Positions 1-64,000 of a stretch of DNA of 64,000 nucleotides are shown in pieces. The notes beneath the pieces were generated by a model. It did no database searches, was not told the origin of the DNA, and saw nothing but the letters and a program-made list of their open reading frames with translations. A program made the position numbers and the translations under genes. Position 1 is the stretch's first letter. Each line of letters begins with the position of its first letter. Location of the stretch: assembly GCA_020622085.1 (NCBI GenBank), contig JAHRYM010000001.1:557117-621116 (forward strand), given 5' to 3'. Origin of the DNA: Paracoccaceae bacterium. Lineage in GTDB: Bacteria; Pseudomonadota; Alphaproteobacteria; Rhodobacterales; Rhodobacteraceae.

Positions 1-1651
1 CGGGGCCCGTTTTGCACTCGATGCGATGCCCGGCAAGCAACTGGCGATCGACAGCGACATGAGCGCGGGCGCGATCGATCATGCCGAGGCCCGGACACGG
101 CGCGAACGTGAGCAGGCAGAGACGACATTCTTCGGGTCTCTCGATGGTGTCTCGAAATTCGTCAAGGGTGATGCCATCGCCGGCCTGATGATCACGGGGC
201 TGAACCTGTTCATGGGTCTGGCCATCGGTGTCTTTGTGCATCAGATGCCCGCTGGTGCGGCCCTTGAAACCTATGCCATCCTGACAGTCGGCGACGGCCT
301 GGTCAGCCAGATACCAGCCGTCATCATCTCGATTGCCTCGGCACTGCTTCTGGCACGGGGTGGAACCAAGGGTTCGACGGATCGCGACCTTGTCCGGCAA
401 CTGTCGCGCTATCCGGCAGCCCTGATGACGGTTGCAGCACTTCTGGCGATGTTTGCGCTCGTGCCCGGATTACCTTTCTGGCCATTCATCATCGGCGCAG
501 CAATTCTTGCGGGAGCCGCCGAGTTTGCCCGGCGGCGGCACGCCGCAGAGGCTGCGGCCGAAACCTCGCAGGCCCAGGCTCCTGCGCCTCCACGGACGAA
601 ATCGCTGGGCGACATTCTTGATCTTGATGACATCCATGTAGAATTTGCGCCGGATCTGGTGGGCATGGTGCTGGATCCCGCGACCGGTCTTGATTTGCGG
701 ATTGTCAACATGCGCAACCATGTCGCCACCGCCTACGGGATCATCCTGTCCGACATCCGGCTGACCGACGATCCGGCATTGCCGCCGGGCCACTACCGGA
801 TCCGTGTGCATGGCGTGGAACAGGCGCGCGACAGTCTTCAGCCCGGAAAGTTGCTCGCCCTGCTTCCTGCGGGAGACCACCCCGAGCTAGCCGGCACCGA
901 GGTGCGAGAACCGGTCTATGGTGCTGCCGGACGGTGGATCGAACCAGTGAACCAGGAGGCGATGGCACTTGAGGGGATCACCGTTGTCGGCCCGACCGAG
1001 GTTCTGGCAACCCATCTGCTTGAGGTGATCCGACGCAATCTGGCGCGCCTTCTCACGCTCAAGTCCCTGCGTCGCCTGATCGAGGAGGCCACGAACCTGA
1101 GTGATCCGGCCCGCGCGGCGGCGGTCCGCAAGGTCTTTGACGAGTTGATCCCGGACAAGGTTCCTGTCGACCTGCTTTTGCCGGTGTTGAGGCTCCTGCT
1201 CGAGGAGCGGGTCTCGATTCGCAACCTGCCGCTTGTGCTTGACGCGATTGCCGAGACAAGGGGGGCCGGCGGGCCGGAGGCGATCTGCGAACATGTGCGG
1301 CGCCGGCTGGGGTTCCAGATGGTGGCCGAGATGCGCCGTGAAGACGGGACATTGCCCCTGCTCCAGCTTGCACCCGAATGGGAAGAGACCTTCCTTGCGC
1401 ACCAGCTGGATCTGGCGTCAGGTGATGTCGCCCTGCCGCCCGATGTCTTCAACCGTCTTACAACGTCGGTTGCCGACAAGATGGCACAGAACGGCGAGCG
1501 GGGGGTATTCCCGGCCGTCATCACCTCGGCGCGCCGACGCAGGTTCCTGCGAACCGTGCTTGCCGCGCGCGGCATCACGGCCCCGGTCCTGTCTTACGAC
1601 GAGATCGGCACCGAGGCGCGGCCCGCGATTGTTGGCCTGGTCGCGGCATGA
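1..1651 (+). CDS. flhA: Flagellar export gate protein FlhA, C-terminal part (5' end outside window)
   Basis: FlhA forms the nonameric export gate of the flagellar type III apparatus in the inner membrane. The reading frame is open from base 2, and the first visible residues, GARFALDAMPGKQLAID, are the second half of the FHIPEP family signature, so about 145 N-terminal residues lie upstream of the window. About 549 residues remain. They hold hydrophobic segments (near GLMITGLNLFMG, QIPAVIISIASALLL and AALMTVAALLAMFALV), then a linker and the large cytoplasmic domain that binds export chaperones. The in-frame ATG at 26 lies inside the signature and is not the start. The stop overlaps the fliR start (ATGA at 1648-1651), which fits translational coupling. 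The identification is firm. Confidence 0.96.
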   Translation, partial: GARFALDAMPGKQLAIDSDMSAGAIDHAEARTRREREQAETTFFGSLDGVSKFVKGDAIAGLMITGLNLFMGLAIGVFVHQMPAGAALETYAILTVGDGLVSQIPAVIISIASALLLARGGTKGSTDRDLVRQLSRYPAALMTVAALLAMFALVPGLPFWPFIIGAAILAGAAEFARRRHAAEAAAETSQAQAPAPPRTKSLGDILDLDDIHVEFAPDLVGMVLDPATGLDLRIVNMRNHVATAYGIILSDIRLTDDPALPPGHYRIRVHGVEQARDSLQPGKLLALLPAGDHPELAGTEVREPVYGAAGRWIEPVNQEAMALEGITVVGPTEVLATHLLEVIRRNLARLLTLKSLRRLIEEATNLSDPARAAAVRKVFDELIPDKVPVDLLLPVLRLLLEERVSIRNLPLVLDAIAETRGAGGPEAICEHVRRRLGFQMVAEMRREDGTLPLLQLAPEWEETFLAHQLDLASGDVALPPDVFNRLTTSVADKMAQNGERGVFPAVITSARRRRFLRTVLAARGITAPVLSYDEIGTEARPAIVGLVAA

Positions 1652-2424
1652 CGCAGCTTTCCCTGCTTCTGGACCTGCTCTGGGCGGATGCCATTGCTCC
1701 GGCGGTGATCATCTTCCTGCGGGTGGGGGCCGCGATGGCGCTTCTTCCCGCGCTTGGGGAAACCGTGGTGCCGGTCCGGGTCCGGCTGGCGCTGTCCATC
1801 GCCCTGACCTTCGCGGTCCTGCCCGGACTCCAGCCTGCCATCGGGGCCGAAGTGGCCTTTCCGACGCTGGTGCGCCATCTCGGAACCGAGGTTCCCGCAG
1901 GCCTTGCATTGGGGCTGTCGCTGCGCCTCTTCGTGCTCGCGCTTCAGACCGCCGGGACAATGGCCGCGCAGGCGACCTCGCTTTCGCAGATGCTTGGCGG
2001 GCAGGGCGCAGAACCCATGCCGGCGATGTCACATCTGATGGTGGCCGCAGGGCTTGCATTGGCGATGATCATGGATCTTCCGGTCCGCATGGTCGCCATG
2101 CTGATCCAGTCCTACGACCTCTGGCCCGCTGGCGCCTATCCGGATGTTGCCAGCCTGCGCGAATGGGGTGTCGGGGTCATTGCGCGCTCTTTCGCGCTTG
2201 CCTTCTGCCTGGCGGCGCCATTCCTGATTGCCGGGCTTCTCTACAACGTGGTCCTGGGCATCCTGAACCGGGCCATGCCGCAGCTGATGATCACGATGAT
2301 CGGTGCGCCGGCGATGGTCCTTGGGGCGGTGCTCCTGCTGATGGTCTCCTTGCCGGCGGGGCTTGCCTTCTGGGTGCGGCTGCTTTCGGGCGCGACGGGT
2401 GACCCCTTCGGGGCGCTGCCATGA
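1648..2424 (+). CDS. fliR: Flagellar biosynthetic protein FliR
   Basis: FliR is a core component of the FliPQR export channel in the inner membrane. The 258-residue product has the usual family length (about 250-260) and is almost entirely hydrophobic, with roughly six predicted membrane helices. It opens with a short hydrophilic N-terminus and a helix rich in Leu, Ala and Val (IIFLRVGAAMALLPALG), and has a conserved-looking stretch around LNRAMPQLMITMIGAPAMVL near residues 210-230. It overlaps flhA upstream and flhB downstream by four bases each (ATGA), and the order flhA-fliR-flhB is common in alphaproteobacterial flagellar clusters. The start is fixed by the overlap. No independent promoter is visible. 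Confidence 0.95.
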   Translation: MTQLSLLLDLLWADAIAPAVIIFLRVGAAMALLPALGETVVPVRVRLALSIALTFAVLPGLQPAIGAEVAFPTLVRHLGTEVPAGLALGLSLRLFVLALQTAGTMAAQATSLSQMLGGQGAEPMPAMSHLMVAAGLALAMIMDLPVRMVAMLIQSYDLWPAGAYPDVASLREWGVGVIARSFALAFCLAAPFLIAGLLYNVVLGILNRAMPQLMITMIGAPAMVLGAVLLLMVSLPAGLAFWVRLLSGATGDPFGALP

Positions 2425-3503
2425 GCGGGAACGAGGCCGAAAGGGAACACGCCCCATCCGAGAAACGGCTGAGTGATGCACGCAAGCGAGGAGAATTCGC
2501 ACGGTCCGCCGATCTCAATGCCGCGGCTGTCTACGGCGGGTTCTTCGTTGCGGCATGGGCCTTCGGGACGGCTGGAGCGAAGTTGTTCGGAACGGCAGGC
2601 CAGACGGTCCTGTCACTTCCGCACGGAAACGCCGATGTTCTCTCGGCGCGGGCGGGTTCCGTCCCATTGGGGCAGGCAATGTCGGCGCTGCTGACCCCAG
2701 CCATTCCGCTGCTTGTTTTGCCAGGGGTGGCCGTCCTTGCGCTCTTGCTGGCGTTCCGGGGCGTGGTCTTTGCGCCCACCAAGATCATGCCGCGCCTTTC
2801 CCGGATCGATCCTTTTGCCACTGCACGGCAGAAGTTCGGGCGAGCGGGGCTGTTCGAATTTTCCAAAAGCCTTGCCAAGATCATCATTGTCGGCATGCTT
2901 CTGGCTTCCTTTCTGCGTGGCCGCATCGAGGAACTTGTCGCCACGCAGATGCTGGAGCCGGCGATGGCCAGTGCGATGATGATGCAGATGCTCATGGGCT
3001 TTATCGCTGTCGTCGCCGGGGTCTGGGTCGCACTTGGTGCGGTCGATTACCTTTGGCAGTATTTCGAACACATCCGCCGCAACCGGATGTCGCGCCAGGA
3101 AATGGTCGACGAACACAAGGAGGCCGAGGGCGACCCCCATATGAAGGCCCAGCGGCAGCAGCGGGCGCGGGAAATCGCAACCAACCGGATGCTGCAGGAT
3201 GTGGCCAAGGCCGATGTGGTGATCGTCAATCCGACCCATTATGCCGTAGCGCTCTGCTGGTCGCGCGGCAGCGGGCGGGCGCCCGTCTGCGTGGCAAAGG
3301 GTGTGGACGAGATCGCTGCCCGGATCCGTGAAAAGGCGACGCTTGCAGGCGTGCCGCTGCGGTCCGACCCGCCAACGGCGCGGGCCATCCATGCCAAGGT
3401 CGAGATCGGACAGGAAATCCGGCCTGAACATTATGCGGCTGTCGCCGCCGCCATCCGCTTTGCCGAAGCGATGCGCAAGAAGGCAAGGGCACGCGGCGCA
3501 TGA
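2421..3503 (+). CDS. flhB: Flagellar export switch protein FlhB
   Basis: FlhB sits beside the FliPQR channel and controls the switch from rod/hook to filament substrates. The 360-residue product starts with the charged N-terminus typical of the family (SEKRLSDARKRGEFARSADL). It then has about four membrane helices up to residue 215 and a cytoplasmic domain. The autocleavage motif NPTH is intact at residues 270-273 (VIVNPTHYAVAL), so the protein should self-process normally. The length matches the family (350-380). The start overlaps the fliR stop (ATGA) and the stop overlaps the next small gene in the same way. Confidence 0.96.
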   Translation: MSGNEAEREHAPSEKRLSDARKRGEFARSADLNAAAVYGGFFVAAWAFGTAGAKLFGTAGQTVLSLPHGNADVLSARAGSVPLGQAMSALLTPAIPLLVLPGVAVLALLLAFRGVVFAPTKIMPRLSRIDPFATARQKFGRAGLFEFSKSLAKIIIVGMLLASFLRGRIEELVATQMLEPAMASAMMMQMLMGFIAVVAGVWVALGAVDYLWQYFEHIRRNRMSRQEMVDEHKEAEGDPHMKAQRQQRAREIATNRMLQDVAKADVVIVNPTHYAVALCWSRGSGRAPVCVAKGVDEIAARIREKATLAGVPLRSDPPTARAIHAKVEIGQEIRPEHYAAVAAAIRFAEAMRKKARARGA

Positions 3504-3898
3504 CGATGGAGAGGGTCGACCCGGCGCAGCTGCAGGCCCTGTGCGAGCTGGCGCAACTTCGCAAGGACCGTGATCTGTCCGAACTGGCGCGGCAGCGGGC
3601 GGAGGTTGCAGCAATCGAGGCCGAACTGGCGGCGCTGGACGCGGCCGTGGCAAGGGCAGGGGCTGGCGCCGCCGAACAGCCCGATCCGGTTTCGCTGGGC
3701 GCTCTTGACGATTATCAGCAGTTGATGCGGGCGCGGCGAAGCACGCTCAACCTCGCTCTGGCCCATGCGCGGGTGAAATCCTCCGAAGCCCAGCAGCAGG
3801 CGATCCGCTCGACTGGCCAGGTCGAGGTGCTCGAACAGATGCAGGGTCTTCGTGCCGAGGAGTTGCGGCTGAAACTTGCCCGGCGTGACCTTGGCTGA
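3500..3898 (+). CDS. Small helical protein at the end of the flagellar export operon, possibly FliJ-like
   Basis: I do not recognise this 132-residue protein by sequence. It is predicted to be almost all alpha-helix: a charged first helix (residues 8-50, rich in Glu, Ala, Arg and Leu with heptad-like spacing), a Gly/Pro-containing break near residues 52-66, then a second long helix to the C-terminus. No signal peptide or membrane segment is visible. The ATGA overlap with flhB strongly suggests co-expression with the export apparatus. A size of 130-150 residues and a two-helix coiled-coil layout fit FliJ or a related export chaperone, but no diagnostic motif supports a firm name. Confidence 0.75.
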   Translation: MTMERVDPAQLQALCELAQLRKDRDLSELARQRAEVAAIEAELAALDAAVARAGAGAAEQPDPVSLGALDDYQQLMRARRSTLNLALAHARVKSSEAQQQAIRSTGQVEVLEQMQGLRAEELRLKLARRDLG

Positions 3899-3921
3899 AA
3901 TGATCCTTCCTCGTCCTGTGC

Positions 3922-3964
3922 GGCGGGCGCTTTCCCGCCCTGGCATCGGGTCGCCAACGACCCG
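3922..3964 (+). terminator. Two adjacent hairpins after the flagellar operon
   Basis: A 6-bp stem (GGCGGG/CCCGCC, loop CGCTTT) is followed seven bases later by a perfect 7-bp stem (CGGGTCG/CGACCCG, loop CCAA). Neither is followed by a T tract. They are therefore not classical intrinsic terminators, though they could protect or define the 3' end of the flagellar mRNA. Confidence 0.3.
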
Positions 3965-4100
3965 GCTGGTGCTGGCCTGATCACCTGACGCCCGGAGTCC
4001 CTCGCGCCGGATCGATCGGCGAGGAACGCAGGGGCAATGCCCGGCGATGGCGTGGCGGACACTCTGGCACAAATGACCTCGTCGCAGGATAACCCTTGCT

Positions 4101-4125
4101 GCGGCCACGCTTTCCGCCCTTTTTT
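4101..4125 (+). terminator. Weak intrinsic terminator candidate
   Basis: A short GCGG/CCGC stem (4101-4104 with 4114-4117) is followed by CC and six T residues (4120-4125). The stem is only 4 bp, so the call is weak. The T run is notable in this GC-rich context and lies just before the perfect 12-bp inverted repeat at 4131-4172. Confidence 0.25.
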
Positions 4126-4130
4126 GATCC

Positions 4131-4172
4131 GCGCATCTTCGGTCCGCCGCCGGCGCCAGGCCGAAGATGCGC
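4131..4172. repeat. Perfect 12-bp inverted repeat
   Basis: GCGCATCTTCGG (4131-4142) and its exact reverse complement (4161-4172) are separated by an 18-base GC-rich spacer. A T tract precedes rather than follows it on the plus strand. The 3' side on the minus strand would be A-rich, so it is not a standard terminator on either strand. It could form a stable stem in RNA or be a binding site. Confidence 0.6.
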
Positions 4173-4329
4173 GATGCCCCGGGGCTTGCTCAGATGGCGC
4201 GGCGAGAGGGATGTGCCCCCATCCCCCCCCCCCTGTGCCCCCTGTGCTCCCGGTTCCGGCAACGCTTCGGGGCTTCCTGCCCGGCACCGGCACTGGCCCG
4301 ACTTGTGCCGCTCCTTACTTCACGTTACT

Positions 4330-4342
4330 TGGAATCATTCCA
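4330..4342. promoter_or_regulatory. Palindromic operator candidate upstream of mbfA (Irr/ICE-like)
   Basis: TGGAATCATTCCA is a perfect 6-1-6 palindrome ending 14 bases before the mbfA start codon and just upstream of its GAGG ribosome binding site (4348-4351). In related alphaproteobacteria mbfA is controlled by the haem-responsive iron regulator Irr, whose iron control elements are A/T-rich GAAN(n)TTC-type palindromes. The core GAATCATTC fits that pattern. Assignment to Irr is inference from gene identity and motif shape. Confidence 0.5.
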
Positions 4343-4356
4343 GTCTTGAGGTGCCC

Positions 4357-5334
4357 ATGCTTCCCGGACTTGCGGCCCGCCGCCGTTTCGCGGATCTGAC
4401 CGAACAGGAAATCCTCGCGCTCGCCATATCCTCCGAGGAAGACGACGCCCGGATCTACCGCAGCTATGCCCAGCAGTTGCGCGCCGACTACCCCGCATCT
4501 GCCGCCGTCTTCGATGCGATGGCGGCCGAGGAAGACGGGCATCGCCAAGCCCTGATCGACCGCCACAGGATGCGCTTCGGCGATGTGATCCCGCTGATAC
4601 GGCGGGAACATGTGGCGGGGTTCTATGCCCGCAAACCGGTCTGGCTGGTGCGGAACCTCGGGCTGGAAAAGATCCGGGCGCAGGCAGCGGCGATGGAGCA
4701 GGAGGCGGGGGCCTTCTATCGCCTTGCGGCCAGCCACGCCACGGATGCCCAGACGCGCAAGCTCCTTGGGGATCTGGCGGCCGCCGAAGCCGGGCACGAA
4801 AGCATGGCAGCCACGCTCGAGGCCGAACATCTGGCCGGCGAGGCCCGCAGCGACGAGGACCGCGCCGCCCACCGGCAATTCATCCTGACATGGGTGCAGC
4901 CGGGGCTTGCGGGGTTGATGGACGGTTCGGTGTCGACACTGGCGCCGATCTTCGCCACCGCCTTTGCGACCCATGACAGCGCGACGACATTCCTTGTCGG
5001 GCTTGCGGCATCGGTCGGGGCGGGGATCTCGATGGGGTTCACCGAGGCCGCACATGACGATGGCGTGTTGTCGGGGCGCGGCTCGCCGGTCAAGCGCGGG
5101 CTTGCCTCGGGGGTGATGACGGCGCTGGGCGGGCTTGGCCACGCGCTTCCCTATCTCATCGCCGATTTCTGGACGGCAACGGTGGTCGCGGTGATGGTCG
5201 TCTTTGTCGAACTCTGGGCCATCGCCTGGATCCAGAACCGCTTCATGGAAACGCCCTTCCTGCGCGCGGTCTTCCAGGTGGTGCTGGGGGGCGCGCTGGT
5301 CTTTGCCTCGGGCGTGCTGATCGGTGCGGGGTAG
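4357..5334 (+). CDS. mbfA: Membrane-bound ferritin/iron exporter MbfA (ferritin-like plus VIT1 domains)
   Basis: MbfA exports iron and protects against iron and peroxide stress in rhizobia and agrobacteria. The 325-residue product has the diagnostic two-part layout. Residues 1-165 are a ferritin-like/rubrerythrin domain with Glu/His iron-site motifs (SSEEDDARIY, AAEEDGHRQA, AAMEQEAGAFY, AAAEAGHES). Residues 185-325 form a VIT1/CCC1-type membrane domain with a Gly- and Ala-rich run and several helices. I chose ATG 4357 because GAGG lies five bases before it and the preceding in-frame codons give proline/arginine-rich nonsense. A palindrome sits immediately upstream. The gene stands alone, which fits direct iron-dependent control. 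Confidence 0.9.
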   Translation: MLPGLAARRRFADLTEQEILALAISSEEDDARIYRSYAQQLRADYPASAAVFDAMAAEEDGHRQALIDRHRMRFGDVIPLIRREHVAGFYARKPVWLVRNLGLEKIRAQAAAMEQEAGAFYRLAASHATDAQTRKLLGDLAAAEAGHESMAATLEAEHLAGEARSDEDRAAHRQFILTWVQPGLAGLMDGSVSTLAPIFATAFATHDSATTFLVGLAASVGAGISMGFTEAAHDDGVLSGRGSPVKRGLASGVMTALGGLGHALPYLIADFWTATVVAVMVVFVELWAIAWIQNRFMETPFLRAVFQVVLGGALVFASGVLIGAG

Positions 5335-5375
5335 TGGCACACCGGCCCAGACCGAAATGATCTCCGCAGCTGTCT

Positions 5376-5404
5376 TTGCCTGTGGCGGTAAATGCCTCTA
5401 TCCT
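5376..5404 (+). promoter_or_regulatory. Sigma-70-like promoter candidate for the fghA operon
   Basis: TTGCCT (5376-5381) and TATCCT (5399-5404) are separated by 17 bases and each matches 4 of 6 consensus positions. The site lies about 130 bases upstream of the fghA start, in the 200-base gap after mbfA. No regulator site is obvious. Confidence 0.3.
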
Positions 5405-5535
5405 TGCGCGACATTTCTGCGCGGCGCCGCGTCGGGTTCCGGCGGCCAGGCCAACTGCAAAGGCGGCACGCCTTGTCACCGGCACGGGTGATGATCGCCG
5501 CCATGACGACCCATGATCCTGGAACGGAGACTGCA

Positions 5536-6366
5536 ATGAAAACGGTATCGGAAAACAGATGTTTCGGTGGTGTGCAGGGGGTCTATTCCCATGCCTCGGA
5601 CGCGACCGCCTGCGACATGACCTTTGGCCTGTTCCTGCCCGAAGAGGCGACAGAGGGGCCGGTGCCGCTGCTGTGGTATCTTTCCGGGCTGACCTGCACG
5701 CATGAAAACGCCATGACCAAGGCCGGCGCGCAGGCCTGGGCCGCTGATCACGGGATCGCGGTGGTCTTCCCCGATACCTCGCCGCGCGGTGAAGGCGTCG
5801 CCAATGACGAGGCTTACGATCTGGGGCAGGGCGCGGGCTTCTACGTCAACGCCACGCAGAACCCCTGGGCGCCGCATTTCCGCATGTGGGACTACATCGC
5901 CGAAGAACTGCCGCGCATCCTGTCCGCGAACTTCCCCATCGACGAGGAACGCCAGTCGATCACCGGGCATTCGATGGGCGGGCACGGCGCGCTGACGCTG
6001 GCCATGCGTTATCCGGGGCGGTTCCGGTCGGTTTCGGCCTTTGCGCCGATCGCGCATCCGACGCAATCGGACTGGGGGCGCAAGCAGTTCACGGCTTATC
6101 TGGGTGCCGACGAGGCGACCTGGGCCGAGCACGACGCGAGCCTTCTGATGGTGCGGGACGGGTTCGATGGCCCGGTGCTGATCGACCAGGGCGCGTCCGA
6201 CCAGTTCTTTGACCTTCTGAAGCCCGAGGCGCTGGCCCATGCGATGGCGGCGCGGCGGCAGGATGGCCAGTTCCGCATGCAGAAGGGCTACGATCACAGC
6301 TATTACTTCGTGTCGACCTTCATGGCCGATCACATCGACTTCCACGCGGCGGCGCTTTCGGCGTGA
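5536..6366 (+). CDS. fghA: S-formylglutathione hydrolase
   Basis: FghA hydrolyses S-formylglutathione to formate and glutathione, the second step of glutathione-dependent formaldehyde detoxification in the cytoplasm. The 276-residue protein has the esterase-D family alpha/beta-hydrolase features: the oxyanion-region motif [10 protein letters not shown], the nucleophile elbow GHSMGGHGA with Ser146, an Asp in [10 protein letters not shown], and the catalytic His in GYDHSYYF near the C-terminus. The length is standard (about 276-280). The chosen ATG has GGAG seven bases upstream; an earlier in-frame ATG at 5503 would add 11 residues. The stop overlaps the next gene (GTGA). The formaldehyde dehydrogenase partner (adhC/flhA-type) is not in the window. 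Confidence 0.95.
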
Positions 6367-6827
6367 CGCTTTACGTCGATGCCGATGCCTGTCCGGTGAA
6401 GGACGAATGCATCCGCGTGGCCGAACGTCTGGCCACGCCTTGCGTGATCGTCTGCAATGGCGGGCTTCGGCCGTCGAACCATCCGCTTGTGCAGACGGTC
6501 TTCGTGCCCGATGGCCCGGACGAGGCCGACAAGTGGATCGCCGAACGCGCCGGCCCGGGCGACGTGGTGGTGACGGGGGACATCCCGCTGGCTGCCAGGG
6601 CGGTGGCGGCGGGGGCGCGGGTGCTGCGCCATGACGGCACGGCGCTGACACCCGCCAATATCGGCAATGTGCTGGCCACGCGCGATCTGATGGCGGATCT
6701 GCGCGCGGCCGATCCGTTCCGCCAGGGTGGCGGGCGGGGGTTTACAAAGGCGGACCGGTCCCATTTCCTTGACGCGCTGGACCGGACCTTGCGGGCGGCA
6801 ATGCGGGAGAAGCCGGATGGCGATTGA
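6363..6827 (+). CDS. YaiI/YqxD family protein (DUF188)
   Basis: This 154-residue protein belongs to the widely conserved YaiI/YqxD family. The hallmark N-terminus is present ([12 protein letters not shown]), followed by the acidic, PIN-like fold elements found in this family ([34 protein letters not shown] and [13 protein letters not shown]). The biochemical role is not established; resemblance to PIN/NYN-type nucleases has been proposed for the fold. The start is a GTG that overlaps the fghA stop (GTGA at 6363-6366), so translation is probably coupled. It runs 11 bases into the downstream HAD gene. Confidence 0.88.
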
Positions 6828-7437
6828 GGCAGTGGTTCTGGACATCGGCAATGTGCTGATCGAATGGCAACCGGAACGGTTCTATGACAGCGTGATCGGG
6901 GAAGCGGGCCGCAAGCGGCTGTTTTCCGATATCGACCTGCATGCGATGAACGATGACATCGACCGGGGCGGCGCCTTCCGCCCCGCGGTCGAGGCGATGG
7001 CCGCCCGTCACCCACATCATGCCGAGGCGATCATGCTGTGGCATGACCGCTGGGCCGAAATGGCCGCGCCCGCCATCCCCCGTTCCGTCCGTATCCAGCG
7101 GGCGCTTCGGGCGCGCGGCGTGCCGGTCTTTGCGCTGACGAACTTCGGGCGCGAAACCTTCGCCATTGCCGAACCGATCTATCCGTTCCTGTCCGACTTC
7201 GACCGGCGCTACATCTCGGGGCACCTGGGCGTGGTGAAGCCCGATCCGAGGATTTACCAGATCGTCGAAAACGACAGCGGCGTGTCGCCGTCGGGGCTGC
7301 TGTTCGCGGATGACCGGGCCGAGAATATCGCCGCAGCCAGCGCGCGTGGCTGGCAGACCCACCTTTTCACTTCGGACACCGGCTGGGCGGACCGGCTGGT
7401 GGCCGAGGGACTTCTGACTGAAAGCGAGGCAGCATGA
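6817..7437 (+). CDS. HAD superfamily (subfamily IA) phosphatase-like hydrolase
   Basis: This 206-residue cytoplasmic protein has HAD motif I at residues 5-13 (AVVLDIGNV), where the usual DxD is DxG, as in YihX-type sugar phosphatases. Motif II is in FALTNFG, motif III is Lys in [10 protein letters not shown], and motif IV is FADDRAENI. The cap is small and inserted after motif I. The pattern is closest to the YihX/haloacid-dehalogenase-like group; the substrate is unknown. ATG 6817 follows a GGGAGAAG ribosome site that lies inside the end of the preceding gene. The stop overlaps the next gene (ATGA). Co-transcription with fghA and the cyclodeaminase-like gene is likely. Confidence 0.87.
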
Positions 7438-8348
7438 CCATCACCATCGTCGGACCCGAGGTTGAACCGCGTCTGAACTGGATCGACCTGACCGAGGCAT
7501 TGCGCGCGGGCCATGCCCTGCCGCGCGCCGAGGTCGCCGACACCTTCCTTTACCGTCGGCAGGACACGCTTCTGACCCGTTCGGCCTGGATCGACGGGCT
7601 GGGGCTGGCGGTGAAGGCGGCGGCGGTCTTTCCGGGCAACCCCGCGCATGGGGTGCCGTCGATCAACGGGGCGGTGAACCTGATGTCGGACACCGACGGC
7701 ACGCTGGAGGCGATCGTCGATTTCCAGATCGTGACCAAATGGAAGACCGCCGGCGACAGCCTCTTGTCGGCGCGCCTTCTGGCCCGCCCCGACGCGCGGC
7801 GCATCCTGATCGTGGGGGCGGGGAATGTCGCCCATTCGATGATCGACGCCTATTCCAGCAGCTTCCCGGGGGCCGAATTCACCGTCTGGGCGCGCAATGC
7901 CGACAGTGCCCGCGCCTTTGCCGAAGCGACCGGGGCAAACGTGGCCAGCGATCTGGAAACCGCCGTGCGCGGGGCCGAGATCATCGCCACCACCACCATG
8001 TCCACCGCGCCGCTGGTCAAGGGCGAATGGTTGCAGCCGGGCACCCATCTTGACCTCATCGGCGCCTACCGCCCCGACATGCGCGAGGCCGACAATGAAA
8101 CCTTCCGCCGCGCCCGGATCTTCGTCGATTCGCGCAACACCACGCTCGACCACATCGGCGAGGTGATGTTCCCGATCAACGAAGGCGCGATGCGGCGCGA
8201 AGACATCATCGCGGATTTCTACGACCTGCCCTCGGGCGCCTATGCCCGCCGGTCGGATGAGGAAATCACCGTCGCCAAGAACGGCGGCGGCGCGCATCTG
8301 GACCTGATGACGGCGCGCTACGTTCTGGACGTGGCGCGCAGCGCCTGA
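7434..8348 (+). CDS. Ornithine cyclodeaminase/mu-crystallin family protein
   Basis: This 304-residue NAD(P)-dependent enzyme shows the family layout. The N-terminal substrate domain includes RRQDTLLTRSAW and the Lys-containing stretch GLAVKAAAVFPGNP near residues 55-70. A Rossmann domain follows, with the dinucleotide motif ILIVGAGNVAHSM near residues 122-134 and ATTTMSTAPLVKGEWLQPGTHLDLIGA further on. Family members make proline from ornithine or reduce ketimines and 1-pyrroline-2-carboxylate. The exact substrate cannot be read from sequence. It closes the coupled fghA run (ATGA overlap) and converges on the MFS gene with only 10 bases between stops. Confidence 0.88.
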   Translation: MTITIVGPEVEPRLNWIDLTEALRAGHALPRAEVADTFLYRRQDTLLTRSAWIDGLGLAVKAAAVFPGNPAHGVPSINGAVNLMSDTDGTLEAIVDFQIVTKWKTAGDSLLSARLLARPDARRILIVGAGNVAHSMIDAYSSSFPGAEFTVWARNADSARAFAEATGANVASDLETAVRGAEIIATTTMSTAPLVKGEWLQPGTHLDLIGAYRPDMREADNETFRRARIFVDSRNTTLDHIGEVMFPINEGAMRREDIIADFYDLPSGAYARRSDEEITVAKNGGGAHLDLMTARYVLDVARSA

Positions 8349-8358
8349 CCGGCAAGGC

Positions 8359-9606
8359 TCAGGCGGCAGCGCCCGCCGGAGCCTCAAGCACGCGTTCCTG
8401 GATCGGCAGGTGGATCAGCGCCGAAAAGGCGCCGATCCCCACGCCGAACCACCAGACCAGCGTGTAGTTGCCGTAGGTGTCATACATCCGCCCGCCCAGC
8501 CAGACGCCCAGGAACGATCCCAGCTGGTGGCTGAAGAAGACGATGCCGTAAAGCGTGCCCATGTAGCGCAGTCCGTAGATATGCGCGACAAGGCCCGAGG
8601 TCAGCGGCACGGTGGCCAACCACAAGACCCCCATCACCGCCGAAAAGATCAGCACCGACGCAGGCGTGATCGGCAGCAGGATGAACACTCCGGCGGCGAT
8701 GGTGCGCAGCGCATAGATCCCGGCCAGCAGGTATTTCTTGGTGTAGCGGTTGCCAAGCCAGCCCGCGAAGATCGAACCGACGATATTGGCGAGCCCGATC
8801 ACCGCGACCGAAATCGCCCCCAGTGCCGCCGTCGAGGTGATGCCGATGCTGGCCAGCGCGCCCGACGGGTCGATGGCGGCGCACATCTCGGTCACCATCG
8901 CGGGGAAATGCGCGGTGATGAAGGCAAGCTGATAGCCGCAGGAAAAGAAGCCAAGGAAGATCATCGCGAAGGTCGGATCGCGCATCGCCCGGCCAAGGAC
9001 GGTGCCGAGGCTTTCGGCCAACTCGGCGCGGCTTGCGCGTTCTGGTGCGCGCATGAAGGGCAGCGCGAACAGCGCCAGCAGGATGATCGCCGCAAAGATC
9101 AGGAACACGCTTTGCCAGTGGTAAGACCCCAGCAGGTATTGCGCCAAGGGCGCGCCCACCACCTGACCCGCCGATCCGGCAGCGGTGACGATTCCCAGCG
9201 ACAGTGACCGGTTTTCCGCCGACGACGCCCGCCCCACCACCGCCAGCACCACGCCAAAGCCGGTGCCCGCGATGCCGAAGCCCACCAGCACTTCCAGGAA
9301 CTGCATCTGCGCGGGCGTTGTCGCATAGGCGGTCAGCACAAGCCCCAGCGCATATAGCACCGCACCCGAGATGATCGCGCGCCGGTCACCCCATTTTTCC
9401 GCCATCGCGCCAAAGATCGGCTGGCCGAAGCCCCAGGCCAGGTTCTGGATGGCGATGGCCAGGCTGAACTCTGCCCTTGGCCAGCCGAAATCCGTGGCGA
9501 TCGGGATCTGGAAGACGCCAAAGCTCGCGCGGATGGCAAAGTTCAGAAGGATGACGGCACAACCGGCAATCAGCACGGGCGTGAACAGTGGCAGAGCGCG
9601 TTGCAT
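8359..9606 (-). CDS. Major facilitator superfamily transporter
   Basis: This 415-residue inner-membrane permease has about twelve predicted helices in two halves. An MFS signature-like loop follows helix 2 (PIFGAMAEKWGDRRAII) and there is a second-half loop after FAGWLGNRYTKKYLL. The overall pattern (N-terminal FGVFQIPIATDFGWPRAEFSLA and C-terminal FFSHQLGSFLGVWLGG) resembles the oxalate/formate and monocarboxylate-type group. The substrate is not assignable. I chose the ATG at 9606 because AAAGG lies 9 bases before it; in-frame ATGs at 9624 and 9639 lack this. It is divergent from zapE and convergent with the cyclodeaminase-like gene. Confidence 0.88.
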   Translation of the reverse strand: MQRALPLFTPVLIAGCAVILLNFAIRASFGVFQIPIATDFGWPRAEFSLAIAIQNLAWGFGQPIFGAMAEKWGDRRAIISGAVLYALGLVLTAYATTPAQMQFLEVLVGFGIAGTGFGVVLAVVGRASSAENRSLSLGIVTAAGSAGQVVGAPLAQYLLGSYHWQSVFLIFAAIILLALFALPFMRAPERASRAELAESLGTVLGRAMRDPTFAMIFLGFFSCGYQLAFITAHFPAMVTEMCAAIDPSGALASIGITSTAALGAISVAVIGLANIVGSIFAGWLGNRYTKKYLLAGIYALRTIAAGVFILLPITPASVLIFSAVMGVLWLATVPLTSGLVAHIYGLRYMGTLYGIVFFSHQLGSFLGVWLGGRMYDTYGNYTLVWWFGVGIGAFSALIHLPIQERVLEAPAGAAA

Positions 9607-9768
9607 TGGGGCAAACCTTTCCATTCGCGGGCCGCACACTGCTTGCGTGCGAGGGCAAGGTCAAATCCTGAATTGTGATGGTAACATCGCGCGGCTTGAA
9701 TCGTGAAGTCGCGCCGCGCCACTTCATCAGGTGACAGCGGCATCTGCCCGCGCTATCGGGGCAGGACC

Positions 9769-10917
9769 ATGACCGAAACCCTGACCGAGATCTATGATCG
9801 CAAGGTTGCCTCCGGCCTCTTGCGACCCGACGCGGCGCAGCGCGCGGTTCTGCCGCTGCTTCAGGTGGCGCGTGCGGCGCTTGAGGCCGCCAGCGGCCGA
9901 AGGAGCGGTTTTCTTGCCGGGCTCTTCGGCAAGGCGCCCGAACCCGTGCGGGGCCTTTATATCTGGGGTGGGGTCGGGCGTGGCAAGTCGATGCTGATGG
10001 ACCTGTTCCATGAAGCGACGGCGATCAGCGCCAAGCGGCGGGTGCATTTCCACGCCTTCATGCAGGAAATCCAGGCGGCGCTGCATCAGGTTCGCAAGAC
10101 CGGGGTGGATGACGCGATCCGCCCGGTGGCCGATGATATCGCCGACCGGATCAGGCTCCTTTGCTTTGACGAGATGCAGATCACCGACATTGCCGATGCG
10201 ATGATCGTGGGGCGGCTGTTCGAGCGGCTGATGGACCGGGGCGTGACCATCGTCACCACCTCGAACCGGGTGCCGGATGATCTTTACAAGAACGGGCTGA
10301 ACCGGGCCCTGTTCCTGCCCTTCATCGCGCTTCTGAAGGCGCGGCTGACGGTCCATGCGCTGGAAAGCGAAAACGACTACCGCCTGCACCGGCTTTCGGG
10401 CGCGAAGGTCTGGTTTTCGCCGATCGGCACGGGGGCGCATGCTGCGATCAACACGATCTGGGCAGAGCTTGCGGGGGGCGACCAGAGCGGCAGCCTGACG
10501 CTTGCCGTGAACGGGCGCAGCGTGCTGATCCCGCATTACCACAACGGAATTGCGCGGATGTCCTTCTGGGATCTCTGCGGTCGCCCGCTTGGCCCGGCCG
10601 ATTATCTGGCGCTGGCCAAGGTGGCGCGGGTGCTGATCCTGGAAGACATCCCGCGCCTGTCGTCGGAAAACTACAACGAGGCGCGACGCTTCGTTACCCT
10701 GATCGACGCGCTTTACGAGGCAAGGGTGCGCCTGATCGCCTCGGCCGCCGATGAGCCCGAGCGGCTTTATATCGAGGGCGAGGGCGTTTTCGAGTTCGAA
10801 CGCACGGCAAGCCGCCTGCGCGAGATGCAGGGCGCCGATTGGGGTGCGGACCGGGGCGCCGATCCGGCCCCCGACCTTGTCCCGGGGCCGACAGCCGATC
10901 GGGGCGCGGCCGGCTGA
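9769..10917 (+). CDS. zapE: Cell division protein ZapE (AFG1-family ATPase)
   Basis: ZapE is a Z-ring-associated P-loop ATPase. The 382-residue product has Walker A at residues 67-74 (GGVGRGKS, Lys73) and Walker B at 132-135 (CFDE). The family segments HFHAFM, TTSNRVPDDLYKNGL, FLPFI and LSSENYNEARRF follow in order. The length suits the family (360-390). ATG 9769 follows GCAGGACC. The last 28 residues form a Gly/Ala/Asp-rich tail (GADWGADRGADPAPD) that looks like a lineage-specific extension encoded by short degenerate repeats. No partner genes flank it. Confidence 0.93.
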   Translation: MTETLTEIYDRKVASGLLRPDAAQRAVLPLLQVARAALEAASGRRSGFLAGLFGKAPEPVRGLYIWGGVGRGKSMLMDLFHEATAISAKRRVHFHAFMQEIQAALHQVRKTGVDDAIRPVADDIADRIRLLCFDEMQITDIADAMIVGRLFERLMDRGVTIVTTSNRVPDDLYKNGLNRALFLPFIALLKARLTVHALESENDYRLHRLSGAKVWFSPIGTGAHAAINTIWAELAGGDQSGSLTLAVNGRSVLIPHYHNGIARMSFWDLCGRPLGPADYLALAKVARVLILEDIPRLSSENYNEARRFVTLIDALYEARVRLIASAADEPERLYIEGEGVFEFERTASRLREMQGADWGADRGADPAPDLVPGPTADRGAAG

Positions 10918-10947
10918 ATCACCGGCAACGCCCGGGTTACATGCGCC

Positions 10948-11970
10948 TCAGGCGAGAAGATCGCGCACCATCGGGATCACTCTTGATCCGTAAAGCTCAA
11001 GCGAATCAAGCATGTGGTCGTGCCTGAGCGGCCCCGAGGAATATTTCATCTCGAACCGCTGAACGCCCAGTGTCCGGACCGTTGCCGCGATCTTGCGCGC
11101 CACGGTTTCGGGTGACCCGACGTAAAGCGACCCATGCTCGATCTCATTCTCGAAATGGTCGCGTGTGATGGCGCCCCAGCCGCGTTCGCCGCCGATGCGG
11201 CTGTGCATCGCGTGGTAGCCTTCCCAATAGCGCGCCTTGGCTTCCTCGTCGGTCGCAGCGACATGGCCGGGCGAATGGACGCCAAGCGGCTTTGGCGTGC
11301 CTCCGGTCTGGGCATAGGCGCGCTGGTAGAGTTCGACGAAAGGCTTGAAGCGGGCAGGGCTGCCGCCGATGATGGCAAGCATCATCGGCAGGTCATGGCG
11401 CACCGCACGAACGACCGACTCCGGGCTGCCGCCCACGCCGATCCAGGTGGTCAGGTGTTCGGTCGGCGGATAGATCCGCTGGCGGCGGAGCGCCGGCCGC
11501 GTCTGCCCCGACCAGTTGACCTCGCCGCCCTTCAGGAGCTTCGAGAACAGGTCAAGCTTTTCCTCGAACAGCGTCTCATAGTCCTTCAGGTCAAACCCGA
11601 ACAGCGGAAAGCTTTCGGTGAACGACCCCCGGCCCAGGATCACTTCGGCCCGGCCATTCGACAGCGCGTTGAGTGTCGAGAAGCGCTGGTAGACGCGGAT
11701 CGGATCATCCGATGAAAGCACCGTCACCGCCGATCCGAAGCGGATACGGCGGGTTCTGGCGGCGATGGCACCCAGCACCACCTCCGGGGCCGAGACGGCG
11801 AAATCGTCGCGGTGGTGTTCGCCCACGCCAAAGAAGTCGATCCCGACCTGATCGGCCAGCACGGCCTCGTCGACCAGCTCGCGCAGCACCTGATCATGGG
11901 GCGTCAGGCTGCCCTGCGCCGTTTTCGTCACGTCGCCAAAAGTGTCGACGCCCAGTTCAAGCAAAGACAT
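10948..11970 (-). CDS. LLM-class flavin-dependent oxidoreductase (luciferase-like monooxygenase)
   Basis: This 340-residue cytoplasmic TIM-barrel protein belongs to the bacterial luciferase-like group that uses reduced flavin. Recognisable stretches are IDFFGVGEHHRDDFAVSAPE near residues 43-62, TRRIRFGSAVTVLSSDDPI, VILGRGSFTES, TTWIGVGGSPESVVRA and YVGSPETVARKIA. No flavin reductase gene is adjacent and the substrate is unknown. The ATG at 11970 is preceded by GGATGGAA. The gene lies 92 bases after folC on the same strand and could be the last gene of that transcript. Family assignment is solid, function is not. Confidence 0.9.
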   Translation of the reverse strand: MSLLELGVDTFGDVTKTAQGSLTPHDQVLRELVDEAVLADQVGIDFFGVGEHHRDDFAVSAPEVVLGAIAARTRRIRFGSAVTVLSSDDPIRVYQRFSTLNALSNGRAEVILGRGSFTESFPLFGFDLKDYETLFEEKLDLFSKLLKGGEVNWSGQTRPALRRQRIYPPTEHLTTWIGVGGSPESVVRAVRHDLPMMLAIIGGSPARFKPFVELYQRAYAQTGGTPKPLGVHSPGHVAATDEEAKARYWEGYHAMHSRIGGERGWGAITRDHFENEIEHGSLYVGSPETVARKIAATVRTLGVQRFEMKYSSGPLRHDHMLDSLELYGSRVIPMVRDLLA

Positions 11971-12062
11971 GTTCCATCCTATCCAGGGTGTCCGGTTCCC
12001 ACCCTAGATAGGCGAAGCCTGCGCCCGCTGCGAGGCGGCTATCCGCACATGCCCTGTGCGGC

Positions 12063-13346
12063 TCAGCCGTTTTCGCGCAGCACACCGCCCGCAAGGTAAA
12101 GCGAGCCACAGATCAGGATGCGCGATCCCGGATCTGTCGCGGCGATGCGGGTGACGGCAGAGAGCACGCTTTCGGCGGTATCGGCGTCGATCCCGGCGGC
12201 GCGGGCGGCGGATTGGGTCTGTTCGGCCGTCAGCGTATTGGGCTCACCCGGGATCGAGACCGCCGTCAGGCTGTCGGCCCCGGCCGCGACGGGGCGCAGG
12301 TAGCCCGCGATGTCCTTGGTGTTGAGCATCCCGAGGATCAGGTGCGTGGGCTTTGCCGGCATCCGCGCCAGCGTCGCCGCGACCGCCTCGCCGCCCGCCG
12401 GGTTGTGGCCGCCATCAAGCCACAGCTCGCAGGCGCCCGCGGCCTCGACCAGCGGGCCGTGGCGCAGGCGCTGCATCCGCGCGGGCCAGTCGGCGCGGGT
12501 CACGGCAGCCTCGCATGCGGCCTCGTCGGCGCCCAGATGGCGCAGCGCGGCCAGCGCGGCCCCGGCATTGTCGATCTGGTGGGGGCCGGGAAGGTTCGGC
12601 AGCGGCAGGTCCAGAAGGCCGTTTTCATCCTGGAAGATCAGCCGCCCGCGTTCTTCCCAGGCACGCCAGTGCTGGCCGTGGACCAGCAGCGGACAGCCCA
12701 GGCGTTCGGCCCGCGCCTCGATCACCGCCAGCCCGTCTTCGGACTGCGGGCCGACGACGCAGGGCACGCCCCGCTTCATGATGCCGGCCTTTTCGCCGGC
12801 GATCTCGGGCAGGGTCTCGCCCAGGTATTGCTGATGGTCGACCGAAACCGGCGTGATGATCGTCAGGCGCGGATGGTCGACGACGTTCGTGGCATCGAGC
12901 CGCCCCCCCAGTCCGACCTCAAGCAAGGTCCAGTCGGCGGGGGTGCGCGCGAAGGCCAGGAAAGCGGCGCAGGTGGTGATCTCGAAGAAGGTGATCGGCT
13001 CGCCGCCGTTCGCGGCCTCGCATTCCTCCAGTAGCGCGGCGAGATCGGGTTCCGATATCAGCGTGCCCGCCAGCCGGATGCGTTCATGGAACCGCGCCAG
13101 ATGCGGCGAGGTATAGGCGTGGACCTTGCCCCCCATCGCCTCAAGACCCGCGCGGATCATCGCCTGGGTCGAGCCCTTGCCGTTGGTGCCCGCAAGATGG
13201 ATCACCGGCGGAACGTGCCGTTCGGGATGGCCAAGTGCGCCCAGCAGGCGATGCACCCGGTCCAGCGTCAGGTCGATGATCTTGGGGTGCAGCGACATCA
13301 GCCGCTGCAGGATCATGTCGGTGCCGGTCGGGCCGGTCAGGGTCAT
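12063..13346 (-). CDS. folC: Dihydrofolate synthase / folylpolyglutamate synthase
   Basis: FolC adds glutamate to dihydropteroate and to reduced folates in the cytoplasm. The 427-residue protein has the Mur-ligase-like ATP loop HLAGTNGKGS at residues 50-59 (Lys57), the TSPHL element (VHAYTSPHLARFHERI), the GLGGRLDATNV motif, the metal-site stretch TPVSVDHQQYLGETL, and a C-terminal domain with LWLDGGHNPAGG. The length is typical. ATG 13346 follows GAAAGG by eight bases; upstream in-frame codons show no ribosome site. It lies downstream of accD on the same strand, an arrangement common in alphaproteobacteria, with a ydhR-type gene in between. Confidence 0.95.
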   Translation of the reverse strand: MTLTGPTGTDMILQRLMSLHPKIIDLTLDRVHRLLGALGHPERHVPPVIHLAGTNGKGSTQAMIRAGLEAMGGKVHAYTSPHLARFHERIRLAGTLISEPDLAALLEECEAANGGEPITFFEITTCAAFLAFARTPADWTLLEVGLGGRLDATNVVDHPRLTIITPVSVDHQQYLGETLPEIAGEKAGIMKRGVPCVVGPQSEDGLAVIEARAERLGCPLLVHGQHWRAWEERGRLIFQDENGLLDLPLPNLPGPHQIDNAGAALAALRHLGADEAACEAAVTRADWPARMQRLRHGPLVEAAGACELWLDGGHNPAGGEAVAATLARMPAKPTHLILGMLNTKDIAGYLRPVAAGADSLTAVSIPGEPNTLTAEQTQSAARAAGIDADTAESVLSAVTRIAATDPGSRILICGSLYLAGGVLRENG

Positions 13347-13466
13347 TGTCGCGCCTTTCGCAATAAGGGGGCTATGGCCGGCCGGCGCCGGGTGTGGCCC
13401 TGACATCACCGGAAACGGGAATTTGCCATTGCAGGAGACGCAGGCCGGAGCCGGCATCCCCAAGGA

Positions 13467-13772
13467 TCAAAGCGGTGCTCGGGTGATCCCGGACAGCTCT
13501 GTGTTCACGTCGAATGTGCGCGCCACGATGCCGGTCACGCCAAAGGCAGCCAGGCGGGCGGAATGCTTTTCCCGATAGGCTTCGGCTGCGGAGGGGTTGT
13601 CGAAGACATAGATGCCGCCGGCCCGGCCCCCGGCCTCGTTCTCGGTCCAGATCTTCCAGACGAGACCCGGCTCGGCGGCAATGTCTTGCGCCAGCCCGCC
13701 AAGGCCCGCCGCCATCTCTGCGCCCCAGGGGCCGGGGAACGGGAAATCGAATTGCAACAAGGTGTGGGCCAT
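13467..13772 (-). CDS. ydhR: YdhR-family putative monooxygenase
   Basis: This 101-residue protein resembles E. coli YdhR along its whole length (also about 101 residues). The N-terminus TLLQFDFPFPGPWG, the central EPGLVWKIWTENE, then AGGIYVFDN and the end AFGVTGIVARTFDVN all follow the family pattern. YdhR has a ferredoxin-like alpha+beta barrel fold shared with small cofactor-free monooxygenases; its substrate is unknown. AAAGG precedes the ATG. It sits between accD and folC on the same strand with short gaps (30 and 120 bases) and is probably part of that operon. Confidence 0.88.
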   Translation of the reverse strand: MAHTLLQFDFPFPGPWGAEMAAGLGGLAQDIAAEPGLVWKIWTENEAGGRAGGIYVFDNPSAAEAYREKHSARLAAFGVTGIVARTFDVNTELSGITRAPL

Positions 13773-13802
13773 TGCGACAACCTTTCAATGGAAGTTGGAA
13801 TG

Positions 13803-14699
13803 TCAGTCCGCGGTGGCCTTGGGGGCCGGCAGGTCGCCCTTCACCGCCGGCGTTTCCCTCATCATCATCCGCAGGATGGTGATGAGTTCATCGCGCATGT
13901 TCTTGCGATGCGTCACGCGGTCCAGCATCCCGTGGTCCAGCAGGTATTCAGCGCGCTGGAAGCCTTCGGGCAGCTTCTCGCGGATCGTCTGTTCGATGAC
14001 GCGCGGGCCTGCAAAGCAGATCAGGGCATTGGGTTCGGCGATCTGCACGTCGCCCAGCATCGCGTAGCTGGCCGTCACGCCGCCGGTGGTCGGATGGGTC
14101 AGCACGACGACGTAAGGAAGCCGCGCCTCCTTCAGCATCTGAACGGCGACGGTGGTGCGCGGCATCTGCATCAGGGACAGGATGCCTTCCTGCATCCGTG
14201 CCCCGCCCGAGGCCGAAAACAGCACGAAGGGCGCCTTCTTCTTCACCGCCCGTTCGGCGCCCGCGATGATCGCGTTGCCGACATACATTCCCATGGACCC
14301 GCCCATGAACGAAAAATCCTGCGCCGCCGCGACAATGGGCGTGCGGCCGATTTCCCCTTCCGCAACCAGCATGGCGTCTTTTTCGCCGGTGGCCTTCTGG
14401 GTGGATCTCATCCGCTCGGTGTATTTCTTCTGGTCGCGGAAATGCAGCGGGTCGGCGATGGGTTCGGGAACCTTCACCTCGGTGAAGATGCCGCCGTCGA
14501 ACAGCGCCGCGAAGCGTTCGCGCGGCCTGATCGCCATGTGGTGATCGCAGTTGCCGCAGACGTTCAGGTTGTCGGCCAGTTCGCGGTGAAACAGCATGGT
14601 TCCGCATTCGGGGCATTTGGTCCAGAGGTTGTCCGGCACTTCCCGGCGCGAGAAAAGCGAATTGATCTTGGGCCGGACGTAGTTGGAGATCCAGTTCAT
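13803..14699 (-). CDS. accD: Acetyl-CoA carboxylase carboxyltransferase subunit beta
   Basis: AccD pairs with AccA to transfer carboxyl from biotin-carrier protein to acetyl-CoA, the first committed step of fatty acid synthesis. The 298-residue protein has the N-terminal zinc ribbon (Cys29, Cys32, Cys48, Cys51) and the carboxyltransferase core. The core includes [14 protein letters not shown], the acyl-CoA/oxyanion region [12 protein letters not shown], and [18 protein letters not shown]. The length is standard. ATG 14699 begins the usual [11 protein letters not shown] start and has AAAGG upstream; earlier in-frame codons give a non-family extension. It leads the accD-ydhR-folC cluster. Confidence 0.97.
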
Positions 14700-14862
14700 C
14701 TTGCGCCTTTGCCGTCCTCGAATGATGGCACTGAAATAAGCCGGGCATCGGGGAAATGCAATCGGCGGGCGCTGGGGGGGGACAAGGAAGCGTGATCGCG
14801 TCACTGGCCATTCCGGGTGTAGGATCAGATTTCCGGCACCTCACAGCCCGAAGGAGGACGCG

Positions 14863-15219
14863 ATGTCCGAGGCAAAGGATCTTGCGGAACGGACCTGCGT
14901 TCCCTGCAAGGGCGGAACACCGCCGCTTGACCAGGCCAGGGTCCGGGCGCTGCTGGCATCGTTGCACCATGACTGGCAGCTTTCCGACGATGGAACGCAG
15001 ATCACCCGGCGCTTTGCCACAGGCAATTTTGCCCGCGCGCTTGCGCTGACGGATGCGGTGGGCGCCATGGCCGAGACACAGAAGCACCATCCCGATCTGG
15101 CACTTGGCTGGGGTTACTGCAGCGTCACCTGGACGACCCACGCGGCCGGAGGCCTGTCCGAGAACGATTTCATCTGTGCCGCGCGCAGCGACGCACTGGC
15201 GGAACCGGCGGCGGGCTGA
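14863..15219 (+). CDS. phhB: Pterin-4a-carbinolamine dehydratase
   Basis: This enzyme dehydrates 4a-hydroxytetrahydrobiopterin, recycling the cofactor of aromatic amino acid hydroxylases. The 118-residue protein carries the active-site element ETQKHHPDLALGWG with His75 and His76 and Pro77, and the conserved C-terminal THAAGGLSENDF. The family is usually 95-120 residues. The ribosome binding site AAGGAGG is perfect. No phenylalanine hydroxylase gene lies nearby in this window. It is divergent from accD and transcribed alone. Cys12 and Cys15 near the N-terminus resemble a CxxC but are not a family requirement. Confidence 0.93.
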   Translation: MSEAKDLAERTCVPCKGGTPPLDQARVRALLASLHHDWQLSDDGTQITRRFATGNFARALALTDAVGAMAETQKHHPDLALGWGYCSVTWTTHAAGGLSENDFICAARSDALAEPAAG

Positions 15220-15232
15220 TCGCCGGGGGCTG

Positions 15233-16144
15233 TCACAGCCGCAACGCCAGCCGCGCCAGAAGCCAGGCCACGATCAATGACATCAGGTCGACGGCCAGCA
15301 TCATCATCGTCTGCCCCGACGCCGGGTCGATCGGCAGAAGCCAGAGCGCAAGCCCGTCCATCTGCCCGGGGATCGAGGCAAGCATCATCGCCGAGACGTT
15401 GTTGGCGAAGTGAAAGCCGATGGCCGCGCCCAGATGCCCGGTGCGCGCTGTCAGGTCGGCTGCAAAGATCCCGAAAAGCGCCGTCCAGCCAACGATGGCA
15501 AGGGCGTTCTGCCCCCAGAGAGCACTGTCGTAATGCGCCATGGCGAAAAGTGCGGCCGGCACGGCCATCCAGACCAGCGACGAGCGGAATCGCGCGCCCA
15601 GTTGCTGTTGCAGATAGCCGCGGAATACCAGTTCCTCGGCGCCGGTCTGGACCAGTATCCCGGCAAGCCCCACGGGCAGGACCAACAGGAAGCTCCGCAA
15701 TGACAGGGCGGGATTGCGGATCAGGTCTCCGGTCGCCAGCGTCAGGATCAGGGTGGCCAGGCCGAAGGCCAGAAGCACACCCGCGACCCGCAGGAAATCA
15801 CTCAGCGCCTGAGCGGGGCTCGGGCCAAGAAGGCTCATGGCGGGGCGGCTGTGCAGGGCGGGAAGCACGATCAGGGGGCCAAGGACCATTCCCAGAAAGC
15901 TGAACAGCAGCACGAGCATCGCGCCTGGCGTGGCGCCGAGGGTCATCTGGTTGAACAGCAGGCGGCCGAGGAAGTCGCCGTAGTGGCTGGAATAGTAGCC
16001 GGCCAGAAACTGGATCGCCGCGATATAGACAACAAGGATGACCGCTGCGCCGAGGCCCGTGCGCCAGAGCTCGCAGCGGGGCCGGGCGGGGGCGGCATAG
16101 GCATCATGCAGGCGATAGGGCGGAAAAGGCAGCGGTTGCGACAT
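15233..16144 (-). CDS. CPBP family intramembrane glutamic endopeptidase (Abi domain)
   Basis: This 303-residue protein has about eight predicted membrane helices and the CPBP/Abi family signature. The EExxxR motif is at residues 170-175 (EELVFRG), followed by His204 (AMAHYD) and a later FHFANN motif, which together form the proposed intramembrane active site. Members process prenylated or membrane proteins, and some protect against bacteriocins; the substrate here is unknown. It converges on phhB with a 13-base gap between the stop codons and is divergent from ilvD. A Pro/Arg-rich, 27-residue cytoplasmic N-terminus precedes the first helix. Confidence 0.88.
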
Positions 16145-16354
16145 GGCCGGACGCTAGCGCGGGCGCCGGATGCCGGCAATCCACAATCCGGGTCACTGCG
16201 CGGACCTTGTCAGGGCGATGATCCGGTCCAGGTTCCCGGAACGGGATCGCCGGCCGGCCTGTGGCAAATCACCCCGTGCCAGCCTGTCGATCCGGCTTGC
16301 CCGTGCTTCCTTGCGGCTTTATTGCAGGGGCAGCCTGTTTCCCCGGAGGATGCC

Positions 16355-18088
16355 ATGAAGAATACCCGTTTCGACAAGTCGAAACTGCCCAGCCGCCATG
16401 TGACCGAGGGCCCCGAACGCGCCCCGCACCGCAGCTACTTCTACGCCATGGGCATTTCCGAGGAAGAGATCCACCAGCCCTGGGTCGGCGTCGCCACCTG
16501 CTGGAACGAGGCCGCGCCCTGCAACATCGCGCTCAATCGTCAGGCGCAGTCGGTGAAGATGGGCGTGAAGAAGGGCGGCGGCACGCCGCGTGAATTCACC
16601 ACCATCACCGTGACCGACGGGATCGCCATGGGCCACGAAGGCATGCGTTCGTCGCTGGCCTCGCGCGATGCGATTGCCGATACGGTGGAACTGACGATGC
16701 GCGGCCATTGCTATGACGCGATCGTGGGCCTTGCGGGCTGCGACAAGTCGCTGCCGGGGATGATGATGGCGATGGTGCGGCTCAATGTGCCGTCGGTCTT
16801 CATCTACGGCGGCTCGATCCTGCCGGGCAAGCTGAACGGCAAGGACGTGGTGGTTCAGGACGTGTTCGAAGCGGTGGGCAAACATGCCGCCGGCACCATG
16901 TCCGACGCCGAACTGGCGATCCTCGAACGCGTGGCCTGCCCCTCGGCCGGGGCTTGTGGCGGGCAGTATACCGCCAACACCATGGCCTGCGTGTCCGAAG
17001 CCATCGGGCTTGCGCTTCTGAATTCCTCGGGCGCGCCCGCGCCTTATGAAAGCCGCGACCAGTATGGCGATTTCTCGGGCCAGGCCGTGATGAAGCTGAT
17101 CGAGAAGAACATCCGCGCCCGTGACGTGGTGACGTTGAAGGCGCTGGAAAACGCCGCCCGCGTGGTGGCCTGCACGGGCGGGTCCACCAATGGCGGGCTG
17201 CACCTTCCGGCCATCGCCAACGAGGCCGGGATCGACTTCGACCTGTTCGATGTCTGCGACATCTTCCGTGACACGCCCTATTTCGTGAACCTGCGTCCGG
17301 GTGGCGAATACGTCGCCAAGGATCTGCACGAGGCGGGCGGCGTTCCGGTGGTGATGAAGGAACTGGCCCGCGCCGGCCTTCTGCATCTGGATTGCATGAC
17401 CGCCTCGGGCGAGGAACTGGGCGAGGCGCTTGGTCGCATCACCCATGACCCGGACGGCAAGGTGATCCACTTCATCGACAAGCCGATCTCGAAGACCGGC
17501 GGTGTTGTCGGGCTGAAGGGCAACCTGGCGCCGGACGGGGCCATCGTGAAGGTCGCCGGCATGTCCGAGGCGGAACAGGTCTTCACCGGCCCGGCCCGCG
17601 TCTTCGAATGTGAAGAAGAAGCTTTCGAGGCGGTGCAGAAGCGCGACTACAAGGAAGGCGATGTCATCGTCATCCGCAACGAAGGCCCCGCCGGCGGCCC
17701 CGGCATGCGCGAGATGCTGTCGACCACCGCCGCGCTGTCTGGGCAGGGCATGGGCAAGAAGGTGGCGCTGATCACCGATGGCCGCTTTTCGGGCGCGACG
17801 CGCGGCTTCTGCGTCGGCCACGTCGGCCCTGAAGCCGCGCATGGCGGACCGATCGCGCTTTTGCGCAACGGCGACATGATCACGCTGAACGCCCTGACCG
17901 GAGAGTTGTCGGTGGCGCTGTCGGACGAAGAACTGACCAAGCGCAAGGCCGACTGGAAAGGCCCGCGCAAGACCGACTACAATTCCGGTGCGCTGTGGAA
18001 ATATGCGCGGCTTGTGGGGTCTGCCCGCTTCGGCGCGATCACGCATCCGGGTGCCGGGGCCGAAACCCATGTCTACATGGATCAGTAG
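16355..18088 (+). CDS. ilvD: Dihydroxy-acid dehydratase
   Basis: IlvD makes the 2-keto acids that precede valine, isoleucine and leucine. The 577-residue protein has the expected iron-sulfur ligands Cys56 (WNEAAPCN), Cys129 ([10 protein letters not shown]) and Cys201 ([13 protein letters not shown]). The C-terminal swivelling domain includes [12 protein letters not shown] and [11 protein letters not shown]. The length is typical. ATG 16355 follows CCGGAGGATGCC. The last 20 bases overlap the start of a secreted unknown protein. The product feeds keto-isovalerate to LeuA, encoded about 35 kb away at 52034-53623. No leader peptide is visible upstream. Confidence 0.97.
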
Positions 18089-18803
18089 GCTTGGTCCTGT
18101 CCTGATTGCCGTGGCGGCGGGTCTTCCCGCCGCTGCGGATGTGAAACAACCCGGTCCCACGACCATGCCGCAGGCGCGGCAGACATCTGGCCCGGAGTCA
18201 ACGGCCCAGCCGCCGCTTCCGGCGCCGGACCAGCCCGGCGCGGACGGTGCGGCAGTGTCGCGCCCGGTGCCAAGGGCGCTGTCGCTCCTGAAGGGCGGCA
18301 TCGTGATCCAGGGTCCGACGGGCTATTGCATCGACATGACGGCACTCAGGTCCGAGGTCAGCAATGCCTTCGTGCTTATGGGCGGCTGTGCTGCGATGGA
18401 AGGCAAGGGGCGCGGCGGGGCCCAGGCGGCGGTTCTGACCGCGACGGTCTCGACGCCGGCTGAAACCGCTGCGCCGCTTGCGCAGACCTTTCCGGCGATG
18501 GCCGCCTTCCTGCAATCAGAGCCGGGGCGCGCTGCACTGAGCCGGGTGGGAGATGCGCGTTCGGTCCGGGTGATTTCGGTCAGCGCCACGGAGGATGTGC
18601 TTTATGTCCGCGCCGCCGATGCGGCGGCGGCGGCCTGGGGTCAACCCGTCGAACAGGATTACTGGCGCGCGATCTTCGAGATCGGCGGGCGCTATGTGAC
18701 GCTGACCACGCTCGGATTGAGGGACCGCCCGCTTGGCGCGGCCGAAAAGCGCCGGCTGCTTGAAGCCTTCGTGCGCGCCGTCCGTCGCGCCAACGGGGCG
18801 TGA
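18069..18803 (+). CDS. Unrecognised protein with signal peptide
   Basis: I do not recognise this 244-residue protein. It begins with a likely Sec signal ([20 protein letters not shown], cleavage near residue 23-24), followed by a Pro/Gln/Ala-rich linker to about residue 75. A compact domain then starts at [20 protein letters not shown]. Two cysteines, in GYCID and MGGCAAM about 25 residues apart, could form a disulfide in the periplasm. The C-terminal part ([19 protein letters not shown]) looks like a beta-rich domain. The ATG overlaps the ilvD end by 20 bases and the next gene starts four bases after its stop, so it is probably co-transcribed. Confidence 0.75.
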
Positions 18804-18806
18804 ACG

Positions 18807-19571
18807 ATGCTGCGTGCGGCCTTTCGCAGGATCCGGACGCAGTGGCGCCGGAAGCGGCTTCTGGCGCCCTGGCTTGCACTTGCCGATCGCGGCCGGAAGC
18901 TGCCGCCCGAGGGGCTCGCCGAACTGCGCCCGTTTGCGCACCAGGTGCGAGGCGCGGCTGACAGGATCCTTGCCCTGTCCGATCTGGGTGCGCCCACCCG
19001 TCCGGACCCGTTGCGAACCCCCGGGGAAGACGCGGTCTGGCGTCCGGGCCCATGGACAGATCGGATGCATCCCGCCGGTATCGCCGCGCCCATGTCCCGC
19101 CTGGCGCTGGAGCGGGGGGTCACGCTTTTTCACGACGGCCAGCCATCGTCGATCATCCTGCGCCAGAAAAGGAGCCATCACGCGACGGATGCGGCCGCTT
19201 TTTCGCTGGGCATCGAGGTCTTTGCGCTGGGCGGCAGCTTCCTGTCGATGTGTATCGACCTGCAGGACAATCTGCTTGCCGGTCTGTCTCGCCGCCATAT
19301 CCTGCGGATGACGATGGATCTGGAATGCGAACGCCCCCAGGATTTCTATGCACGGCTCAATCTGGGGCAGGGGCCCAATACCGAAGACCTTGTCCTGCAC
19401 CTTCCGGGGATCGCCGGGCCATGCGAGGTGGAATTTGATCTGGCTCGGATGTCCATCCGTGGAAACAGGGTCGACAGGGCGTGGATTGACGTGATCTTGC
19501 AGGAACCGGACCACAATGCCGTGGTGATCCGCGACCTGGTGCTTGGCCGCCGGCCACGGGCGGAGCTTTAG
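18807..19571 (+). CDS. Unrecognised 254-residue protein (possibly DUF6478)
   Basis: The product has an Arg-rich N-terminus (LRAAFRRIRTQWRRKRLL) that could bind membrane or nucleic acid. A stretch rich in Pro and charged residues follows (residues 60-85), then a domain containing MHPAGIAAPMSRLALERGVTLFH, FALGGSFLSMCIDLQ and NLGQGPNTEDL. No signal peptide or membrane helix is seen. I believe similar proteins occur mainly in Rhodobacterales under the label DUF6478, but I could not check this. It starts four bases after the upstream stop and is followed 12 bases later by a third small unknown gene. Confidence 0.72.
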   Translation: MLRAAFRRIRTQWRRKRLLAPWLALADRGRKLPPEGLAELRPFAHQVRGAADRILALSDLGAPTRPDPLRTPGEDAVWRPGPWTDRMHPAGIAAPMSRLALERGVTLFHDGQPSSIILRQKRSHHATDAAAFSLGIEVFALGGSFLSMCIDLQDNLLAGLSRRHILRMTMDLECERPQDFYARLNLGQGPNTEDLVLHLPGIAGPCEVEFDLARMSIRGNRVDRAWIDVILQEPDHNAVVIRDLVLGRRPRAEL

Positions 19572-19583
19572 GACGGGGGCAGG

Positions 19584-19955
19584 ATGCGGGGCGTCGAGTC
19601 ATCGGAACTTCGGGATGGTGTCTGGACCGTGGTGCTGACGCCCCCGGCACATACGGGCAATGACGCGCCCTTCGCGGCAGAGATATGGCATGATGGCCGG
19701 ATCCTTCCGGGGCTTGCGGTGACCGAAGTCGCCGGAAAGGTGACCACGCGGTTTCGCCTGCCCCCGGGGATCCTGTCGCAGGGCGTGCAGGTGCTGGTGC
19801 TGACTGACGCTGCGGGCAGGGATCTGTCGCGGCTGGTCCTGATTGCGGGCCAGCCGGTCGAAGATGACCTGCGCGGCGAGATCGCGCTGCTTCGGGCCGA
19901 ACTTGACCTGCTGAAGCAGGCGTTCCGCGATCATTGCCGCGGCGGCGGGGGCTAA
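19584..19955 (+). CDS. Unrecognised small protein with C-terminal helix
   Basis: This 123-residue product is not recognised. The first 85 residues alternate hydrophobic and polar residues in a way that suggests a beta-sandwich (VWTVVLTPP, AEIWHDGRILPGLAV, VQVLVLTDAAGRDLSRLVLIAG). The last 35 residues look like a charged helix or coiled coil (LRGEIALLRAELDLLKQAF) ending in CRGGGG. There is no signal peptide. The ATG follows a purine-rich GGACGGGGGCAGG stretch. It closes the three-gene run behind ilvD; a 102-base gap follows before fadH. Confidence 0.65.
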   Translation: MRGVESSELRDGVWTVVLTPPAHTGNDAPFAAEIWHDGRILPGLAVTEVAGKVTTRFRLPPGILSQGVQVLVLTDAAGRDLSRLVLIAGQPVEDDLRGEIALLRAELDLLKQAFRDHCRGGGG

Positions 19956-19985
19956 GCGGGAAGGTTGACGCCACGTTGGGGATGA

Positions 19986-22073
<2,088 letters not shown>

Positions 22074-22304
22074 TCCGGTCAGGGACAATCCTGTAACGAT
22101 ATGACCGAAAAAGGTTTTTCAGGTTTATCGCCAGCTATTCCCTGTCGTTTTCACGTTGCTCTGTTGCGAAATGCGACACGAAAAGGCCGACAACGCTGAA
22201 TCGGTTCGGCATAAAACCCAACTGTTGACCGCAGGGCTCCGCATTCTTGCCCGATTTCAGGGTGATACGGGGCTTCGGCGGGCAATGTCGAATAAGGGTG
22301 CATA

Positions 22305-23210
22305 ATGGACCGACTGACCGAAATGGAAGCCTTCGCCACTGTGGTGGATCAGGGGGGATTCACCGATGCGGCCAAGAAGATGGGGATTTCCAAGTCCGCT
22401 GTCTCGAAACATGTTTCGGCGCTTGAGGCCCGTCTGGGCGCGCGCCTTCTGAACCGGACGACGCGGCGCGTATCACCCACGGAAATCGGCCTTGCCTATT
22501 ACGATCGCGCCCGCCGGGTGCTGAACGATGCGGGCGAGGCGGATGCGCTGGTTACTTCGATGCAATCGGCGCCTTCGGGTCTGCTGCGCATCTCGGTCGC
22601 GACGGATTTCGGCGTCAACCTCCTGTCGCCGATCCTGGGGGATTTCCTGCTGGAATACCCCGAAATCACCGTGAACATGGTGCTGAACAACCGCTACGTC
22701 GAGCTGATTTCCGAAGGGTTCGACATGGCGATTCGCGTGGGCGAGCTGGAAGACAGCACGCTGCGCGCCCGCAAGCTGACCGATACCGCCAAGCGCATGA
22801 TCGGCGCGCCGGGCTATTTCGAACGCTATGGCCGCCCGCAGAAGATCGACGACCTGAACGAACACAAGCTTCTGCATTATTCGAATCAGGCTTCGGGCAA
22901 CGTCTGGAAGATCACCGCGCCTTCGGGTGAAAAGCGCCAGGTCCGCACTGCGGGTTGGCTGACGGTGAACGACGGGCAATCGCTGCTGAATGCGGCCATC
23001 TCGGGCCTGGGCATCGCCTATCTGCCAAGCTTCCTTTACGCCGATGCGATGAAACAGGGCCAGGTCGAAGAGGCGATCCCCGATCTGCCGGTGGAAACGC
23101 TTGGCATTTACGCCGTTTACCCGCCGGGGCGCTTCACGCAGCCGAAGGTGCGGGCCTTCATCGACTTTCTGGCAACAGCCTTCGCCGACAAGGGCCCCGA
23201 CAACTGGTAA
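22305..23210 (+). CDS. LysR-family transcriptional regulator
   Basis: This 301-residue DNA-binding protein has an N-terminal winged helix-turn-helix (residues 1-60: FATVVDQGGFTDAAKKMGIS, KSAVSKHVSALEARLGARLL) and a periplasmic-binding-like effector domain. The domain includes LLRISVATDFGVNLLSP, FDMAIRVGELEDSTL and a C-terminal YLPSFL element. The N-terminus MDRLTEMEAFATVVDQGGF is typical of the subgroup that regulates quinone or aldehyde response genes. ATG 22305 follows AAGGGTGCATA. The target is not evident: fadH lies upstream in the same direction and the OmpA gene converges from the other side. The 231-base upstream gap holds no obvious LysR box. Confidence 0.92.
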   Translation: MDRLTEMEAFATVVDQGGFTDAAKKMGISKSAVSKHVSALEARLGARLLNRTTRRVSPTEIGLAYYDRARRVLNDAGEADALVTSMQSAPSGLLRISVATDFGVNLLSPILGDFLLEYPEITVNMVLNNRYVELISEGFDMAIRVGELEDSTLRARKLTDTAKRMIGAPGYFERYGRPQKIDDLNEHKLLHYSNQASGNVWKITAPSGEKRQVRTAGWLTVNDGQSLLNAAISGLGIAYLPSFLYADAMKQGQVEEAIPDLPVETLGIYAVYPPGRFTQPKVRAFIDFLATAFADKGPDNW

Positions 23211-23232
23211 GCGACCAGAACAGCGACAGGTA

Positions 23233-24279
23233 TCAGCGGGTCGGGGTGAGGATCACCTCGACCCGCCGGTTTTTCTGCCGGCCCTCATCCGTCAGGTTGC
23301 TGGCACGCGGCGCGAGATAGCCCGCGCCTTCGGCCGAGATCCTGGAGCCGAGGTCGCCGGGCATTTCCGCCAGCCGGGCCCGCACCGATTCGGCCCGTCG
23401 CTTCGACAGGGCAATATTGGCGGCAAGGCTTCCCTGCGCGTCGGTATGCCCCACAAGTGTCACGCGGGCATCCGGGTTGCGCCCGAGCCAGCCGGCAAGC
23501 GCGGCGAGCGACGCGAACTCCCCCGCAGCCAGATCGGCCGAGCCGCTGGCAAAGACCAGATCATCAAGCGCCGCATGACCTTCGGCCAGCAACCGTGCCC
23601 CCGGATCGCCCGTTGCCGTATCGCCTGATGTTGCCGACTCGGGCGCAACAATCGTTGATGGTCCGGGTCCGGCGGTGTCGGCATTTCTGCCATCATCGGG
23701 AACCAGCGCCGATGGAGGGGGGGGCGGCGGTGCCACCGTGCCCGAGGGGATGACCGCAACGGGCGCCACGGCGCTGGGCGTCGCCGTCACGATCTGAACG
23801 AAGCCGCTTTCGTTCGACCGGCTGACCAGCACCGAGACAAGTTCGATGCCGCCCGCGCCATCTCGCCGCGCCGAAAGATAGCGGAAATCGCCCAGATCGA
23901 CATGCATCGCCGGTTCGGGCAGCACGGGGATCGCAAAACGGAAGTCGAATCCGCCGCAGGCTTGCGTGGCGCAATCCAGAAGCAGGGTGAAGCCCGCCTG
24001 CGACAGGGCCTCCCGATAGGGCAGCAGCAGGGCGAGCGTCGTGTGGCTGCCGATGGGCACGCGCCATGAACCGATCGATATCCGGCCCTCGGCCATGGTC
24101 CCGGCAACGGTGCCGGCTTTCCAAGGCGCCCCCGCGATCAGCGCGCTGCCGGGGTCTTCGGTGCGGCTGTCGGTGGCGACGGCCCCAGCGGGCAGAGGCA
24201 GGTCGATGGGCGGTGCGGCCTCTGCTTGGGACATGCCGAAAAGGGCCGTTGCGGCGACAAGGATCCTGAGCCGCCTCAT
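23233..24279 (-). CDS. OmpA-family peptidoglycan-anchoring protein
   Basis: The 348-residue exported protein has a signal peptide (residues 1-21, RILVAATALFGMSQAEA), then an N-terminal domain of about 160 residues containing a CATQACGG cysteine pair. A proline-rich hinge follows (around VAPPPPPPSALVP). The C-terminal OmpA-like domain holds the peptidoglycan-binding elements VTLVGHTDAQGSLAANIALS, LSKRRAESVRARL and NRRVEVILTPTR. It probably sits in the periplasm or outer membrane and binds peptidoglycan. The ATG at 24279 overlaps the stop of the upstream GNAT gene (ATGA), so the two are coupled. Confidence 0.88.
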   Translation of the reverse strand: MRRLRILVAATALFGMSQAEAAPPIDLPLPAGAVATDSRTEDPGSALIAGAPWKAGTVAGTMAEGRISIGSWRVPIGSHTTLALLLPYREALSQAGFTLLLDCATQACGGFDFRFAIPVLPEPAMHVDLGDFRYLSARRDGAGGIELVSVLVSRSNESGFVQIVTATPSAVAPVAVIPSGTVAPPPPPPSALVPDDGRNADTAGPGPSTIVAPESATSGDTATGDPGARLLAEGHAALDDLVFASGSADLAAGEFASLAALAGWLGRNPDARVTLVGHTDAQGSLAANIALSKRRAESVRARLAEMPGDLGSRISAEGAGYLAPRASNLTDEGRQKNRRVEVILTPTR

Positions 24280-25007
24280 GCCGCGGGCACCTCTGCCGGG
24301 ATAAGCCGGCGATAGTGGTAGTGATCGACGACCTCCATCCCGAACGACCGGTAAAGCCCCTGCCCGGCGTCGTTCGCGCGGGTCACGGGCAGGGCCAGAG
24401 ACTGCGCGCCATGGGCCGCCGCCCACTGGGCCGCCGCCCGCATCAGGTCGCGCGCGAGTCCCTTGCGGCGGAACCCTGGCAAGACGTGAAGTGCGTGGAC
24501 ATAGGCCACATTGCCGTTCACGGCGGCGAAGACGCCACCGGCCGCGCGGTCCTCAAGGCGGCCAAGAATCGTGGTCTTGGGCGCGGCGGCCCGCTCCATC
24601 ACGGCGATCCGCTCCGGTCCGATGCCCGCTTCGGTCCAGTGGTCGCGCATGATCGCAAGCATCGGCCAGATCGCAAAGGTCGTCAGGCGCCGCGGCGCCT
24701 CGGCTGCAAGGCGTGACACCGGCGCCATGAACAGATCGACGGGATCGTGCAGTGCATAGCCCCGCGCGGCCAGCGCCGCATCCAGCCGGTCCTCGCCATC
24801 CCGGACCATGAAGAGCGGAACCTGACCGCTGCCATGATGCGCCGCTTCGGCGATGGCGATGTCGCCTTCGCTCCAGTTGTCGTGCGCGGCGGTGGTGGCC
24901 GAGACCCGGCCACCACCGCCCTTGCCGTCGCGCAGGATCCAGGGCCCGGCTTGCCAGCGCCTGGCGGCGGGCCATGTGGCTTCCATCAGGTTCAGCCATT
25001 CGGTCAT
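24276..25007 (-). CDS. GNAT-family N-acetyltransferase
   Basis: This 243-residue cytoplasmic protein has the GNAT acetyl-CoA fold in its C-terminal half: VHALHVLPGFRRKGLARDLM (the R/Q-x-x-G-x-G/A loop) followed by an alpha helix and LPVTRANDAGQGLYRSFGM. The N-terminal half (WPAARRWQAGPWILRDGKGG) looks like a second, degenerate GNAT-type domain. The substrate is unknown. It overlaps the upstream cinA-like stop by one base (TGATG at 25005-25009) and the downstream OmpA start by four bases, so three genes form a tight minus-strand unit. Confidence 0.88.
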   Translation of the reverse strand: MTEWLNLMEATWPAARRWQAGPWILRDGKGGGGRVSATTAAHDNWSEGDIAIAEAAHHGSGQVPLFMVRDGEDRLDAALAARGYALHDPVDLFMAPVSRLAAEAPRRLTTFAIWPMLAIMRDHWTEAGIGPERIAVMERAAAPKTTILGRLEDRAAGGVFAAVNGNVAYVHALHVLPGFRRKGLARDLMRAAAQWAAAHGAQSLALPVTRANDAGQGLYRSFGMEVVDHYHYRRLIPAEVPAA

Positions 25008-25786
25008 CAGGCGGGTTCTCCGGGGAACAGGGACATGAGCCTTGCGTAAGCCGCCTCCAGCCGTTGCCGATCCCTGCCGCGAATGACAAGCGTGGTGCCG
25101 AAGGCGCCATTGCGCGAAAATGGATAGGAACCCATGGTCAGGTCCGGGTATTCGGCGGCCAGTGCGGCAAAATCCGCGGCGATGGTGCCTTCGCCCAGGT
25201 TGACCCGCCAGTTGCGGCTTTCAACCGGGGTGCCGGCCTTCAGGCCCGGCAGGATCAGGGCCGCCATCGCCTCGAAGATCCGCGGCACGCCGGCCATGAC
25301 ATGGACGTTGCCAAGGCTGAAGCCCGGTGCCACGGAAATCGGGTTGTCGATCAGCGTGGCCCCATCGGGGATGCGGGCCATGCGCTGGCGGGATTCGTTG
25401 AAGTCAAGCCCCTGGGCGGCGTAGTGCCGCGCAAGCAGATCGCGGGCGTCGTCGCGGATGCCGATCGCCACGCCGAAGCTGGCGGCCACCGCATCGGCGG
25501 TGATGTCATCATGCGTCGGCCCGATGCCGCCCGAGGTGAAGACGTGATCCCAGGCGTGGCGCAGGGCATTCAGCGCGGCGACGATGGCGGACTGGTCGTC
25601 GGGGACCATCCGCACCTCCCGCAGGTCGATGCCGATGCGGGTCAGTTCGCCCGCAAGGTGATGCATGTTCGAATCGCGGGTCCGGCCCGAGAGGATTTCG
25701 TCCCCGATGATCAGGATGGCGGCGGTGGGATTTTTCGGCGGTGCCGAAGCGGGGTTCGGGGGGGGGGGCGGAGGGGGGGTAGGCAT
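25007..25786 (-). CDS. CinA-like competence/damage-inducible protein A, molybdopterin-binding domain only
   Basis: The 259-residue protein has the MoCF_biosynth domain found at the N-terminus of CinA: AAILIIGDEILSGRTRDSN near residue 22-40, DDQSAIVAALNALRHAWDHV and FTSGGIGPTHDDITADAVA. The C-terminal nicotinamide-nucleotide amidase (PncC) domain of full CinA (about 400 residues) is missing, as in many alphaproteobacterial paralogues. The start ATG 25786 follows GGGAAGGAG at a good distance, so the first residues MPTPPPPPPPN are encoded by a long C tract. Homologues usually start close to NPTAAILIIGDEIL. The gene is divergent from map and coupled to the GNAT gene. Confidence 0.87.
   Translation of the reverse strand: MPTPPPPPPPNPASAPPKNPTAAILIIGDEILSGRTRDSNMHHLAGELTRIGIDLREVRMVPDDQSAIVAALNALRHAWDHVFTSGGIGPTHDDITADAVAASFGVAIGIRDDARDLLARHYAAQGLDFNESRQRMARIPDGATLIDNPISVAPGFSLGNVHVMAGVPRIFEAMAALILPGLKAGTPVESRNWRVNLGEGTIAADFAALAAEYPDLTMGSYPFSRNGAFGTTLVIRGRDRQRLEAAYARLMSLFPGEPA
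25758..25781. repeat. Homopolymer G tracts (C tracts in the coding strand) in the cinA-like gene
   Basis: On the plus strand an 11-G run (25758-25768) is followed by CGGA and a 7-G run (25774-25780 approximately). They encode consecutive prolines at the N-terminus of the minus-strand CinA-like protein. Runs of this length are prone to replication slippage and sequencing error. A one-base change would shift the frame only in the first dozen codons before an in-frame internal start could take over. Confidence 0.7.
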
Positions 25787-25886
25787 GGGGCGGGCTCCTT
25801 CCCGGTCATCTATAGGCAGGCCGCCGCCTCTGGCCAAGCGGGAACAACCGCATTATCTAACGCCCATGCGACACAAGGAGACCGCC

Positions 25887-26696
25887 GTGGAAGAGCCGCG
25901 GGGCCGTCAGACCAAGGACGGCATCAGGATTTACGAACCCGCGGATTTCGTGGGCATGCACAAGGCCGGACGGCTTGCCGCCGACATCCTCGACCGGGTG
26001 GCCGCGCTGGTCGAGCCGGGGGTGACGACCGAGGTGCTGGACGATTTCATCCGCGACGCGGTGGAGGCGGCAGGAGCGGTTTCGGCCACGATCGGCTATC
26101 GCGGCTATCAGCATGCGTCCTGCATCAGCGTGAACCATGTGGTCTGCCACGGGATTCCGGGGCCGAAGGTGCTGAAGGATGGCGACATCCTCAACATTGA
26201 CGTGACGGTGATCGTGGATGGCTGGTATGGCGACACCAGCCGGATGTATGTGGCGGGCATGCTGAGCCGCAAGGCCGAGCGGCTGATCCGGGTCACCCAT
26301 GACGCGCTGATGCTGGGGATCGAGGCGGTGCGGCCGGGGAACACCTTCGGCGACATCGGCCATGCGATCCAGGCCTATGTCGAGGCGCAGCGGATGAGCG
26401 TGGTGCGCGATTTCTGCGGCCACGGGCTGGGCCGCGTCTTCCATGCGCCGCCGAACGTGCTGCATTACGGGCGTCCGGGCAGCAGGGAAGTGCTGGAAGA
26501 GGGCATGTTCTTCACCATCGAACCGATGGTGAACCTTGGCCGCCCGGAAACCAAGGTGCTGGCCGATGACTGGACGGCGGTGACGCGCGACAAGTCGCTG
26601 TCGGCGCAGTTCGAGCATTCGATCGGCGTGACGGCGGATGGCTGCGAGATCTTCACCCTGTCGCCGGCGGGGAAATTCCATCCGACCTGGGGTTAG
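25887..26696 (+). CDS. map: Methionine aminopeptidase, type I
   Basis: Map removes the initiator methionine from nascent proteins. The 269-residue product has all five metal ligands: Asp105 (NIDVTV), Asp116 (WYGDTSR), His179 (CGHGLGR), Glu212 (TIEPMV) and Glu243 (FEHSIGV). The length matches type I enzymes. I chose GTG 25887 because AAGGAG lies exactly six bases before it. The in-frame ATG at 25866 adds seven residues but has no ribosome site. It is divergent from the cinA-like gene with a 100-base gap, and rsmD converges on it. Confidence 0.95.
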   Translation: MEEPRGRQTKDGIRIYEPADFVGMHKAGRLAADILDRVAALVEPGVTTEVLDDFIRDAVEAAGAVSATIGYRGYQHASCISVNHVVCHGIPGPKVLKDGDILNIDVTVIVDGWYGDTSRMYVAGMLSRKAERLIRVTHDALMLGIEAVRPGNTFGDIGHAIQAYVEAQRMSVVRDFCGHGLGRVFHAPPNVLHYGRPGSREVLEEGMFFTIEPMVNLGRPETKVLADDWTAVTRDKSLSAQFEHSIGVTADGCEIFTLSPAGKFHPTWG

Positions 26697-26699
26697 GTG

Positions 26700-26756
26700 G
26701 CAGTCGCCCGGGGGCGCCGCCCCCGGACCCCGGGGATATTTGTGCCAAGATGAAAG
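26700..26756. repeat. GC-rich intergenic element with 8-bp stem, Rhodobacterales-type
   Basis: Between the convergent map and rsmD stops lies CCGGGGGC-GCC-GCCCCCGG (26708-26726), a perfect 8-bp stem with a 3-base loop. It is followed by GGACCCCGGGGATATTTG and then GCCAAGATGAA. From memory, very similar elements occur in many copies between genes in Rhodobacterales genomes; this could not be checked here. It may act as a bidirectional transcription end or as a REP-like repeat. Confidence 0.55.
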
Positions 26757-26761
26757 AACGG

Positions 26762-27337
26762 TCAGCCCCGCGATGCCGGCGGAGCGCGCAGGATGGTGAC
26801 GAGCGTATCGCCGTATTTTCGCTGGTCGAGCAGGTCGAAGCCGGGCGGGGGTGTCGGCGGCGTGCTTTCTTCCCAGACGACCAGCGCGCCGGGGGCGAGC
26901 CAGCCGCCCGCGACGGCGGATGCGAGCGCGGATTCGCCGAGACTCGCGCCATAGGGTGGGTCGAGGAAGACGAGGGTGTAGCAGGGGCCGCGGTTCGGGC
27001 CGAGGCGGGTTGCGTCGCGGCGCCAGACATCGGTGGCGCCCATGGCGCGCATGAGTTCGATATTGCGTCGCAGGAGCGCGCGCGCCGCCGTGCCGTCATC
27101 GACAAAGGTCACCCGGGTGGCGCCGCGCGACAGGGCTTCGAGGCCGAAGGCGCCGGTTCCGGCGAAAAGGTCAAGCACCCGTGCGCCCGCGACCGGATTG
27201 CCGTAGCCGCCGTTCAGGATCAGGTTGAAGATCGCCTCGCGGACGCGGTCGGTGGTCGGGCGCAGATGCGCCGACGGATCGCCCGCGCCGACCTCGGCCA
27301 GTTTGAGGCCCCGCCGTTCGCCGCCGATGATCCGCAT
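26762..27337 (-). CDS. rsmD: 16S rRNA (guanine(966)-N(2))-methyltransferase
   Basis: RsmD methylates G966 of 16S rRNA in the 30S subunit. The 191-residue protein starts with the family N-terminus MRIIGGERRGLKL, has RPTTDRVREAIFNLI, a SAM-binding ARVLDLFAGTGAFGLEALS motif (near residues 52-70) and the catalytic DPPYG in VFLDPPYGASL. The length is typical (180-200). Its start overlaps the stop of the upstream flavoprotein gene by one base (TGATG at 27335-27339), so the two are probably coupled. Confidence 0.94.
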   Translation of the reverse strand: MRIIGGERRGLKLAEVGAGDPSAHLRPTTDRVREAIFNLILNGGYGNPVAGARVLDLFAGTGAFGLEALSRGATRVTFVDDGTAARALLRRNIELMRAMGATDVWRRDATRLGPNRGPCYTLVFLDPPYGASLGESALASAVAGGWLAPGALVVWEESTPPTPPPGFDLLDQRKYGDTLVTILRAPPASRG

Positions 27338-28539
27338 CAGCGCATCAGGGCCTTGAGGTCGGTCGCCGGATCCGACACCAGCGCCGGGTCGGGGCTGCGG
27401 CCGGCCTCGATCAGGCGCTTGCCGACCATATAGGCGCGCGGGTCGTTCATCGCATCGACGGCGAGCAGTCTGGCACCGGCGTAATACCAGATCGACAGGC
27501 CGGCGCCGTCGGGGCGGGTGATGACGCGGTCGTAGCCGGTGTTCAGGCCGGCGATCTGGAGTTTCACGTCATATTGGTCGGACCAGAACCAGGGCTTGGC
27601 GCTGTAGTCCTTGCCAGCGCCAAGGATGTTTTCGGCGACCAGCTCTGCCTGGTCGATGGCATTGCCGACGCTTTCCAGCCGGATGCGCCCGCCCTGATAG
27701 GGGAAAGAGGCGCAATCGCCCGCCGCCCAGATATGGGGGTCCGAGGTGCGGCCCTTCGCATCGGTGCGGATGCCGTTTTCAAGGGCCAGCCCCGCCGCTT
27801 CGGCGAGGCCGGTGTTGGGCGTGATGCCCGCACCAACGATGACGAAATCGACCGGCAGTTCGCGCCCGTCCGAAAGCTTGGCGGACCTGACGCGGCCGTC
27901 GCCCGAAAGCCGGTCAAGGCCCACGCCTTCGAGGATCGTCACGCCGTGGTCCTGATGGAGCTTGCGGAAATAGTCGGCGGTTTCGGCTGAGGCCACGCGT
28001 TGCAGGATGCGCGGCGCCATTTCCACAAGCGTGACCGAAAGGCCAAGCTTGGCCGCGACGGCAGCGGCTTCTAGCCCGATGTAGCCGCCGCCGACGACCA
28101 GTAGCCGGGCGCCGGACCTGAATTCCGGCGCCATGGCATCGACATCGGCGAGCGTGCGGACAGTATGGACGCCCGGAAGGTCGCCGCCGATCGCCGCGGG
28201 AAGCCGCCGGGGGCTGGAGCCTGTCGTCAGCACCAGCCTGTCGTAGGGAATGACCTCATCCCCCAGCGTCACGGATTGCGCGGCGGGGTCGATGGCGGTG
28301 ACCGGGATGCCAAGGCGCAGGGTCACGTTCTGGTCGGCCCAGAAGGAAGGCGCGCGGAGGTAAAGCCGTTCAAGCTCCATCTCGCCCAGAAGATAGCCCT
28401 TCGACAGGGGCGGGCGCTGATAGGGGGGGGCGGTTTCCTCGCCGATCAGGGTGACGGGGCCGGTATGGCCAAGGGCGCGCAGCTTCGCGGCAACGGAGGC
28501 GCCGGCTTGTCCGGCGCCGATGATCACGATTCCTGCCAT
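27337..28539 (-). CDS. FAD-dependent ferredoxin reductase-type oxidoreductase
   Basis: This 400-residue flavoprotein has two dinucleotide-binding folds. FAD binds at VIIGAGQAGASVA (residues 4-16) and NAD(P)H at LLVVGGGYIGLEAAAVA. A second FAD motif follows in IWAAGDCASFPY near residue 275. The C-terminal domain (KPWFWSDQYDVKLQIAGL) is of the ferredoxin reductase type found in Rieske dioxygenase and P450 systems (rubredoxin/putidaredoxin reductase-like). No ferredoxin or P450 gene is adjacent, so its electron acceptor is unknown. It is divergent from the peroxiredoxin gene (84-base gap) and coupled to rsmD. Confidence 0.9.
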   Translation of the reverse strand: MAGIVIIGAGQAGASVAAKLRALGHTGPVTLIGEETAPPYQRPPLSKGYLLGEMELERLYLRAPSFWADQNVTLRLGIPVTAIDPAAQSVTLGDEVIPYDRLVLTTGSSPRRLPAAIGGDLPGVHTVRTLADVDAMAPEFRSGARLLVVGGGYIGLEAAAVAAKLGLSVTLVEMAPRILQRVASAETADYFRKLHQDHGVTILEGVGLDRLSGDGRVRSAKLSDGRELPVDFVIVGAGITPNTGLAEAAGLALENGIRTDAKGRTSDPHIWAAGDCASFPYQGGRIRLESVGNAIDQAELVAENILGAGKDYSAKPWFWSDQYDVKLQIAGLNTGYDRVITRPDGAGLSIWYYAGARLLAVDAMNDPRAYMVGKRLIEAGRSPDPALVSDPATDLKALMR

Positions 28540-28623
28540 GACGGTCCCTTCCGGATCTGGTCTTGTCGGAAGGAGAGACTATATCCTCGGCTGACCTATT
28601 GGCAACGCGCGAGGATTTTTGCC

Positions 28624-29112
28624 ATGACGATTTCCGTGGGGGCCACGCTGCCCGACGCCACGCTTCTGACGCTGGGTGAAAAGGGGCCACAGCAGGTTGA
28701 TCTGGCCAGCCGGCTGAAAGGCCGCAAGGTGGTGATCTTCGGTCTGCCGGGCGCCTATACCACCACCTGTTCGACCGCCCATGTGCCAAGCTTCATCCGC
28801 ACCCGTGACGGGTTTGCGGCCAAGGGCGTGGACGAGATCATCTGCGTTTCCGTCAATGATCCCTTCGTGATGGGTGCCTGGGGCAAGGATACCGGCGCGG
28901 CGGCAGCTGGCATCACCATGATGGGCGATGCGGATGCGTCGTTCACCAGGAAGCTTGGCCTTGAGTTCTCGGTCCCGGCGATCGGGCTGAATGACCGTTC
29001 GAAGCGCTATGCGCTTTATGCCGATGATGGCGTGGTCAAGGTTCTGCATGTCGAAGACAACGCGGGCGTTTGCGACCGTTCGGGTGGCGAGGCGCTTCTG
29101 GAAGCGATCTGA
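28624..29112 (+). CDS. Peroxiredoxin, Prx5-like
   Basis: This 162-residue thiol peroxidase reduces hydrogen peroxide and alkyl hydroperoxides. It has the peroxidatic Cys49 in PGAYTTTCSTAHVP (a PxxxTxxC-type motif of the Prx5/AhpE-like group) and a second Cys150 near the C-terminus (NAGVCDRSGG), which fits an atypical 2-Cys mechanism. The length is typical. The ATG at 28624 starts the conserved MTISVGATLPDATL. The upstream flavoprotein gene is divergent, so a shared oxidative-stress regulator is possible, but no OxyR site is clear. Confidence 0.93.
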   Translation: MTISVGATLPDATLLTLGEKGPQQVDLASRLKGRKVVIFGLPGAYTTTCSTAHVPSFIRTRDGFAAKGVDEIICVSVNDPFVMGAWGKDTGAAAAGITMMGDADASFTRKLGLEFSVPAIGLNDRSKRYALYADDGVVKVLHVEDNAGVCDRSGGEALLEAI

Positions 29113-29136
29113 AGCGCGGGGCGCCTGCGCCCTGCC

Positions 29137-29763
29137 TTATCCCGCCGCCGGGCCCATGGCTTCGGCGGCGGCGTCGTCCAGCGTCTTGGCGCGTTGGAAG
29201 GCCGGTCGCGCGGTCAGCCGGTCGCGGTAGGCTTCCAGCGCGGGCGTCGCCGGAATGGTCTTGAAGCCCAGCCCCCAGATCACCTGCGCCCCGACATAGA
29301 CATCGGCGGCGCTGAAATCGGCCCCGGTGATGTAGGGACGGTCCTCCAGCATGGTATCGAGTGCCTGCATGGTGCGATCGTAGCTGCCGTATCCCACCAT
29401 GCCGCGACGATCCTCGGGCACTTCGACGCCAAGGGAATGGTTCGTGACGGCCTGTTCCAGGGGGCCGGCGGCGAAGAACAGCCAGCGGTAGTAATCGGCG
29501 CGATCCCGCGGATCGGGGGCAAGAGCCGCATCGGGGAAGGCATCGGCCAGATAGGCGCAGATCGCGGCGCATTCGGTGACAACCTGATCGCCGTGGACCA
29601 GCACCGGCACCTTGGCCATCGGGTTCAGTTGGCGGTAGGTGCCGTCTTGCATCGCCGCGCCGTAGGGCAGCATGCGGATGTCATAGGGTCGGCCCGCTTC
29701 CTCAAGCATCCAGCGGGCGATGCGGCCGCGTGACATCGGGTTCGAATAAAGCGTCAGGGACAT
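29137..29763 (-). CDS. Glutathione S-transferase
   Basis: This 208-residue cytoplasmic enzyme has the thioredoxin-like N-terminal GST domain. It includes LTLYSNPMSRGRIARWMLEE with Ser/Asn in the active-site region, MAKVPVLVHGDQVVTECAAI with the cis-Pro and glutathione-binding Glu-Cys/Ser region, and a helical C-terminal domain (YITGADFSAADVYVGAQ). The perfect ribosome site AAGGAGG fixes ATG 29763. The class (beta-like or theta-like) cannot be settled by eye. It converges on the peroxiredoxin gene with 24 bases between stops. Confidence 0.9.
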   Translation of the reverse strand: MSLTLYSNPMSRGRIARWMLEEAGRPYDIRMLPYGAAMQDGTYRQLNPMAKVPVLVHGDQVVTECAAICAYLADAFPDAALAPDPRDRADYYRWLFFAAGPLEQAVTNHSLGVEVPEDRRGMVGYGSYDRTMQALDTMLEDRPYITGADFSAADVYVGAQVIWGLGFKTIPATPALEAYRDRLTARPAFQRAKTLDDAAAEAMGPAAG

Positions 29764-29807
29764 GTCGCCTCCTTGGGATTCGGGGCCGAGGGTAGCATGG
29801 GATAGTG

Positions 29808-31016
29808 TCAGTCCTGCGGGTCCTGGGCCAGGTCGGCGGGACCGCGGCGGAAGGGACCATAGGCGGTGAGGATCTCGATTTCCTCGTCGGTGGCGGCGCG
29901 TTCGGCGTCCAGGAACCGGGCGACGGCCTTGCGCAGGCCCGGATCGGCGATCCAGTGCAGAGAATGGATGGCGCTGGGCAGGTAGCCGCGGGCCAGCTTG
30001 TGTTCGCCCTGCGCCCCGGCCTCGACCCTTGAAAGGCCAAGCTCGATGGCGTGGTCGATGGCCTGGTAGTAGCAGCATTCGAAATGCAGGAAGGGGTGGT
30101 CCTCGGTCGCGCCCCAATAGCGCCCGTAAAGCGTGTCGCGGCCCAGAAGGTTCAGCGCGCCAGCGATGGGGTGGCCGTCGCATTCGGCCAGCACCAGGAC
30201 CACATCGTTGCGCATGGTCCTGTGCAATTCATCGAAGAAGGCGCGGGTCAGGTAGGGCCGGCCCCATTTGCGGCTGCCGGTGTCCTGATAGAAGCGCCAG
30301 AAGGCATCCCAGTGCCGCGCCTCGATCTGGTCGCCGGTCAGGCGGCGGATGGTGCCGCCAAAGCCCTGCGCGCGGTCGCGTTCCTTGCGGATCGCCTTGC
30401 GCTTGCGCGAACTGAGCGAGGCGAGGAAATCGTCAAAGCTGGCATAGCCGCGGTTTTCCCAATGGAACTGCTGGGTGACACGGTGGAGATAGTCTCCCCC
30501 GGCTCCGGCCAGAGCCTCCGCTTCGGCCTCGGTGCAGTAGGTGACGTGGGCCGAGGACAGGTGGTTCTGCGCGGCAACGCGGATCGCCGCCTGGGCCAGC
30601 GCGGCGCGGCCCCGGTCCTCCCTTCCCGGACGGCACAGGAACCGCCGGCCGGCGACCGGGGTGAAGGGCACCGCGATCTGGAGCTTGGGGTAATAGCGCC
30701 CGCCCGCCCGTTCCCATGCATCGGCCCAGCCGTGGTCGAAGATGTATTCGCCCTGGCTGTGGGTCTTCACATAAAGGGGCGCGACGGCGATGACCTGGCC
30801 ATCCTGCCGCGCCACCAGCGGGCGCGGGGTCCAGCCCGTCGATCCGCCGACCGAGCCCGAGCGTTCCAGCGCCGAAAGGAAGCGGTGCGTGGTGAAGGGA
30901 TCGGCGGCGCGACCGCCTTCTGCCGCTTCGGGGCAGGCGCAGGCGTCCCATTCGGCGGCGTCAATCGCCGCCACGCCGGATTCAAGGCTGATCTCGATGG
31001 TGTCGGGGTCGCGCAT
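29808..31016 (-). CDS. FemAB/GNAT-related protein (DUF482/COG3146 type)
   Basis: This 402-residue protein resembles the proteobacterial COG3146/DUF482 group. An N-terminal region is followed by APLYVKTHSQGEYIFDHGWADAWERAGG, then VTQQFHWENRGYASFDDFLASLSSRKRKAIRKER, and a C-terminal GNAT-like half (VLVLAECDGHPIAGALNLL, LSRVEAGAQGEHKLARGYLP). Members have been proposed to be peptidoglycan-modifying acyl or aminoacyl transferases, but no reaction is established. Cytoplasmic by composition. It is followed by GST on the same strand and preceded by the GDPD gene with a 42-base gap, so a small operon RidA-GDPD-FemAB-GST is plausible. Confidence 0.85.
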   Translation of the reverse strand: MRDPDTIEISLESGVAAIDAAEWDACACPEAAEGGRAADPFTTHRFLSALERSGSVGGSTGWTPRPLVARQDGQVIAVAPLYVKTHSQGEYIFDHGWADAWERAGGRYYPKLQIAVPFTPVAGRRFLCRPGREDRGRAALAQAAIRVAAQNHLSSAHVTYCTEAEAEALAGAGGDYLHRVTQQFHWENRGYASFDDFLASLSSRKRKAIRKERDRAQGFGGTIRRLTGDQIEARHWDAFWRFYQDTGSRKWGRPYLTRAFFDELHRTMRNDVVLVLAECDGHPIAGALNLLGRDTLYGRYWGATEDHPFLHFECCYYQAIDHAIELGLSRVEAGAQGEHKLARGYLPSAIHSLHWIADPGLRKAVARFLDAERAATDEEIEILTAYGPFRRGPADLAQDPQD

Positions 31017-31058
31017 GGGGTCGCGCCTTTTCGCTGCTCTCCGCCCGGCGCGCGCGAC

Positions 31059-31835
31059 TTATACCCCCGGAGGGGAGGGGTAGCCTTCGAAGGTGACGTT
31101 GTCGGCGCGCTTGCGTGCCTGAACTTCGTCCTGAATCGAGCGGATTGTCCAGCACAGGATCTTGCCGCGCTGGGCGCGGATCTGTGCAAGGCGCGGATTT
31201 TCCAGATCCGATGCCTCGTGCGAGACGAAGCTTGCGTAGACGCGATCATAGTCGGGGATGGCGCGCAGCCGGTTGCAGACCGCAGCAGGCAGAAGCGGCC
31301 AGTCTTCGGGGCGGTAGGCGCTGGTGGTCAGGCCACGGGCGATGCCGGGGGCGGCCTTTGCCATCGCGGCGGCGGAATAGGGGTTGAAGGACATGACGGC
31401 GACGGGGCCGCGATAGGCCATCAGCATGATGGCCACTGCTTCCTCCATCGCGCCGACGTTCGGGCCCATGGCGCCGTCCTGGTCCTTCAACTCGATCAGC
31501 AGCGGCACTCGGCCCGCGACCAGACGCAGCACTTCGGCTAAGGTCGGGATGGTTTCGTCGCTGTCCAGAAGGCGCAGGCGTTCAAGCTGCGCGGCGGTCT
31601 GCCCCCGGACACGACCTGGATGCCCGGTCAGGCGGCGCAGGTCGTAGTCGTGAAAGACCATCGGCACGTTGTCTGCCGATGGCTGGAGGTCAAGCTCGAT
31701 CCCATACCCTGCCCCGATCGCGGCGCGGAAGGCCGCGCGCGAGTTTTCAGGCCGCCGGTCGCTGCGGTCATGGTAGCCGCGATGCGCGATCGGTGTCTGC
31801 AGGAAGGCATAGGGCAGGGTAATGGGCGAGGGCAT
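31059..31835 (-). CDS. Glycerophosphodiester phosphodiesterase
   Basis: This 258-residue protein hydrolyses glycerophosphodiesters to glycerol-3-phosphate and an alcohol. It has the TIM-barrel GDPD motifs: IAHRGYHD (catalytic His18), PENSRAAF, YGIELDLQPSAD and VFHDYDLRRLTG, LLIELKDQDG, and a C-terminal KILCWTIRS. There is no signal peptide, so it is probably cytoplasmic. Its start overlaps the RidA stop by one base (TGATG at 31833-31837). The usual length (240-260) is met. Confidence 0.93.
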   Translation of the reverse strand: MPSPITLPYAFLQTPIAHRGYHDRSDRRPENSRAAFRAAIGAGYGIELDLQPSADNVPMVFHDYDLRRLTGHPGRVRGQTAAQLERLRLLDSDETIPTLAEVLRLVAGRVPLLIELKDQDGAMGPNVGAMEEAVAIMLMAYRGPVAVMSFNPYSAAAMAKAAPGIARGLTTSAYRPEDWPLLPAAVCNRLRAIPDYDRVYASFVSHEASDLENPRLAQIRAQRGKILCWTIRSIQDEVQARKRADNVTFEGYPSPPGV

Positions 31836-32299
31836 CAGGAAACCTGGAAGATCGCTTCGATCTCGACCGCGACGCCCAAGGGCAGCGAGGCCGCCGAGAC
31901 GGCAGAGCGGGAATGGCGTCCGGCATCGCCCAGCACTTCTACCAGAAGGTCCGAGCAGCCGTTGATGACCTTGGGCTGATCGGTGAAATCGGGGGTCGAG
32001 TTTACAAAGCCGGTCAGCTTGACCGCGCCCTGAACCCGGTCCAGATCGCCGCCAAGGGCCGCGCGCAGCTGCGCAAGGATGCTCAGCCCGCAGCGGCGGG
32101 CGGCGGCGGCGCCGGCGGCCACGTCGAGGCCATCGCCCAGCTTGCCGGTGATCAGGCCGTTTTCATCCTGGCTGATCTGGCCCGAAATGAAGACCAGATC
32201 GCCGACCTGGACGAAAGGCACGTAATTCGCCGCAGGGGCGGGGGCTGCGGGCAGCGTCAGGCCCAGTTGGGCAAGGCGCGCTTCGATTCGTCCGGTCAT
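31835..32299 (-). CDS. RidA family protein (enamine/imine deaminase-like)
   Basis: RidA proteins hydrolyse reactive enamine/imine intermediates made by pyridoxal-phosphate enzymes. The 154-residue product is longer than classical RidA (about 130) and looks like the YjgF/Rid subgroup: the N-terminal helix IEARLAQLGLTLP, GDLVFISGQISQDENGLITG, CGLSILAQLRAALGGDLDR and the C-terminal HSRSAVSAASLPLGVAVEIEAIF. The Arg in the SRSAV motif corresponds to the family substrate-binding Arg. AAGGAG is placed before ATG 32299, and an earlier in-frame start gives a non-family extension. It leads the RidA-GDPD coupled pair. Confidence 0.9.
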   Translation of the reverse strand: MTGRIEARLAQLGLTLPAAPAPAANYVPFVQVGDLVFISGQISQDENGLITGKLGDGLDVAAGAAAARRCGLSILAQLRAALGGDLDRVQGAVKLTGFVNSTPDFTDQPKVINGCSDLLVEVLGDAGRHSRSAVSAASLPLGVAVEIEAIFQVS

Positions 32300-32438
32300 G
32301 GGAACTCCTTGATATTGCTGGACAGGTCTGGACGAAAATATCGCCCAGATTGCGGCAAGGAAAGGCCCGATGCCCGGCGATGTTTCCACTTGCGCGCCAA
32401 TCCACCCGATTGCGCGGATAACCGCGCCTGTCCGGCAC

Positions 32439-33758
32439 TCAGCTTTCGCGAAATGCCCGGGAGAAATAGGTGCTGAAGGGTTTCAGAAGATAGGAAAGCG
32501 GGGTCCGGTCGCCGGTGCGCAGAAACACCGTGACCGGCATTCCGGGCACCAGCCGCGGCGCACCAAGCTGCGCCGTCTGGTTGGCGGGAATCTCGATTTC
32601 GGCGCGGAAATAGGCACCCTGGCTCACCTCATCCGTCAGGGCGTCGGCAGAGATTCGAGTGACCTGGCCCGACAATTCTGGCGTGGCGCGGCTGTCGAGC
32701 GCGTCGAAGCGCAGCGTGACCGGCTGCCCGAGGCGGACTTCGTCGATGTTGATGGGCGAGACGCGCGCGGCGATGATCAGGGGCCGGTCCTGCGGCACGA
32801 TGTAAAGCACCGGCTCGGCCGGACGGATCACGGAACGCGGCGTTGTCACCTGCATGGCATGCACGAGCCCCGAGACGGGGGCGGTGATTTCCAGCCGTGC
32901 GATCTGTTCGGCCAGCGCCCGGCGCCGTTCGGCAAGTTCCAGTTCGCGGTAGCCAAGGTCGCGCAACTGGGTGATGGCATCCTCGCGCCGCTGGCTTCTG
33001 AGCTTCAGGGCCTCGATGTCGATCTCGGTCATGCGCGCCTCGACCTCCGCCGCCTCGGCATCGAGTTCGCCCGCGCGCCCGTCCAGCGCCGCCTTTTCGC
33101 GCCGAAGCGCCAGAACCCGGCTGGATTGCGCCAGCCCCTTGTCCAGAAGCGTCTGCTGGTCGGCAAGATCGCGCGCGATCAGCGAAAGCTGCTCGCCCAG
33201 GGCGCTGCGCTGCGCGGCGATGCCTTCGGCCTGCGCGGCGATCTGGCCCCGGCGGCGCCCAAGCTGGTCCAGCCCGTTGCGGAAGGTTTCAAGCCGGGCG
33301 GCGAACAGGCGTTCCTGCCCGTCGATCTGGTCGGCAACATCGGGCCGGTCAGGGGCAAGCCCCGTCAGTTCCTCGGAGAAGGTAACGGCCGGCGCATCAT
33401 CACGTTCTGCCGTCAGGCGCCCGCGGCGGGCCTGATGTTCGAAAAGCTGGCCCTCGACGATCGCAAGTTCGGATTTCAGCAAGGTGCCGTCCAGCCGAAG
33501 CAGAACCTGCCCCGCCGCCACCGCGTCGCCGTCACGCGCCAGAATCTGGGCCACGACGCCGCCATCGGGGTGCTGGACGACCTGCCGGTTCTGTTCGACC
33601 TCGATCCGGCCCGGTGCCACGACGGCGCCCGAGATCCGGGTCATGGTCGACCAAAGGCCGACGCCCCCCATCAGGAGGGCAAGCGCCAGCCCGCCAAGGA
33701 CCAGCGGCCCGCGAACCGATGGCGACGCTTCATCCGGGGGGGAGTGGCGGCGGGTCAT
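32439..33758 (-). CDS. Type I secretion membrane fusion protein, HlyD/PrtE family
   Basis: This 439-residue periplasmic adaptor bridges an ABC exporter to an outer-membrane TolC channel. It has one N-terminal membrane helix (residues 19-38, GPLVLGGLALALLMGGVGLW), the first lipoyl half-motif around VVAQILARDGDAVAAGQVLL, a long coiled-coil hairpin (residues 85-280, Glu/Leu/Arg-rich), the second lipoyl half ITAPVSGLVHAMQVTTPRSV, and a C-terminal beta domain ending PLSYLLKPFSTYFSRAFRES, typical of the PrtE/HlyD group. It overlaps the ABC gene stop (ATGA). No TolC gene or RTX substrate is in the window. Confidence 0.92.
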   Translation of the reverse strand: MTRRHSPPDEASPSVRGPLVLGGLALALLMGGVGLWSTMTRISGAVVAPGRIEVEQNRQVVQHPDGGVVAQILARDGDAVAAGQVLLRLDGTLLKSELAIVEGQLFEHQARRGRLTAERDDAPAVTFSEELTGLAPDRPDVADQIDGQERLFAARLETFRNGLDQLGRRRGQIAAQAEGIAAQRSALGEQLSLIARDLADQQTLLDKGLAQSSRVLALRREKAALDGRAGELDAEAAEVEARMTEIDIEALKLRSQRREDAITQLRDLGYRELELAERRRALAEQIARLEITAPVSGLVHAMQVTTPRSVIRPAEPVLYIVPQDRPLIIAARVSPINIDEVRLGQPVTLRFDALDSRATPELSGQVTRISADALTDEVSQGAYFRAEIEIPANQTAQLGAPRLVPGMPVTVFLRTGDRTPLSYLLKPFSTYFSRAFRES

Positions 33759-35503
33759 GCGATGCCCCCGTGACCGCCCGACCGGGAGATATCGGTGCCG
33801 TTGCGGAGCATGCTGCGCAGGATTTCGTCGCGGGGGCCGAAGGCACGGCGCGTGCCGCCTTCCAGCACCAGAAGCATGTCGCATTCCTGGATCGCCGCCG
33901 GTCGGTGTGCCATGACAAGGACCGAGCGACCCTCGGCCTTCATCTGGCGGATCGCGGCATTCAGACCCATGGAGCCTTCGTTGTCCAGGCTGGCGTTGGG
34001 TTCATCAAGGACCAGCAGAACCGGATCGCCATAAAGCGCGCGTGCCAGCCCGATGCGCTGGATCTGGCCACCCGAAAGCTGCCCGCAGCCTTGGGTCACG
34101 CGCGTGTCATAGCCCTGCGGCTGGGCGAGGATCATCTCGTGCGCGGCCGCCGCCTTTGCGGCAGCGACCACCTTGGCGGGGTCGGGCCGTGGCGACAGGC
34201 GGGCGATGTTTTCCGCAATGGTGCCATCGAACAGTGCGACGCGTTGCGGCAGATAGCCGATCAGCCGCCCCAGAACATCGGGATCGTATTGATCGAGCGC
34301 CGCGCCATCCAGCCGGATCTGCCCGGCGGCGACCGGCCAGACCCCGGTCAGCGCCCGCGCCAGCGTCGACTTGCCCGCAGCCGATGGCCCGATCACGCCG
34401 ATCGCCTGGCCGGGAGCAAGGTTGAAGCTCAGCGCGCGCAGAGTGGGCTGCGAATGCCCCGGCGGGGCAAGAGTCACCTGCCGGACTTCAAGCGCGGCGC
34501 GGGGGCGGGGAAGCGCGGTCCGGTCCGGCTCGGCGGGATGCGCCCACAGGATTGTCGAAAGCCGCCCCCAGCCTGCGCGGGCCTGCTGGACGCCTGACCA
34601 GCCGTTGACCAGTTGTTCGACCGGAGCCAGCGCCCGGCCCACCATGATAGATGCGGCGATCATCGCGCCGCCCGTCACGTCGCCGCGCAACGCAAGCCAG
34701 GCCCCCAATGCCAGAAGCGCCGATTGCAGGAATTGCCGGAATGTCCGCGACAGCACGGAAAACAGGCCGGACCGGTCCGTGACCAGTTGCGCCTGCCCGA
34801 GGGCTGCGCTGCGCGCCGTGTCCCATCGGGCAAAGCCGTCCGCGCGCATGCCCAGTGCCTGGATCACCTCTGCCTCGTTGCGCAACTGGTCGGAAAGCTG
34901 CTCGGCCGCCAGCGCCTCGGTAACGGCGACCCTCGCCGGTGCGCGTGTCGTCCACTGGTTCAGGAACATGAGTCCGACCAGAACCATCCCCCCCGCCAGT
35001 GCCGCAATGCCAAGCCAGAAATGCAGGAGGAACACCAGAAACAGATAGAAAGGCACCCAGGGCAGATCCAGGAGCGCCAGCGTCACCGGCGAGGCCAGGG
35101 TCTTTTGCACCATGTCCAGATCGCGCAGGGCGGAGGCAGCGGCCTGGTCGGCGGGGTTGCGGCTTGCGCGCGTCAGCATCGCCGCGAAGACCCGCCCCCG
35201 GATCCGTGACTGGAAACGCAGAGCCACCCGCGCCATCACCCGGCTTCGGGACATATCCAGCATTCCGAGGATGAGGAACATCACCACGACCAGCGCGAAC
35301 AGGGCGGCGAGCGTTTCCTGCGACCGGCTTCCCAGAACCCGGTCATAGACCTGGAGCATGAAGATCGACCCCGTGAGCCCCAGAAGATTGACAAAAACCG
35401 AAAAGACGACGACCGCCGCCAGAACCGCACCATTACCCGAAAGCGCCCGGCGCAATTCGGCCTGTGCGTCCGATGGCGGCGTCCGGAGGGAGGGCGGCAT
35501 CAT
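33755..35503 (-). CDS. Type I secretion ABC exporter, PrtD family
   Basis: This 582-residue half-transporter has an N-terminal membrane domain with about six helices (FSVFVNLLGLTGSIFMLQVYDRV is the PrtD/LapB-type entry) and a C-terminal nucleotide-binding domain. Walker A is GPSAAGKST with Lys378, the signature is LSGGQIQRIG, and Walker B is LLVLDEPNASLD. It is not the C39-peptidase type. The start is uncertain: MM at 35503 fits the family but has no strong ribosome site, while an in-frame ATG at 35536 would add 11 residues. Its partner is the HlyD gene. It is divergent from mlaA. The secreted protein is unknown. Confidence 0.92.
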   Translation of the reverse strand: MMPPSLRTPPSDAQAELRRALSGNGAVLAAVVVFSVFVNLLGLTGSIFMLQVYDRVLGSRSQETLAALFALVVVMFLILGMLDMSRSRVMARVALRFQSRIRGRVFAAMLTRASRNPADQAAASALRDLDMVQKTLASPVTLALLDLPWVPFYLFLVFLLHFWLGIAALAGGMVLVGLMFLNQWTTRAPARVAVTEALAAEQLSDQLRNEAEVIQALGMRADGFARWDTARSAALGQAQLVTDRSGLFSVLSRTFRQFLQSALLALGAWLALRGDVTGGAMIAASIMVGRALAPVEQLVNGWSGVQQARAGWGRLSTILWAHPAEPDRTALPRPRAALEVRQVTLAPPGHSQPTLRALSFNLAPGQAIGVIGPSAAGKSTLARALTGVWPVAAGQIRLDGAALDQYDPDVLGRLIGYLPQRVALFDGTIAENIARLSPRPDPAKVVAAAKAAAAHEMILAQPQGYDTRVTQGCGQLSGGQIQRIGLARALYGDPVLLVLDEPNASLDNEGSMGLNAAIRQMKAEGRSVLVMAHRPAAIQECDMLLVLEGGTRRAFGPRDEILRSMLRNGTDISRSGGHGGIA

Positions 35504-35693
35504 GGTTCGATGTCCGGTGCTGTGGGTCCGGCGCATCTTTGCGCAACCGGACAACCGGGCGCGGCGCATCCGTCTTGCATCCGTCGCGCCCGGAAACTAA
35601 GCCTGTCGCCAACGTTCCGCATGTGACCCGCCAATACTTTGGACAGTGCCCGCCATGACCCTGCCTTCCTGCTCTTCCTGTTCGGCCGGCAAG

Positions 35694-36440
35694 ATGTCCA
35701 AGTCATGGACGGGTTATGGCAAGTTTGCGTCCAATGCCTTTTTATCGGTGGGATTGTTCATTCTGACGGGATGCGGGGCGCCCACGTCCGGAAGTGATGT
35801 CAATGACCCCTATGAGGCCGCGAACCGCAAGGTCCATGGCTTCAACCTGGCGGTCGACGGCGCGGTATTCGGGCGCGATGCCCGGCCCAGCCCGGTGCCG
35901 AGGCCGGTGTCGACAGGGCTTTCGAACTTCGTCGACAACCTCGGAACACCGTCCTATGCGCTCAACAACCTGTTGCAGGCCCGACCGGAGCCGCTGGTCA
36001 AGAACACCTTCCGCTTCGTCATCAACTCGACCGTCGGCATCGGCGGTATCTTCGATCCGGCCGGCACGCTGGGTCTGACCCGCGATCCCAGCGATTTTGG
36101 CGAAACCCTCGCGGTCTGGGGGGCTCCGGAAGGGGCCTTCGTGATGCTGCCGTTCGAGGGGCCATCGACCGGGCGCGATGTTGCCGGGTTGATCGTCGAT
36201 ACGGCAATCGACCCGGTTGGCGTGGCCGTGGGCTGGCCCCAGGCCGGCTATCTGGCTGGCGCGCGGCTGGGTAACAAGATCGACAACCGGCTGATCTACT
36301 CCGACACGATCACCTCGATCCTGTATGACAGTGCCGACAGCTATTCACAGCTGCGCCTGTTCTATCTGCAGAACCGCAGGTTCGAACTGGGGCAGGAAAC
36401 CGATGTGATCGACCCTTACGAGGATCCATATGCACAATGA
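35694..36440 (+). CDS. mlaA: Phospholipid-binding lipoprotein MlaA (VacJ family)
   Basis: MlaA is the outer-membrane component of the Mla system that removes misplaced phospholipids from the outer leaflet. The 248-residue product has a lipoprotein signal with LSVGLFILTGC and lipidation Cys27, followed by the family segments NDPYEAANRKVHGFNLAVD, NNLLQARPEPLVKNTFRFVIN, GIFDPAGTLGLTRDPSDFGETLAVWG and PFEGPSTGRDVAGLIVD. I chose ATG 35694 because it gives a normal-length signal peptide. Earlier in-frame starts (35655 ATG, 35646 GTG) would lengthen it. It overlaps mlaC by 11 bases. No mlaFEDB genes are in the window. Confidence 0.92.
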   Translation: MSKSWTGYGKFASNAFLSVGLFILTGCGAPTSGSDVNDPYEAANRKVHGFNLAVDGAVFGRDARPSPVPRPVSTGLSNFVDNLGTPSYALNNLLQARPEPLVKNTFRFVINSTVGIGGIFDPAGTLGLTRDPSDFGETLAVWGAPEGAFVMLPFEGPSTGRDVAGLIVDTAIDPVGVAVGWPQAGYLAGARLGNKIDNRLIYSDTITSILYDSADSYSQLRLFYLQNRRFELGQETDVIDPYEDPYAQ

Positions 36441-37041
36441 CATTCCCGAACTGAGCCGGCGCGGCGCGCTGGGCGCGCTGGCGGCAACCGCGGCGATGCT
36501 GGCATTGCCGGGGACGGCGCAGGCCCTGACCGTGGGCGAGGCGCGAGGCCTGATCGACCGCGCGGTGGCCGATGTGAACGCGGTGATCAGTTCGGGCGCC
36601 AGCGAAGCCTCGATGCTGGCGTCATTCGAGAAGATCTTTGTCAAATATGCCGATGTGCCGACGATCGCGCGCAGCTCTCTGGGGCCGGCGGCGCGAGGCG
36701 CCAGCGCGGCGGATCTGGCCGCCTATACCAAGGCCTTCCAGCGCTACATCGCGCGCAAATACGGTCGACGGTTCCGCGAATTCATCGGTGGCCGGATCGA
36801 GGTTGTCGACGCGCGCCCGCTCAAGACTTATTTCGAGGTGATCTCGGTTGCCAAGTTGAAGGGTCAGGCGCCGTTCGACCTGCGCTGGTATGTCTCGGAC
36901 AAGTCGGGGCGCGACCTGTTCTTCAACCTGATCATCGAAGGCGTGAACATGCTTGCGTCCGAGCGCGCCGAAATCGGCGCGATGCTCGATGCCAACAAGG
37001 GCAGCATCCCGGCGCTGGCGGCGGCGCTCCGGAAGATCTGA
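36430..37041 (+). CDS. mlaC: Periplasmic phospholipid-binding protein MlaC
   Basis: MlaC carries phospholipids between MlaA and the inner-membrane MlaFEDB complex. The 203-residue product has a signal peptide with a twin-arginine-like SRRGALGALAATAAMLALPG and a cleavage site near TAQA-LT (residue 32). The Ttg2D/MlaC domain follows (VPTIARSSLGPAARGASAADL, FQRYIARKYGRRFREFIGGRI, KLKGQAPFDLRWYVSDKSGRD). The length is typical. It is coupled to mlaA by an 11-base overlap and followed by a good intrinsic terminator. Confidence 0.9.
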   Translation: MHNDIPELSRRGALGALAATAAMLALPGTAQALTVGEARGLIDRAVADVNAVISSGASEASMLASFEKIFVKYADVPTIARSSLGPAARGASAADLAAYTKAFQRYIARKYGRRFREFIGGRIEVVDARPLKTYFEVISVAKLKGQAPFDLRWYVSDKSGRDLFFNLIIEGVNMLASERAEIGAMLDANKGSIPALAAALRKI

Positions 37042-37064
37042 CCCTGCCCGACCATCCTTCGGAC

Positions 37065-37101
37065 AAGGGCCGCCCGTCGCCAAAGACGCGCGGCCCTTTT
37101 T
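37065..37101 (+). terminator. Intrinsic terminator after mlaA-mlaC
   Basis: AAGGGCCGC (37065-37073) pairs with GCGGCCCTT (37090-37098), a 9-bp stem whose last two pairs are A-T, and is followed by a T5 tract (37097-37101). It lies 24 bases after the mlaC stop and just before the convergent PBP gene end. It fits Rho-independent termination on the plus strand. Confidence 0.7.
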
Positions 37102-37112
37102 GCAGCCCCGCG

Positions 37113-39548
37113 TCAGTTGCCCTGCAGGACATCCTTCAGGATCATGTCGATAAGCTGCCCCTCGGGTGACCGGGCCCTTTGCTCCGGCTGCGCCGGCGTT
37201 TCGGGTGTGGGCGCATATTGGTCGTCGGGGAAGGGCACGCCGCTGTCGGGATCATAGGGCTGTCCATAGGCGTCAAGCGGCAACCCGGTTTCGGGGTCGT
37301 ATTGCTGCTGCGGTTCCTGTGGCTGGGCCTCGGGCGGCAGGGGCTGGCCGTTGGCATCGAAGACCTGCCCCGGATAGCTGGGCGCCAGCGGCATGTCGTT
37401 CGGGCGCGCCATCGGCAGGGGCTTCGGCTCCAGCCCCTTTTGCACCCGCGTCATCACCGCCTGCCAGATCTGCGCCGGAAGCCCGCCGCCGGTCACGCCG
37501 GTCAGGGGGCGGTTGTCGTCATAGCCCATCCAGACGCCGGCGACGTAATCCGCGGTAAAGCCGATGAACCAGGCATCCCGCGCGGCCGAGGTGGTGCCGG
37601 TCTTGCCCGCGGCCTCGTAGCCGTCCAGCTTGGCGCGCCGCCCGGTGCCGCGTTCGATGACCTGGTTCATCATGTAGATCAGCTGCTTGTCGGCGTTTTC
37701 CGAAATCACCCTTTCGCCGATCCCGCCTTCCTGGCCCGCCAGCGGCATGTCATCGCCCTGAAGCTTCAGTTCCACGATGCCGTAAGGCTCGACCGAGCTG
37801 CCGCCGTTCAGGATGCCGGCATAAGCGCCGGTCATGTCGATCAGCGTCGATTCCGACACTCCCAGCGCCAGTGCCGGGCCATCTGCAAGGTTCTGGGCAA
37901 AGCCGAAATCGCTTGCGACCTTGCGCACCGCATCGCGTCCGGCCGCTTCGGATACGCGGACGGTGGCGGTATTGAGCGATTTCGCCAGCGCCTGCACAAG
38001 CGGAACCTGGCCTTCGAAGGTCTTTTCATAGTTCTTCGGCGACCATGGCCCCGATCCGGGGACGTTGATCGTCAGCGGTGCGTCCTCGACCATCGAATAC
38101 ATGTTGTAGCCCATGTCCAGCGCTGCGGCATAGACGAAGGGCTTGAACGTCGATCCGGTCTGGCGCAGCGCCTGGGTGGCCCGGTTGAACGACCCGGCCG
38201 ACTGGATATGCCGCCCACCGACCATGGCGCGCACCGCACCATCCGCAGACATGACGATCACCGCCGCCTCGGCCTTGGATCCTTCCTTGACCTTGGTTGC
38301 GAAAACCTCGGCCAGCGCCTCTTCGGCGGCCTTCTGCAGGTGCTGGTCGAGCGTGGTGCGGATCACCACGTCTTCGGTCGTGTCCTTGGTCAGGAAGGCG
38401 GGGCCGCTTTCCATCACCCAGTCGGCGAAATAGCCGCCCGCGCGGGCCTGGGCGGCCTGGCTCAGTTGCGCGGGGTGGGCCTTGGCGTCCTGGTATTCGG
38501 CATCGGTCAGGTAGCCCTGATCGTGCATCAGCCCCAGGATCACCGCCGCCCGCCCCTGCGAACGTTCAAGGTTCGAGGTCGGCGCGTATTTCGTCGGCGC
38601 CTTCAGAAGCCCGGCCAGCATTGCCGCTTCGGCCGGGGTCACATTGGCCGCCGATTTGCCGAAATAGCGCTGTGCCGCGGCTTCGAAGCCACGGGTGCCG
38701 GCGCCCAGATAGGCGCGGTTGAAGTAGATGGTCAGGACGTTTTCCTTGCCATATTTCGCCTCGAGCGCCATGGAATAGGGGATTTCCTTCAGTTTCCGCC
38801 ACAGGCTGCCGGTGCGGCAGTCGGCTTCATAGGCGGCTTCGGATTTCCATTTCTTCGGGTCATAAGGCATGCCCAGGCACAGAAGTTTCGCCGTCTGCTG
38901 GGTGATGGTCGAACCGCCGTTGCCTTCGAACGGCCCGCGTCCCTCGGACATGTTGATGCGGATGGCGCTGGCGATGCCGCGCGGGCTGACGCCCAGATGG
39001 CTGTAGAACCGCTTGTCCTCGGTCGCAAGAATGGCGTTCTTCAGATAGGGCGACACGGTTTCGGATGTGATCTGGCCGCCGAAGGTTTCGCCCCGCCAGG
39101 CAAAGACCTTGCCATCGCGGTCCAGAAGCGTGACCGAGCCCTTGGCGCGGGCGTCGATCAGTTGCTCCATTGGCGGAAGCTGGGTGTAGAAATACCAGAC
39201 CGTGATCGCCAGCGCCCCCGCGACCATGACGCCAACACGCCAGCCTATACCCCAGATGATCCGCCAGATCCCGTGGACAAGGCGCGACAGGATGCCGCCG
39301 CGCGGACGGCCATTGCCGCCCCGCCTTCCCCCCCGGCCACCTTTCGGGCCGCCGCCGTTCGATCCGCCCCCCGATCTGCCACCCGAACCACCGCTGCGCG
39401 GGGCGCGCTGGCCGGTCGCGGGTTTTGGCGCGGCTCCGCGTCCCGTGCGCGCGCCCCTGTCCTGTCGGCCCGGGCTCGCGAGGTCTTCGGGCGTGTAACG
39501 CCTGTCCGCGACCAATGGCGGGGGGGTCCGTCCACCCAGATCCTTCAT
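37113..39548 (-). CDS. mrcA: Class A penicillin-binding protein 1A
   Basis: This 811-residue bifunctional enzyme polymerises and cross-links peptidoglycan. Order: a Gly/Arg/Pro-rich cytoplasmic N-terminus (residues 10-85), one membrane helix (GVMVAGALAITVWYFYTQL), a GT51 glycosyltransferase domain with ATEDKRFYSHLG and GSTITQQTAKLL, and a transpeptidase domain with GSTFKPF (Ser466, Lys469), KSLNTATV (SxN) and KTGTTSAA. A Pro/Gln/Asp-rich tail (about residues 720-780) follows. I chose ATG 39548; the in-frame codon six bases upstream is TTG. It converges on mlaC and precedes the efflux operon on the same strand. Confidence 0.95.
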   Translation of the reverse strand: MKDLGGRTPPPLVADRRYTPEDLASPGRQDRGARTGRGAAPKPATGQRAPRSGGSGGRSGGGSNGGGPKGGRGGRRGGNGRPRGGILSRLVHGIWRIIWGIGWRVGVMVAGALAITVWYFYTQLPPMEQLIDARAKGSVTLLDRDGKVFAWRGETFGGQITSETVSPYLKNAILATEDKRFYSHLGVSPRGIASAIRINMSEGRGPFEGNGGSTITQQTAKLLCLGMPYDPKKWKSEAAYEADCRTGSLWRKLKEIPYSMALEAKYGKENVLTIYFNRAYLGAGTRGFEAAAQRYFGKSAANVTPAEAAMLAGLLKAPTKYAPTSNLERSQGRAAVILGLMHDQGYLTDAEYQDAKAHPAQLSQAAQARAGGYFADWVMESGPAFLTKDTTEDVVIRTTLDQHLQKAAEEALAEVFATKVKEGSKAEAAVIVMSADGAVRAMVGGRHIQSAGSFNRATQALRQTGSTFKPFVYAAALDMGYNMYSMVEDAPLTINVPGSGPWSPKNYEKTFEGQVPLVQALAKSLNTATVRVSEAAGRDAVRKVASDFGFAQNLADGPALALGVSESTLIDMTGAYAGILNGGSSVEPYGIVELKLQGDDMPLAGQEGGIGERVISENADKQLIYMMNQVIERGTGRRAKLDGYEAAGKTGTTSAARDAWFIGFTADYVAGVWMGYDDNRPLTGVTGGGLPAQIWQAVMTRVQKGLEPKPLPMARPNDMPLAPSYPGQVFDANGQPLPPEAQPQEPQQQYDPETGLPLDAYGQPYDPDSGVPFPDDQYAPTPETPAQPEQRARSPEGQLIDMILKDVLQGN

Positions 39549-39695
39549 GCTCAATCCGTCTGCCTGCGTTTTGGTGACATCATACAGAGCCGTGTGGCCG
39601 ATGTGGAGACGTCCACGCGAGGATTCGTGCTTGTGACAGGCATCGGCGGGCCGTTGCCATGCAGCCGCTGCCTGCCGTCCCGACCGATCCGCCGC

Positions 39696-41228
39696 TCAAT
39701 CCGCATGGGCGGCCACTGGCGCCATGGCCGACGACGGCTTGCGCAGCAAAAGCGCGAGTGGAATTGCGGCCAGCGTGATCAGCATCATCAGGTGGAAGTC
39801 GTTGATGTAGGAAATCATCAGCGCCTGAATGTTCACCATTCCGTCAAGTTGCGCCAGAACGCTGGCCGAAGGCGCGGTGCCCGGTGTGATCAGGGGTGCG
39901 AGATTTGGGTTGAAGGGCGTGAGTGTCGCGCCGATTTCCGCATGGTTGATCTGGACGTTGCGCGTGAGCAGGACCGAGACGACAGAGATGCCGATCGACG
40001 AGCCGATGTTGCGCGTCAGGCTGAACAGGCTGGTGCCATCGGCGCGATAGCGGGGTTCCAGCGTGGCGAAGGCGACAGTGGACAGCGGCACGAACACCAG
40101 CCCCAGACCCAGCCCCTGCACCACGCCCGAGACGATCAGAAGCCAGGCGTCCATCTGCGGGCTGAAGCCGGTCATCATCCAGAGTGAAAGGACCGTCAGC
40201 AGCAGTCCGGACACCACCAGCTTGCGCGGATCGACCACGGGAATGAGCTTGCCCGCCAGAATCATCGTGATCATCGTGCCCACGCCGCGCGGTGCCATGA
40301 CCATGCCGATCGTGATGACCGGATAGCCGAAGATCGTCGACAGCATCGGCGGCAACAGCGCGAGGCTGGCCAGCAGGATGATGCCGACGATGAAGATGAA
40401 GATGATGCCGGTAGCAAAGCTGCGGTCGGCCAGCATCCGCGGGTCGATGAAGGGCTTGTCGGTTGTCGTGATATGGATGGCAAAGATCCAGAAGCCCGAT
40501 ATGGCCAGGATCGTCTCGATCCAGATCTCGGGCGCGGCGAACCAGTCCACCTCGGCGCCGCGGTCCAGCATCAGTTGCAGCGCGCCGACGCCAAGCGCAA
40601 GCATCGCAAAACCGAAGAAATCGAACCTTCGCGCCAGCCGGGGCAGGTTGGGCAGATAGGCCGAACAGCCCAGGAAGGCGAGAATGCCCACCGGCAGGTT
40701 GATGAAGAACACCCAGCGCCAGTTCATCGTCTCGGTCAGCCATCCGCCCAGCGTCGGGCCGATGATCGGGCCGACCATGATGCCGGCGCCCCAGACCGCC
40801 ATTGCTTGCCCGTGGCGTTCGCGCGGGTTGATGTCCAGAAGGAAGGTTTGCGACAATGGCACGATCGCTGCGCCAAAGAGACCCTGCGCCAGCCGGAAGG
40901 CCACCATCGACGCAAGGTTCCATGAAAGGCCACAAAGCATCGAGGTGACGACAAATCCCGCGACCGATACCAGGAACACCTGTTTGCGGCCAAAGCGGTC
41001 GGAAAGCCAGCCCGACAGCGGCGTGACGATGGCGGCGGCGACGATGTAGGAGGTCAGCACCCAGTTGATCGTGTCCTGCGAGGCGCCAAGATCGGCGCGC
41101 ATCGACGGCAGGGCGACGTTGGCGATGGTCGTGTCCAGCACCTGCATGATCGTCGCCAGCATCAGCGACACGGTGATCAGGCCGCGATGCGGCACCTCAT
41201 GGTGCGAGGCGGGCGCAACGGTGGTCAT
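39696..41228 (-). CDS. emrB: DHA2-family multidrug efflux MFS transporter (EmrB-like)
   Basis: This 510-residue permease has 14 predicted membrane helices, as in DHA2-family drug:H+ antiporters. Motif D1/A-like elements are IMQVLDTTIANVALPSM at helix 1, GWLSDRFGRKQVFL after helix 2 and WGAGIMVGPIIGPTLGGWL at helix 5. It pairs with the EmrA-like periplasmic adaptor, whose stop overlaps its start (ATGA at 41225-41228), so they should form a tripartite pump with TolC. It is the last gene of the marR-emrA-emrB operon. The substrate is unknown. Confidence 0.93.
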   Translation of the reverse strand: MTTVAPASHHEVPHRGLITVSLMLATIMQVLDTTIANVALPSMRADLGASQDTINWVLTSYIVAAAIVTPLSGWLSDRFGRKQVFLVSVAGFVVTSMLCGLSWNLASMVAFRLAQGLFGAAIVPLSQTFLLDINPRERHGQAMAVWGAGIMVGPIIGPTLGGWLTETMNWRWVFFINLPVGILAFLGCSAYLPNLPRLARRFDFFGFAMLALGVGALQLMLDRGAEVDWFAAPEIWIETILAISGFWIFAIHITTTDKPFIDPRMLADRSFATGIIFIFIVGIILLASLALLPPMLSTIFGYPVITIGMVMAPRGVGTMITMILAGKLIPVVDPRKLVVSGLLLTVLSLWMMTGFSPQMDAWLLIVSGVVQGLGLGLVFVPLSTVAFATLEPRYRADGTSLFSLTRNIGSSIGISVVSVLLTRNVQINHAEIGATLTPFNPNLAPLITPGTAPSASVLAQLDGMVNIQALMISYINDFHLMMLITLAAIPLALLLRKPSSAMAPVAAHAD

Positions 41229-42295
41229 TGGCCTGACCGCAGCTCCCGCGCTTCGGCCACAAGGCCCGGCAGCGCCGATTGCCGGCCGGTATCCACCGTC
41301 ACGGCGGCCGAGACGCCCGATTGCAGGTCGGCGGCGGCGGATGCGTCGGTCAGCCGGATGCGGACGGGGACGCGCTGCGTGACCTTGACCCAGTTGCCGG
41401 TCGCGTTCTGCGCCGGGATGATCGAGAATTCCGATCCGGTTCCGGCGCCGATGGCTTCGACCTTGCCTTCGTAATGGACCCCGGGCCTTGTGTCGAAGAC
41501 CACTTCGGCGCCCTGGCCCGGGCGAATGCCGTCCAGTTGCGTTTCCTTGAAGTTCGCGTCGACCCAAAGATCGCCGGTTTCCACCAGCGCGAACAGCGGC
41601 GCGCCGGCGGCGACGAACTGGCCCGGTCGGAAGGACGAGGCCTGATAGACCACGCCATCGGCGGGCGCCTTCACGGTGGTCTGGCCCAGGTTGTAGGCGG
41701 CATTGTCGCGCGTGGCGAGCGCTGCGAGCACGGTCGGGTGAACGTCCACCTCGATCGCCGGATCGCCCCCCAGTGCCGCCAATGCGGCGTTCACGCCCTG
41801 GTGCGCGGTGGCCAGCGCCTCGTCGGCCTGCGTCGCGGCATAACGCGCCTTGTCGAGCGAGGAGTCGGTCGAAACCCCTTTGCCGGTCAGCGATTCCGCC
41901 CGCCGCAATTCCGAGCGCAGGTAGTCCGCCTGATCCGCCGCCAGCCTTTCCTGCGCCACTGCCACGCCATAGCCGGCTTTCAACTGCTCGACTCCCAGTC
42001 GCGCCTGTGCCAACGCGGCTTCGGCCTGAGCCAGCGCCAGTCGATAGGGCTGCGGGTCGATCTGGAACAGCGTATCCCGGGCCTTCACCCGGCCATTGTC
42101 GGTGACCTCGACCGAAACGACCCGCCCCGGCAGGCTTGAGGCGATGGTGACGCGCGCCTGATGCAGTGCGGCGTTGTCGGTTTCCTCATAGCGCCCGCCC
42201 GACAACCAGACATAGCCGCCGGCTACCGCCAGCGCGAGGGGAACCGCGAACATCAGGGCGCGGCGGGTCTTGGGGTTTGACAGGGCGGATGCCAT
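41225..42295 (-). CDS. emrA: EmrA/HlyD-family efflux adaptor
   Basis: This 356-residue membrane fusion protein links the EmrB permease to the outer membrane. It has an N-terminal membrane helix (ALMFAVPLALAVAGGYVWL), a biotin-lipoyl domain (ASSLPGRVVSVEVTDNGRVKARDTLFQIDP), a coiled-coil segment (residues 95-185), the second lipoyl half with TVKAPADGVVYQASS, and a C-terminal barrel with GVSAAVTVDTG. ATG 42295 overlaps the marR stop (TGATG at 42293-42297); a GTG three bases earlier is an alternative. It lies between marR and emrB, all on one strand. Confidence 0.92.
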   Translation of the reverse strand: MASALSNPKTRRALMFAVPLALAVAGGYVWLSGGRYEETDNAALHQARVTIASSLPGRVVSVEVTDNGRVKARDTLFQIDPQPYRLALAQAEAALAQARLGVEQLKAGYGVAVAQERLAADQADYLRSELRRAESLTGKGVSTDSSLDKARYAATQADEALATAHQGVNAALAALGGDPAIEVDVHPTVLAALATRDNAAYNLGQTTVKAPADGVVYQASSFRPGQFVAAGAPLFALVETGDLWVDANFKETQLDGIRPGQGAEVVFDTRPGVHYEGKVEAIGAGTGSEFSIIPAQNATGNWVKVTQRVPVRIRLTDASAAADLQSGVSAAVTVDTGRQSALPGLVAEARELRSGQ

Positions 42296-42816
42296 CACGA
42301 GGCCTTGGTTTCTGGGGTGGAGGGGGCGTGTCCGGTGCGAGGGGCGGCGGGTTTGGCGGGCGGGGCGCAGGCGGTGTCGCCCTCCGCGCTGTCCGAGAGG
42401 TTTCCGATGATGTGGGAAAGGCTGGCGATCAGGGCGTGGCGCTGGTCGTCAGGCATCCCGCGCATCGCTTCCTCATAAACTCCATCGGCAAGGATCAATC
42501 CCTGCGCATGGGCTTCCTCGGCCTTTGCCGTCGGCACGACGATACGGCTGCGGCGATCGTTCGGGTCGGGTTCGCGCAAGACCCAGCCAAGTTCGGTCAT
42601 CCGGTCGATCAGGCGCGAGACGCTGATCGGCTCGATTTCGAGCCGTTCGGCAAGACGGGCCTGCGTTATTCTCCCGCAGCGGAAAAGATGCACCAGAAGC
42701 CGCCACTGGGCCGTGGAAAGCCCGAGTTCGGTGGCACGCAAGTCAAACCGGCGGCGCAGCGCGCGCGCGGCGTCATGCAGCAGAAGCCCCAAGGGCCATT
42801 TGTCCCGCGTATTCAT
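42295..42816 (-). CDS. MarR-family transcriptional repressor of the emr operon
   Basis: This 173-residue winged-helix repressor has the MarR core: LLLHDAARALRRRFDLRA, LSTAQWRLLVHLFRCGRITQAR, LAERLEIEPISVSRLIDRMT and the wing LREPDPNDRRSRIVVPT. The length and N- and C-terminal helices are typical. The C-terminal 30 residues form an Ala/Pro-rich tail. It is the first gene of the operon, and a 12-bp palindrome in its promoter is a likely auto-operator. No Shine-Dalgarno sequence precedes the ATG at 42816, and the predicted transcription start falls at about the A of the ATG, so it is probably leaderless. The target and inducer are unknown. Confidence 0.92.
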   Translation of the reverse strand: MNTRDKWPLGLLLHDAARALRRRFDLRATELGLSTAQWRLLVHLFRCGRITQARLAERLEIEPISVSRLIDRMTELGWVLREPDPNDRRSRIVVPTAKAEEAHAQGLILADGVYEEAMRGMPDDQRHALIASLSHIIGNLSDSAEGDTACAPPAKPAAPRTGHAPSTPETKAS

Positions 42817-42823
42817 GAGCGGG

Positions 42824-42852
42824 ATATAATGTAAGCATGCTTAGTTTATCAA
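42824..42852 (-). promoter_or_regulatory. Promoter of the marR-emrA-emrB operon
   Basis: Read on the minus strand, TTGATA (42847-42852) matches 5 of 6 bases of the -35 consensus. Seventeen bases later comes a TTATAT stretch at 42824-42829; shifting one base gives TATATC with 18-base spacing. This AT-rich island stands out in a GC-rich genome. The expected start point lies about 7 bases downstream, at or next to the A of the ATG, which implies a leaderless marR mRNA. Confidence 0.6.
42832..42843. promoter_or_regulatory. MarR operator candidate
   Basis: TAAGCATGCTTA is a perfect 12-bp palindrome located inside the -35 to -10 spacer of the emr operon promoter and 15 bases upstream of the marR start. 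MarR proteins commonly bind such palindromes and block polymerase. The link to this MarR protein is inference from position. Confidence 0.6.
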
Positions 42853-42873
42853 GCCCCGAGGGGACGGTTTCCG

Positions 42874-44058
42874 TCAGGCGCCCACCTCGATCATCGCCCG
42901 CGCCAGCAGCGGGACGCTTTCGGCGTTCAGCCCGGCGATGTTGATGCGGCTGTCGCCCACCATGTAGATCCCGTGTTCGGCGCGCATCCGTTCGACCTGT
43001 TCGGGGCTGGCGCCAAGGCGGGAAAACATGCCCCGGTGCTGCGCTATGAAGCCGAAGCGGTTCGAGTGCGACAGCGCCGCCAGTTCCGCGGCCAATGCCT
43101 GACGCAGTCCGATCATGCCGGCGCGAACCGCTTCCAGCTCGGCCTCCCAATCGGCGCGGAGGTCGGGCGTGGTGAGGATCGTCGTCACCAGCCGCGCGCC
43201 GTGGTCGGGCGGGAAGGAATAGGCCAGGCGGTTCAGTGTCGTGAGGTTCGCCTGCACCAGATCGCGGGTGGCGGTGTTGGCGGCCAGCGCCAGAAGGATG
43301 CCGGTCCGTTCGCGGTAGATGCCGAAGTTCTTGGAGCACGAAGCAGCGATCAGCACTTCGGGCAGGTGCCTGGCCAGAAGCCGCGTGGCGGCGGCATCGG
43401 CATCGAGCCCGTCGCCAAAGCCCTGGTAGGCAAGGTCGATCAGCGGCACCGCGCCGGTCCGCGCCAGCACCTCGGCCACGGCCTGCCATTCCGGCAGGTT
43501 GAGGTTCGCGCCGGTCGGGTTGTGGCAGCAGCCGTGCAGCAGGACCACGTCGCCCGCCTGTGCGCCGCCCAGATCGGCCAGCATGGCGTCAAGGGCCACC
43601 GCTTTGCTTTCCGCGTCGAAATAGCGGTAGGGCAGGGCCTCGATCCCCATTTCCTGAAGGATCGACAGGTGGTTCGGCCAGGTCGGATCACTGACCCAGA
43701 CGCGCAGGCCGGGGCGCGCGCGTTTCAGAAGCTCAAGCCCCTGCCGCACCGCGCCGGTGCCGCCTACCGTGGCCAGTGCCGCAAGCCGGTCGGTCGTATA
43801 GCCCGCGCCCAGAACCAGATCCGCCATCGCGGCGTGGAAGGCCGGATCGCCTGCCAGCGCCGTATAGGTCTTGGTGGTTTCCGCCTGAAGAAGCCGCTGC
43901 CCGGCCGCGCGCGCGGCGCGCATGACCGGGGTGTGGCCCTCCGCATTCTTGTAGACGCCGACGCCAAGATCGACCTTGCCCGTGCGCGGATCGGCGCGGA
44001 ACTGGTCCATCAATGCGATGATCTTGTCGGCAGGTTGCGGCTTCAGGGTTTCGAACAT
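42874..44058 (-). CDS. Aromatic/aspartate aminotransferase, class I
   Basis: This 394-residue pyridoxal-phosphate enzyme belongs to the TyrB/AspC subgroup. The PLP lysine is Lys243 in SCSKNFGIYRERTG. Other family elements are VDLGVGVYKNAEG, TVGGTGAVRQGLELL, SDPTWPNHLSIL, HGCCHNPTGANL and a final Arg in the substrate-binding region (SRINIAGL). Both aspartate and aromatic amino acids are usual substrates; the choice cannot be made by eye. The gene lies just after the marR promoter in the opposite sense of the palindrome's downstream gene, but on the same minus strand, and is followed upstream by the sulfurtransferase. Confidence 0.92.
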   Translation of the reverse strand: MFETLKPQPADKIIALMDQFRADPRTGKVDLGVGVYKNAEGHTPVMRAARAAGQRLLQAETTKTYTALAGDPAFHAAMADLVLGAGYTTDRLAALATVGGTGAVRQGLELLKRARPGLRVWVSDPTWPNHLSILQEMGIEALPYRYFDAESKAVALDAMLADLGGAQAGDVVLLHGCCHNPTGANLNLPEWQAVAEVLARTGAVPLIDLAYQGFGDGLDADAAATRLLARHLPEVLIAASCSKNFGIYRERTGILLALAANTATRDLVQANLTTLNRLAYSFPPDHGARLVTTILTTPDLRADWEAELEAVRAGMIGLRQALAAELAALSHSNRFGFIAQHRGMFSRLGASPEQVERMRAEHGIYMVGDSRINIAGLNAESVPLLARAMIEVGA

Positions 44059-44061
44059 CGC

Positions 44062-44913
44062 TCAGGCCTTTTCCACCTTCAGGTCGTCATACATGCCCCA
44101 TTCCGCCCAGGATCCGTCGTAAAGCGAATGGTCATGCTTGCCGATCCGTTCCAGCGCCAGGCTGAGAACGGCGGCGGTGACGCCCGAGCCGCAGGTGGTG
44201 ATTGCGGGCATCGACAGGTCGACCCCGGCCGCCTGGAAGACCCCGCGCAGCTGGGCCACGGATTTCATCGTGCCGCCCTCGTTCAACAGCGACGCCATCG
44301 GCACGTTGCGCGATCCGGGGATGTGGCCCGGGCGCAGGCCGGGGCGAGGTTCGGGGTCATCGCCCTTGAATCGTCCGGCTGGGCGGGCGTCGATGATTTC
44401 GTGGTCGCCCAGCTTGGCGGCGGCGGCTACTTGCGTCACGTCGCGCACCAGGTGCGCCTGGCGCTGCACGGTGATGTGGCGGTCGCGCAGGATCGGCGGC
44501 ATGTCCTCGACCGGGCGCCCTTCGGCCCGCCACTTGGGGAAACCGCCGTCCAGAACCGCCACGTCCATCTTGCCCATCAGCCGGAAGGTCCACCAGACCC
44601 GCGCCGCCGAGAACAGGCCATGCGTGTCATAGACCACGATCTGATGGCCGTCGCCGATGCCCATGGCGCGCATGCGGCTGATGAATTTCTCGGGCGGGGG
44701 GGCCATGTGCGGCAGGGCCGAACGGGTGTCGGAGATCTCGTCGATGTCGAAGAAGCGCGCGCCGGGAATATGGGCCGAGGCATATTCCGCCCGGGCATCG
44801 CGGCCCGATCCCGGCATGTGCCAGGATGCGTCGATGATGCGAAGATCGGGGTCTTTCATATGGTCTGCCAGCCAGTCGGTGGAAACCAGCGTGTGCGGAT
44901 CGTTCTCGGTCAT
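44062..44913 (-). CDS. sseA: 3-mercaptopyruvate sulfurtransferase
   Basis: SseA transfers sulfur from 3-mercaptopyruvate to cyanide or thiols. The 283-residue protein has two rhodanese domains. The N-terminal inactive domain holds IIDASWHMPGSGRDARAEYASAHIPGARFFDID, and the C-terminal domain holds the catalytic loop CGSGVT with Cys241. CGSGVT is the mercaptopyruvate-type loop rather than the CRKGVT of thiosulfate-type enzymes. The length is typical. It shares the strand with the aminotransferase gene (3-base gap) and may be co-transcribed with it; cysteine aminotransfer could supply its mercaptopyruvate. Confidence 0.92.
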   Translation of the reverse strand: MTENDPHTLVSTDWLADHMKDPDLRIIDASWHMPGSGRDARAEYASAHIPGARFFDIDEISDTRSALPHMAPPPEKFISRMRAMGIGDGHQIVVYDTHGLFSAARVWWTFRLMGKMDVAVLDGGFPKWRAEGRPVEDMPPILRDRHITVQRQAHLVRDVTQVAAAAKLGDHEIIDARPAGRFKGDDPEPRPGLRPGHIPGSRNVPMASLLNEGGTMKSVAQLRGVFQAAGVDLSMPAITTCGSGVTAAVLSLALERIGKHDHSLYDGSWAEWGMYDDLKVEKA

Positions 44914-44994
44914 GTCCTCGCCCCTTGCTGCCTTTGCCCCAAGCTATAGGCGGGGCATGGATACGAGGCAAGCGCGCGGCAGGGGCGCGTTCGC

Positions 44995-45465
44995 TCAGCC
45001 CTGTTTCAGCAGGCGTTCCTTCTGGCGGTTCCAGTCGCGCTTGGCCTCGGTGTCGCGCTTGTCGGCCAGCTTCTTGCCCTTGGCGATGCCGATCTTGATC
45101 TTCACCCGTCCGCGATGGTTGAAATACATGACCAGGGGCACCAGCGTCATGCCTTCGCGCCCGACCGCGTTCCACATGCGCGAGAGTTCCTTTTTCGCCA
45201 CCAGAAGCTTGCGGCGGCGGCGTTCTTCATGCCCGAAGACGCCGGCCTGCATGTAGGCGGCGATATGGCTGTTGATCAGCCAAAGCTCGCCGCCCTCGAC
45301 CGAGGCGTAGCTTTCGGCGATGTTCGACTGCCCGGTGCGCAGCGACTTGACCTCGGACCCGGTGAGGACGATGCCGCATTCCACATCGCTTTCGATGAAG
45401 TAATCGAACCGCGCGCGGCGGTTTTCAGCGATGATCTTGTAATTCGGGTCGGATTTTTCGGCCAT
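44995..45465 (-). CDS. smpB: SsrA-binding protein
   Basis: SmpB binds tmRNA and helps rescue stalled ribosomes. The 156-residue product is the usual length and follows the family throughout: [54 protein letters not shown], and the basic C-terminal tail [21 protein letters not shown]. The ATG at 45465 starts [10 protein letters not shown]. It sits on the minus strand upstream of sseA with an 81-base gap. The tmRNA gene itself is not in the window. Confidence 0.95.
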
Positions 45466-45536
45466 GATCGACAGGAAATAGGCGAGGGGCGGGCACAAGT
45501 CCAGTGCCGTGGCAGGCGGGTAGCTTGGGCGCGCCG

Positions 45537-47195
45537 TCACCCCCGATGCGTGATCCGCCCGCCCGCCACTGTCAGCGCGATGGAAAGCCCTGCGATGGCT
45601 TCGGGCGCCGTCGCCTCGATATCGCCGGACAGAACCACGACATCCGCGGCCATGCCGGGGCGCAGCGTGCCGGTGACGTGGTCCCAATGCGCCGCCCAGG
45701 CACCGCCTGCGGTATAGGCGTGAAGCGTGCGGCCCAGTCCCACGCGTTCGTCGCGGCAGCCCGGCGCATCGAAGGGCTTGCGCGTCATCGCCGCCTGGAT
45801 GCCGCGCATCAGCGAAATGTCTGTCACCGGCCAGTCCGAGGCGAAGGCCAGCGGCGCACCAGCCTCGACCAGCGTGCGCCAGAGGTAGGCGTCCTTCAGG
45901 CGCTCCAGCCCGATGGTGTGGATCGTCGGTTCCAGCCCGAAATCCATCGCGCCGGGCGGGTGCGGAGGTTGCAGCGAGGCGACGATGCCCAATTCGCCCA
46001 GTCGCGCGATATCGGCCGGGTCGATCAGTTCGATATGTTCGATCCGGTGGCGACTGTCGCGGGGGCCGTTGGCGTTCCGCGCCGCCGCATAGCCGTCGAT
46101 GGTGGTGCGCACCGCGCCGTCGCCGATGGCGTGGACGGCGATCTGCAATCTGCGGCGGTCGATTTCGGTGGCGATCTCGTTGAAGCGTGCGGGTGGGAAC
46201 AGCGGCTCGGACCTATGGCCGGGGTGGCCCGGGTAGTCGTTCAGCATATAGGCGGTGCGGCTGTCCACGACGCCGTCCATGAACATCTTGACGAAGCCGG
46301 AACTTAGCCAGTCATCGTTGAAGTCGCGCGTCATCGCGTCGGCGCGGTCAAGCTCTGACAGATCCATGTGCGGCTTGAAGTGGAAGGGCACCTTGACCCG
46401 CGCCAGCAGTTTCCCTTCGCGTTGCAGGCCGCGCAGGGCGTCCAGCGTGAAGCGGTTTCCATCCATGTTGACCATGGTGGTGATGCCGTGGCGGGCGCAG
46501 TATTGCAGGCCCTGGTGGAACTTGGCGCGGTCGATGGCCATTTCTGCATCCGAGGGCCAGGGCGAGGGTTCGCCCCCCGTGGCGATGCCCAGGTTCATCC
46601 GCGCCTCGCCGCCGATGGCGATGACGGGCGCGAAGGCTTCGAATTCGCGCAGCTCGCCGGTGGCAAGGCCGTCGGCGCCCATCACCACCTCATGCCCGTG
46701 GGGGGTGTCGGCGCCGTTGAGGATGCCGGCCTGTTTCAGCGCCGCGGTATTGGCCCAGACGGTGTGGTGGTCATGGGATGTGATGGCTATGGGCCGGTCG
46801 GCGATGATCGCGTCAAGGTCATGGCGCGAAAGCGCGTGGTCAAGCATCGCGTAATGCCCGCTCTGCGCCATCAGGATCGGCCGGTCGGGATGTTCGGCCG
46901 CAAAGGCGCGGAAGGCGCGGGCCAGCGCCTCGGCGCCTTCGACATGGGTCAGTTGCAGGTGGGTCAGCTCAGAGCCGCCGAGTCCCAGGTGCAGGTGGCT
47001 TTCGACAAAGCCGGGCAAGAGGGTCGCGCCGCGGCAGTCGATGACCTCGGTCCCGCTGGTCGCCAGCGCCTCGATCTCAGCGCGGCTGCCCAGTGCGGCG
47101 ATCCGGTCGCCCGCCAAAGCGATGGCCTCGGCGCGGGCGCGGGCCGGGTCCATGGTCCGGATGCGGGCGTTGGTCAGGATAAGGGTCGGGGTCAT
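45537..47195 (-). CDS. Amidohydrolase (YtcJ-like metal-dependent hydrolase)
   Basis: This 552-residue protein belongs to the amidohydrolase 3/YtcJ group. N-terminal beta domain: [13 protein letters not shown] and [21 protein letters not shown] (metal-binding HxH). Later elements are [47 protein letters not shown] and [12 protein letters not shown]. The C-terminal beta domain has [17 protein letters not shown]. The substrate is unknown. AAAGG precedes ATG 47195. There is no signal peptide. It is flanked by smpB and the zinc-ribbon gene on the same strand with gaps of 71 and 114 bases. Confidence 0.9.
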
Positions 47196-47309
47196 GGTCG
47201 GGCCTTTGGCAGGGTCGTGTTGCGCCACAGGCTGGGGGATCGGCGCGCGCGGGGCAAGCCCCTTCGCGGCATCGGCTGTCGCGGATGGGTCGGGCGCAAG
47301 CCTCCCGGT

Positions 47310-48377
47310 TCAGTTCGTGCCGTTGGCGTCCTGATCGCGCAGCCGCGCGTCAAGCCAGATCCGCCCCGCGTCCACTGATGCCACATAGCGGTCCAGCGCC
47401 GGCGCCAGGCCCGGCAGGTTTTGTGCCAGGCGCGGTGCGCTCATGTAAAGCAGGAGCAGCAGGACAGCGACCAGGAGCGATACCGAGAATCCTGCACGAA
47501 AGCCGCTGCGGCTGCGTTGCCGGTCGGCGTCGTCACGAAGGGGCGGCAGATCGCGCCGGTCGGTCGAGGCAGTCAGGGTCGAGTTGATTTCCTCGATGTC
47601 GGGCAGAAGGGCCTTGCGGTTCTGCGGCGCGGGCGGCTCCGTGCCGCCATCCTCCTCGGCTTCGTTGCCGAAATGTCCCTCGTCGTGGCGGCGCAGCGCG
47701 CGCACTGTTGCGGCACCGACATCATCAGCGGTTGGGTGGATGGCGTTCGCTTCGGGCAGGCCCAGTTCGGTCTGCATCTCGATCGCGCTGCCTTCGGCGC
47801 GGCGGGCTTCGGTTTCCCGCGCTGCTTCTTCGCGCAGGACGCTGAGCATGTCATCGTCAAGCACCCGGCGGGACGGCGGGGCGGCTTCGATGGCGGTGGC
47901 TTCTTCCGCATCGGGCAGGCCATCAGGCCCATCGACCGCCCCGGGGTGAACGGGCGTGGCTGCTTCTGCCAGATCGTCGCCCAGGCCAGGGCCCGCAGCG
48001 ATTCCCTCTGGCGCGCTTTCCCCCGCCGCGCTGATCTGTTCCACCGCGTCACGGGTATGCGCGCCCGCAATGGTTGCCCCCGCCGCCGCAACCTCATGCG
48101 GCTCGGAGGCATCGGCATCGGCATCGGCATGGTCGGCCGGCGCCCCGGCTTCGGGCACCGGGGCCGGGATCTCGGCGGATGTGCCGCCGGCGTCGTCGGC
48201 TGCGCCCGCAGGCGCTGCTTCGGATTGTTCATCCGCGGCTGCTGCCGCAAGCTGTCGTGCGCTCAGTTGAAACCAGGCGTGTCCGCAGTTCGAGCACAAG
48301 ACATCGCGCCCTTCGTCGGGGATGACGCCAGCGTCAACCTCATATTGCGCACTGCAATTCGGACATACGAGCCGCAT
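47310..48377 (-). CDS. Zinc-ribbon (MJ0042-type) single-pass membrane protein
   Basis: This 355-residue protein has an N-terminal zinc ribbon of the MJ0042/zinc_ribbon_5 type with Cys5, Cys8, Cys28 and Cys31 (MRLVCPNCSAQYEV and DVLCSNCGHAWFQ). A long acidic Ala/Asp/Glu/Pro-rich region follows, then one membrane helix near residues 293-312 (FSVSLLVAVLLLLLYMSAP) and a short C-terminal domain. It looks like a cytoplasmic sensor or scaffold anchored to the membrane. The family function is not known. The start ATG 48377 has GGAG upstream. It is divergent from ftsE with a 190-base gap. Confidence 0.82.
   Translation of the reverse strand: MRLVCPNCSAQYEVDAGVIPDEGRDVLCSNCGHAWFQLSARQLAAAAADEQSEAAPAGAADDAGGTSAEIPAPVPEAGAPADHADADADASEPHEVAAAGATIAGAHTRDAVEQISAAGESAPEGIAAGPGLGDDLAEAATPVHPGAVDGPDGLPDAEEATAIEAAPPSRRVLDDDMLSVLREEAARETEARRAEGSAIEMQTELGLPEANAIHPTADDVGAATVRALRRHDEGHFGNEAEEDGGTEPPAPQNRKALLPDIEEINSTLTASTDRRDLPPLRDDADRQRSRSGFRAGFSVSLLVAVLLLLLYMSAPRLAQNLPGLAPALDRYVASVDAGRIWLDARLRDQDANGTN
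48108..48130 (+). repeat. Hexanucleotide tandem repeat, GGCATC
   Basis: GGCATC is repeated 3.8 times in a row inside the acidic region of the zinc-ribbon membrane protein, encoding alternating Asp and Ala (DADADAD) on the minus strand. Because the unit is six bases, copy changes keep the reading frame. Confidence 0.7.
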
Positions 48378-48567
48378 GTCGTCTCCAGTCTTTTGGGCCG
48401 GTTTGCGGCAGTCCTTTGCGTCCGGAATGCTGCGGGGTTCTGGCCTTTGGCGTTGTCCTGTTGTAGCAACCTCGGCGCCGTGGTCAAAGTATTTGGGCCA
48501 AGTCTTTGTGACGAATGGTCGAAAACCGTCCATCGGCGGCAGGAATGCAACGCAGGAGCAGCGCAGG

Positions 48568-49239
48568 GTGATCGAGCTTGAGGATGTGTCGCAAAGCTAC
48601 GGGGGTGGCGACCTGCTCAGCGGCATCTCGCTCCGGCTGGCGCCGGGGACGTTCCATTTCCTGACCGGCCCTTCGGGTTCAGGCAAGACGACGATGCTCA
48701 GGCTCTGCTATGCCGACCTCTTGCCGACAGCGGGGCGGGTGGTCCTGTTCGGGCAGGAGGTGCGCGAACTGTCGCGCGATGGCGTGGCCGAGGCGCGGCG
48801 CCGGATCGGGGTTGTCCATCAGGATTGCCAGTTCCTTGATCATCTGTCGCTGGCCGAAAACATCTGCCTGCCGCTGACGGTGGCGGGGCGCGATGCCGGG
48901 GTTGCGGACCTGAAGGATCTGATGGGCTGGGTCGGGCTTGCAGCACAGGCGAATGCGCTGCCGCCGTCGCTTTCGGGTGGGGAACGACAACGCGCGGCGC
49001 TGGCACGGGCGATCATCACCTCGCCCGACGTGATCCTTGCGGACGAACCGACAGGAAACCTGGATTGGGACATGTCGCTCAGGCTGCTCACGCTTCTGGC
49101 CGAGCTGAACCGGATGGGCAAGACCATCCTGATCGCCACCCATGACATGCATCTGATCCGCGCCGCGAAAAGCCAGGTGCAGGCAAGGGTGCTCAGGATC
49201 AAGGACCGGCGGCTGCAACTGGCGGGGGCGGACCTGTGA
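48568..49239 (+). CDS. ftsE: Cell division ATP-binding protein FtsE
   Basis: FtsE is the ATPase of the FtsEX complex that couples the divisome to peptidoglycan hydrolases. The 223-residue ABC protein has Walker A GPSGSGKTT (Lys40), the signature LSGGERQRAALARAI and Walker B DVILADEPTGNLD. It starts at GTG 48568 with GGAG nine bases upstream; upstream in-frame codons give a non-family extension. Its stop overlaps the ftsX start (GTGA at 49236-49239), which fits co-translation. Confidence 0.95.
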   Translation: MIELEDVSQSYGGGDLLSGISLRLAPGTFHFLTGPSGSGKTTMLRLCYADLLPTAGRVVLFGQEVRELSRDGVAEARRRIGVVHQDCQFLDHLSLAENICLPLTVAGRDAGVADLKDLMGWVGLAAQANALPPSLSGGERQRAALARAIITSPDVILADEPTGNLDWDMSLRLLTLLAELNRMGKTILIATHDMHLIRAAKSQVQARVLRIKDRRLQLAGADL

Positions 49240-50150
49240 GGCGTCTGGTGTTCATGCAGCAATGGCTGGCGCGGCTGGTTCCCGCTGCGGCCGCCGACCG
49301 GGTGGTGCCGCCCACGGGCCTGACCGCGACGCTGACGATGGCGACGGCGGCGGCGATGGCCTTCCTTGCGGTCTTTGCTCTGGCCCTGTCGCTGGCGGCG
49401 GGGCGGGTCGCGGAACGCTGGTCCGATGCGCTGTCGCGGGGCGCGACGATCCGCATTTCGGCGCCAGCCGATCAGGTGGCGGCCCAGACGCAGGCGGTGA
49501 TTACGATCCTGCAAAGCACGCCGGGCGTGGCCGAGTCGCGCGCTTTCAGCGTCGAGGAAACCAAGGCGCTGTTGCAACCCTGGTTCGGGCCCGACCTGCC
49601 GGTGGACAGCCTGCCCCTGCCGCAACTGATCGAAATCCGGGAAACGGGCGGCGGCACCTTCGACCCGGAAGCGCTGCGCTTGCGGCTGACGGCCGAAGCG
49701 CCGGGTGCGGTGCTGGATGATCACCTGCGCTGGCGGCGGCCGCTTGCAGAGGCGGCCGGACGGCTCAGGTTTCTGGGGGGGATGTCGCTGCTGCTGATCG
49801 GCGGCGTGATGGCGGCAATGATCACGCTGGCGGCGCAGGCGGCGCTTTCGGCCAACGGGCAGGTCTTGCGCGTGCTGCGGCTGATCGGGGCGCAGGACCG
49901 CTATATCGCCCGCGCCTTCGTGCGCCGCTACACGCTGCGCGCGCTGGCAGGCGCGGCGATGGGCACCTTTGTCGGGGTGGTCGCCATCGCCGTCCTGCCT
50001 GCAGCCAGCGAACAGGGCGGATTTCTGACCGGCCTTGGCTTTCACGGGCTAGACTGGCTCTGGCCCCTGACGATTCCGCCCCTTGCGGCGCTGGTGGGCT
50101 TCTGGGCGACGCGCCGGGCGGCCTTCCGGGTGTTGCGCGACGGGATGTAG
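49236..50150 (+). CDS. ftsX: Cell division protein FtsX
   Basis: FtsX is the membrane subunit of FtsEX and transmits ATP-dependent signals to periplasmic amidase activators. The 304-residue product has about four membrane helices: residues 30-52 (ATLTMATAAAMAFLAVFALALS), 180-205 (FLGGMSLLLIGGVMAAMITLAAQ) and two C-terminal ones. A periplasmic loop of about 120 residues lies between the first and second (ITILQSTPGVAESRAFSVEE). The GTG start overlaps the ftsE stop. Sequence conservation outside FtsX helices is low, so the call rests on layout and on ftsE. Confidence 0.92.
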   Translation: MRRLVFMQQWLARLVPAAAADRVVPPTGLTATLTMATAAAMAFLAVFALALSLAAGRVAERWSDALSRGATIRISAPADQVAAQTQAVITILQSTPGVAESRAFSVEETKALLQPWFGPDLPVDSLPLPQLIEIRETGGGTFDPEALRLRLTAEAPGAVLDDHLRWRRPLAEAAGRLRFLGGMSLLLIGGVMAAMITLAAQAALSANGQVLRVLRLIGAQDRYIARAFVRRYTLRALAGAAMGTFVGVVAIAVLPAASEQGGFLTGLGFHGLDWLWPLTIPPLAALVGFWATRRAAFRVLRDGM

Positions 50151-50168
50151 GTTGGGGGACCGGACGGC

Positions 50169-50963
50169 ATGAGGCTGGCGCTGCAATACATCCTGTCTTT
50201 CATCTTCATCGCGCAGATGTATCTGTCGATGTTCGTTCTGGCGGTGATCTTCACGCCAATCGCGCTGTTTCACCGTGATACGGCGTTCACTGCCGTTCAT
50301 GCCTTCTGCGGCTGGGTGCGGTTTTCGGCGCGCTGGATCTGCGGCCTGCGCTCGGAAATCCGCGGCGAGGTGCCGATGGACGAGGTGATGATCGCCTCGA
50401 AGCATCAAAGCTTCTTCGACATCATCCTGATCTGTTCCGCCGTGCCACGGCCAAAGTTCGTGATGAAGAAGCAGCTGGTCTGGACCCCCATCGTCGGCTG
50501 GTATGCCAAGCGCATGGGCTGCGTGCCCGTTGATCGCGGCAAGCGCGGACAGGCGATCAAGGACATGCTGGCACGGGTGAAAAGCGGCCAGGATCTGCCG
50601 GGGCAGTTGATCATCTTCCCGCAGGGCACGCGGGTCGCCGCCGGGGCCTATCTGCCCTACAAGGTCGGCGTCGGCGCGATTTACGACGGGCTTGGGCAGG
50701 AATGCGTTCCGGCGGCCACCAACGTCGGCGTCTTCTGGCCGCGCCACGGGATCCTTCGCAAGCCCGGTCTTGCGGTGGTGGAGTTCCTGCCGCGCATCAC
50801 TCCGGGCAAGACCGTTCCCGAATTCATGGCCCAGGTCGAGGCCGAGGTCGAAGGCGCCTCGAACCGGCTGATGACCGAGGCAGGGATGGATGTTTCCGGG
50901 GCCGAGATCGCGGCCCAGAAGCGCCGTCGCGCGGGCGTGCCAGGACGGGCGGATCGCACCTGA
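50169..50963 (+). CDS. plsC: 1-acyl-sn-glycerol-3-phosphate acyltransferase
   Basis: PlsC makes phosphatidic acid from lysophosphatidic acid at the inner membrane. The 264-residue protein has two N-terminal membrane helices, the catalytic HX4D motif His79-Asp84 (KHQSFFD), the substrate region FVMKKQLVWTPIVGWYAKRMG, and the FPQGTR motif (LIIFPQGTRVAAG) that binds the glycerol phosphate. The length is typical. It follows ftsX by 18 bases and may share its transcript. The ATG has no strong ribosome site, only GGGGACCGG upstream. Confidence 0.93.
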   Translation: MRLALQYILSFIFIAQMYLSMFVLAVIFTPIALFHRDTAFTAVHAFCGWVRFSARWICGLRSEIRGEVPMDEVMIASKHQSFFDIILICSAVPRPKFVMKKQLVWTPIVGWYAKRMGCVPVDRGKRGQAIKDMLARVKSGQDLPGQLIIFPQGTRVAAGAYLPYKVGVGAIYDGLGQECVPAATNVGVFWPRHGILRKPGLAVVEFLPRITPGKTVPEFMAQVEAEVEGASNRLMTEAGMDVSGAEIAAQKRRRAGVPGRADRT

Positions 50964-51102
50964 GCCGGGCCGGGCGCCGGGCGGAAAAACGATCTGGTGA
51001 AAACCTGCGCCCCACCTGCCGCGGCGCTTGACGCTGGATAAGCTTTTGCCCAAAGCGAAACCGTCGATCCTGATGGGATCATTCCGCCTGAAAGGAACAT
51101 CC

Positions 51103-51978
51103 ATGTCCGCCGCAACCCCCCGCATCGTCTATCTGAACGGCGACTACCTGCCCGAGGCCGAGGCCCGCGTCTCGATCTTCGACCGGGGCTTCCTGATGGC
51201 AGATGGCGTCTACGAGGTGACGAGTGTTCTGGGCGGCAAGCTTCTGGATTTCGCCGGGCATTTCGTCCGGCTGAACCGGTCGCTTTCCGAACTGGACATG
51301 CCGCCCCTGTCGATGACCGAGGCCGAGCTTCTGGCGATCCACCGCGCGCTGGTGGAAAAGAATGCGATTACCGATGGCATGGTCTACCTGCAGGTCACGC
51401 GCGGCAATCCGGGCGACCGGAGCTTTGAATTCCCCGATCCGGCGACGCCGCTGACGGTGGTGCTGTTCACGCAGTCGAAACCGGGTCTTGCCGACAATCC
51501 GCAGGCCAGGACCGGGCTTCGCGTCATCTCGATCCCCGATATCCGCTGGCACCGCCGCGACATCAAGACGGTGCAGTTGCTTTACCCGTCGATGGGCAAG
51601 ATGATGGCCAAGAAGGCCGGGGTGGATGACGCCTGGTTCGTCGAGGATGGTTTCGTGACCGAAGGCACCTCGAACAACGCCTATATCGTCAAGAACGGCA
51701 AGATCATCACGCGGCACCTGACGAACGACATCCTGCACGGCATCACCCGCGCCGCCGTTTTGCGCTTTGCCCGCGAGGCGCAGATGGAGGTCGAGGAGCG
51801 CGCCTTCACGCTGGACGAGGCGAAGGCGGCGGATGAAGCCTTCATCACCTCGGCCTCGGCCTTCGTGCTGCCGGTGGTGGAAATCGACGGCGTGGCGATC
51901 GGGGCGGGCGAACCGGGCCGCGTGGTGCCGCGCCTGCGCGAGATCTACCTTGAGGAAAGCCGCAAGTCGGCGGTCTGA
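51103..51978 (+). CDS. D-amino-acid aminotransferase (PLP fold type IV)
   Basis: This 291-residue fold-type IV enzyme is related to D-alanine aminotransferase and branched-chain aminotransferases. The PLP lysine is Lys155 (RRDIKTVQLLYPSMGK). Other landmarks are FDRGFLMADGVYEVTSV, the Arg in LQVTRGNPGDR, FVEDGFVTEGTSNNAY and the PLP-phosphate region ILHGITRAAVL. The D-amino-acid group is favoured by length and by YLNGDYLPEAEARVSIFDRGF. Branched-chain aminotransferase activity is possible. AAAGGAA precedes ATG 51103. It ends just before a bidirectional terminator and converges on leuA. Confidence 0.85.
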   Translation: MSAATPRIVYLNGDYLPEAEARVSIFDRGFLMADGVYEVTSVLGGKLLDFAGHFVRLNRSLSELDMPPLSMTEAELLAIHRALVEKNAITDGMVYLQVTRGNPGDRSFEFPDPATPLTVVLFTQSKPGLADNPQARTGLRVISIPDIRWHRRDIKTVQLLYPSMGKMMAKKAGVDDAWFVEDGFVTEGTSNNAYIVKNGKIITRHLTNDILHGITRAAVLRFAREAQMEVEERAFTLDEAKAADEAFITSASAFVLPVVEIDGVAIGAGEPGRVVPRLREIYLEESRKSAV

Positions 51979-51999
51979 TCCAAGGCGCGAGAGCAAGAA

Positions 52000-52025
52000 A
52001 AAGGGGGGCCAGCGGGCCCCCCTTT
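52000..52025. terminator. Bidirectional intrinsic terminator between the aminotransferase gene and leuA
   Basis: AAAGGGGGGCC (52000-52010) pairs with GGCCCCCCTTT (52015-52025) as a perfect 11-bp stem with a 4-base loop. The A tract on the left and T tract on the right serve termination on both strands. It lies 22 bases after the aminotransferase stop and 8 bases after the leuA stop. Confidence 0.8.
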
Positions 52026-52033
52026 CCTGTTTC

Positions 52034-53623
52034 TCAGGGCGATGTGGTGTAGCTTACGCCCTTCACATCGGCATCCGGCGCGGTCTTTTCGCGCCGCACC
52101 CGCAAGCGGTTCAGCGCGCCGATATAGGCGCGGACAGAGGCCACCACCGTGTCGGTATCGGCCGATTGGCCGGTGGCGATGCGGCCCTGTTCCTCGACCC
52201 GGACGGAAACGGTCGCCTGCGCGTCGGTGCCCTCGGTCACGGCATGGACCTGGTAAAGTTGCAGCGTCGCTTCATGCGGGAAAAGCGCGTTCACCGCGTT
52301 GAAGGCCGCATCCACCGGGCCATCGCCGGTGGTGTTGACGGACTGTTCCTTGCCGCCCACGATCATCGTCATCTCGGCGCTGGAGGGGCCGGTGCCGCAG
52401 ACGACGCGCAGCGATTTCAGTTGCAAATAATCGCTGTCGGTATTGGCCGCCGAATCCTGCAAGAGCGCCAGGATGTCGTCATCGTGGACTTCCTTCTTGC
52501 GGTCGGCCAGCGCCTTGAAGCGCACGAACAGGTCGTTGAGCTGGTTGTCCGCCAGTTCGAAGCCCAGTTCGTCAAGTTTTGATCGCAGCGCGGCACGGCC
52601 CGAATGCTTGCCCATGGCGATGTTCTTGGCATGCAATCCGATATGTTCGGGGCGCATGATCTCGAAGGTCTCGACGTTCTTCAGCACGCCGTCCTGATGG
52701 ATGCCGGATTCGTGCAGGAAGGCATTCTTGCCGACGATCGCCTTGTTGAACTGCACCGGAAAACCCGAAACGGTGGAAACCCGGCGCGACAGGTGCATGA
52801 TCTTCGTCGTGTCGATGCCGGTGCGGTAGGGCATGATGTCGTTGCGGACCTTCAGCGCCATCACCACTTCTTCCAGCGCCGCGTTGCCCGCCCGTTCGCC
52901 CAAGCCGTTGATCGTGCATTCGATCTGGCGCGCGCCGGCCTCGACCGCAGCGAGACTGTTGGCCGTCGCCATGCCAAGGTCGTTGTGGCAATGGGTCGAG
53001 AAGACGACCGTATCTGCGCCCGGCACCCGTTCCAGCAGCATGCGGATCAGCTGGGCGCTTTCGCGCGGCGCGGTATAGCCCACGGTATCGGGGATGTTGA
53101 TGGTCGTGGCCCCTGCCTTGATGGCGATTTCTACCACCCGGCACAGGTAATCATGTTCGGTGCGTGTCGCGTCCATCGCCGACCACTGCACGTTGTCGCA
53201 AAGGTTGCGGGCATGGGTCACGGTGTCGTGGATCCGGCCGGCCATCTCGTCCATGGTCAGGTTCGGAATGGCGCGGTGCAAGGGCGAGGTGCCGATGAAG
53301 GTGTGGATGCGCGGGGATCTGGCGTGGCGCACCGCTTCCCAGCAGCGGTCGATGTCCTTGAAGTTGGCGCGCGACAGCCCGCAGATGGTCGAGTTGACGG
53401 AACGCTTCGAAATCTCGCTTACGGCCGCGAAGTCGCCTTCCGAGGCGATGGGGAAGCCCGCCTCGATGATGTCGACGCCCATTTCATCCAGAAGGCCGGC
53501 GATTTCCAGCTTTTCGTCATGGGTCATCGTCGCGCCGGGCGACTGTTCACCATCCCTGAGGGTGGTGTCGAAGATCAGGACGCGGGGCTGGTCGGCCTGC
53601 GCGGTTTTCTGTTGGATCGTCAT
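52034..53623 (-). CDS. leuA: 2-Isopropylmalate synthase
   Basis: LeuA condenses acetyl-CoA with 2-ketoisovalerate in the first leucine-specific step. The 529-residue protein has the DTTLRDGEQSPG signature (residues 19-30; Arg23, Asp24, Glu26), metal-binding STHCHNDLGMATAN, and GKHSGRAAL in the linker. A C-terminal regulatory domain with GKEQSVNTTGDGPVDAAFNAV carries leucine feedback inhibition. The length fits the bacterial type. The start codon is ATG 53623. It is preceded by a leucine-rich leader peptide on the same strand (53702-53794), so expression is likely controlled by attenuation. The ribosome site is the weak GAGAGAC. Confidence 0.96.
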   Translation of the reverse strand: MTIQQKTAQADQPRVLIFDTTLRDGEQSPGATMTHDEKLEIAGLLDEMGVDIIEAGFPIASEGDFAAVSEISKRSVNSTICGLSRANFKDIDRCWEAVRHARSPRIHTFIGTSPLHRAIPNLTMDEMAGRIHDTVTHARNLCDNVQWSAMDATRTEHDYLCRVVEIAIKAGATTINIPDTVGYTAPRESAQLIRMLLERVPGADTVVFSTHCHNDLGMATANSLAAVEAGARQIECTINGLGERAGNAALEEVVMALKVRNDIMPYRTGIDTTKIMHLSRRVSTVSGFPVQFNKAIVGKNAFLHESGIHQDGVLKNVETFEIMRPEHIGLHAKNIAMGKHSGRAALRSKLDELGFELADNQLNDLFVRFKALADRKKEVHDDDILALLQDSAANTDSDYLQLKSLRVVCGTGPSSAEMTMIVGGKEQSVNTTGDGPVDAAFNAVNALFPHEATLQLYQVHAVTEGTDAQATVSVRVEEQGRIATGQSADTDTVVASVRAYIGALNRLRVRREKTAPDADVKGVSYTTSP

Positions 53624-53641
53624 GCTATGTCTCTCACCATG

Positions 53642-53794
53642 TCCTTGAGCCTTGTCAGTTCGGCGCTGATCACCTCTGAGCGGTCGCGCCGGAAGGCACG
53701 CTCAGAGGCGGCTAAGGAGAAGAAGCAGGCCACGGGCGACCGCGCCGCGGGAAATCGCGGCGGCAACAGCAGGGATATGCCGGGTCCGGGTCAT
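53642..53794 (-). promoter_or_regulatory. leuA leader/attenuator RNA region
   Basis: The leader transcript can form a perfect 10-bp stem between CGCTCAGAGG (53699-53708) and CCTCTGAGCG (53673-53682). Its 5' arm includes the leader stop codon. A second pairing joins GGCTAAGGA (53710-53718, the Leu-codon region) and TCCTTGAGCC (53642-53651) with one bulged base. The 10-bp stem has no following T run, so the terminator may be Rho-dependent or control may be translational. Leucine-responsive control is inferred from the leader peptide. Confidence 0.6.
53702..53794 (-). CDS. leuL: Leucine-rich leader peptide of leuA
   Basis: A 30-residue peptide starts at ATG 53794 and ends at TGA 53702-53704, 78 bases before leuA on the same strand. 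Six of its last eight residues are leucine (LLLLLSRL), encoded by CTG CTT CTT CTC CTT and CTC. The peptide ends inside a perfect 10-bp stem. This is the classic layout of a leucine attenuator. No Shine-Dalgarno site precedes the ATG; a TATATT hexamer lies eight bases upstream (53803-53808), so the mRNA may be leaderless. It is too short to look like a functional protein and has no other family. Confidence 0.75.
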   Translation of the reverse strand: MTRTRHIPAVAAAISRGAVARGLLLLLSRL

Positions 53795-53802
53795 GGGGCG
53801 CG

Positions 53803-53808
53803 AATATA
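53803..53808 (-). promoter_or_regulatory. -10-like element of the leuL-leuA transcript
   Basis: TATATT on the minus strand lies eight bases before the leuL start codon, which would put the transcription start within a few bases of the ATG. No convincing -35 hexamer is visible 17 bases upstream. Confidence 0.4.
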
Positions 53809-53962
53809 GGCTGCGGCGCGGAAAGGAAAAGCGGAAAATGGCGCCCATGTTGCGCGGCTGTGTCATTCTGGCCGCAGATGGGTGGGCACGGTCTTTGACG
53901 GCTGCGGTGGTCATCACTAATCTGGCGCGGAGCATGGAGCGGTGGCCTTGAGGGGTGGCAGA

Positions 53963-55054
53963 GTGGCGGATGAACCCAACCCCTACGGCGACCTGCCCCC
54001 GACCGCCTATTGGCGCAGTGGAGTGGCCGAGGCCGGTATCTTCGGGCTGTCGGGGCTTTGGCGTTCGGCCTGGGCGCTGCCTTCCGACGCGCGGTTTGCC
54101 ACCTTCGGGTCGTGCTTTGCCCAGCATATCAGCCGCGCGCTTGTGGCGCGGGGCATGCCTTGGGTCGATGCCGAACCGGCGCCGGGGCGCTGCCCGCCCG
54201 ATCTGGCGCGGCGCTTCGGCTTTGGGGTGTTTTCGGCCCGCACCGGCAATATCTACACCGCCGCCCAGCTTCTGTGCCATGCGCGGCTGGCGGCGGGCAT
54301 GGATGATCCGGATGCCATCGAGACATGGGAGCAGGGGGGGCGCCACTACGATTCGCTGCGCCCGGCGATCGAGCCCGGGGGGGTTGCCAGCCTGGCCGAG
54401 GCGCAGCTTTCCCGCCGCTCGATGGTGCGGGGTTTTGCGCGGGCGGTGCGGCAGGCGGATGTGCTGGTCTTCACGCTTGGGCTGACCGAAGGCTGGCGGT
54501 CTGTTGACACCGGCCAGCCCTATGCGATGTGTCCGGGCACCACCGCGGGCCGGTTCGATCCGGGTGCGCATCGGTTTGAAAATGCGGGCTACCCCGACGT
54601 GCGCGCCGCCCTGGAAGAGGCGATCAGGATTCTTCGCGGGCTCAATCCCCGCCTGCGGGTGCTTTTGACGGTGTCGCCCGTGCCGCTGACCGCCACGGCA
54701 TCGGGGCAGCATGTGCTGGTGGCAACCGGCTGGTCCAAGGCTACCTTGCGCGCGGTAGCGGGCGATCTGGCGGCCAGTGACGCGGGCATCGACTATTTCC
54801 CGTCCTTTGAAATCATCACCGGGGCGCCGGCACGGGCGATGTTCTTTGACCCGAACCTGCGGACGGTGGCGCCGGCGGGGGTCGATCTGGTGATGCGGCA
54901 TTTCTTTGCCGGCCTCGATCTTTCCGCACCATCCGCGCATGGCGATCCTGTTCCCGACACCGCGCGGCTGGCCGAGGCGGCGATGGCGGCTGGCGATCTT
55001 GTCTGCGAGGAAGAGATTCTGGGAACCCTGGCCGGGGGGCTGGATCGTGGCTGA
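53963..55054 (+). CDS. GSCFA-domain protein
   Basis: This 363-residue cytoplasmic protein belongs to the GSCFA family, named for the motif seen here as FATFGSCFAQHI near residue 42-53. It is an SGNH/GDSL-like hydrolase fold; the Ser of GSCFA is the presumed nucleophile. Other segments are FGFGVFSARTGNIYTAAQ, DVLVFTLGLTEGW, LLTVSPVPLTAT and MFFDPNLRTVAPAGVD. Members are often near polysaccharide genes, but the reaction is unknown. I chose GTG 53963 because AGGGG lies eight bases before it; GTG 53942 would add seven residues. The stop overlaps the next gene by 8 bases. Confidence 0.82.
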   Translation: MADEPNPYGDLPPTAYWRSGVAEAGIFGLSGLWRSAWALPSDARFATFGSCFAQHISRALVARGMPWVDAEPAPGRCPPDLARRFGFGVFSARTGNIYTAAQLLCHARLAAGMDDPDAIETWEQGGRHYDSLRPAIEPGGVASLAEAQLSRRSMVRGFARAVRQADVLVFTLGLTEGWRSVDTGQPYAMCPGTTAGRFDPGAHRFENAGYPDVRAALEEAIRILRGLNPRLRVLLTVSPVPLTATASGQHVLVATGWSKATLRAVAGDLAASDAGIDYFPSFEIITGAPARAMFFDPNLRTVAPAGVDLVMRHFFAGLDLSAPSAHGDPVPDTARLAEAAMAAGDLVCEEEILGTLAGGLDRG

Positions 55055-55751
55055 AGGTGCCCCTGCGTTCCGGCCGGATGTGCTGATCCTTGGTGACAGT
55101 CACGCAGTGGCGTTGCAGGCGGGTTGCGCGGCGCATGGGATCGTGCCGGCGGTGCTGTCGTTTTCGGGCAACCTCTGGCATCAGGGGCAGATCGGGTTGT
55201 CGCCCCGGACCGGCATCCGGGCACGGGGCCGGGTCTGGCAGGGCCGCGTCACCGATCTGGGCCGGGCGCTGGGGCGGGACAATGTGCTTTCGGCCGAATT
55301 GCCGGTGCTGGCCTGTTTCGGCTTTCACCTTGGCCGCATCGTGCCGGCCTTTGGCTACAACGGCCATCAGGCGGACCGGGATCTGTTCCTTGCGGACCCG
55401 GAGGCACAGTTTGCCTCGTCAGGGTTGGTGCAGGCCTATGCCGCGTCCATGCGCCGGGGCCATCTGCGGATGCTGGCGCAACTGGCGCGGCGGGTGCCGA
55501 CACTGGCGGTGGTGCCGCCTGCCATCTATCCGCCGGGGAATTACCCGGCCTTTGTCGAAACGCTCAAGGAGGGCATCCGTGCCCTTGGTGTGCCGCTGAT
55601 CGACCCGTCTGCCGAGCTTTTCCCGGGCGCGGCGGGTCTGCCCGGGGCTTTTCGCTCCGATGACGGCGTGCATGGCAATGCCGACTATGGCGCTGCCGCC
55701 ATCGGAATGATGATCGCGCGGGGGCTGATCGTCCGGCCGGGCCGGGCCTGA
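55047..55751 (+). CDS. SGNH/GDSL-type hydrolase-like protein
   Basis: The 234-residue product has block I of the SGNH fold near its N-terminus (DVLILGDSHAVAL, Ser near residue 19) and block V near its C-terminus (SDDGVHGNADYGAAA, Asp and His). Between them lie LSFSGNLWHQGQ and LACFGFHLGRIVPAFGYNGH, which resemble blocks II-III. The GTG start at 55047 lies within the end of the GSCFA gene, so the two are translationally coupled. There is no signal peptide. Substrates of this family range from acyl esters to carbohydrate acetyls. The partnership with the GSCFA protein suggests a joint role. Confidence 0.8.
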   Translation: MAEGAPAFRPDVLILGDSHAVALQAGCAAHGIVPAVLSFSGNLWHQGQIGLSPRTGIRARGRVWQGRVTDLGRALGRDNVLSAELPVLACFGFHLGRIVPAFGYNGHQADRDLFLADPEAQFASSGLVQAYAASMRRGHLRMLAQLARRVPTLAVVPPAIYPPGNYPAFVETLKEGIRALGVPLIDPSAELFPGAAGLPGAFRSDDGVHGNADYGAAAIGMMIARGLIVRPGRA

Positions 55752-55758
55752 GCCCCGA

Positions 55759-57240
55759 TCAGTTCCCCGATGTGGTGGCGGGTTCGGCCGTGCCGGAAGG
55801 CGCTGCGCCGGATGCATCGGGTGCCGGGGCGGGTGGATTGGCGGTCAGCGTGCCATCCGACCAGTTGCCTTCGGCGACTTCGCCCGTGGCATAGCGCATC
55901 GTTCCCTGGCCCTGCCGCTTGCCCGCGACAAAGGTGCCTTCATAGACATCGCCATTCGGGTAGGTGGCCACGCCAACGCCGTCGATCTCGCCCTTCTTCC
56001 AGCCGCCCTTGTAGCGGAAGCCGTCGGCCATGGTGATTTCGCCGGTCCCCTCGCGCAGGCCATTGGCAAAACCGCCGGTATAGATGGTGCCATCGGCATA
56101 GACCGCGCGACCCTGGCCCTGACGCACGCCGCCCTTCCAGTCGCCTTCATAGGAATAACCGTCGGGGTAGGTCATCTTGCCCTTTCCCTCAAGCTTGCCC
56201 GCGACGAACTCGCCGTCATAGACCAGCCCCGAGGCATAGCGCGCGATGCCCTTCCCGTCGATCTCGCCGGCTTTCCAGGGGCCTTCATAGGTCGATCCGT
56301 CCTTGTAGGTGATCTTGCCCTGGCCTTCCGCCAGGTTGTTGACAAAGGCCCCCGCATAGACCGACCCATCGGGATAGGTGACGGTGCCCTTTCCCTCGAT
56401 CCGTCCGGCCTTCCAGTCTCCCTCGTAGCGGTAGCCGTCCGTGCCGGTGAAACTGCCCTTGCCGTCGCGCAGGTCGTCCTTGAAACTGCCATCGTAGACA
56501 TCGCCATTGGCATAGCGCGCAATGCCATTGCCATCGCGTTTGCCCTTCGCCAGCGCGCCTTCGTAGACATCGCCATTGGCCTGTGAGAGCTTGCCCTGGC
56601 CGTCGATCTCGCCTTCCTTCCACTGGCCGACATAGGACATGCCGTCGGGCAGGGTCAGCGTGCCGGTTCCGGCGCGAAGGCCGTGGACCATGCTGCCCTC
56701 ATAGACCGAACCATCGGGATAGGTGATGCGGCCCTTGCCTTCCTTGACGCCCATTACCCAATCGCCGTCATAGCGATAGCCGTCCGGGCTGGACATCACG
56801 CCCTTGCCATTGTGCAGGGCATTGCTGAAACCGCCGCTATAGCTGGTGCCGTTGGCGTATTTCGCGGTTCCCTGGCCTTCGATCTGGCCATTCTTCCAGT
56901 CACCGTCATAGGTCGATCCGTCGGCATAGGTGATCTTGCCCTTGCCGTCGGGCTTGCCCTTGGCAAAGTTGCCCTCGTAGACCGAGCCGTTCGGGAACCG
57001 CGCCTTGCCCTGGCCAAGGATTTCCCCCGCCACCCAGTCGCCGGTGTATTCATAACCGTTGGGCAGCCGGTAGGTGCCGTGCCCGTGCTGGCGGCCGTCC
57101 TTGAAGGTGCCTTCATAGACCCCGCCATCGGCGTAGTCCTTCTTGATCACCTCTTGCGCCGATGCGCCGCCTGCCGCGACAAGCATCGCCAGCATGACCG
57201 CCGCGGCGCCCTGCTTTGACTTGCCACCGAAACTGTTCAT
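55759..57240 (-). CDS. Exported MORN-repeat protein with 18 full repeats
   Basis: This 493-residue protein has a Sec signal (residues 1-28, AVMLAMLVAAGGASA) and then 18 complete 23-residue MORN repeats (residues 39-452) with a partial 19th, each of the form G-x-x-Y-x-G-x-W/F-x-x-G-x-x-x-G-x-G. It ends in a Pro/Ala/Ser/Thr-rich tail. MORN arrays bind phospholipid or form extended beta-sheets; no bacterial reaction is known. Repeats alternate between W-type (GDW) and F-type (EGxF), but the alternation slips at repeats 9-10. It is divergent from nadE with a 231-base gap. The start ATG 57240 is not preceded by a clear ribosome site. Confidence 0.85.
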   Translation of the reverse strand: MNSFGGKSKQGAAAVMLAMLVAAGGASAQEVIKKDYADGGVYEGTFKDGRQHGHGTYRLPNGYEYTGDWVAGEILGQGKARFPNGSVYEGNFAKGKPDGKGKITYADGSTYDGDWKNGQIEGQGTAKYANGTSYSGGFSNALHNGKGVMSSPDGYRYDGDWVMGVKEGKGRITYPDGSVYEGSMVHGLRAGTGTLTLPDGMSYVGQWKEGEIDGQGKLSQANGDVYEGALAKGKRDGNGIARYANGDVYDGSFKDDLRDGKGSFTGTDGYRYEGDWKAGRIEGKGTVTYPDGSVYAGAFVNNLAEGQGKITYKDGSTYEGPWKAGEIDGKGIARYASGLVYDGEFVAGKLEGKGKMTYPDGYSYEGDWKGGVRQGQGRAVYADGTIYTGGFANGLREGTGEITMADGFRYKGGWKKGEIDGVGVATYPNGDVYEGTFVAGKRQGQGTMRYATGEVAEGNWSDGTLTANPPAPAPDASGAAPSGTAEPATTSGN

Positions 57241-57289
57241 GCCTGCACCCGATCTTCCTTTCCGCCTGCGCGGATTTGCCCCGTTCGAG

Positions 57290-57311
57290 AGTAAAGGTGC
57301 TGCGCTTTACT
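57290..57311. promoter_or_regulatory. Inverted repeat in the MORN-nadE intergenic region
   Basis: AGTAAAG (57290-57296) and CTTTACT (57305-57311) form a perfect 7-bp inverted repeat with an 8-base spacer in the 231-base gap between divergent genes. The GTAAA-TTTAC pattern could be a repressor site for either gene. A link to NAD-pathway regulators is only inferred from nadE. Confidence 0.35.
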
Positions 57312-57471
57312 GACAAGCGTCCGTGCCGTCCGTCGGGGTCACGCCCCGGCGAGGGGCGCGCGATGCTGTCGCAGGCATGAGGGTGGCGGACGGGCGCGCT
57401 GACGTGGCTTTTCCCGGCCGTGCAAGCCGTTTACACAAGGAGGGAAAGCTTGCCACATCAAGGGATCCCTG

Positions 57472-59133
57472 ATGCCCGCCGACCGTTTCCGCCTGACCCT
57501 TGCCCAGTTGAACCCCGCATTGGGCGCACTTGCCGACAACGCGGCCAAGGCCCGTGCGGCCTGGCAGCAGGGCAGGACTGCGGGCGCCGACATGGTGGCC
57601 CTGCCGGAAATGTTCATCACCGGCTACCAGACGCAGGATCTGATCCTGAAGCCCGCCTTCCAGCGCGACGCGATGGCGGTGCTGGAAAAGCTGGCGATCG
57701 ACTGCGCCGATGGTCCGGCGCTGGGCGTCGGCGGCCCTTGGGTCGAGGGCGCCGGGCTATATAACGCCTACTGGATCTTGCAGGGTGGCAAGGTCGTGGC
57801 GCGGGTCTTGAAGCATCACCTGCCCAATGACACCGTCTTTGATGAGCCCCGCGTGTTCCGCGCCGCGCCGGTCAGCGGACCCTACCGCATCGGCCCGCTG
57901 CGCATCGGCACCCCGGTCTGCGAGGATGCCTGGCACGATGACGTGACCGAGACGCTGGCCGAGACGGGGGCCGAGATCCTGCTGGTTCCCAATGGTTCGC
58001 CCTATGCGCGGGGTAAATATGATCAGCGTGTGAACCTGATGGTGTCGCGGGTGATCGAGACGAAATTGCCGCTGGTCTATCTGAACATGGTGGGCGGGCA
58101 GGATGATCAGGTCTTCGACGGGGGCAGCTTCGCGCTCAATCCCGGGGGCGCGCTGGCCTTGCAGATGCCGGTCTTCGAAGAGGCCATCGCGCATCTGGAC
58201 TTCACGCGCGGCCCGAAGGGCTGGCAGGCCGAACGCGCCGATCTTGAGCCATTGCCCGACGCATGGGAGCAGGATTACCACGCGATGGTCCTGTCCTTGC
58301 GCGACTATCTGGCGAAAAGCGGCATCGGCAAGGTGCTGCTGGGCCTGTCGGGCGGGATCGATTCGGCACTGGTGGCGGCGATTGCCAGCGATGCCATCGG
58401 GGCGGCGAATGTGCGCTGCGTGATGCTGCCTTCGGACTATACCTCGACCACCTCGACCCAGGATGCCTCGGCCGTCGCGCATGCGCTGGGCTGTCGGCTG
58501 GACGTCGTGCCGATCGAAGGCCCGCGCGATGCGGTCGGCGCGGCGCTGGCGCCGCTGTTCCAGGGCCTTGCGCCGGGTCTGGCCGAGGAAAACATCCAGA
58601 GCCGCCTGCGCGGCCTGCTGCTGATGGCGCTTTCGAACAAGTTCGGGGAAATGCTGCTGACCACCGGCAACAAGTCCGAGGTGGCGGTCGGCTATTCCAC
58701 GATCTACGGCGACATGGCGGGCGGCTACAACCCGCTGAAGGATCTCTACAAGACCCGCGTGTTCGAGACCTGCCGCTGGCGGAACCTCAATCACCGCCCG
58801 TGGATGCAAGGCCCGGCGGGCGAGGTCATCCCGCCCCGCGTCATCGACAAGCCCCCCAGCGCCGAACTGCGCCCCGACCAGAAGGACGAAGACAGCCTGC
58901 CGCCCTATCCGGTGCTGGACGCGATCCTGGAACGGCTGGTGGACCGCGATCAATCCGTGGCCGAGGTGGTGGCGGCAGGCTTTGACCTGGCGGTGGTCAG
59001 ACGGGTCGAAGGGCTGGTCTATGGCGCGGAATGGAAACGCTATCAGTCCGCCCCCGGCACGCGCCTGAGCGAAAGCGCCTTCTGGCTGGACCGCCGCTAT
59101 CCGATCGTCAACCGCTGGCGCGATCAGGGCTGA
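57472..59133 (+). CDS. nadE: Glutamine-dependent NAD+ synthetase
   Basis: NadE makes NAD+ from nicotinic acid adenine dinucleotide. The 553-residue two-domain form has an N-terminal nitrilase-type glutaminase with the catalytic triad Glu46 (LPEMFI), Lys114 (LKHHLPND) and Cys150 (VCEDAWHDD). The C-terminal synthetase carries the ATP-PPi loop SGGIDS (293-298). Typical length for the glutamine-dependent bacterial form is 540-560. ATG 57472 follows AAGGGATCCCTG. It ends 10 bases past the convergent membrane-protein stop, so the two overlap slightly (59124-59133). Confidence 0.95.
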   Translation: MPADRFRLTLAQLNPALGALADNAAKARAAWQQGRTAGADMVALPEMFITGYQTQDLILKPAFQRDAMAVLEKLAIDCADGPALGVGGPWVEGAGLYNAYWILQGGKVVARVLKHHLPNDTVFDEPRVFRAAPVSGPYRIGPLRIGTPVCEDAWHDDVTETLAETGAEILLVPNGSPYARGKYDQRVNLMVSRVIETKLPLVYLNMVGGQDDQVFDGGSFALNPGGALALQMPVFEEAIAHLDFTRGPKGWQAERADLEPLPDAWEQDYHAMVLSLRDYLAKSGIGKVLLGLSGGIDSALVAAIASDAIGAANVRCVMLPSDYTSTTSTQDASAVAHALGCRLDVVPIEGPRDAVGAALAPLFQGLAPGLAEENIQSRLRGLLLMALSNKFGEMLLTTGNKSEVAVGYSTIYGDMAGGYNPLKDLYKTRVFETCRWRNLNHRPWMQGPAGEVIPPRVIDKPPSAELRPDQKDEDSLPPYPVLDAILERLVDRDQSVAEVVAAGFDLAVVRRVEGLVYGAEWKRYQSAPGTRLSESAFWLDRRYPIVNRWRDQG

Positions 59134-60224
59134 GGCGCGGCTGCGTCCGGCGCTTTCGTTACCATGACCCGCTGGATGACCTGACCGTAGCCCGAGGTTT
59201 TGCCCAGCACATGCAGCGTGTCCCCCGGCCCGGCCCGTTCGGCGATGGCCTTCGACACACCGCACAACCCGTATGTCTGCCCGGTTTCGGGGTTGAGCAG
59301 GATCAACATCTTTGCGCCGCAACCCTTCAGGCCCGACTTCGGCTTGGACGAGACGACCGTGTAAGGCCGGGTTTCCAGGCTTGCCCCAAGCACCGCATTG
59401 GCAAGGATCGGCAGGCCGCGTTCGGGCAGGACCAGGACGATCAGGCTGTTGAAGATCACCAGGCCGAGCATCGCGGCCCATTTGGCGCGAAGATGGTCGG
59501 TCCATGCGGTTCTGTCGCCGGTGATGGGGGTGCGCAGCACGGGAATCGCGATTGGCAGGGACAGCAGCAGAAGCGACAGGGCAAAACATGACCTGTTCGC
59601 CTCGATGATCGCCGGATGGGGAATGACTTTGGCGAACTGCCAGAAGTAGAAGGCCAGAGCGACAAGAACGAGATTTCCGATCCCCGGAAACCGCAGACCG
59701 AACCGCAAGACTGGCGACCGGAGGTTCATCACCTGCAACGCCATTTCCGGGGCCGGGCGCGGCTTGGTCCGGGGCTCGGCGCGCGGGCGGTCCGACAGAC
59801 GGTAGGCCAGACCGGGGAAGATGAACGTCACCAGAAACAGCGCCGCGAAGGCAAGGCTGGCGGGGAAGATGAACCCGCGCGGCACAAGGCCAAAGGTCTT
59901 GTCGCCTGCGCCCCGTTCCAGCACCGCTGCGGCGATCAGCACGGCGAACATGACAAGGCTTGCCGAGAGCCCGACAACCGGGCGGTATTCCGGCGTCTCG
60001 CCCGCCGCGATGATGCGGCGGCGTTGGCCGGGCATCAGGAACATCAGGCTGGCGGCAAAGGAAAGCGCCGCGATGGTTCCCACGATCAGCGCCGAGCGGA
60101 AGTTGCCATGCCAAAGATGGGACGTCACCGCCCGGACACTGCTTGCGGCGATGGCAAACAGCGCAAACCCGGCCATGAGCGCGGTGGCTGTGGTGATGAC
60201 CCGGGCAAACGGTCTGAATGTCAT
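59124..60224 (-). CDS. Polytopic membrane protein of unknown function
   Basis: I do not recognise this 366-residue protein. It has about seven or eight predicted membrane helices: [112 protein letters not shown] and [18 protein letters not shown] soluble C-terminal tail of about 80 residues follows with a cysteine pair in GLKGCGAKM and GLCGVS. There is no enzyme motif. It converges on nadE and is divergent from wrbA with a 180-base gap. The start ATG 60224 is uncertain; GACAG upstream is a weak ribosome site. Confidence 0.7.
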
Positions 60225-60404
60225 CGATCTGTCGCAAGCCAAGGGTCTGGTTTCGGACTGCCAGAAGTTCGGGGCGCAAATACGGCAGCGGGCCGATTTG
60301 ACGGTTCCGGGCTGTTTTGCACAGTGGCCTTGCGGCCCTGCGACTTTGCGGTGGCAGCTTTGATGCATATCTTGACCGTGCCAACATCGTCCAAGGAGAG
60401 ACCC

Positions 60405-60998
60405 ATGTCCAAGCCGAAGATCGCCGTGCTGTTCTATTCGACCTATGGCACCAACCACGCGATGGCCGAAGCCGCCGCCGCCGCCGCAACGGCCGCCGGG
60501 GCCGAGGTGAAGCTGCGCCGTGTGCCGGAAACCGCGCCGGAAGCCGTGGTCAACAGCCAGGACGCCTGGAAGGCGCAGGCGGAAAAGCATTCGCATCTGC
60601 CGGTCGCGACCCCCGATGACATGGTCTGGGCGGATGGCTACATCTTTTCCTGCCCGACCCGCTTTGGTCAGGCGGCATCGCAGATGCGGGCCTTCATCGA
60701 CACGCTGGGCGGCGTCTGGTCGCAGGGAAAGCTGGCCAACAAGCCGATCACGGCGATGACTTCGGCTCAGAACCCGCATGGCGGGCAGGAAGCGACGATC
60801 CTCGGGCTTTACACCACCTTCATGCACTGGGGTGCGGTGATCGTGACGCCGGGCTATACGGAACAGGCGTTCTTTGATGCCGGCGGCAACCCCTATGGCA
60901 CATCGGTCACGCAGGGCACGTTCGACGAGGCAAAGCAGAAGGCCGTCGCGGCGCAGGCCCAACGTCTGGTGCGGTTTGCAACGAGGCTGATGGGCTGA
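60405..60998 (+). CDS. wrbA: NAD(P)H:quinone oxidoreductase, WrbA family
   Basis: WrbA is a tetrameric flavodoxin-like FMN enzyme that reduces quinones by two electrons, avoiding semiquinones. The 197-residue protein has the N-terminal FMN phosphate loop [16 protein letters not shown], the second loop [17 protein letters not shown], and the C-terminal flavin elements [15 protein letters not shown] and [17 protein letters not shown]. The length is typical (about 198). AAGGAGAG precedes ATG 60405. It is divergent from the polytopic membrane protein and converges on the metallo-beta-lactamase gene. Confidence 0.94.
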
Positions 60999-61019
60999 TA
61001 CGGCCGCACCGGGAAACAA

Positions 61020-61040
61020 GGGCGGCCTGCGGGGCCGCCC
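61020..61040. terminator. Hairpin between convergent wrbA and the metallo-beta-lactamase gene
   Basis: GGGCGGCC (61020-61027) pairs with GGCCGCCC (61033-61040) over a 5-base loop. There is no long T run on the plus strand; the minus strand continues as CTTGTTTC, mildly T-rich. It may serve as a weak end signal. Confidence 0.3.
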
Positions 61041-61052
61041 CCTGGCATTCGT

Positions 61053-61979
61053 CTACAACGTCAACTGGTAGCCCAGCGGCACGAAGCAGAAGCCTTCGCC
61101 CGCGGGTTCGACGTAGCCCTGCGCCGGGAAGGGCATGTGGTAGCCCGCGAAGGGAATCCGGTCAGCGGCGATCATGCCGAAGACCGTCTTGCGCGCCGCT
61201 GCGGCGGCTGCCTTGTCGGCGTCGAAGCGCACCTCCCAGTCGGGGCGTTGCAGCGACCAGACATAGTGGTTGGCGGTGTCGGCGGTGATCATCATGCGCT
61301 GGCCATCGCTTTCCAGATGAAAGGCCATATGACCCGGCGTATGGCCGAAGGCCGCCATCGCGGTGATGCCGGAAACGACCGCCCCGCCGTCGTCCAGCAT
61401 CGTGAACCTGTCATTCAGCGGCTTCACCTTGCTGTCGAAGCCTTTGTCCCCTGCGCCGGACCAGTGGTTGTGTTCAACGCTGCCCGTCACATAGCGGGCC
61501 TTGGCGAAGGTCGGGCCGCCGTCGCCCATCAGCCCGCCGATATGGTCGCCGTGCATATGGGTCAGCACCACGAGGTCGATCTTGTCGGGGGTCACACCCG
61601 CCGCCGCCAGCGCCGCGGTGATGCCTTCGGGGGCAAGGCCGGTGTCGAACAGCACCAGTTCCGCGCCGGTGTTCACCAGGACCGGCGCGAAGAAGTTCAG
61701 CGACCGGTCGGCGGGGATGAAATTCGCCTGCGACAGCGCCGTGAAATCCTCGGGCGAGGCGTTGGTGCCGAAGGTTTCCTGCGGTTTGTCCATCGGGCGG
61801 GTTCCGGCCAGAAGCGTCGTCACCTCGAACCCGCCAAGGCGTGACCGGGTGAAGGCGGGCAGGGCCGCGCCTTGCAGGGGCAGGGCGGCGGTGACGGGGG
61901 ACAGGGGCAGGGCAGCCGCGATCGGCAGGGCGGCAGCGGCCAGCATGGCGGAACGCCGGGTCAGGGTTTGGGTGATCAT
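61053..61979 (-). CDS. Exported metallo-beta-lactamase-fold hydrolase
   Basis: This 308-residue protein has a twin-arginine-type signal (LTRRSAMLAAAALPIAAALP) and a metallo-beta-lactamase domain with the zinc motif THMHGDHIGG near residue 140, FGHTPGHMAF, ITADTANHYVWSL and VFGMIAADRIPFAGYHMPFP. Related proteins include lactonases and arylsulfatases, so the substrate is open. Tat export suggests the cofactor is fitted in the cytoplasm. AGGAGAGGACCG precedes ATG 61979. It is on the minus strand, downstream of the PfkB gene with an 88-base gap. Confidence 0.88.
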   Translation of the reverse strand: MITQTLTRRSAMLAAAALPIAAALPLSPVTAALPLQGAALPAFTRSRLGGFEVTTLLAGTRPMDKPQETFGTNASPEDFTALSQANFIPADRSLNFFAPVLVNTGAELVLFDTGLAPEGITAALAAAGVTPDKIDLVVLTHMHGDHIGGLMGDGGPTFAKARYVTGSVEHNHWSGAGDKGFDSKVKPLNDRFTMLDDGGAVVSGITAMAAFGHTPGHMAFHLESDGQRMMITADTANHYVWSLQRPDWEVRFDADKAAAAAARKTVFGMIAADRIPFAGYHMPFPAQGYVEPAGEGFCFVPLGYQLTL

Positions 61980-62067
61980 CGGTCCTCTCCTGTTTTTGCA
62001 AGCAGGGCCGAGGTGTAGATGGCGCTGCCGGTCATCAAGACTTGACTTGCGCGTTGTTTCTTCTGGG

Positions 62068-63042
62068 TCAGATTTCGGAGATTGTGCAGAGCGGCGTGAG
62101 GCGCAGCACTTCCTCGCGGATGCAAAGGCACGTGGCTTCGGTCGTCACGGCGGAGGCGGCAGCGGCAACGCCGGTGCGGAGCGCATCGGCAAGCGGGGCG
62201 CCGCCCGCCAGTGCCAGAACGAAGGCGCCGGTGAAGCTGTCACCTGCGCCGACCTTGCTCAGCACCTCGACCCGGGGCGAGCCACAATGCAGCCGACCGC
62301 CTTCGTGCGCCAGAACCGAGCCGTCGTCGCCCCGCGCCACGATCACGGTCCGGGCCACGCCGCGCGCGACCAGCCCGGCGGCGAAGTCGGCGCTGTCGCG
62401 GCGATGCTCAAGGGGGGCGCCCGCAAGTTCGACCGCCTCGGAGGCATCCATGCGCAGGACACGAACCGGCGTGGGGGAGGGGTGCGCGATGACATGGCGC
62501 AGCGCAGCGCCCGAGGTATCCAGCACCAGATCCGCCCCCAATGCCGCAAGGTGGTGCGTCAGCGTCAGGGGAAGGCCGTCGGGCACACCGGGGGGCTGGC
62601 TTCCCGACATGACCATGATATCGCCCGCCTTGGCGATGTTGAGGACCGCGCGCAGCACGGCATCGGCATCCGCGGACCCCCAGACTGGCCCGGGCATGAC
62701 GAAACGGAACTGCCTGCCTGTTGCGCGATCGGTCACCGAGAGGCTTTCGCGGGTTGGCCCCGGGGCAGGCAGGACCACGGGCTCGATCCCGCCCTCGCGC
62801 AGCAAGGCCTCGAGCGTGGCACCCGCAGGCCCGCCGGCCACGATCAGCGCCATGCTGTCGCCTCCAAGAATGCGGATGGCGCGGCTGACGTTGATGCCGC
62901 CGCCGCCCGGATCCATCTGCGGGGCGTCGCAGCGCAGTTTCGGGCCGGGGATCACATGGTCGGCCGAGGTCGCCAGATCCAGCGCCGGATTGAGCGTGAG
63001 CGTCACCACCCGGCGCGGCACGGGGAGGGGGCCAGAGGCCAT
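62068..63042 (-). CDS. PfkB-family sugar kinase, 1-phosphofructokinase-like
   Basis: This 324-residue kinase has the PfkB N-terminus VVTLTLNPALDLAT, the sugar-binding GGGGINVSRAIRILGG near residue 47 and the catalytic GAGDSFTGAFVLAL (Asp near residue 268). TLNPALD and GGGGINVSRA are typical of LacC/FruK/PfkB phosphosugar kinases rather than ribokinases. Phosphofructokinase or tagatose-6-phosphate kinase activity is likely. It starts at ATG 63042, overlapping the zincin stop by one base (TGATG at 63040-63044), so they are coupled. No phosphotransferase-system sugar genes are adjacent. Confidence 0.9.
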   Translation of the reverse strand: MASGPLPVPRRVVTLTLNPALDLATSADHVIPGPKLRCDAPQMDPGGGGINVSRAIRILGGDSMALIVAGGPAGATLEALLREGGIEPVVLPAPGPTRESLSVTDRATGRQFRFVMPGPVWGSADADAVLRAVLNIAKAGDIMVMSGSQPPGVPDGLPLTLTHHLAALGADLVLDTSGAALRHVIAHPSPTPVRVLRMDASEAVELAGAPLEHRRDSADFAAGLVARGVARTVIVARGDDGSVLAHEGGRLHCGSPRVEVLSKVGAGDSFTGAFVLALAGGAPLADALRTGVAAAASAVTTEATCLCIREEVLRLTPLCTISEI

Positions 63043-63449
63043 CACTCCCACCAGCGGTCGACTTCGGCGATCTGTTCGTCGGTCCAGCCGAAGTGATGCG
63101 CCAGTTCATGGATCAGCACATGCGCCACCAGTTGCCCCAGCGTGACATCGCCGCGTTCGGCCCATTCGTCCAGGATCGGGCGGCGGAACAGCCAGATCGT
63201 GTCGGGCCGGTCCACGGTATCCATCACCGATTTTTCCGTCAGCGGCGTGCCCTCGTAAAGGCCCGTCAGCTCGAAGGGGTTTTCGACGTCGAGTTCCTCG
63301 ATCATCTCGTCCGTGGGAAAATCCTCGACCCTGAGCAGGATGCCCTGCGCGGGGCCGGCGAATGGGCCGGGCAGTTCCGCCAGTGTGCTGCGGGCCAGCC
63401 GGTCGATCGCTTCAAGGTCGGGCGCGGCGCGCCCCAGCCAGTCATCCAT
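63042..63449 (-). CDS. Minimal zincin-like metallopeptidase (DUF1025 type)
   Basis: This 135-residue protein carries HELAHHFGWTDEQI, a zincin motif with His114, Glu115, His118 and a downstream Asp124 as the likely third ligand. The short size and the N-terminal DDWLGRAAPDLEAIDRLARSTL fit the small zincin-like family found in alphaproteobacteria and actinobacteria (PF06262-like). No signal peptide is seen, so it is cytoplasmic; the substrate is unknown. GGAGAG lies six bases before ATG 63449. It is coupled to the PfkB gene and divergent from gltX with a 76-base gap. Confidence 0.88.
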   Translation of the reverse strand: MDDWLGRAAPDLEAIDRLARSTLAELPGPFAGPAQGILLRVEDFPTDEMIEELDVENPFELTGLYEGTPLTEKSVMDTVDRPDTIWLFRRPILDEWAERGDVTLGQLVAHVLIHELAHHFGWTDEQIAEVDRWWE

Positions 63450-63525
63450 CGCATCTCTCCTGTTCAGGCCCAGATATGGACAAAACCGGCGCCTTGTGAA
63501 AGAGGGGCAGCAACAGGAGACCGCC

Positions 63526-64000
63526 ATGACCGTGACCCGTTTCGCGCCTTCGCCCACCGGCTATATCCATGTGGGCAACCTCCGCACCGCATTGATGAAC
63601 TACCTGATCGCGCGGAAAACCGGGGGAACCTTCATCCTGCGGCTGGACGATACCGACCGCGAGCGGTCGAAACAGGAATATGCCGACGCTCTGATGCAGG
63701 ATCTGGAATGGCTGGGCCTGACCTGGGACCGGCTGGAGCGGCAGTCGGACCGGCTGGGCCGCTATGCGGAAGTCGCGGGCGAGATGCGCGCCTCGGGGCG
63801 GTTCTACGAATGTTTCGAAAGCCCGACCGAACTGGACCTGAAGCGGAAAAAGCAGCTCAACATGGGCCGCCCGCCGGTCTATGACCGGACCAGCCTGAGG
63901 TTGATCCCCGAGGAAAAGCAAAAGCTGCGGGCGGAGGGGCGTGAAGGCTACTGGCGCTTCCTGCTGGAGCAGGAACGGATCGAGTGGAACGACGGCATCA
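63526..64000 (+). CDS. gltX: Glutamyl-tRNA synthetase, N-terminal part (3' end outside window)
   Basis: GltX charges tRNA-Glu. The first 158 residues are visible and run off the window. They open with MTVTRFAPSPTGYIHVGN, the class I HIGH-type signature (PTGYIHVGN, His15), followed by LRTALMNYLIARKTGGTFILR, LDDTDRERSK, ALMQDLEWLGLTWD and the QSDRLGRYAEVAGEM connection. The lysine-rich KRKKQLNMGRPPVYD fits the bacterial GltX group. ATG 63526 follows CAGGAGACCGCC. Whether it is discriminating or non-discriminating cannot be judged from this part. Confidence 0.93.
   Translation, partial: MTVTRFAPSPTGYIHVGNLRTALMNYLIARKTGGTFILRLDDTDRERSKQEYADALMQDLEWLGLTWDRLERQSDRLGRYAEVAGEMRASGRFYECFESPTELDLKRKKQLNMGRPPVYDRTSLRLIPEEKQKLRAEGREGYWRFLLEQERIEWNDGI

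Follow-up and report, generated by a model that had tools for sequence, protein, structure and literature searches.

A Leucine-rich Leader and a Stop-codon-containing Pseudoknot Upstream of leuA in Rhodobacterales, a Candidate Alphaproteobacterial Variant of the LEU Element

How might a short leucine-rich reading frame control the leuA gene that follows it when no terminator lies between the two? This question is raised by one locus in a stretch of 64,000 nucleotides from a Paracoccaceae bacterium, which was analyzed as a whole and is referred to as the window. In leu operons of the Escherichia coli type, a leader peptide with consecutive leucine codons precedes leuA and attenuation involves a terminator and an antiterminator with a U-tract. 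The locus in the window has a comparable leader peptide, followed by RNA helices, and it has been compared here with leuA upstream regions from related and more distant bacteria.

Organization of the Locus

A preliminary description, made from the letters of the window, had placed on the minus strand a 30-residue leader peptide that ends 78 bases 5' of leuA and has leucine at six of its eight final codons; both statements agree with the sequence, the coordinates letter by letter. It had also described a perfect 10-bp stem (53708-53699 with 53682-53673) that encloses the stop codon, which is confirmed letter by letter, and a pairing between the leucine-codon region (53718-53710) and positions 53651-53642, which is found to comprise 9 bp with one bulged C. 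The features that will be discussed are as follows.

53826..53831, minus strand: -35-like CTTTTC, read from the sequence, 17 bases ahead of the -10 hexamer
53803..53808, minus strand: -10 hexamer TATATT, 8 bases ahead of the leader ATG
53702..53794, minus strand: leader ORF (leuL-like), 30 residues, MTRTRHIPAVAAAISRGAVARGLLLLLSRL, with ATG at 53794 and TGA at 53704-53702, ending GLLLLLSRL before the stop
53710..53718, minus strand: A, the last leucine codons and the following Ser and Arg codons, TCCTTAGCC, pairs with F
53699..53708, minus strand: B, the 5' arm with the stop codon, CCTCTGAGCG, pairs with D
53695..53698, minus strand: c, TGCC, which could form an alternative hairpin with the first bases of C
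53686..53691, minus strand: C, CGGCGC, located in the B:D loop, partner of E
53673..53682, minus strand: D, CGCTCAGAGG, pairs with B
53661..53666, minus strand: E, GCGCCG, pairs with C
53642..53651, minus strand: F, GGCTCAAGGA (GGCTcAAGGA), 18 bases ahead of the ATG of leuA, partner of A
53631..53638, minus strand: weak Shine-Dalgarno-like sequence of leuA, GGTGAGAG, read from the sequence, 7 bases before the ATG
52034..53623, minus strand: leuA, 2-isopropylmalate synthase, 529 residues, with ATG at 53623

The identity of LeuA is given by its HMGL-like, HCS_D2, and LeuA_dimer domains in Pfam. The position of TATATT implies that the transcript would start at or next to the leader ATG. A sigma-70 consensus scan with E. 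coli hexamers found no promoter in the window; stretches resembling CTTTTC or CTTTCC are also seen by eye in relatives.

Three other reading frames of the window may be noted. A short frame (53620-53673, minus strand) follows the stem, ends with VISAELTRLKDMVRDIA before its stop, and overlaps the leuA start as ATGA; it was dropped as a candidate second leader, being common by eye only to the same-genus locus L114. A gene for a GSCFA-family protein (53942-55054, plus strand) is divergent from the leuA leader; 148 bases separate the start listed for this gene from that of the leader, and a control region may be common to both. The ORF at 55759-57240 (minus strand) is long and has many YEG-type repeats, which we take to be MORN-like.

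Locus Sets and Procedures

The comparison covers 218 leuA upstream regions, comprising 122 of the Rhodobacterales set and 96 of other Alphaproteobacteria, with a taxonomy that rests on named loci and family labels. The 122 loci include that of the window itself (L001), its same-genus neighbor L114, and the identical pair L008 and L044, and also take in a few neighbors such as Neomegalonema and MAGs named only to class. Leaders were picked by peptide alone, as frames with at least four leucines among the final 10 codons. An alignment of 83 rows (A1) was made from the Rhodobacterales set; it omits L044 (a duplicate of the L008 stretch), L087 (with a LeuA identity under the 66% cut), L091 (partial gene), and five loci in which the leader was not within the first search range (L028, L046, L050, L072, and L086), the first four of which have a leader further upstream than that range. 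The covariance model R1 was built from 83 Rhodobacterales-set sequences. Analyses of the position of F, of masking, and of A:F at the start region used only loci with a leuA frame known from tblastn, to which the start-region analysis adds six loci with an intervening gene; for the position of F (75 loci), seven of 82 were dropped for a helix score below 12. Related loci are not independent, and the tests collapsed to classes correct partly for kinship.

Conservation of the Leader

A leucine-rich leader precedes leuA in 120 of the 122 Rhodobacterales-set loci, as compared with a block-shuffle mean of 12.8, and is absent from the other two (L086 and L162). Among the other Alphaproteobacteria it was found at 48 of 96 loci with a block-shuffle mean of 13.8, and part of these 48 leaders will therefore have arisen by accident. 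The 120 of the Rhodobacterales set likewise include one or more leaders, L180 among them, that look accidental. When three leucines in five codons are taken as the rule, 72 of the 96 other alphaproteobacterial loci pass (shuffle mean, 12.6), and 30 pass when four in five are taken (1.1 in shuffles). The exact ending LLLLSRL occurs in 32 of the 120 Rhodobacterales-set leaders, 94 of which have at least four leucines within five codons, and the endings LLLLIRP, LLLLIGP, and LRLIRP recur outside that set. The preliminary description would have been refuted had relatives failed to conserve the leucine run or the stems; within the Rhodobacterales set both are conserved (for the stems, see below).

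R1 finds one copy of the element in the genome of the window (next best match, E about 2). A scan with R1 across the class gave a match in nine of 191 genomes, of which three belong to the family of the window; R1 is tuned to the Rhodobacterales set, and the distribution was therefore judged from the leuA upstream regions instead. Searches of Rfam release 15 at the gathering score returned nothing for the whole window or for nine related loci. Three weak Rfam matches at a permissive threshold (best E, 0.012, below the family cut-offs) were taken as chance.

The leader had also been described as looking leaderless, and the relatives lend support to this. In 78 of the 120 leaders of the Rhodobacterales set an in-frame ATG is preceded, at a distance of 5-9 bases, by a hexamer TAnnnT; the gap is 7 in 47 of them and 8 in 25. 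Counted per ATG, the hexamer precedes 79 of 233 in-frame ATGs versus nine of 949 others. A Shine-Dalgarno-like 4-mer was found in the usual place in only one of the 78 leaders that carry the hexamer. The proximity of this -10-like hexamer to the leader ATG suggests a leaderless transcript. Among the leaders of the other Alphaproteobacteria, one of 48 has such a hexamer, and leaderless leaders would be a trait of the Rhodobacterales set as far as the -10 motif shows.

Helix B:D and the Stop Codon

A stem made only of Watson-Crick pairs and at least 7 bp long runs through the stop codon in 93 of 120 Rhodobacterales-set leaders and in 24 of the 48 others; for control stops taken from these upstream regions the count is 43 of 2168. 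No stem of at least 7 bp was found through the stop at the usual place, with G-U pairs allowed, in nine of the 120 (including L180 and L181) and in 10 of the 48. When loci were not selected for the stem, the downstream sequence of a locus paired better with its own B than with a foreign one for 35.5 of the 37 distinct B types of the Rhodobacterales set, and the same comparison gave 34 of 43 B types in the other Alphaproteobacteria. The leader and the stop-codon stem thus also occur in other Alphaproteobacteria.

The stop codon itself covaries inside helix B:D. For the 149 stems that reach 7 bp, a middle base A of the stop (TAG or TAA) is opposite U in 13 of 13 cases, and a middle G (TGA) is opposite C in 133 of 136 and opposite U in three; the count is conditional on the stem, and a few of the 149 stems look accidental. 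In the 83-row alignment B:D is paired in 97.3% of cells. Helix B:D and the alternative hairpin c:C together have 14 pairs, in which 19 cells are changed on both sides, all of them in B:D (2.7 in shuffles), and their covariation score is 0.141 as compared with 0.099 +/- 0.004 for shuffles and at most 0.078 when the helices are slid. Two-sided changes of any kind occur at three of the pairs, which is not above shuffles (93 of 500 reach three). The core TGAGCG..CGCTC is very constant in the Rhodobacterales set.

The folding energy of the stretch in the window has a z of -0.92, with 38 of 200 shuffles folding equally well, so that the element is undetectable from folding energy alone. The minimum-energy fold, computed with no provision for pseudoknots, comprises A:F and B:D as well as the alternative hairpin c:C.

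Pseudoknot Helix C:E

Segment C in the loop of B:D is complementary to segment E beyond its 3' arm, and C:E together with B:D would form an H-type pseudoknot that is closed at its base by A:F. This helix and the covariation of the stop codon are additions to the account given in the preliminary description. In the Rhodobacterales set the own C:E pairing is the better one in 90 of 111 loci and in about 31 of 36 classes. GGTGC is opposite GCACC in 10 of 15 loci and opposite GCGCC, with a G-U pair, in four, and GGCGC is opposite GCGCC in 85 of 89; in Paracoccus loci C:E is wholly rewritten, for example as TCCGGGC/GCCCGGA. Among the other Alphaproteobacteria C:E is without significant support (20 versus 17; about 19 of 35 classes). 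Two AT-rich loci outside the Rhodobacterales set, L157 (stop TAA) and L200 (stop TAG), have the stop-codon stem together with a loop helix TTTTGGC/GCCAAAA, a possible pseudoknot.

The alternative hairpin c:C is paired in 93.7% of cells without two-sided changes and is lost, by eye, in loci of the Paracoccus type.

Helix A:F and the Start of the Following Gene

Helix A:F connects the leucine codons to the region before the start codon. When F was sought within 42 bases of the start codon, the own A:F was stronger than that with a foreign A in 79 of 88 Rhodobacterales-set loci and in 22 of 24 distinct A classes (p = 2e-6); over a wider search region the result is weaker (91 of 108 loci; 21.5 of 30 classes, p = 0.04). 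In the other Alphaproteobacteria the comparison is not significant with F within 42 bases of the start (11 of 19, p = 0.47), and over the wider region it gives 25 of 36 loci and 15.6 of 23 classes (p = 0.09).

In six of the 88 loci (L028, L046, L050, L072, L132, and L175) leuA is separated from the element by a gene of 117-118 codons. In L046 the product of this gene is a cupin by Pfam; the genes of the other five look alike by eye, and all six are referred to as cupin-like. The A:F duplex in these six ends 3-9 bases before the start codon of the intervening gene and the own A:F is stronger in all six (p = 0.03). The pairing thus tracks the start region of the next gene and not leuA as such. 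In three further loci (L062, L176, and L088) the leader stop is 246-309 bases from residue 12 of leuA and only ORFs of 41-72 codons lie between; the end of the short ORF in L062 resembles that of the 117-118-codon gene, of which it may be a decayed copy.

Where leuA follows directly, the distance from the end of F to the leuA ATG is 15-24 bases in 50 of 75 loci, and an overlap of F with the best Shine-Dalgarno match is limited to 34 of these 75. From these positions, F borders or covers the ribosome-binding region of leuA; since it usually lies some 20 bases upstream of the start, masking of the Shine-Dalgarno sequence is not the whole story.

The effect of covering the leucine codons was modeled in a pseudoknot-free ensemble. 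With these codons masked, the unpaired probability of leuA positions -28..+3 rises from 0.479 to 0.570, an increase seen in 68 of 81 loci (p = 2e-11), and an upstream mask of the same length gives 0.488 (45 of 81 loci, p = 0.33). This result fits a ribosome that, while awaiting leucyl-tRNA, would keep A from F. A mask over the stop region gives a mean of 0.554, and the model therefore hardly separates stalling from termination; for the window alone, the leucine mask brings a small gain, from 0.394 to 0.420, which is less than that of the stop mask (0.452).

Rarity of Terminators

In agreement with the preliminary description, which had found no stem followed by T residues after the leader, terminator-like sites between the leader stop and the gene occur in one of 118 Rhodobacterales-set loci and in two of 39 other loci with the stem. 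Classical termination after the leader is accordingly unlikely. A scan of the window for such sites on the minus strand found two. The first is located upstream of the promoter; the second (53741-53728), which falls within the leader ORF and precedes the leucine codons, was taken as chance because like sites occur in 12 of 119 leaders with 8.3 expected when the part before the leucine run is shuffled.

Proposed Mechanism and Alternatives

Attenuation by leucine codons in the absence of a terminator had been proposed for the window, and the relatives bear this out as far as sequence comparison can. The preliminary description had left two ways for it to operate, through Rho or on the translation of leuA. 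Translation has gained, because the leucine codons are paired with the start region of whichever gene follows, and Rho is now the main rival. In the reading to which we give a probability of about 0.6, the element would be a translational attenuator of the LEU-element type that responds to leucine. Comparison of the loci shows a leader with its leucine codons, a promoter positioned as for a leaderless start, few terminators after the leader, and, within the Rhodobacterales set, the helices B:D, C:E, and A:F; the direction of regulation, the stalling of the ribosome, and translation as the controlled step are what we infer. The steps would be as follows. (i) Transcription would begin at the leader AUG, and ribosomes would load straight onto the 5' end. 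(ii) With ample leucyl-tRNA, the ribosome would pass the leucine codons, stop inside B:D, and depart, after which the RNA would close as the pseudoknot formed by B:D and C:E; the vacated leucine codons (A) would then pair with the purine-rich F at the upstream edge of the leuA ribosome-binding region and leuA would be translated less. (iii) With scarce leucyl-tRNA, a ribosome parked on the leucine codons would cover A and part of B, F would stay open, and leuA would be translated. Leucine shortage would thus, most likely, switch leuA on.

The same leader could instead act on transcription, its ribosome exposing or hiding a loading site for Rho before leuA, with the helices serving only to protect or expose that site. 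Such Rho-dependent attenuation would fit the rarity of intrinsic terminators after the leader, and Rho has been proposed as a possible explanation for the terminator-less leaders of cys operons (PMC1262725). We regard it as rather unlikely, since it leaves unexplained why A:F forms at the start region of the first gene, whichever gene that is, and why the distance from F to the start codon is narrow.

The very constant core TGAGCG..CGCTC in the Rhodobacterales set and the compactness of the pseudoknot are features that a binding site for a regulatory protein or a small molecule might also have, in which case the leucine codons would be secondary. A protein is favored for the actinobacterial element by the authors of PMC1262725, who name orthologues of the helicase-like ML1624; at the threshold given there, however, homologues of ML1624 are reported not to have been found outside Actinobacteria, yet the same anatomy is present in Alphaproteobacteria, which would argue against the actinobacterial regulatory protein as a general explanation. 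The retention of leucine-rich leaders in 120 of 122 loci also speaks against a binding site, which we consider improbable.

Termination and reinitiation, in which the fold would draw the leader stop near the leuA start so that terminating ribosomes re-initiate there, would give a role to the stop codon as part of the structure and to A:F and B:D, which pull the 3' end of the leader beside the leuA start. It is nevertheless very improbable, because 78 bases with stable helices separate stop from start in the window and because leucine codons would be needless. That a chance leucine-rich ORF and a stem without function have been described is scarcely credible: the fold of the single sequence is indeed not unusually stable, but the conservation of the leader and the covariation of the helices speak against it.

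Relation to Known Elements

The arrangement resembles the LEU element, an actinobacterial element upstream of leuA that is described as a pseudoknot inside a base stem, the base stem pairing leucine codons with the Shine-Dalgarno region of leuA (Seliverstov et al. 2005, PMC1262725). In that account the mode of regulation is left open, other parts of an attenuator being missing, and mutations of the Streptomyces coelicolor leuA leader are cited as having some effect that is inconsistent with classical attenuation (PMC1262725). The likeness lies in the position before leuA and, for the Rhodobacterales set, in a base stem on the leucine codons and in the internal pseudoknot. As in the published element the base stem reaches the leuA Shine-Dalgarno region (the 79 of 88 loci above), but it overlaps the best Shine-Dalgarno match in only the 34 of 75, and F here usually lies some 20 bases ahead of the start codon of leuA, unlike in the LEU element. 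Further differences are the phylum and the length of the leader, which is mostly about 28-30 residues here and 13-16 in the actinobacterial element. The preliminary description had held the stop codon in the stem and the lack of a terminator to be unexplained by ordinary annotation; the LEU element, as published, now explains them in part.

Five actinobacterial leuA records were compared directly, and a leader was found in four of them (L240, L242, L244, and L245). In L242 the leader MQFGLLLLSCRDESSD is accompanied by a stem TGCCGCGACGAG/CTCGTCGCGGCG, a loop helix GGGCC/GGCCC, and a base helix GCTTCTTCTT/GAGAAGAAGC; L240 has the three helices in the same order, and L244 and L245 have the stem and show no clear base helix. 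The stop codon lies beyond the 5' arm in these four loci, whereas it is inside B:D and covaries in the alphaproteobacterial ones, which is the most telling of the differences. R1 matches the leuA leaders of three of the five records, L242, L240, and L245, with 23.8, 20.9, and 20.6 bits (E from 4e-4 to 2e-3 in 38,925 bases; the E-values are rough, and the score is partly one of sequence), aligning stem arm on stem arm with no non-standard pair marked, and misses L244 and L241. The last, a leuA on a Streptomyces plasmid record, has neither a leader nor an R1 match. Outside leuA upstream regions R1 matches reach at most 10.2 bits, and two other matches upstream of leuA, in L111 and L243, score 12.7. 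On the basis of the common anatomy and the R1 matches, the element is placed as an alphaproteobacterial variant of the LEU element. The alphaproteobacterial and actinobacterial elements, the latter represented by a handful of loci, may have converged on one anatomy. L243, an actinobacterial-type leuA of Sinorhizobium meliloti, has at about 440-520 a leader-like frame that ends with ASLLLLGLIRGCRVR before its stop; nine codons separate its leucine run from the stop, which is nearer the actinobacterial arrangement, and the 12.7-bit match of R1 falls in this region.

Other leaders share single features with the one in the window. In Streptomyces lividans TK24, leuL1 is a leaderless leader, MRFGLLLLSCRGEGL, reported before leuA without a typical Rho-independent terminator (PMC8079986); it belongs to an actinobacterium, and its transcript start was mapped, whereas the start is only predicted here. 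Four consecutive leucine codons are given for the presumed leuA leader of Corynebacterium glutamicum, likewise an actinobacterium (PMC4046766). Within Rhodobacterales, the uORFC-8-2 motif before cysS likewise has a leader with tandem codons for the relevant amino acid, although these are cysteine codons and the motif is described with an intrinsic terminator stem (PMC8632094). The leucine leader is also like that of the E. coli-type leu attenuator, whose U-tract terminator is rare here and which gave no Rfam match at the gathering score. Among the open-access matches listed, no report of a leuA leader or a LEU element in Alphaproteobacteria was found; one may have appeared earlier in a subscription journal. 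The abstract of Vitreschak et al. 2004 reportedly names alphaproteobacterial ilvIH and not leuA.

Implications

We suggest, as a tentative generalization that is perhaps the less likely outcome, that the LEU element is a ribosome-gated pseudoknot class of two phyla, related by descent or by transfer, in which the alphaproteobacterial stop codon is a base-paired part of the switch, so that release of the ribosome at the stop, in addition to its stalling on the leucine codons, would time the closure of the pseudoknot on leuA. The leader, the covarying stop codon, and the pairing before other first genes argue for a ribosome-based switch on translation. The element would supply a regulatory annotation for leuA in Rhodobacterales, where no family of Rfam release 15 matched the window or nine further loci, and tractable Rhodobacter strains make the mechanism of the LEU element, which was left open in 2005, directly testable.
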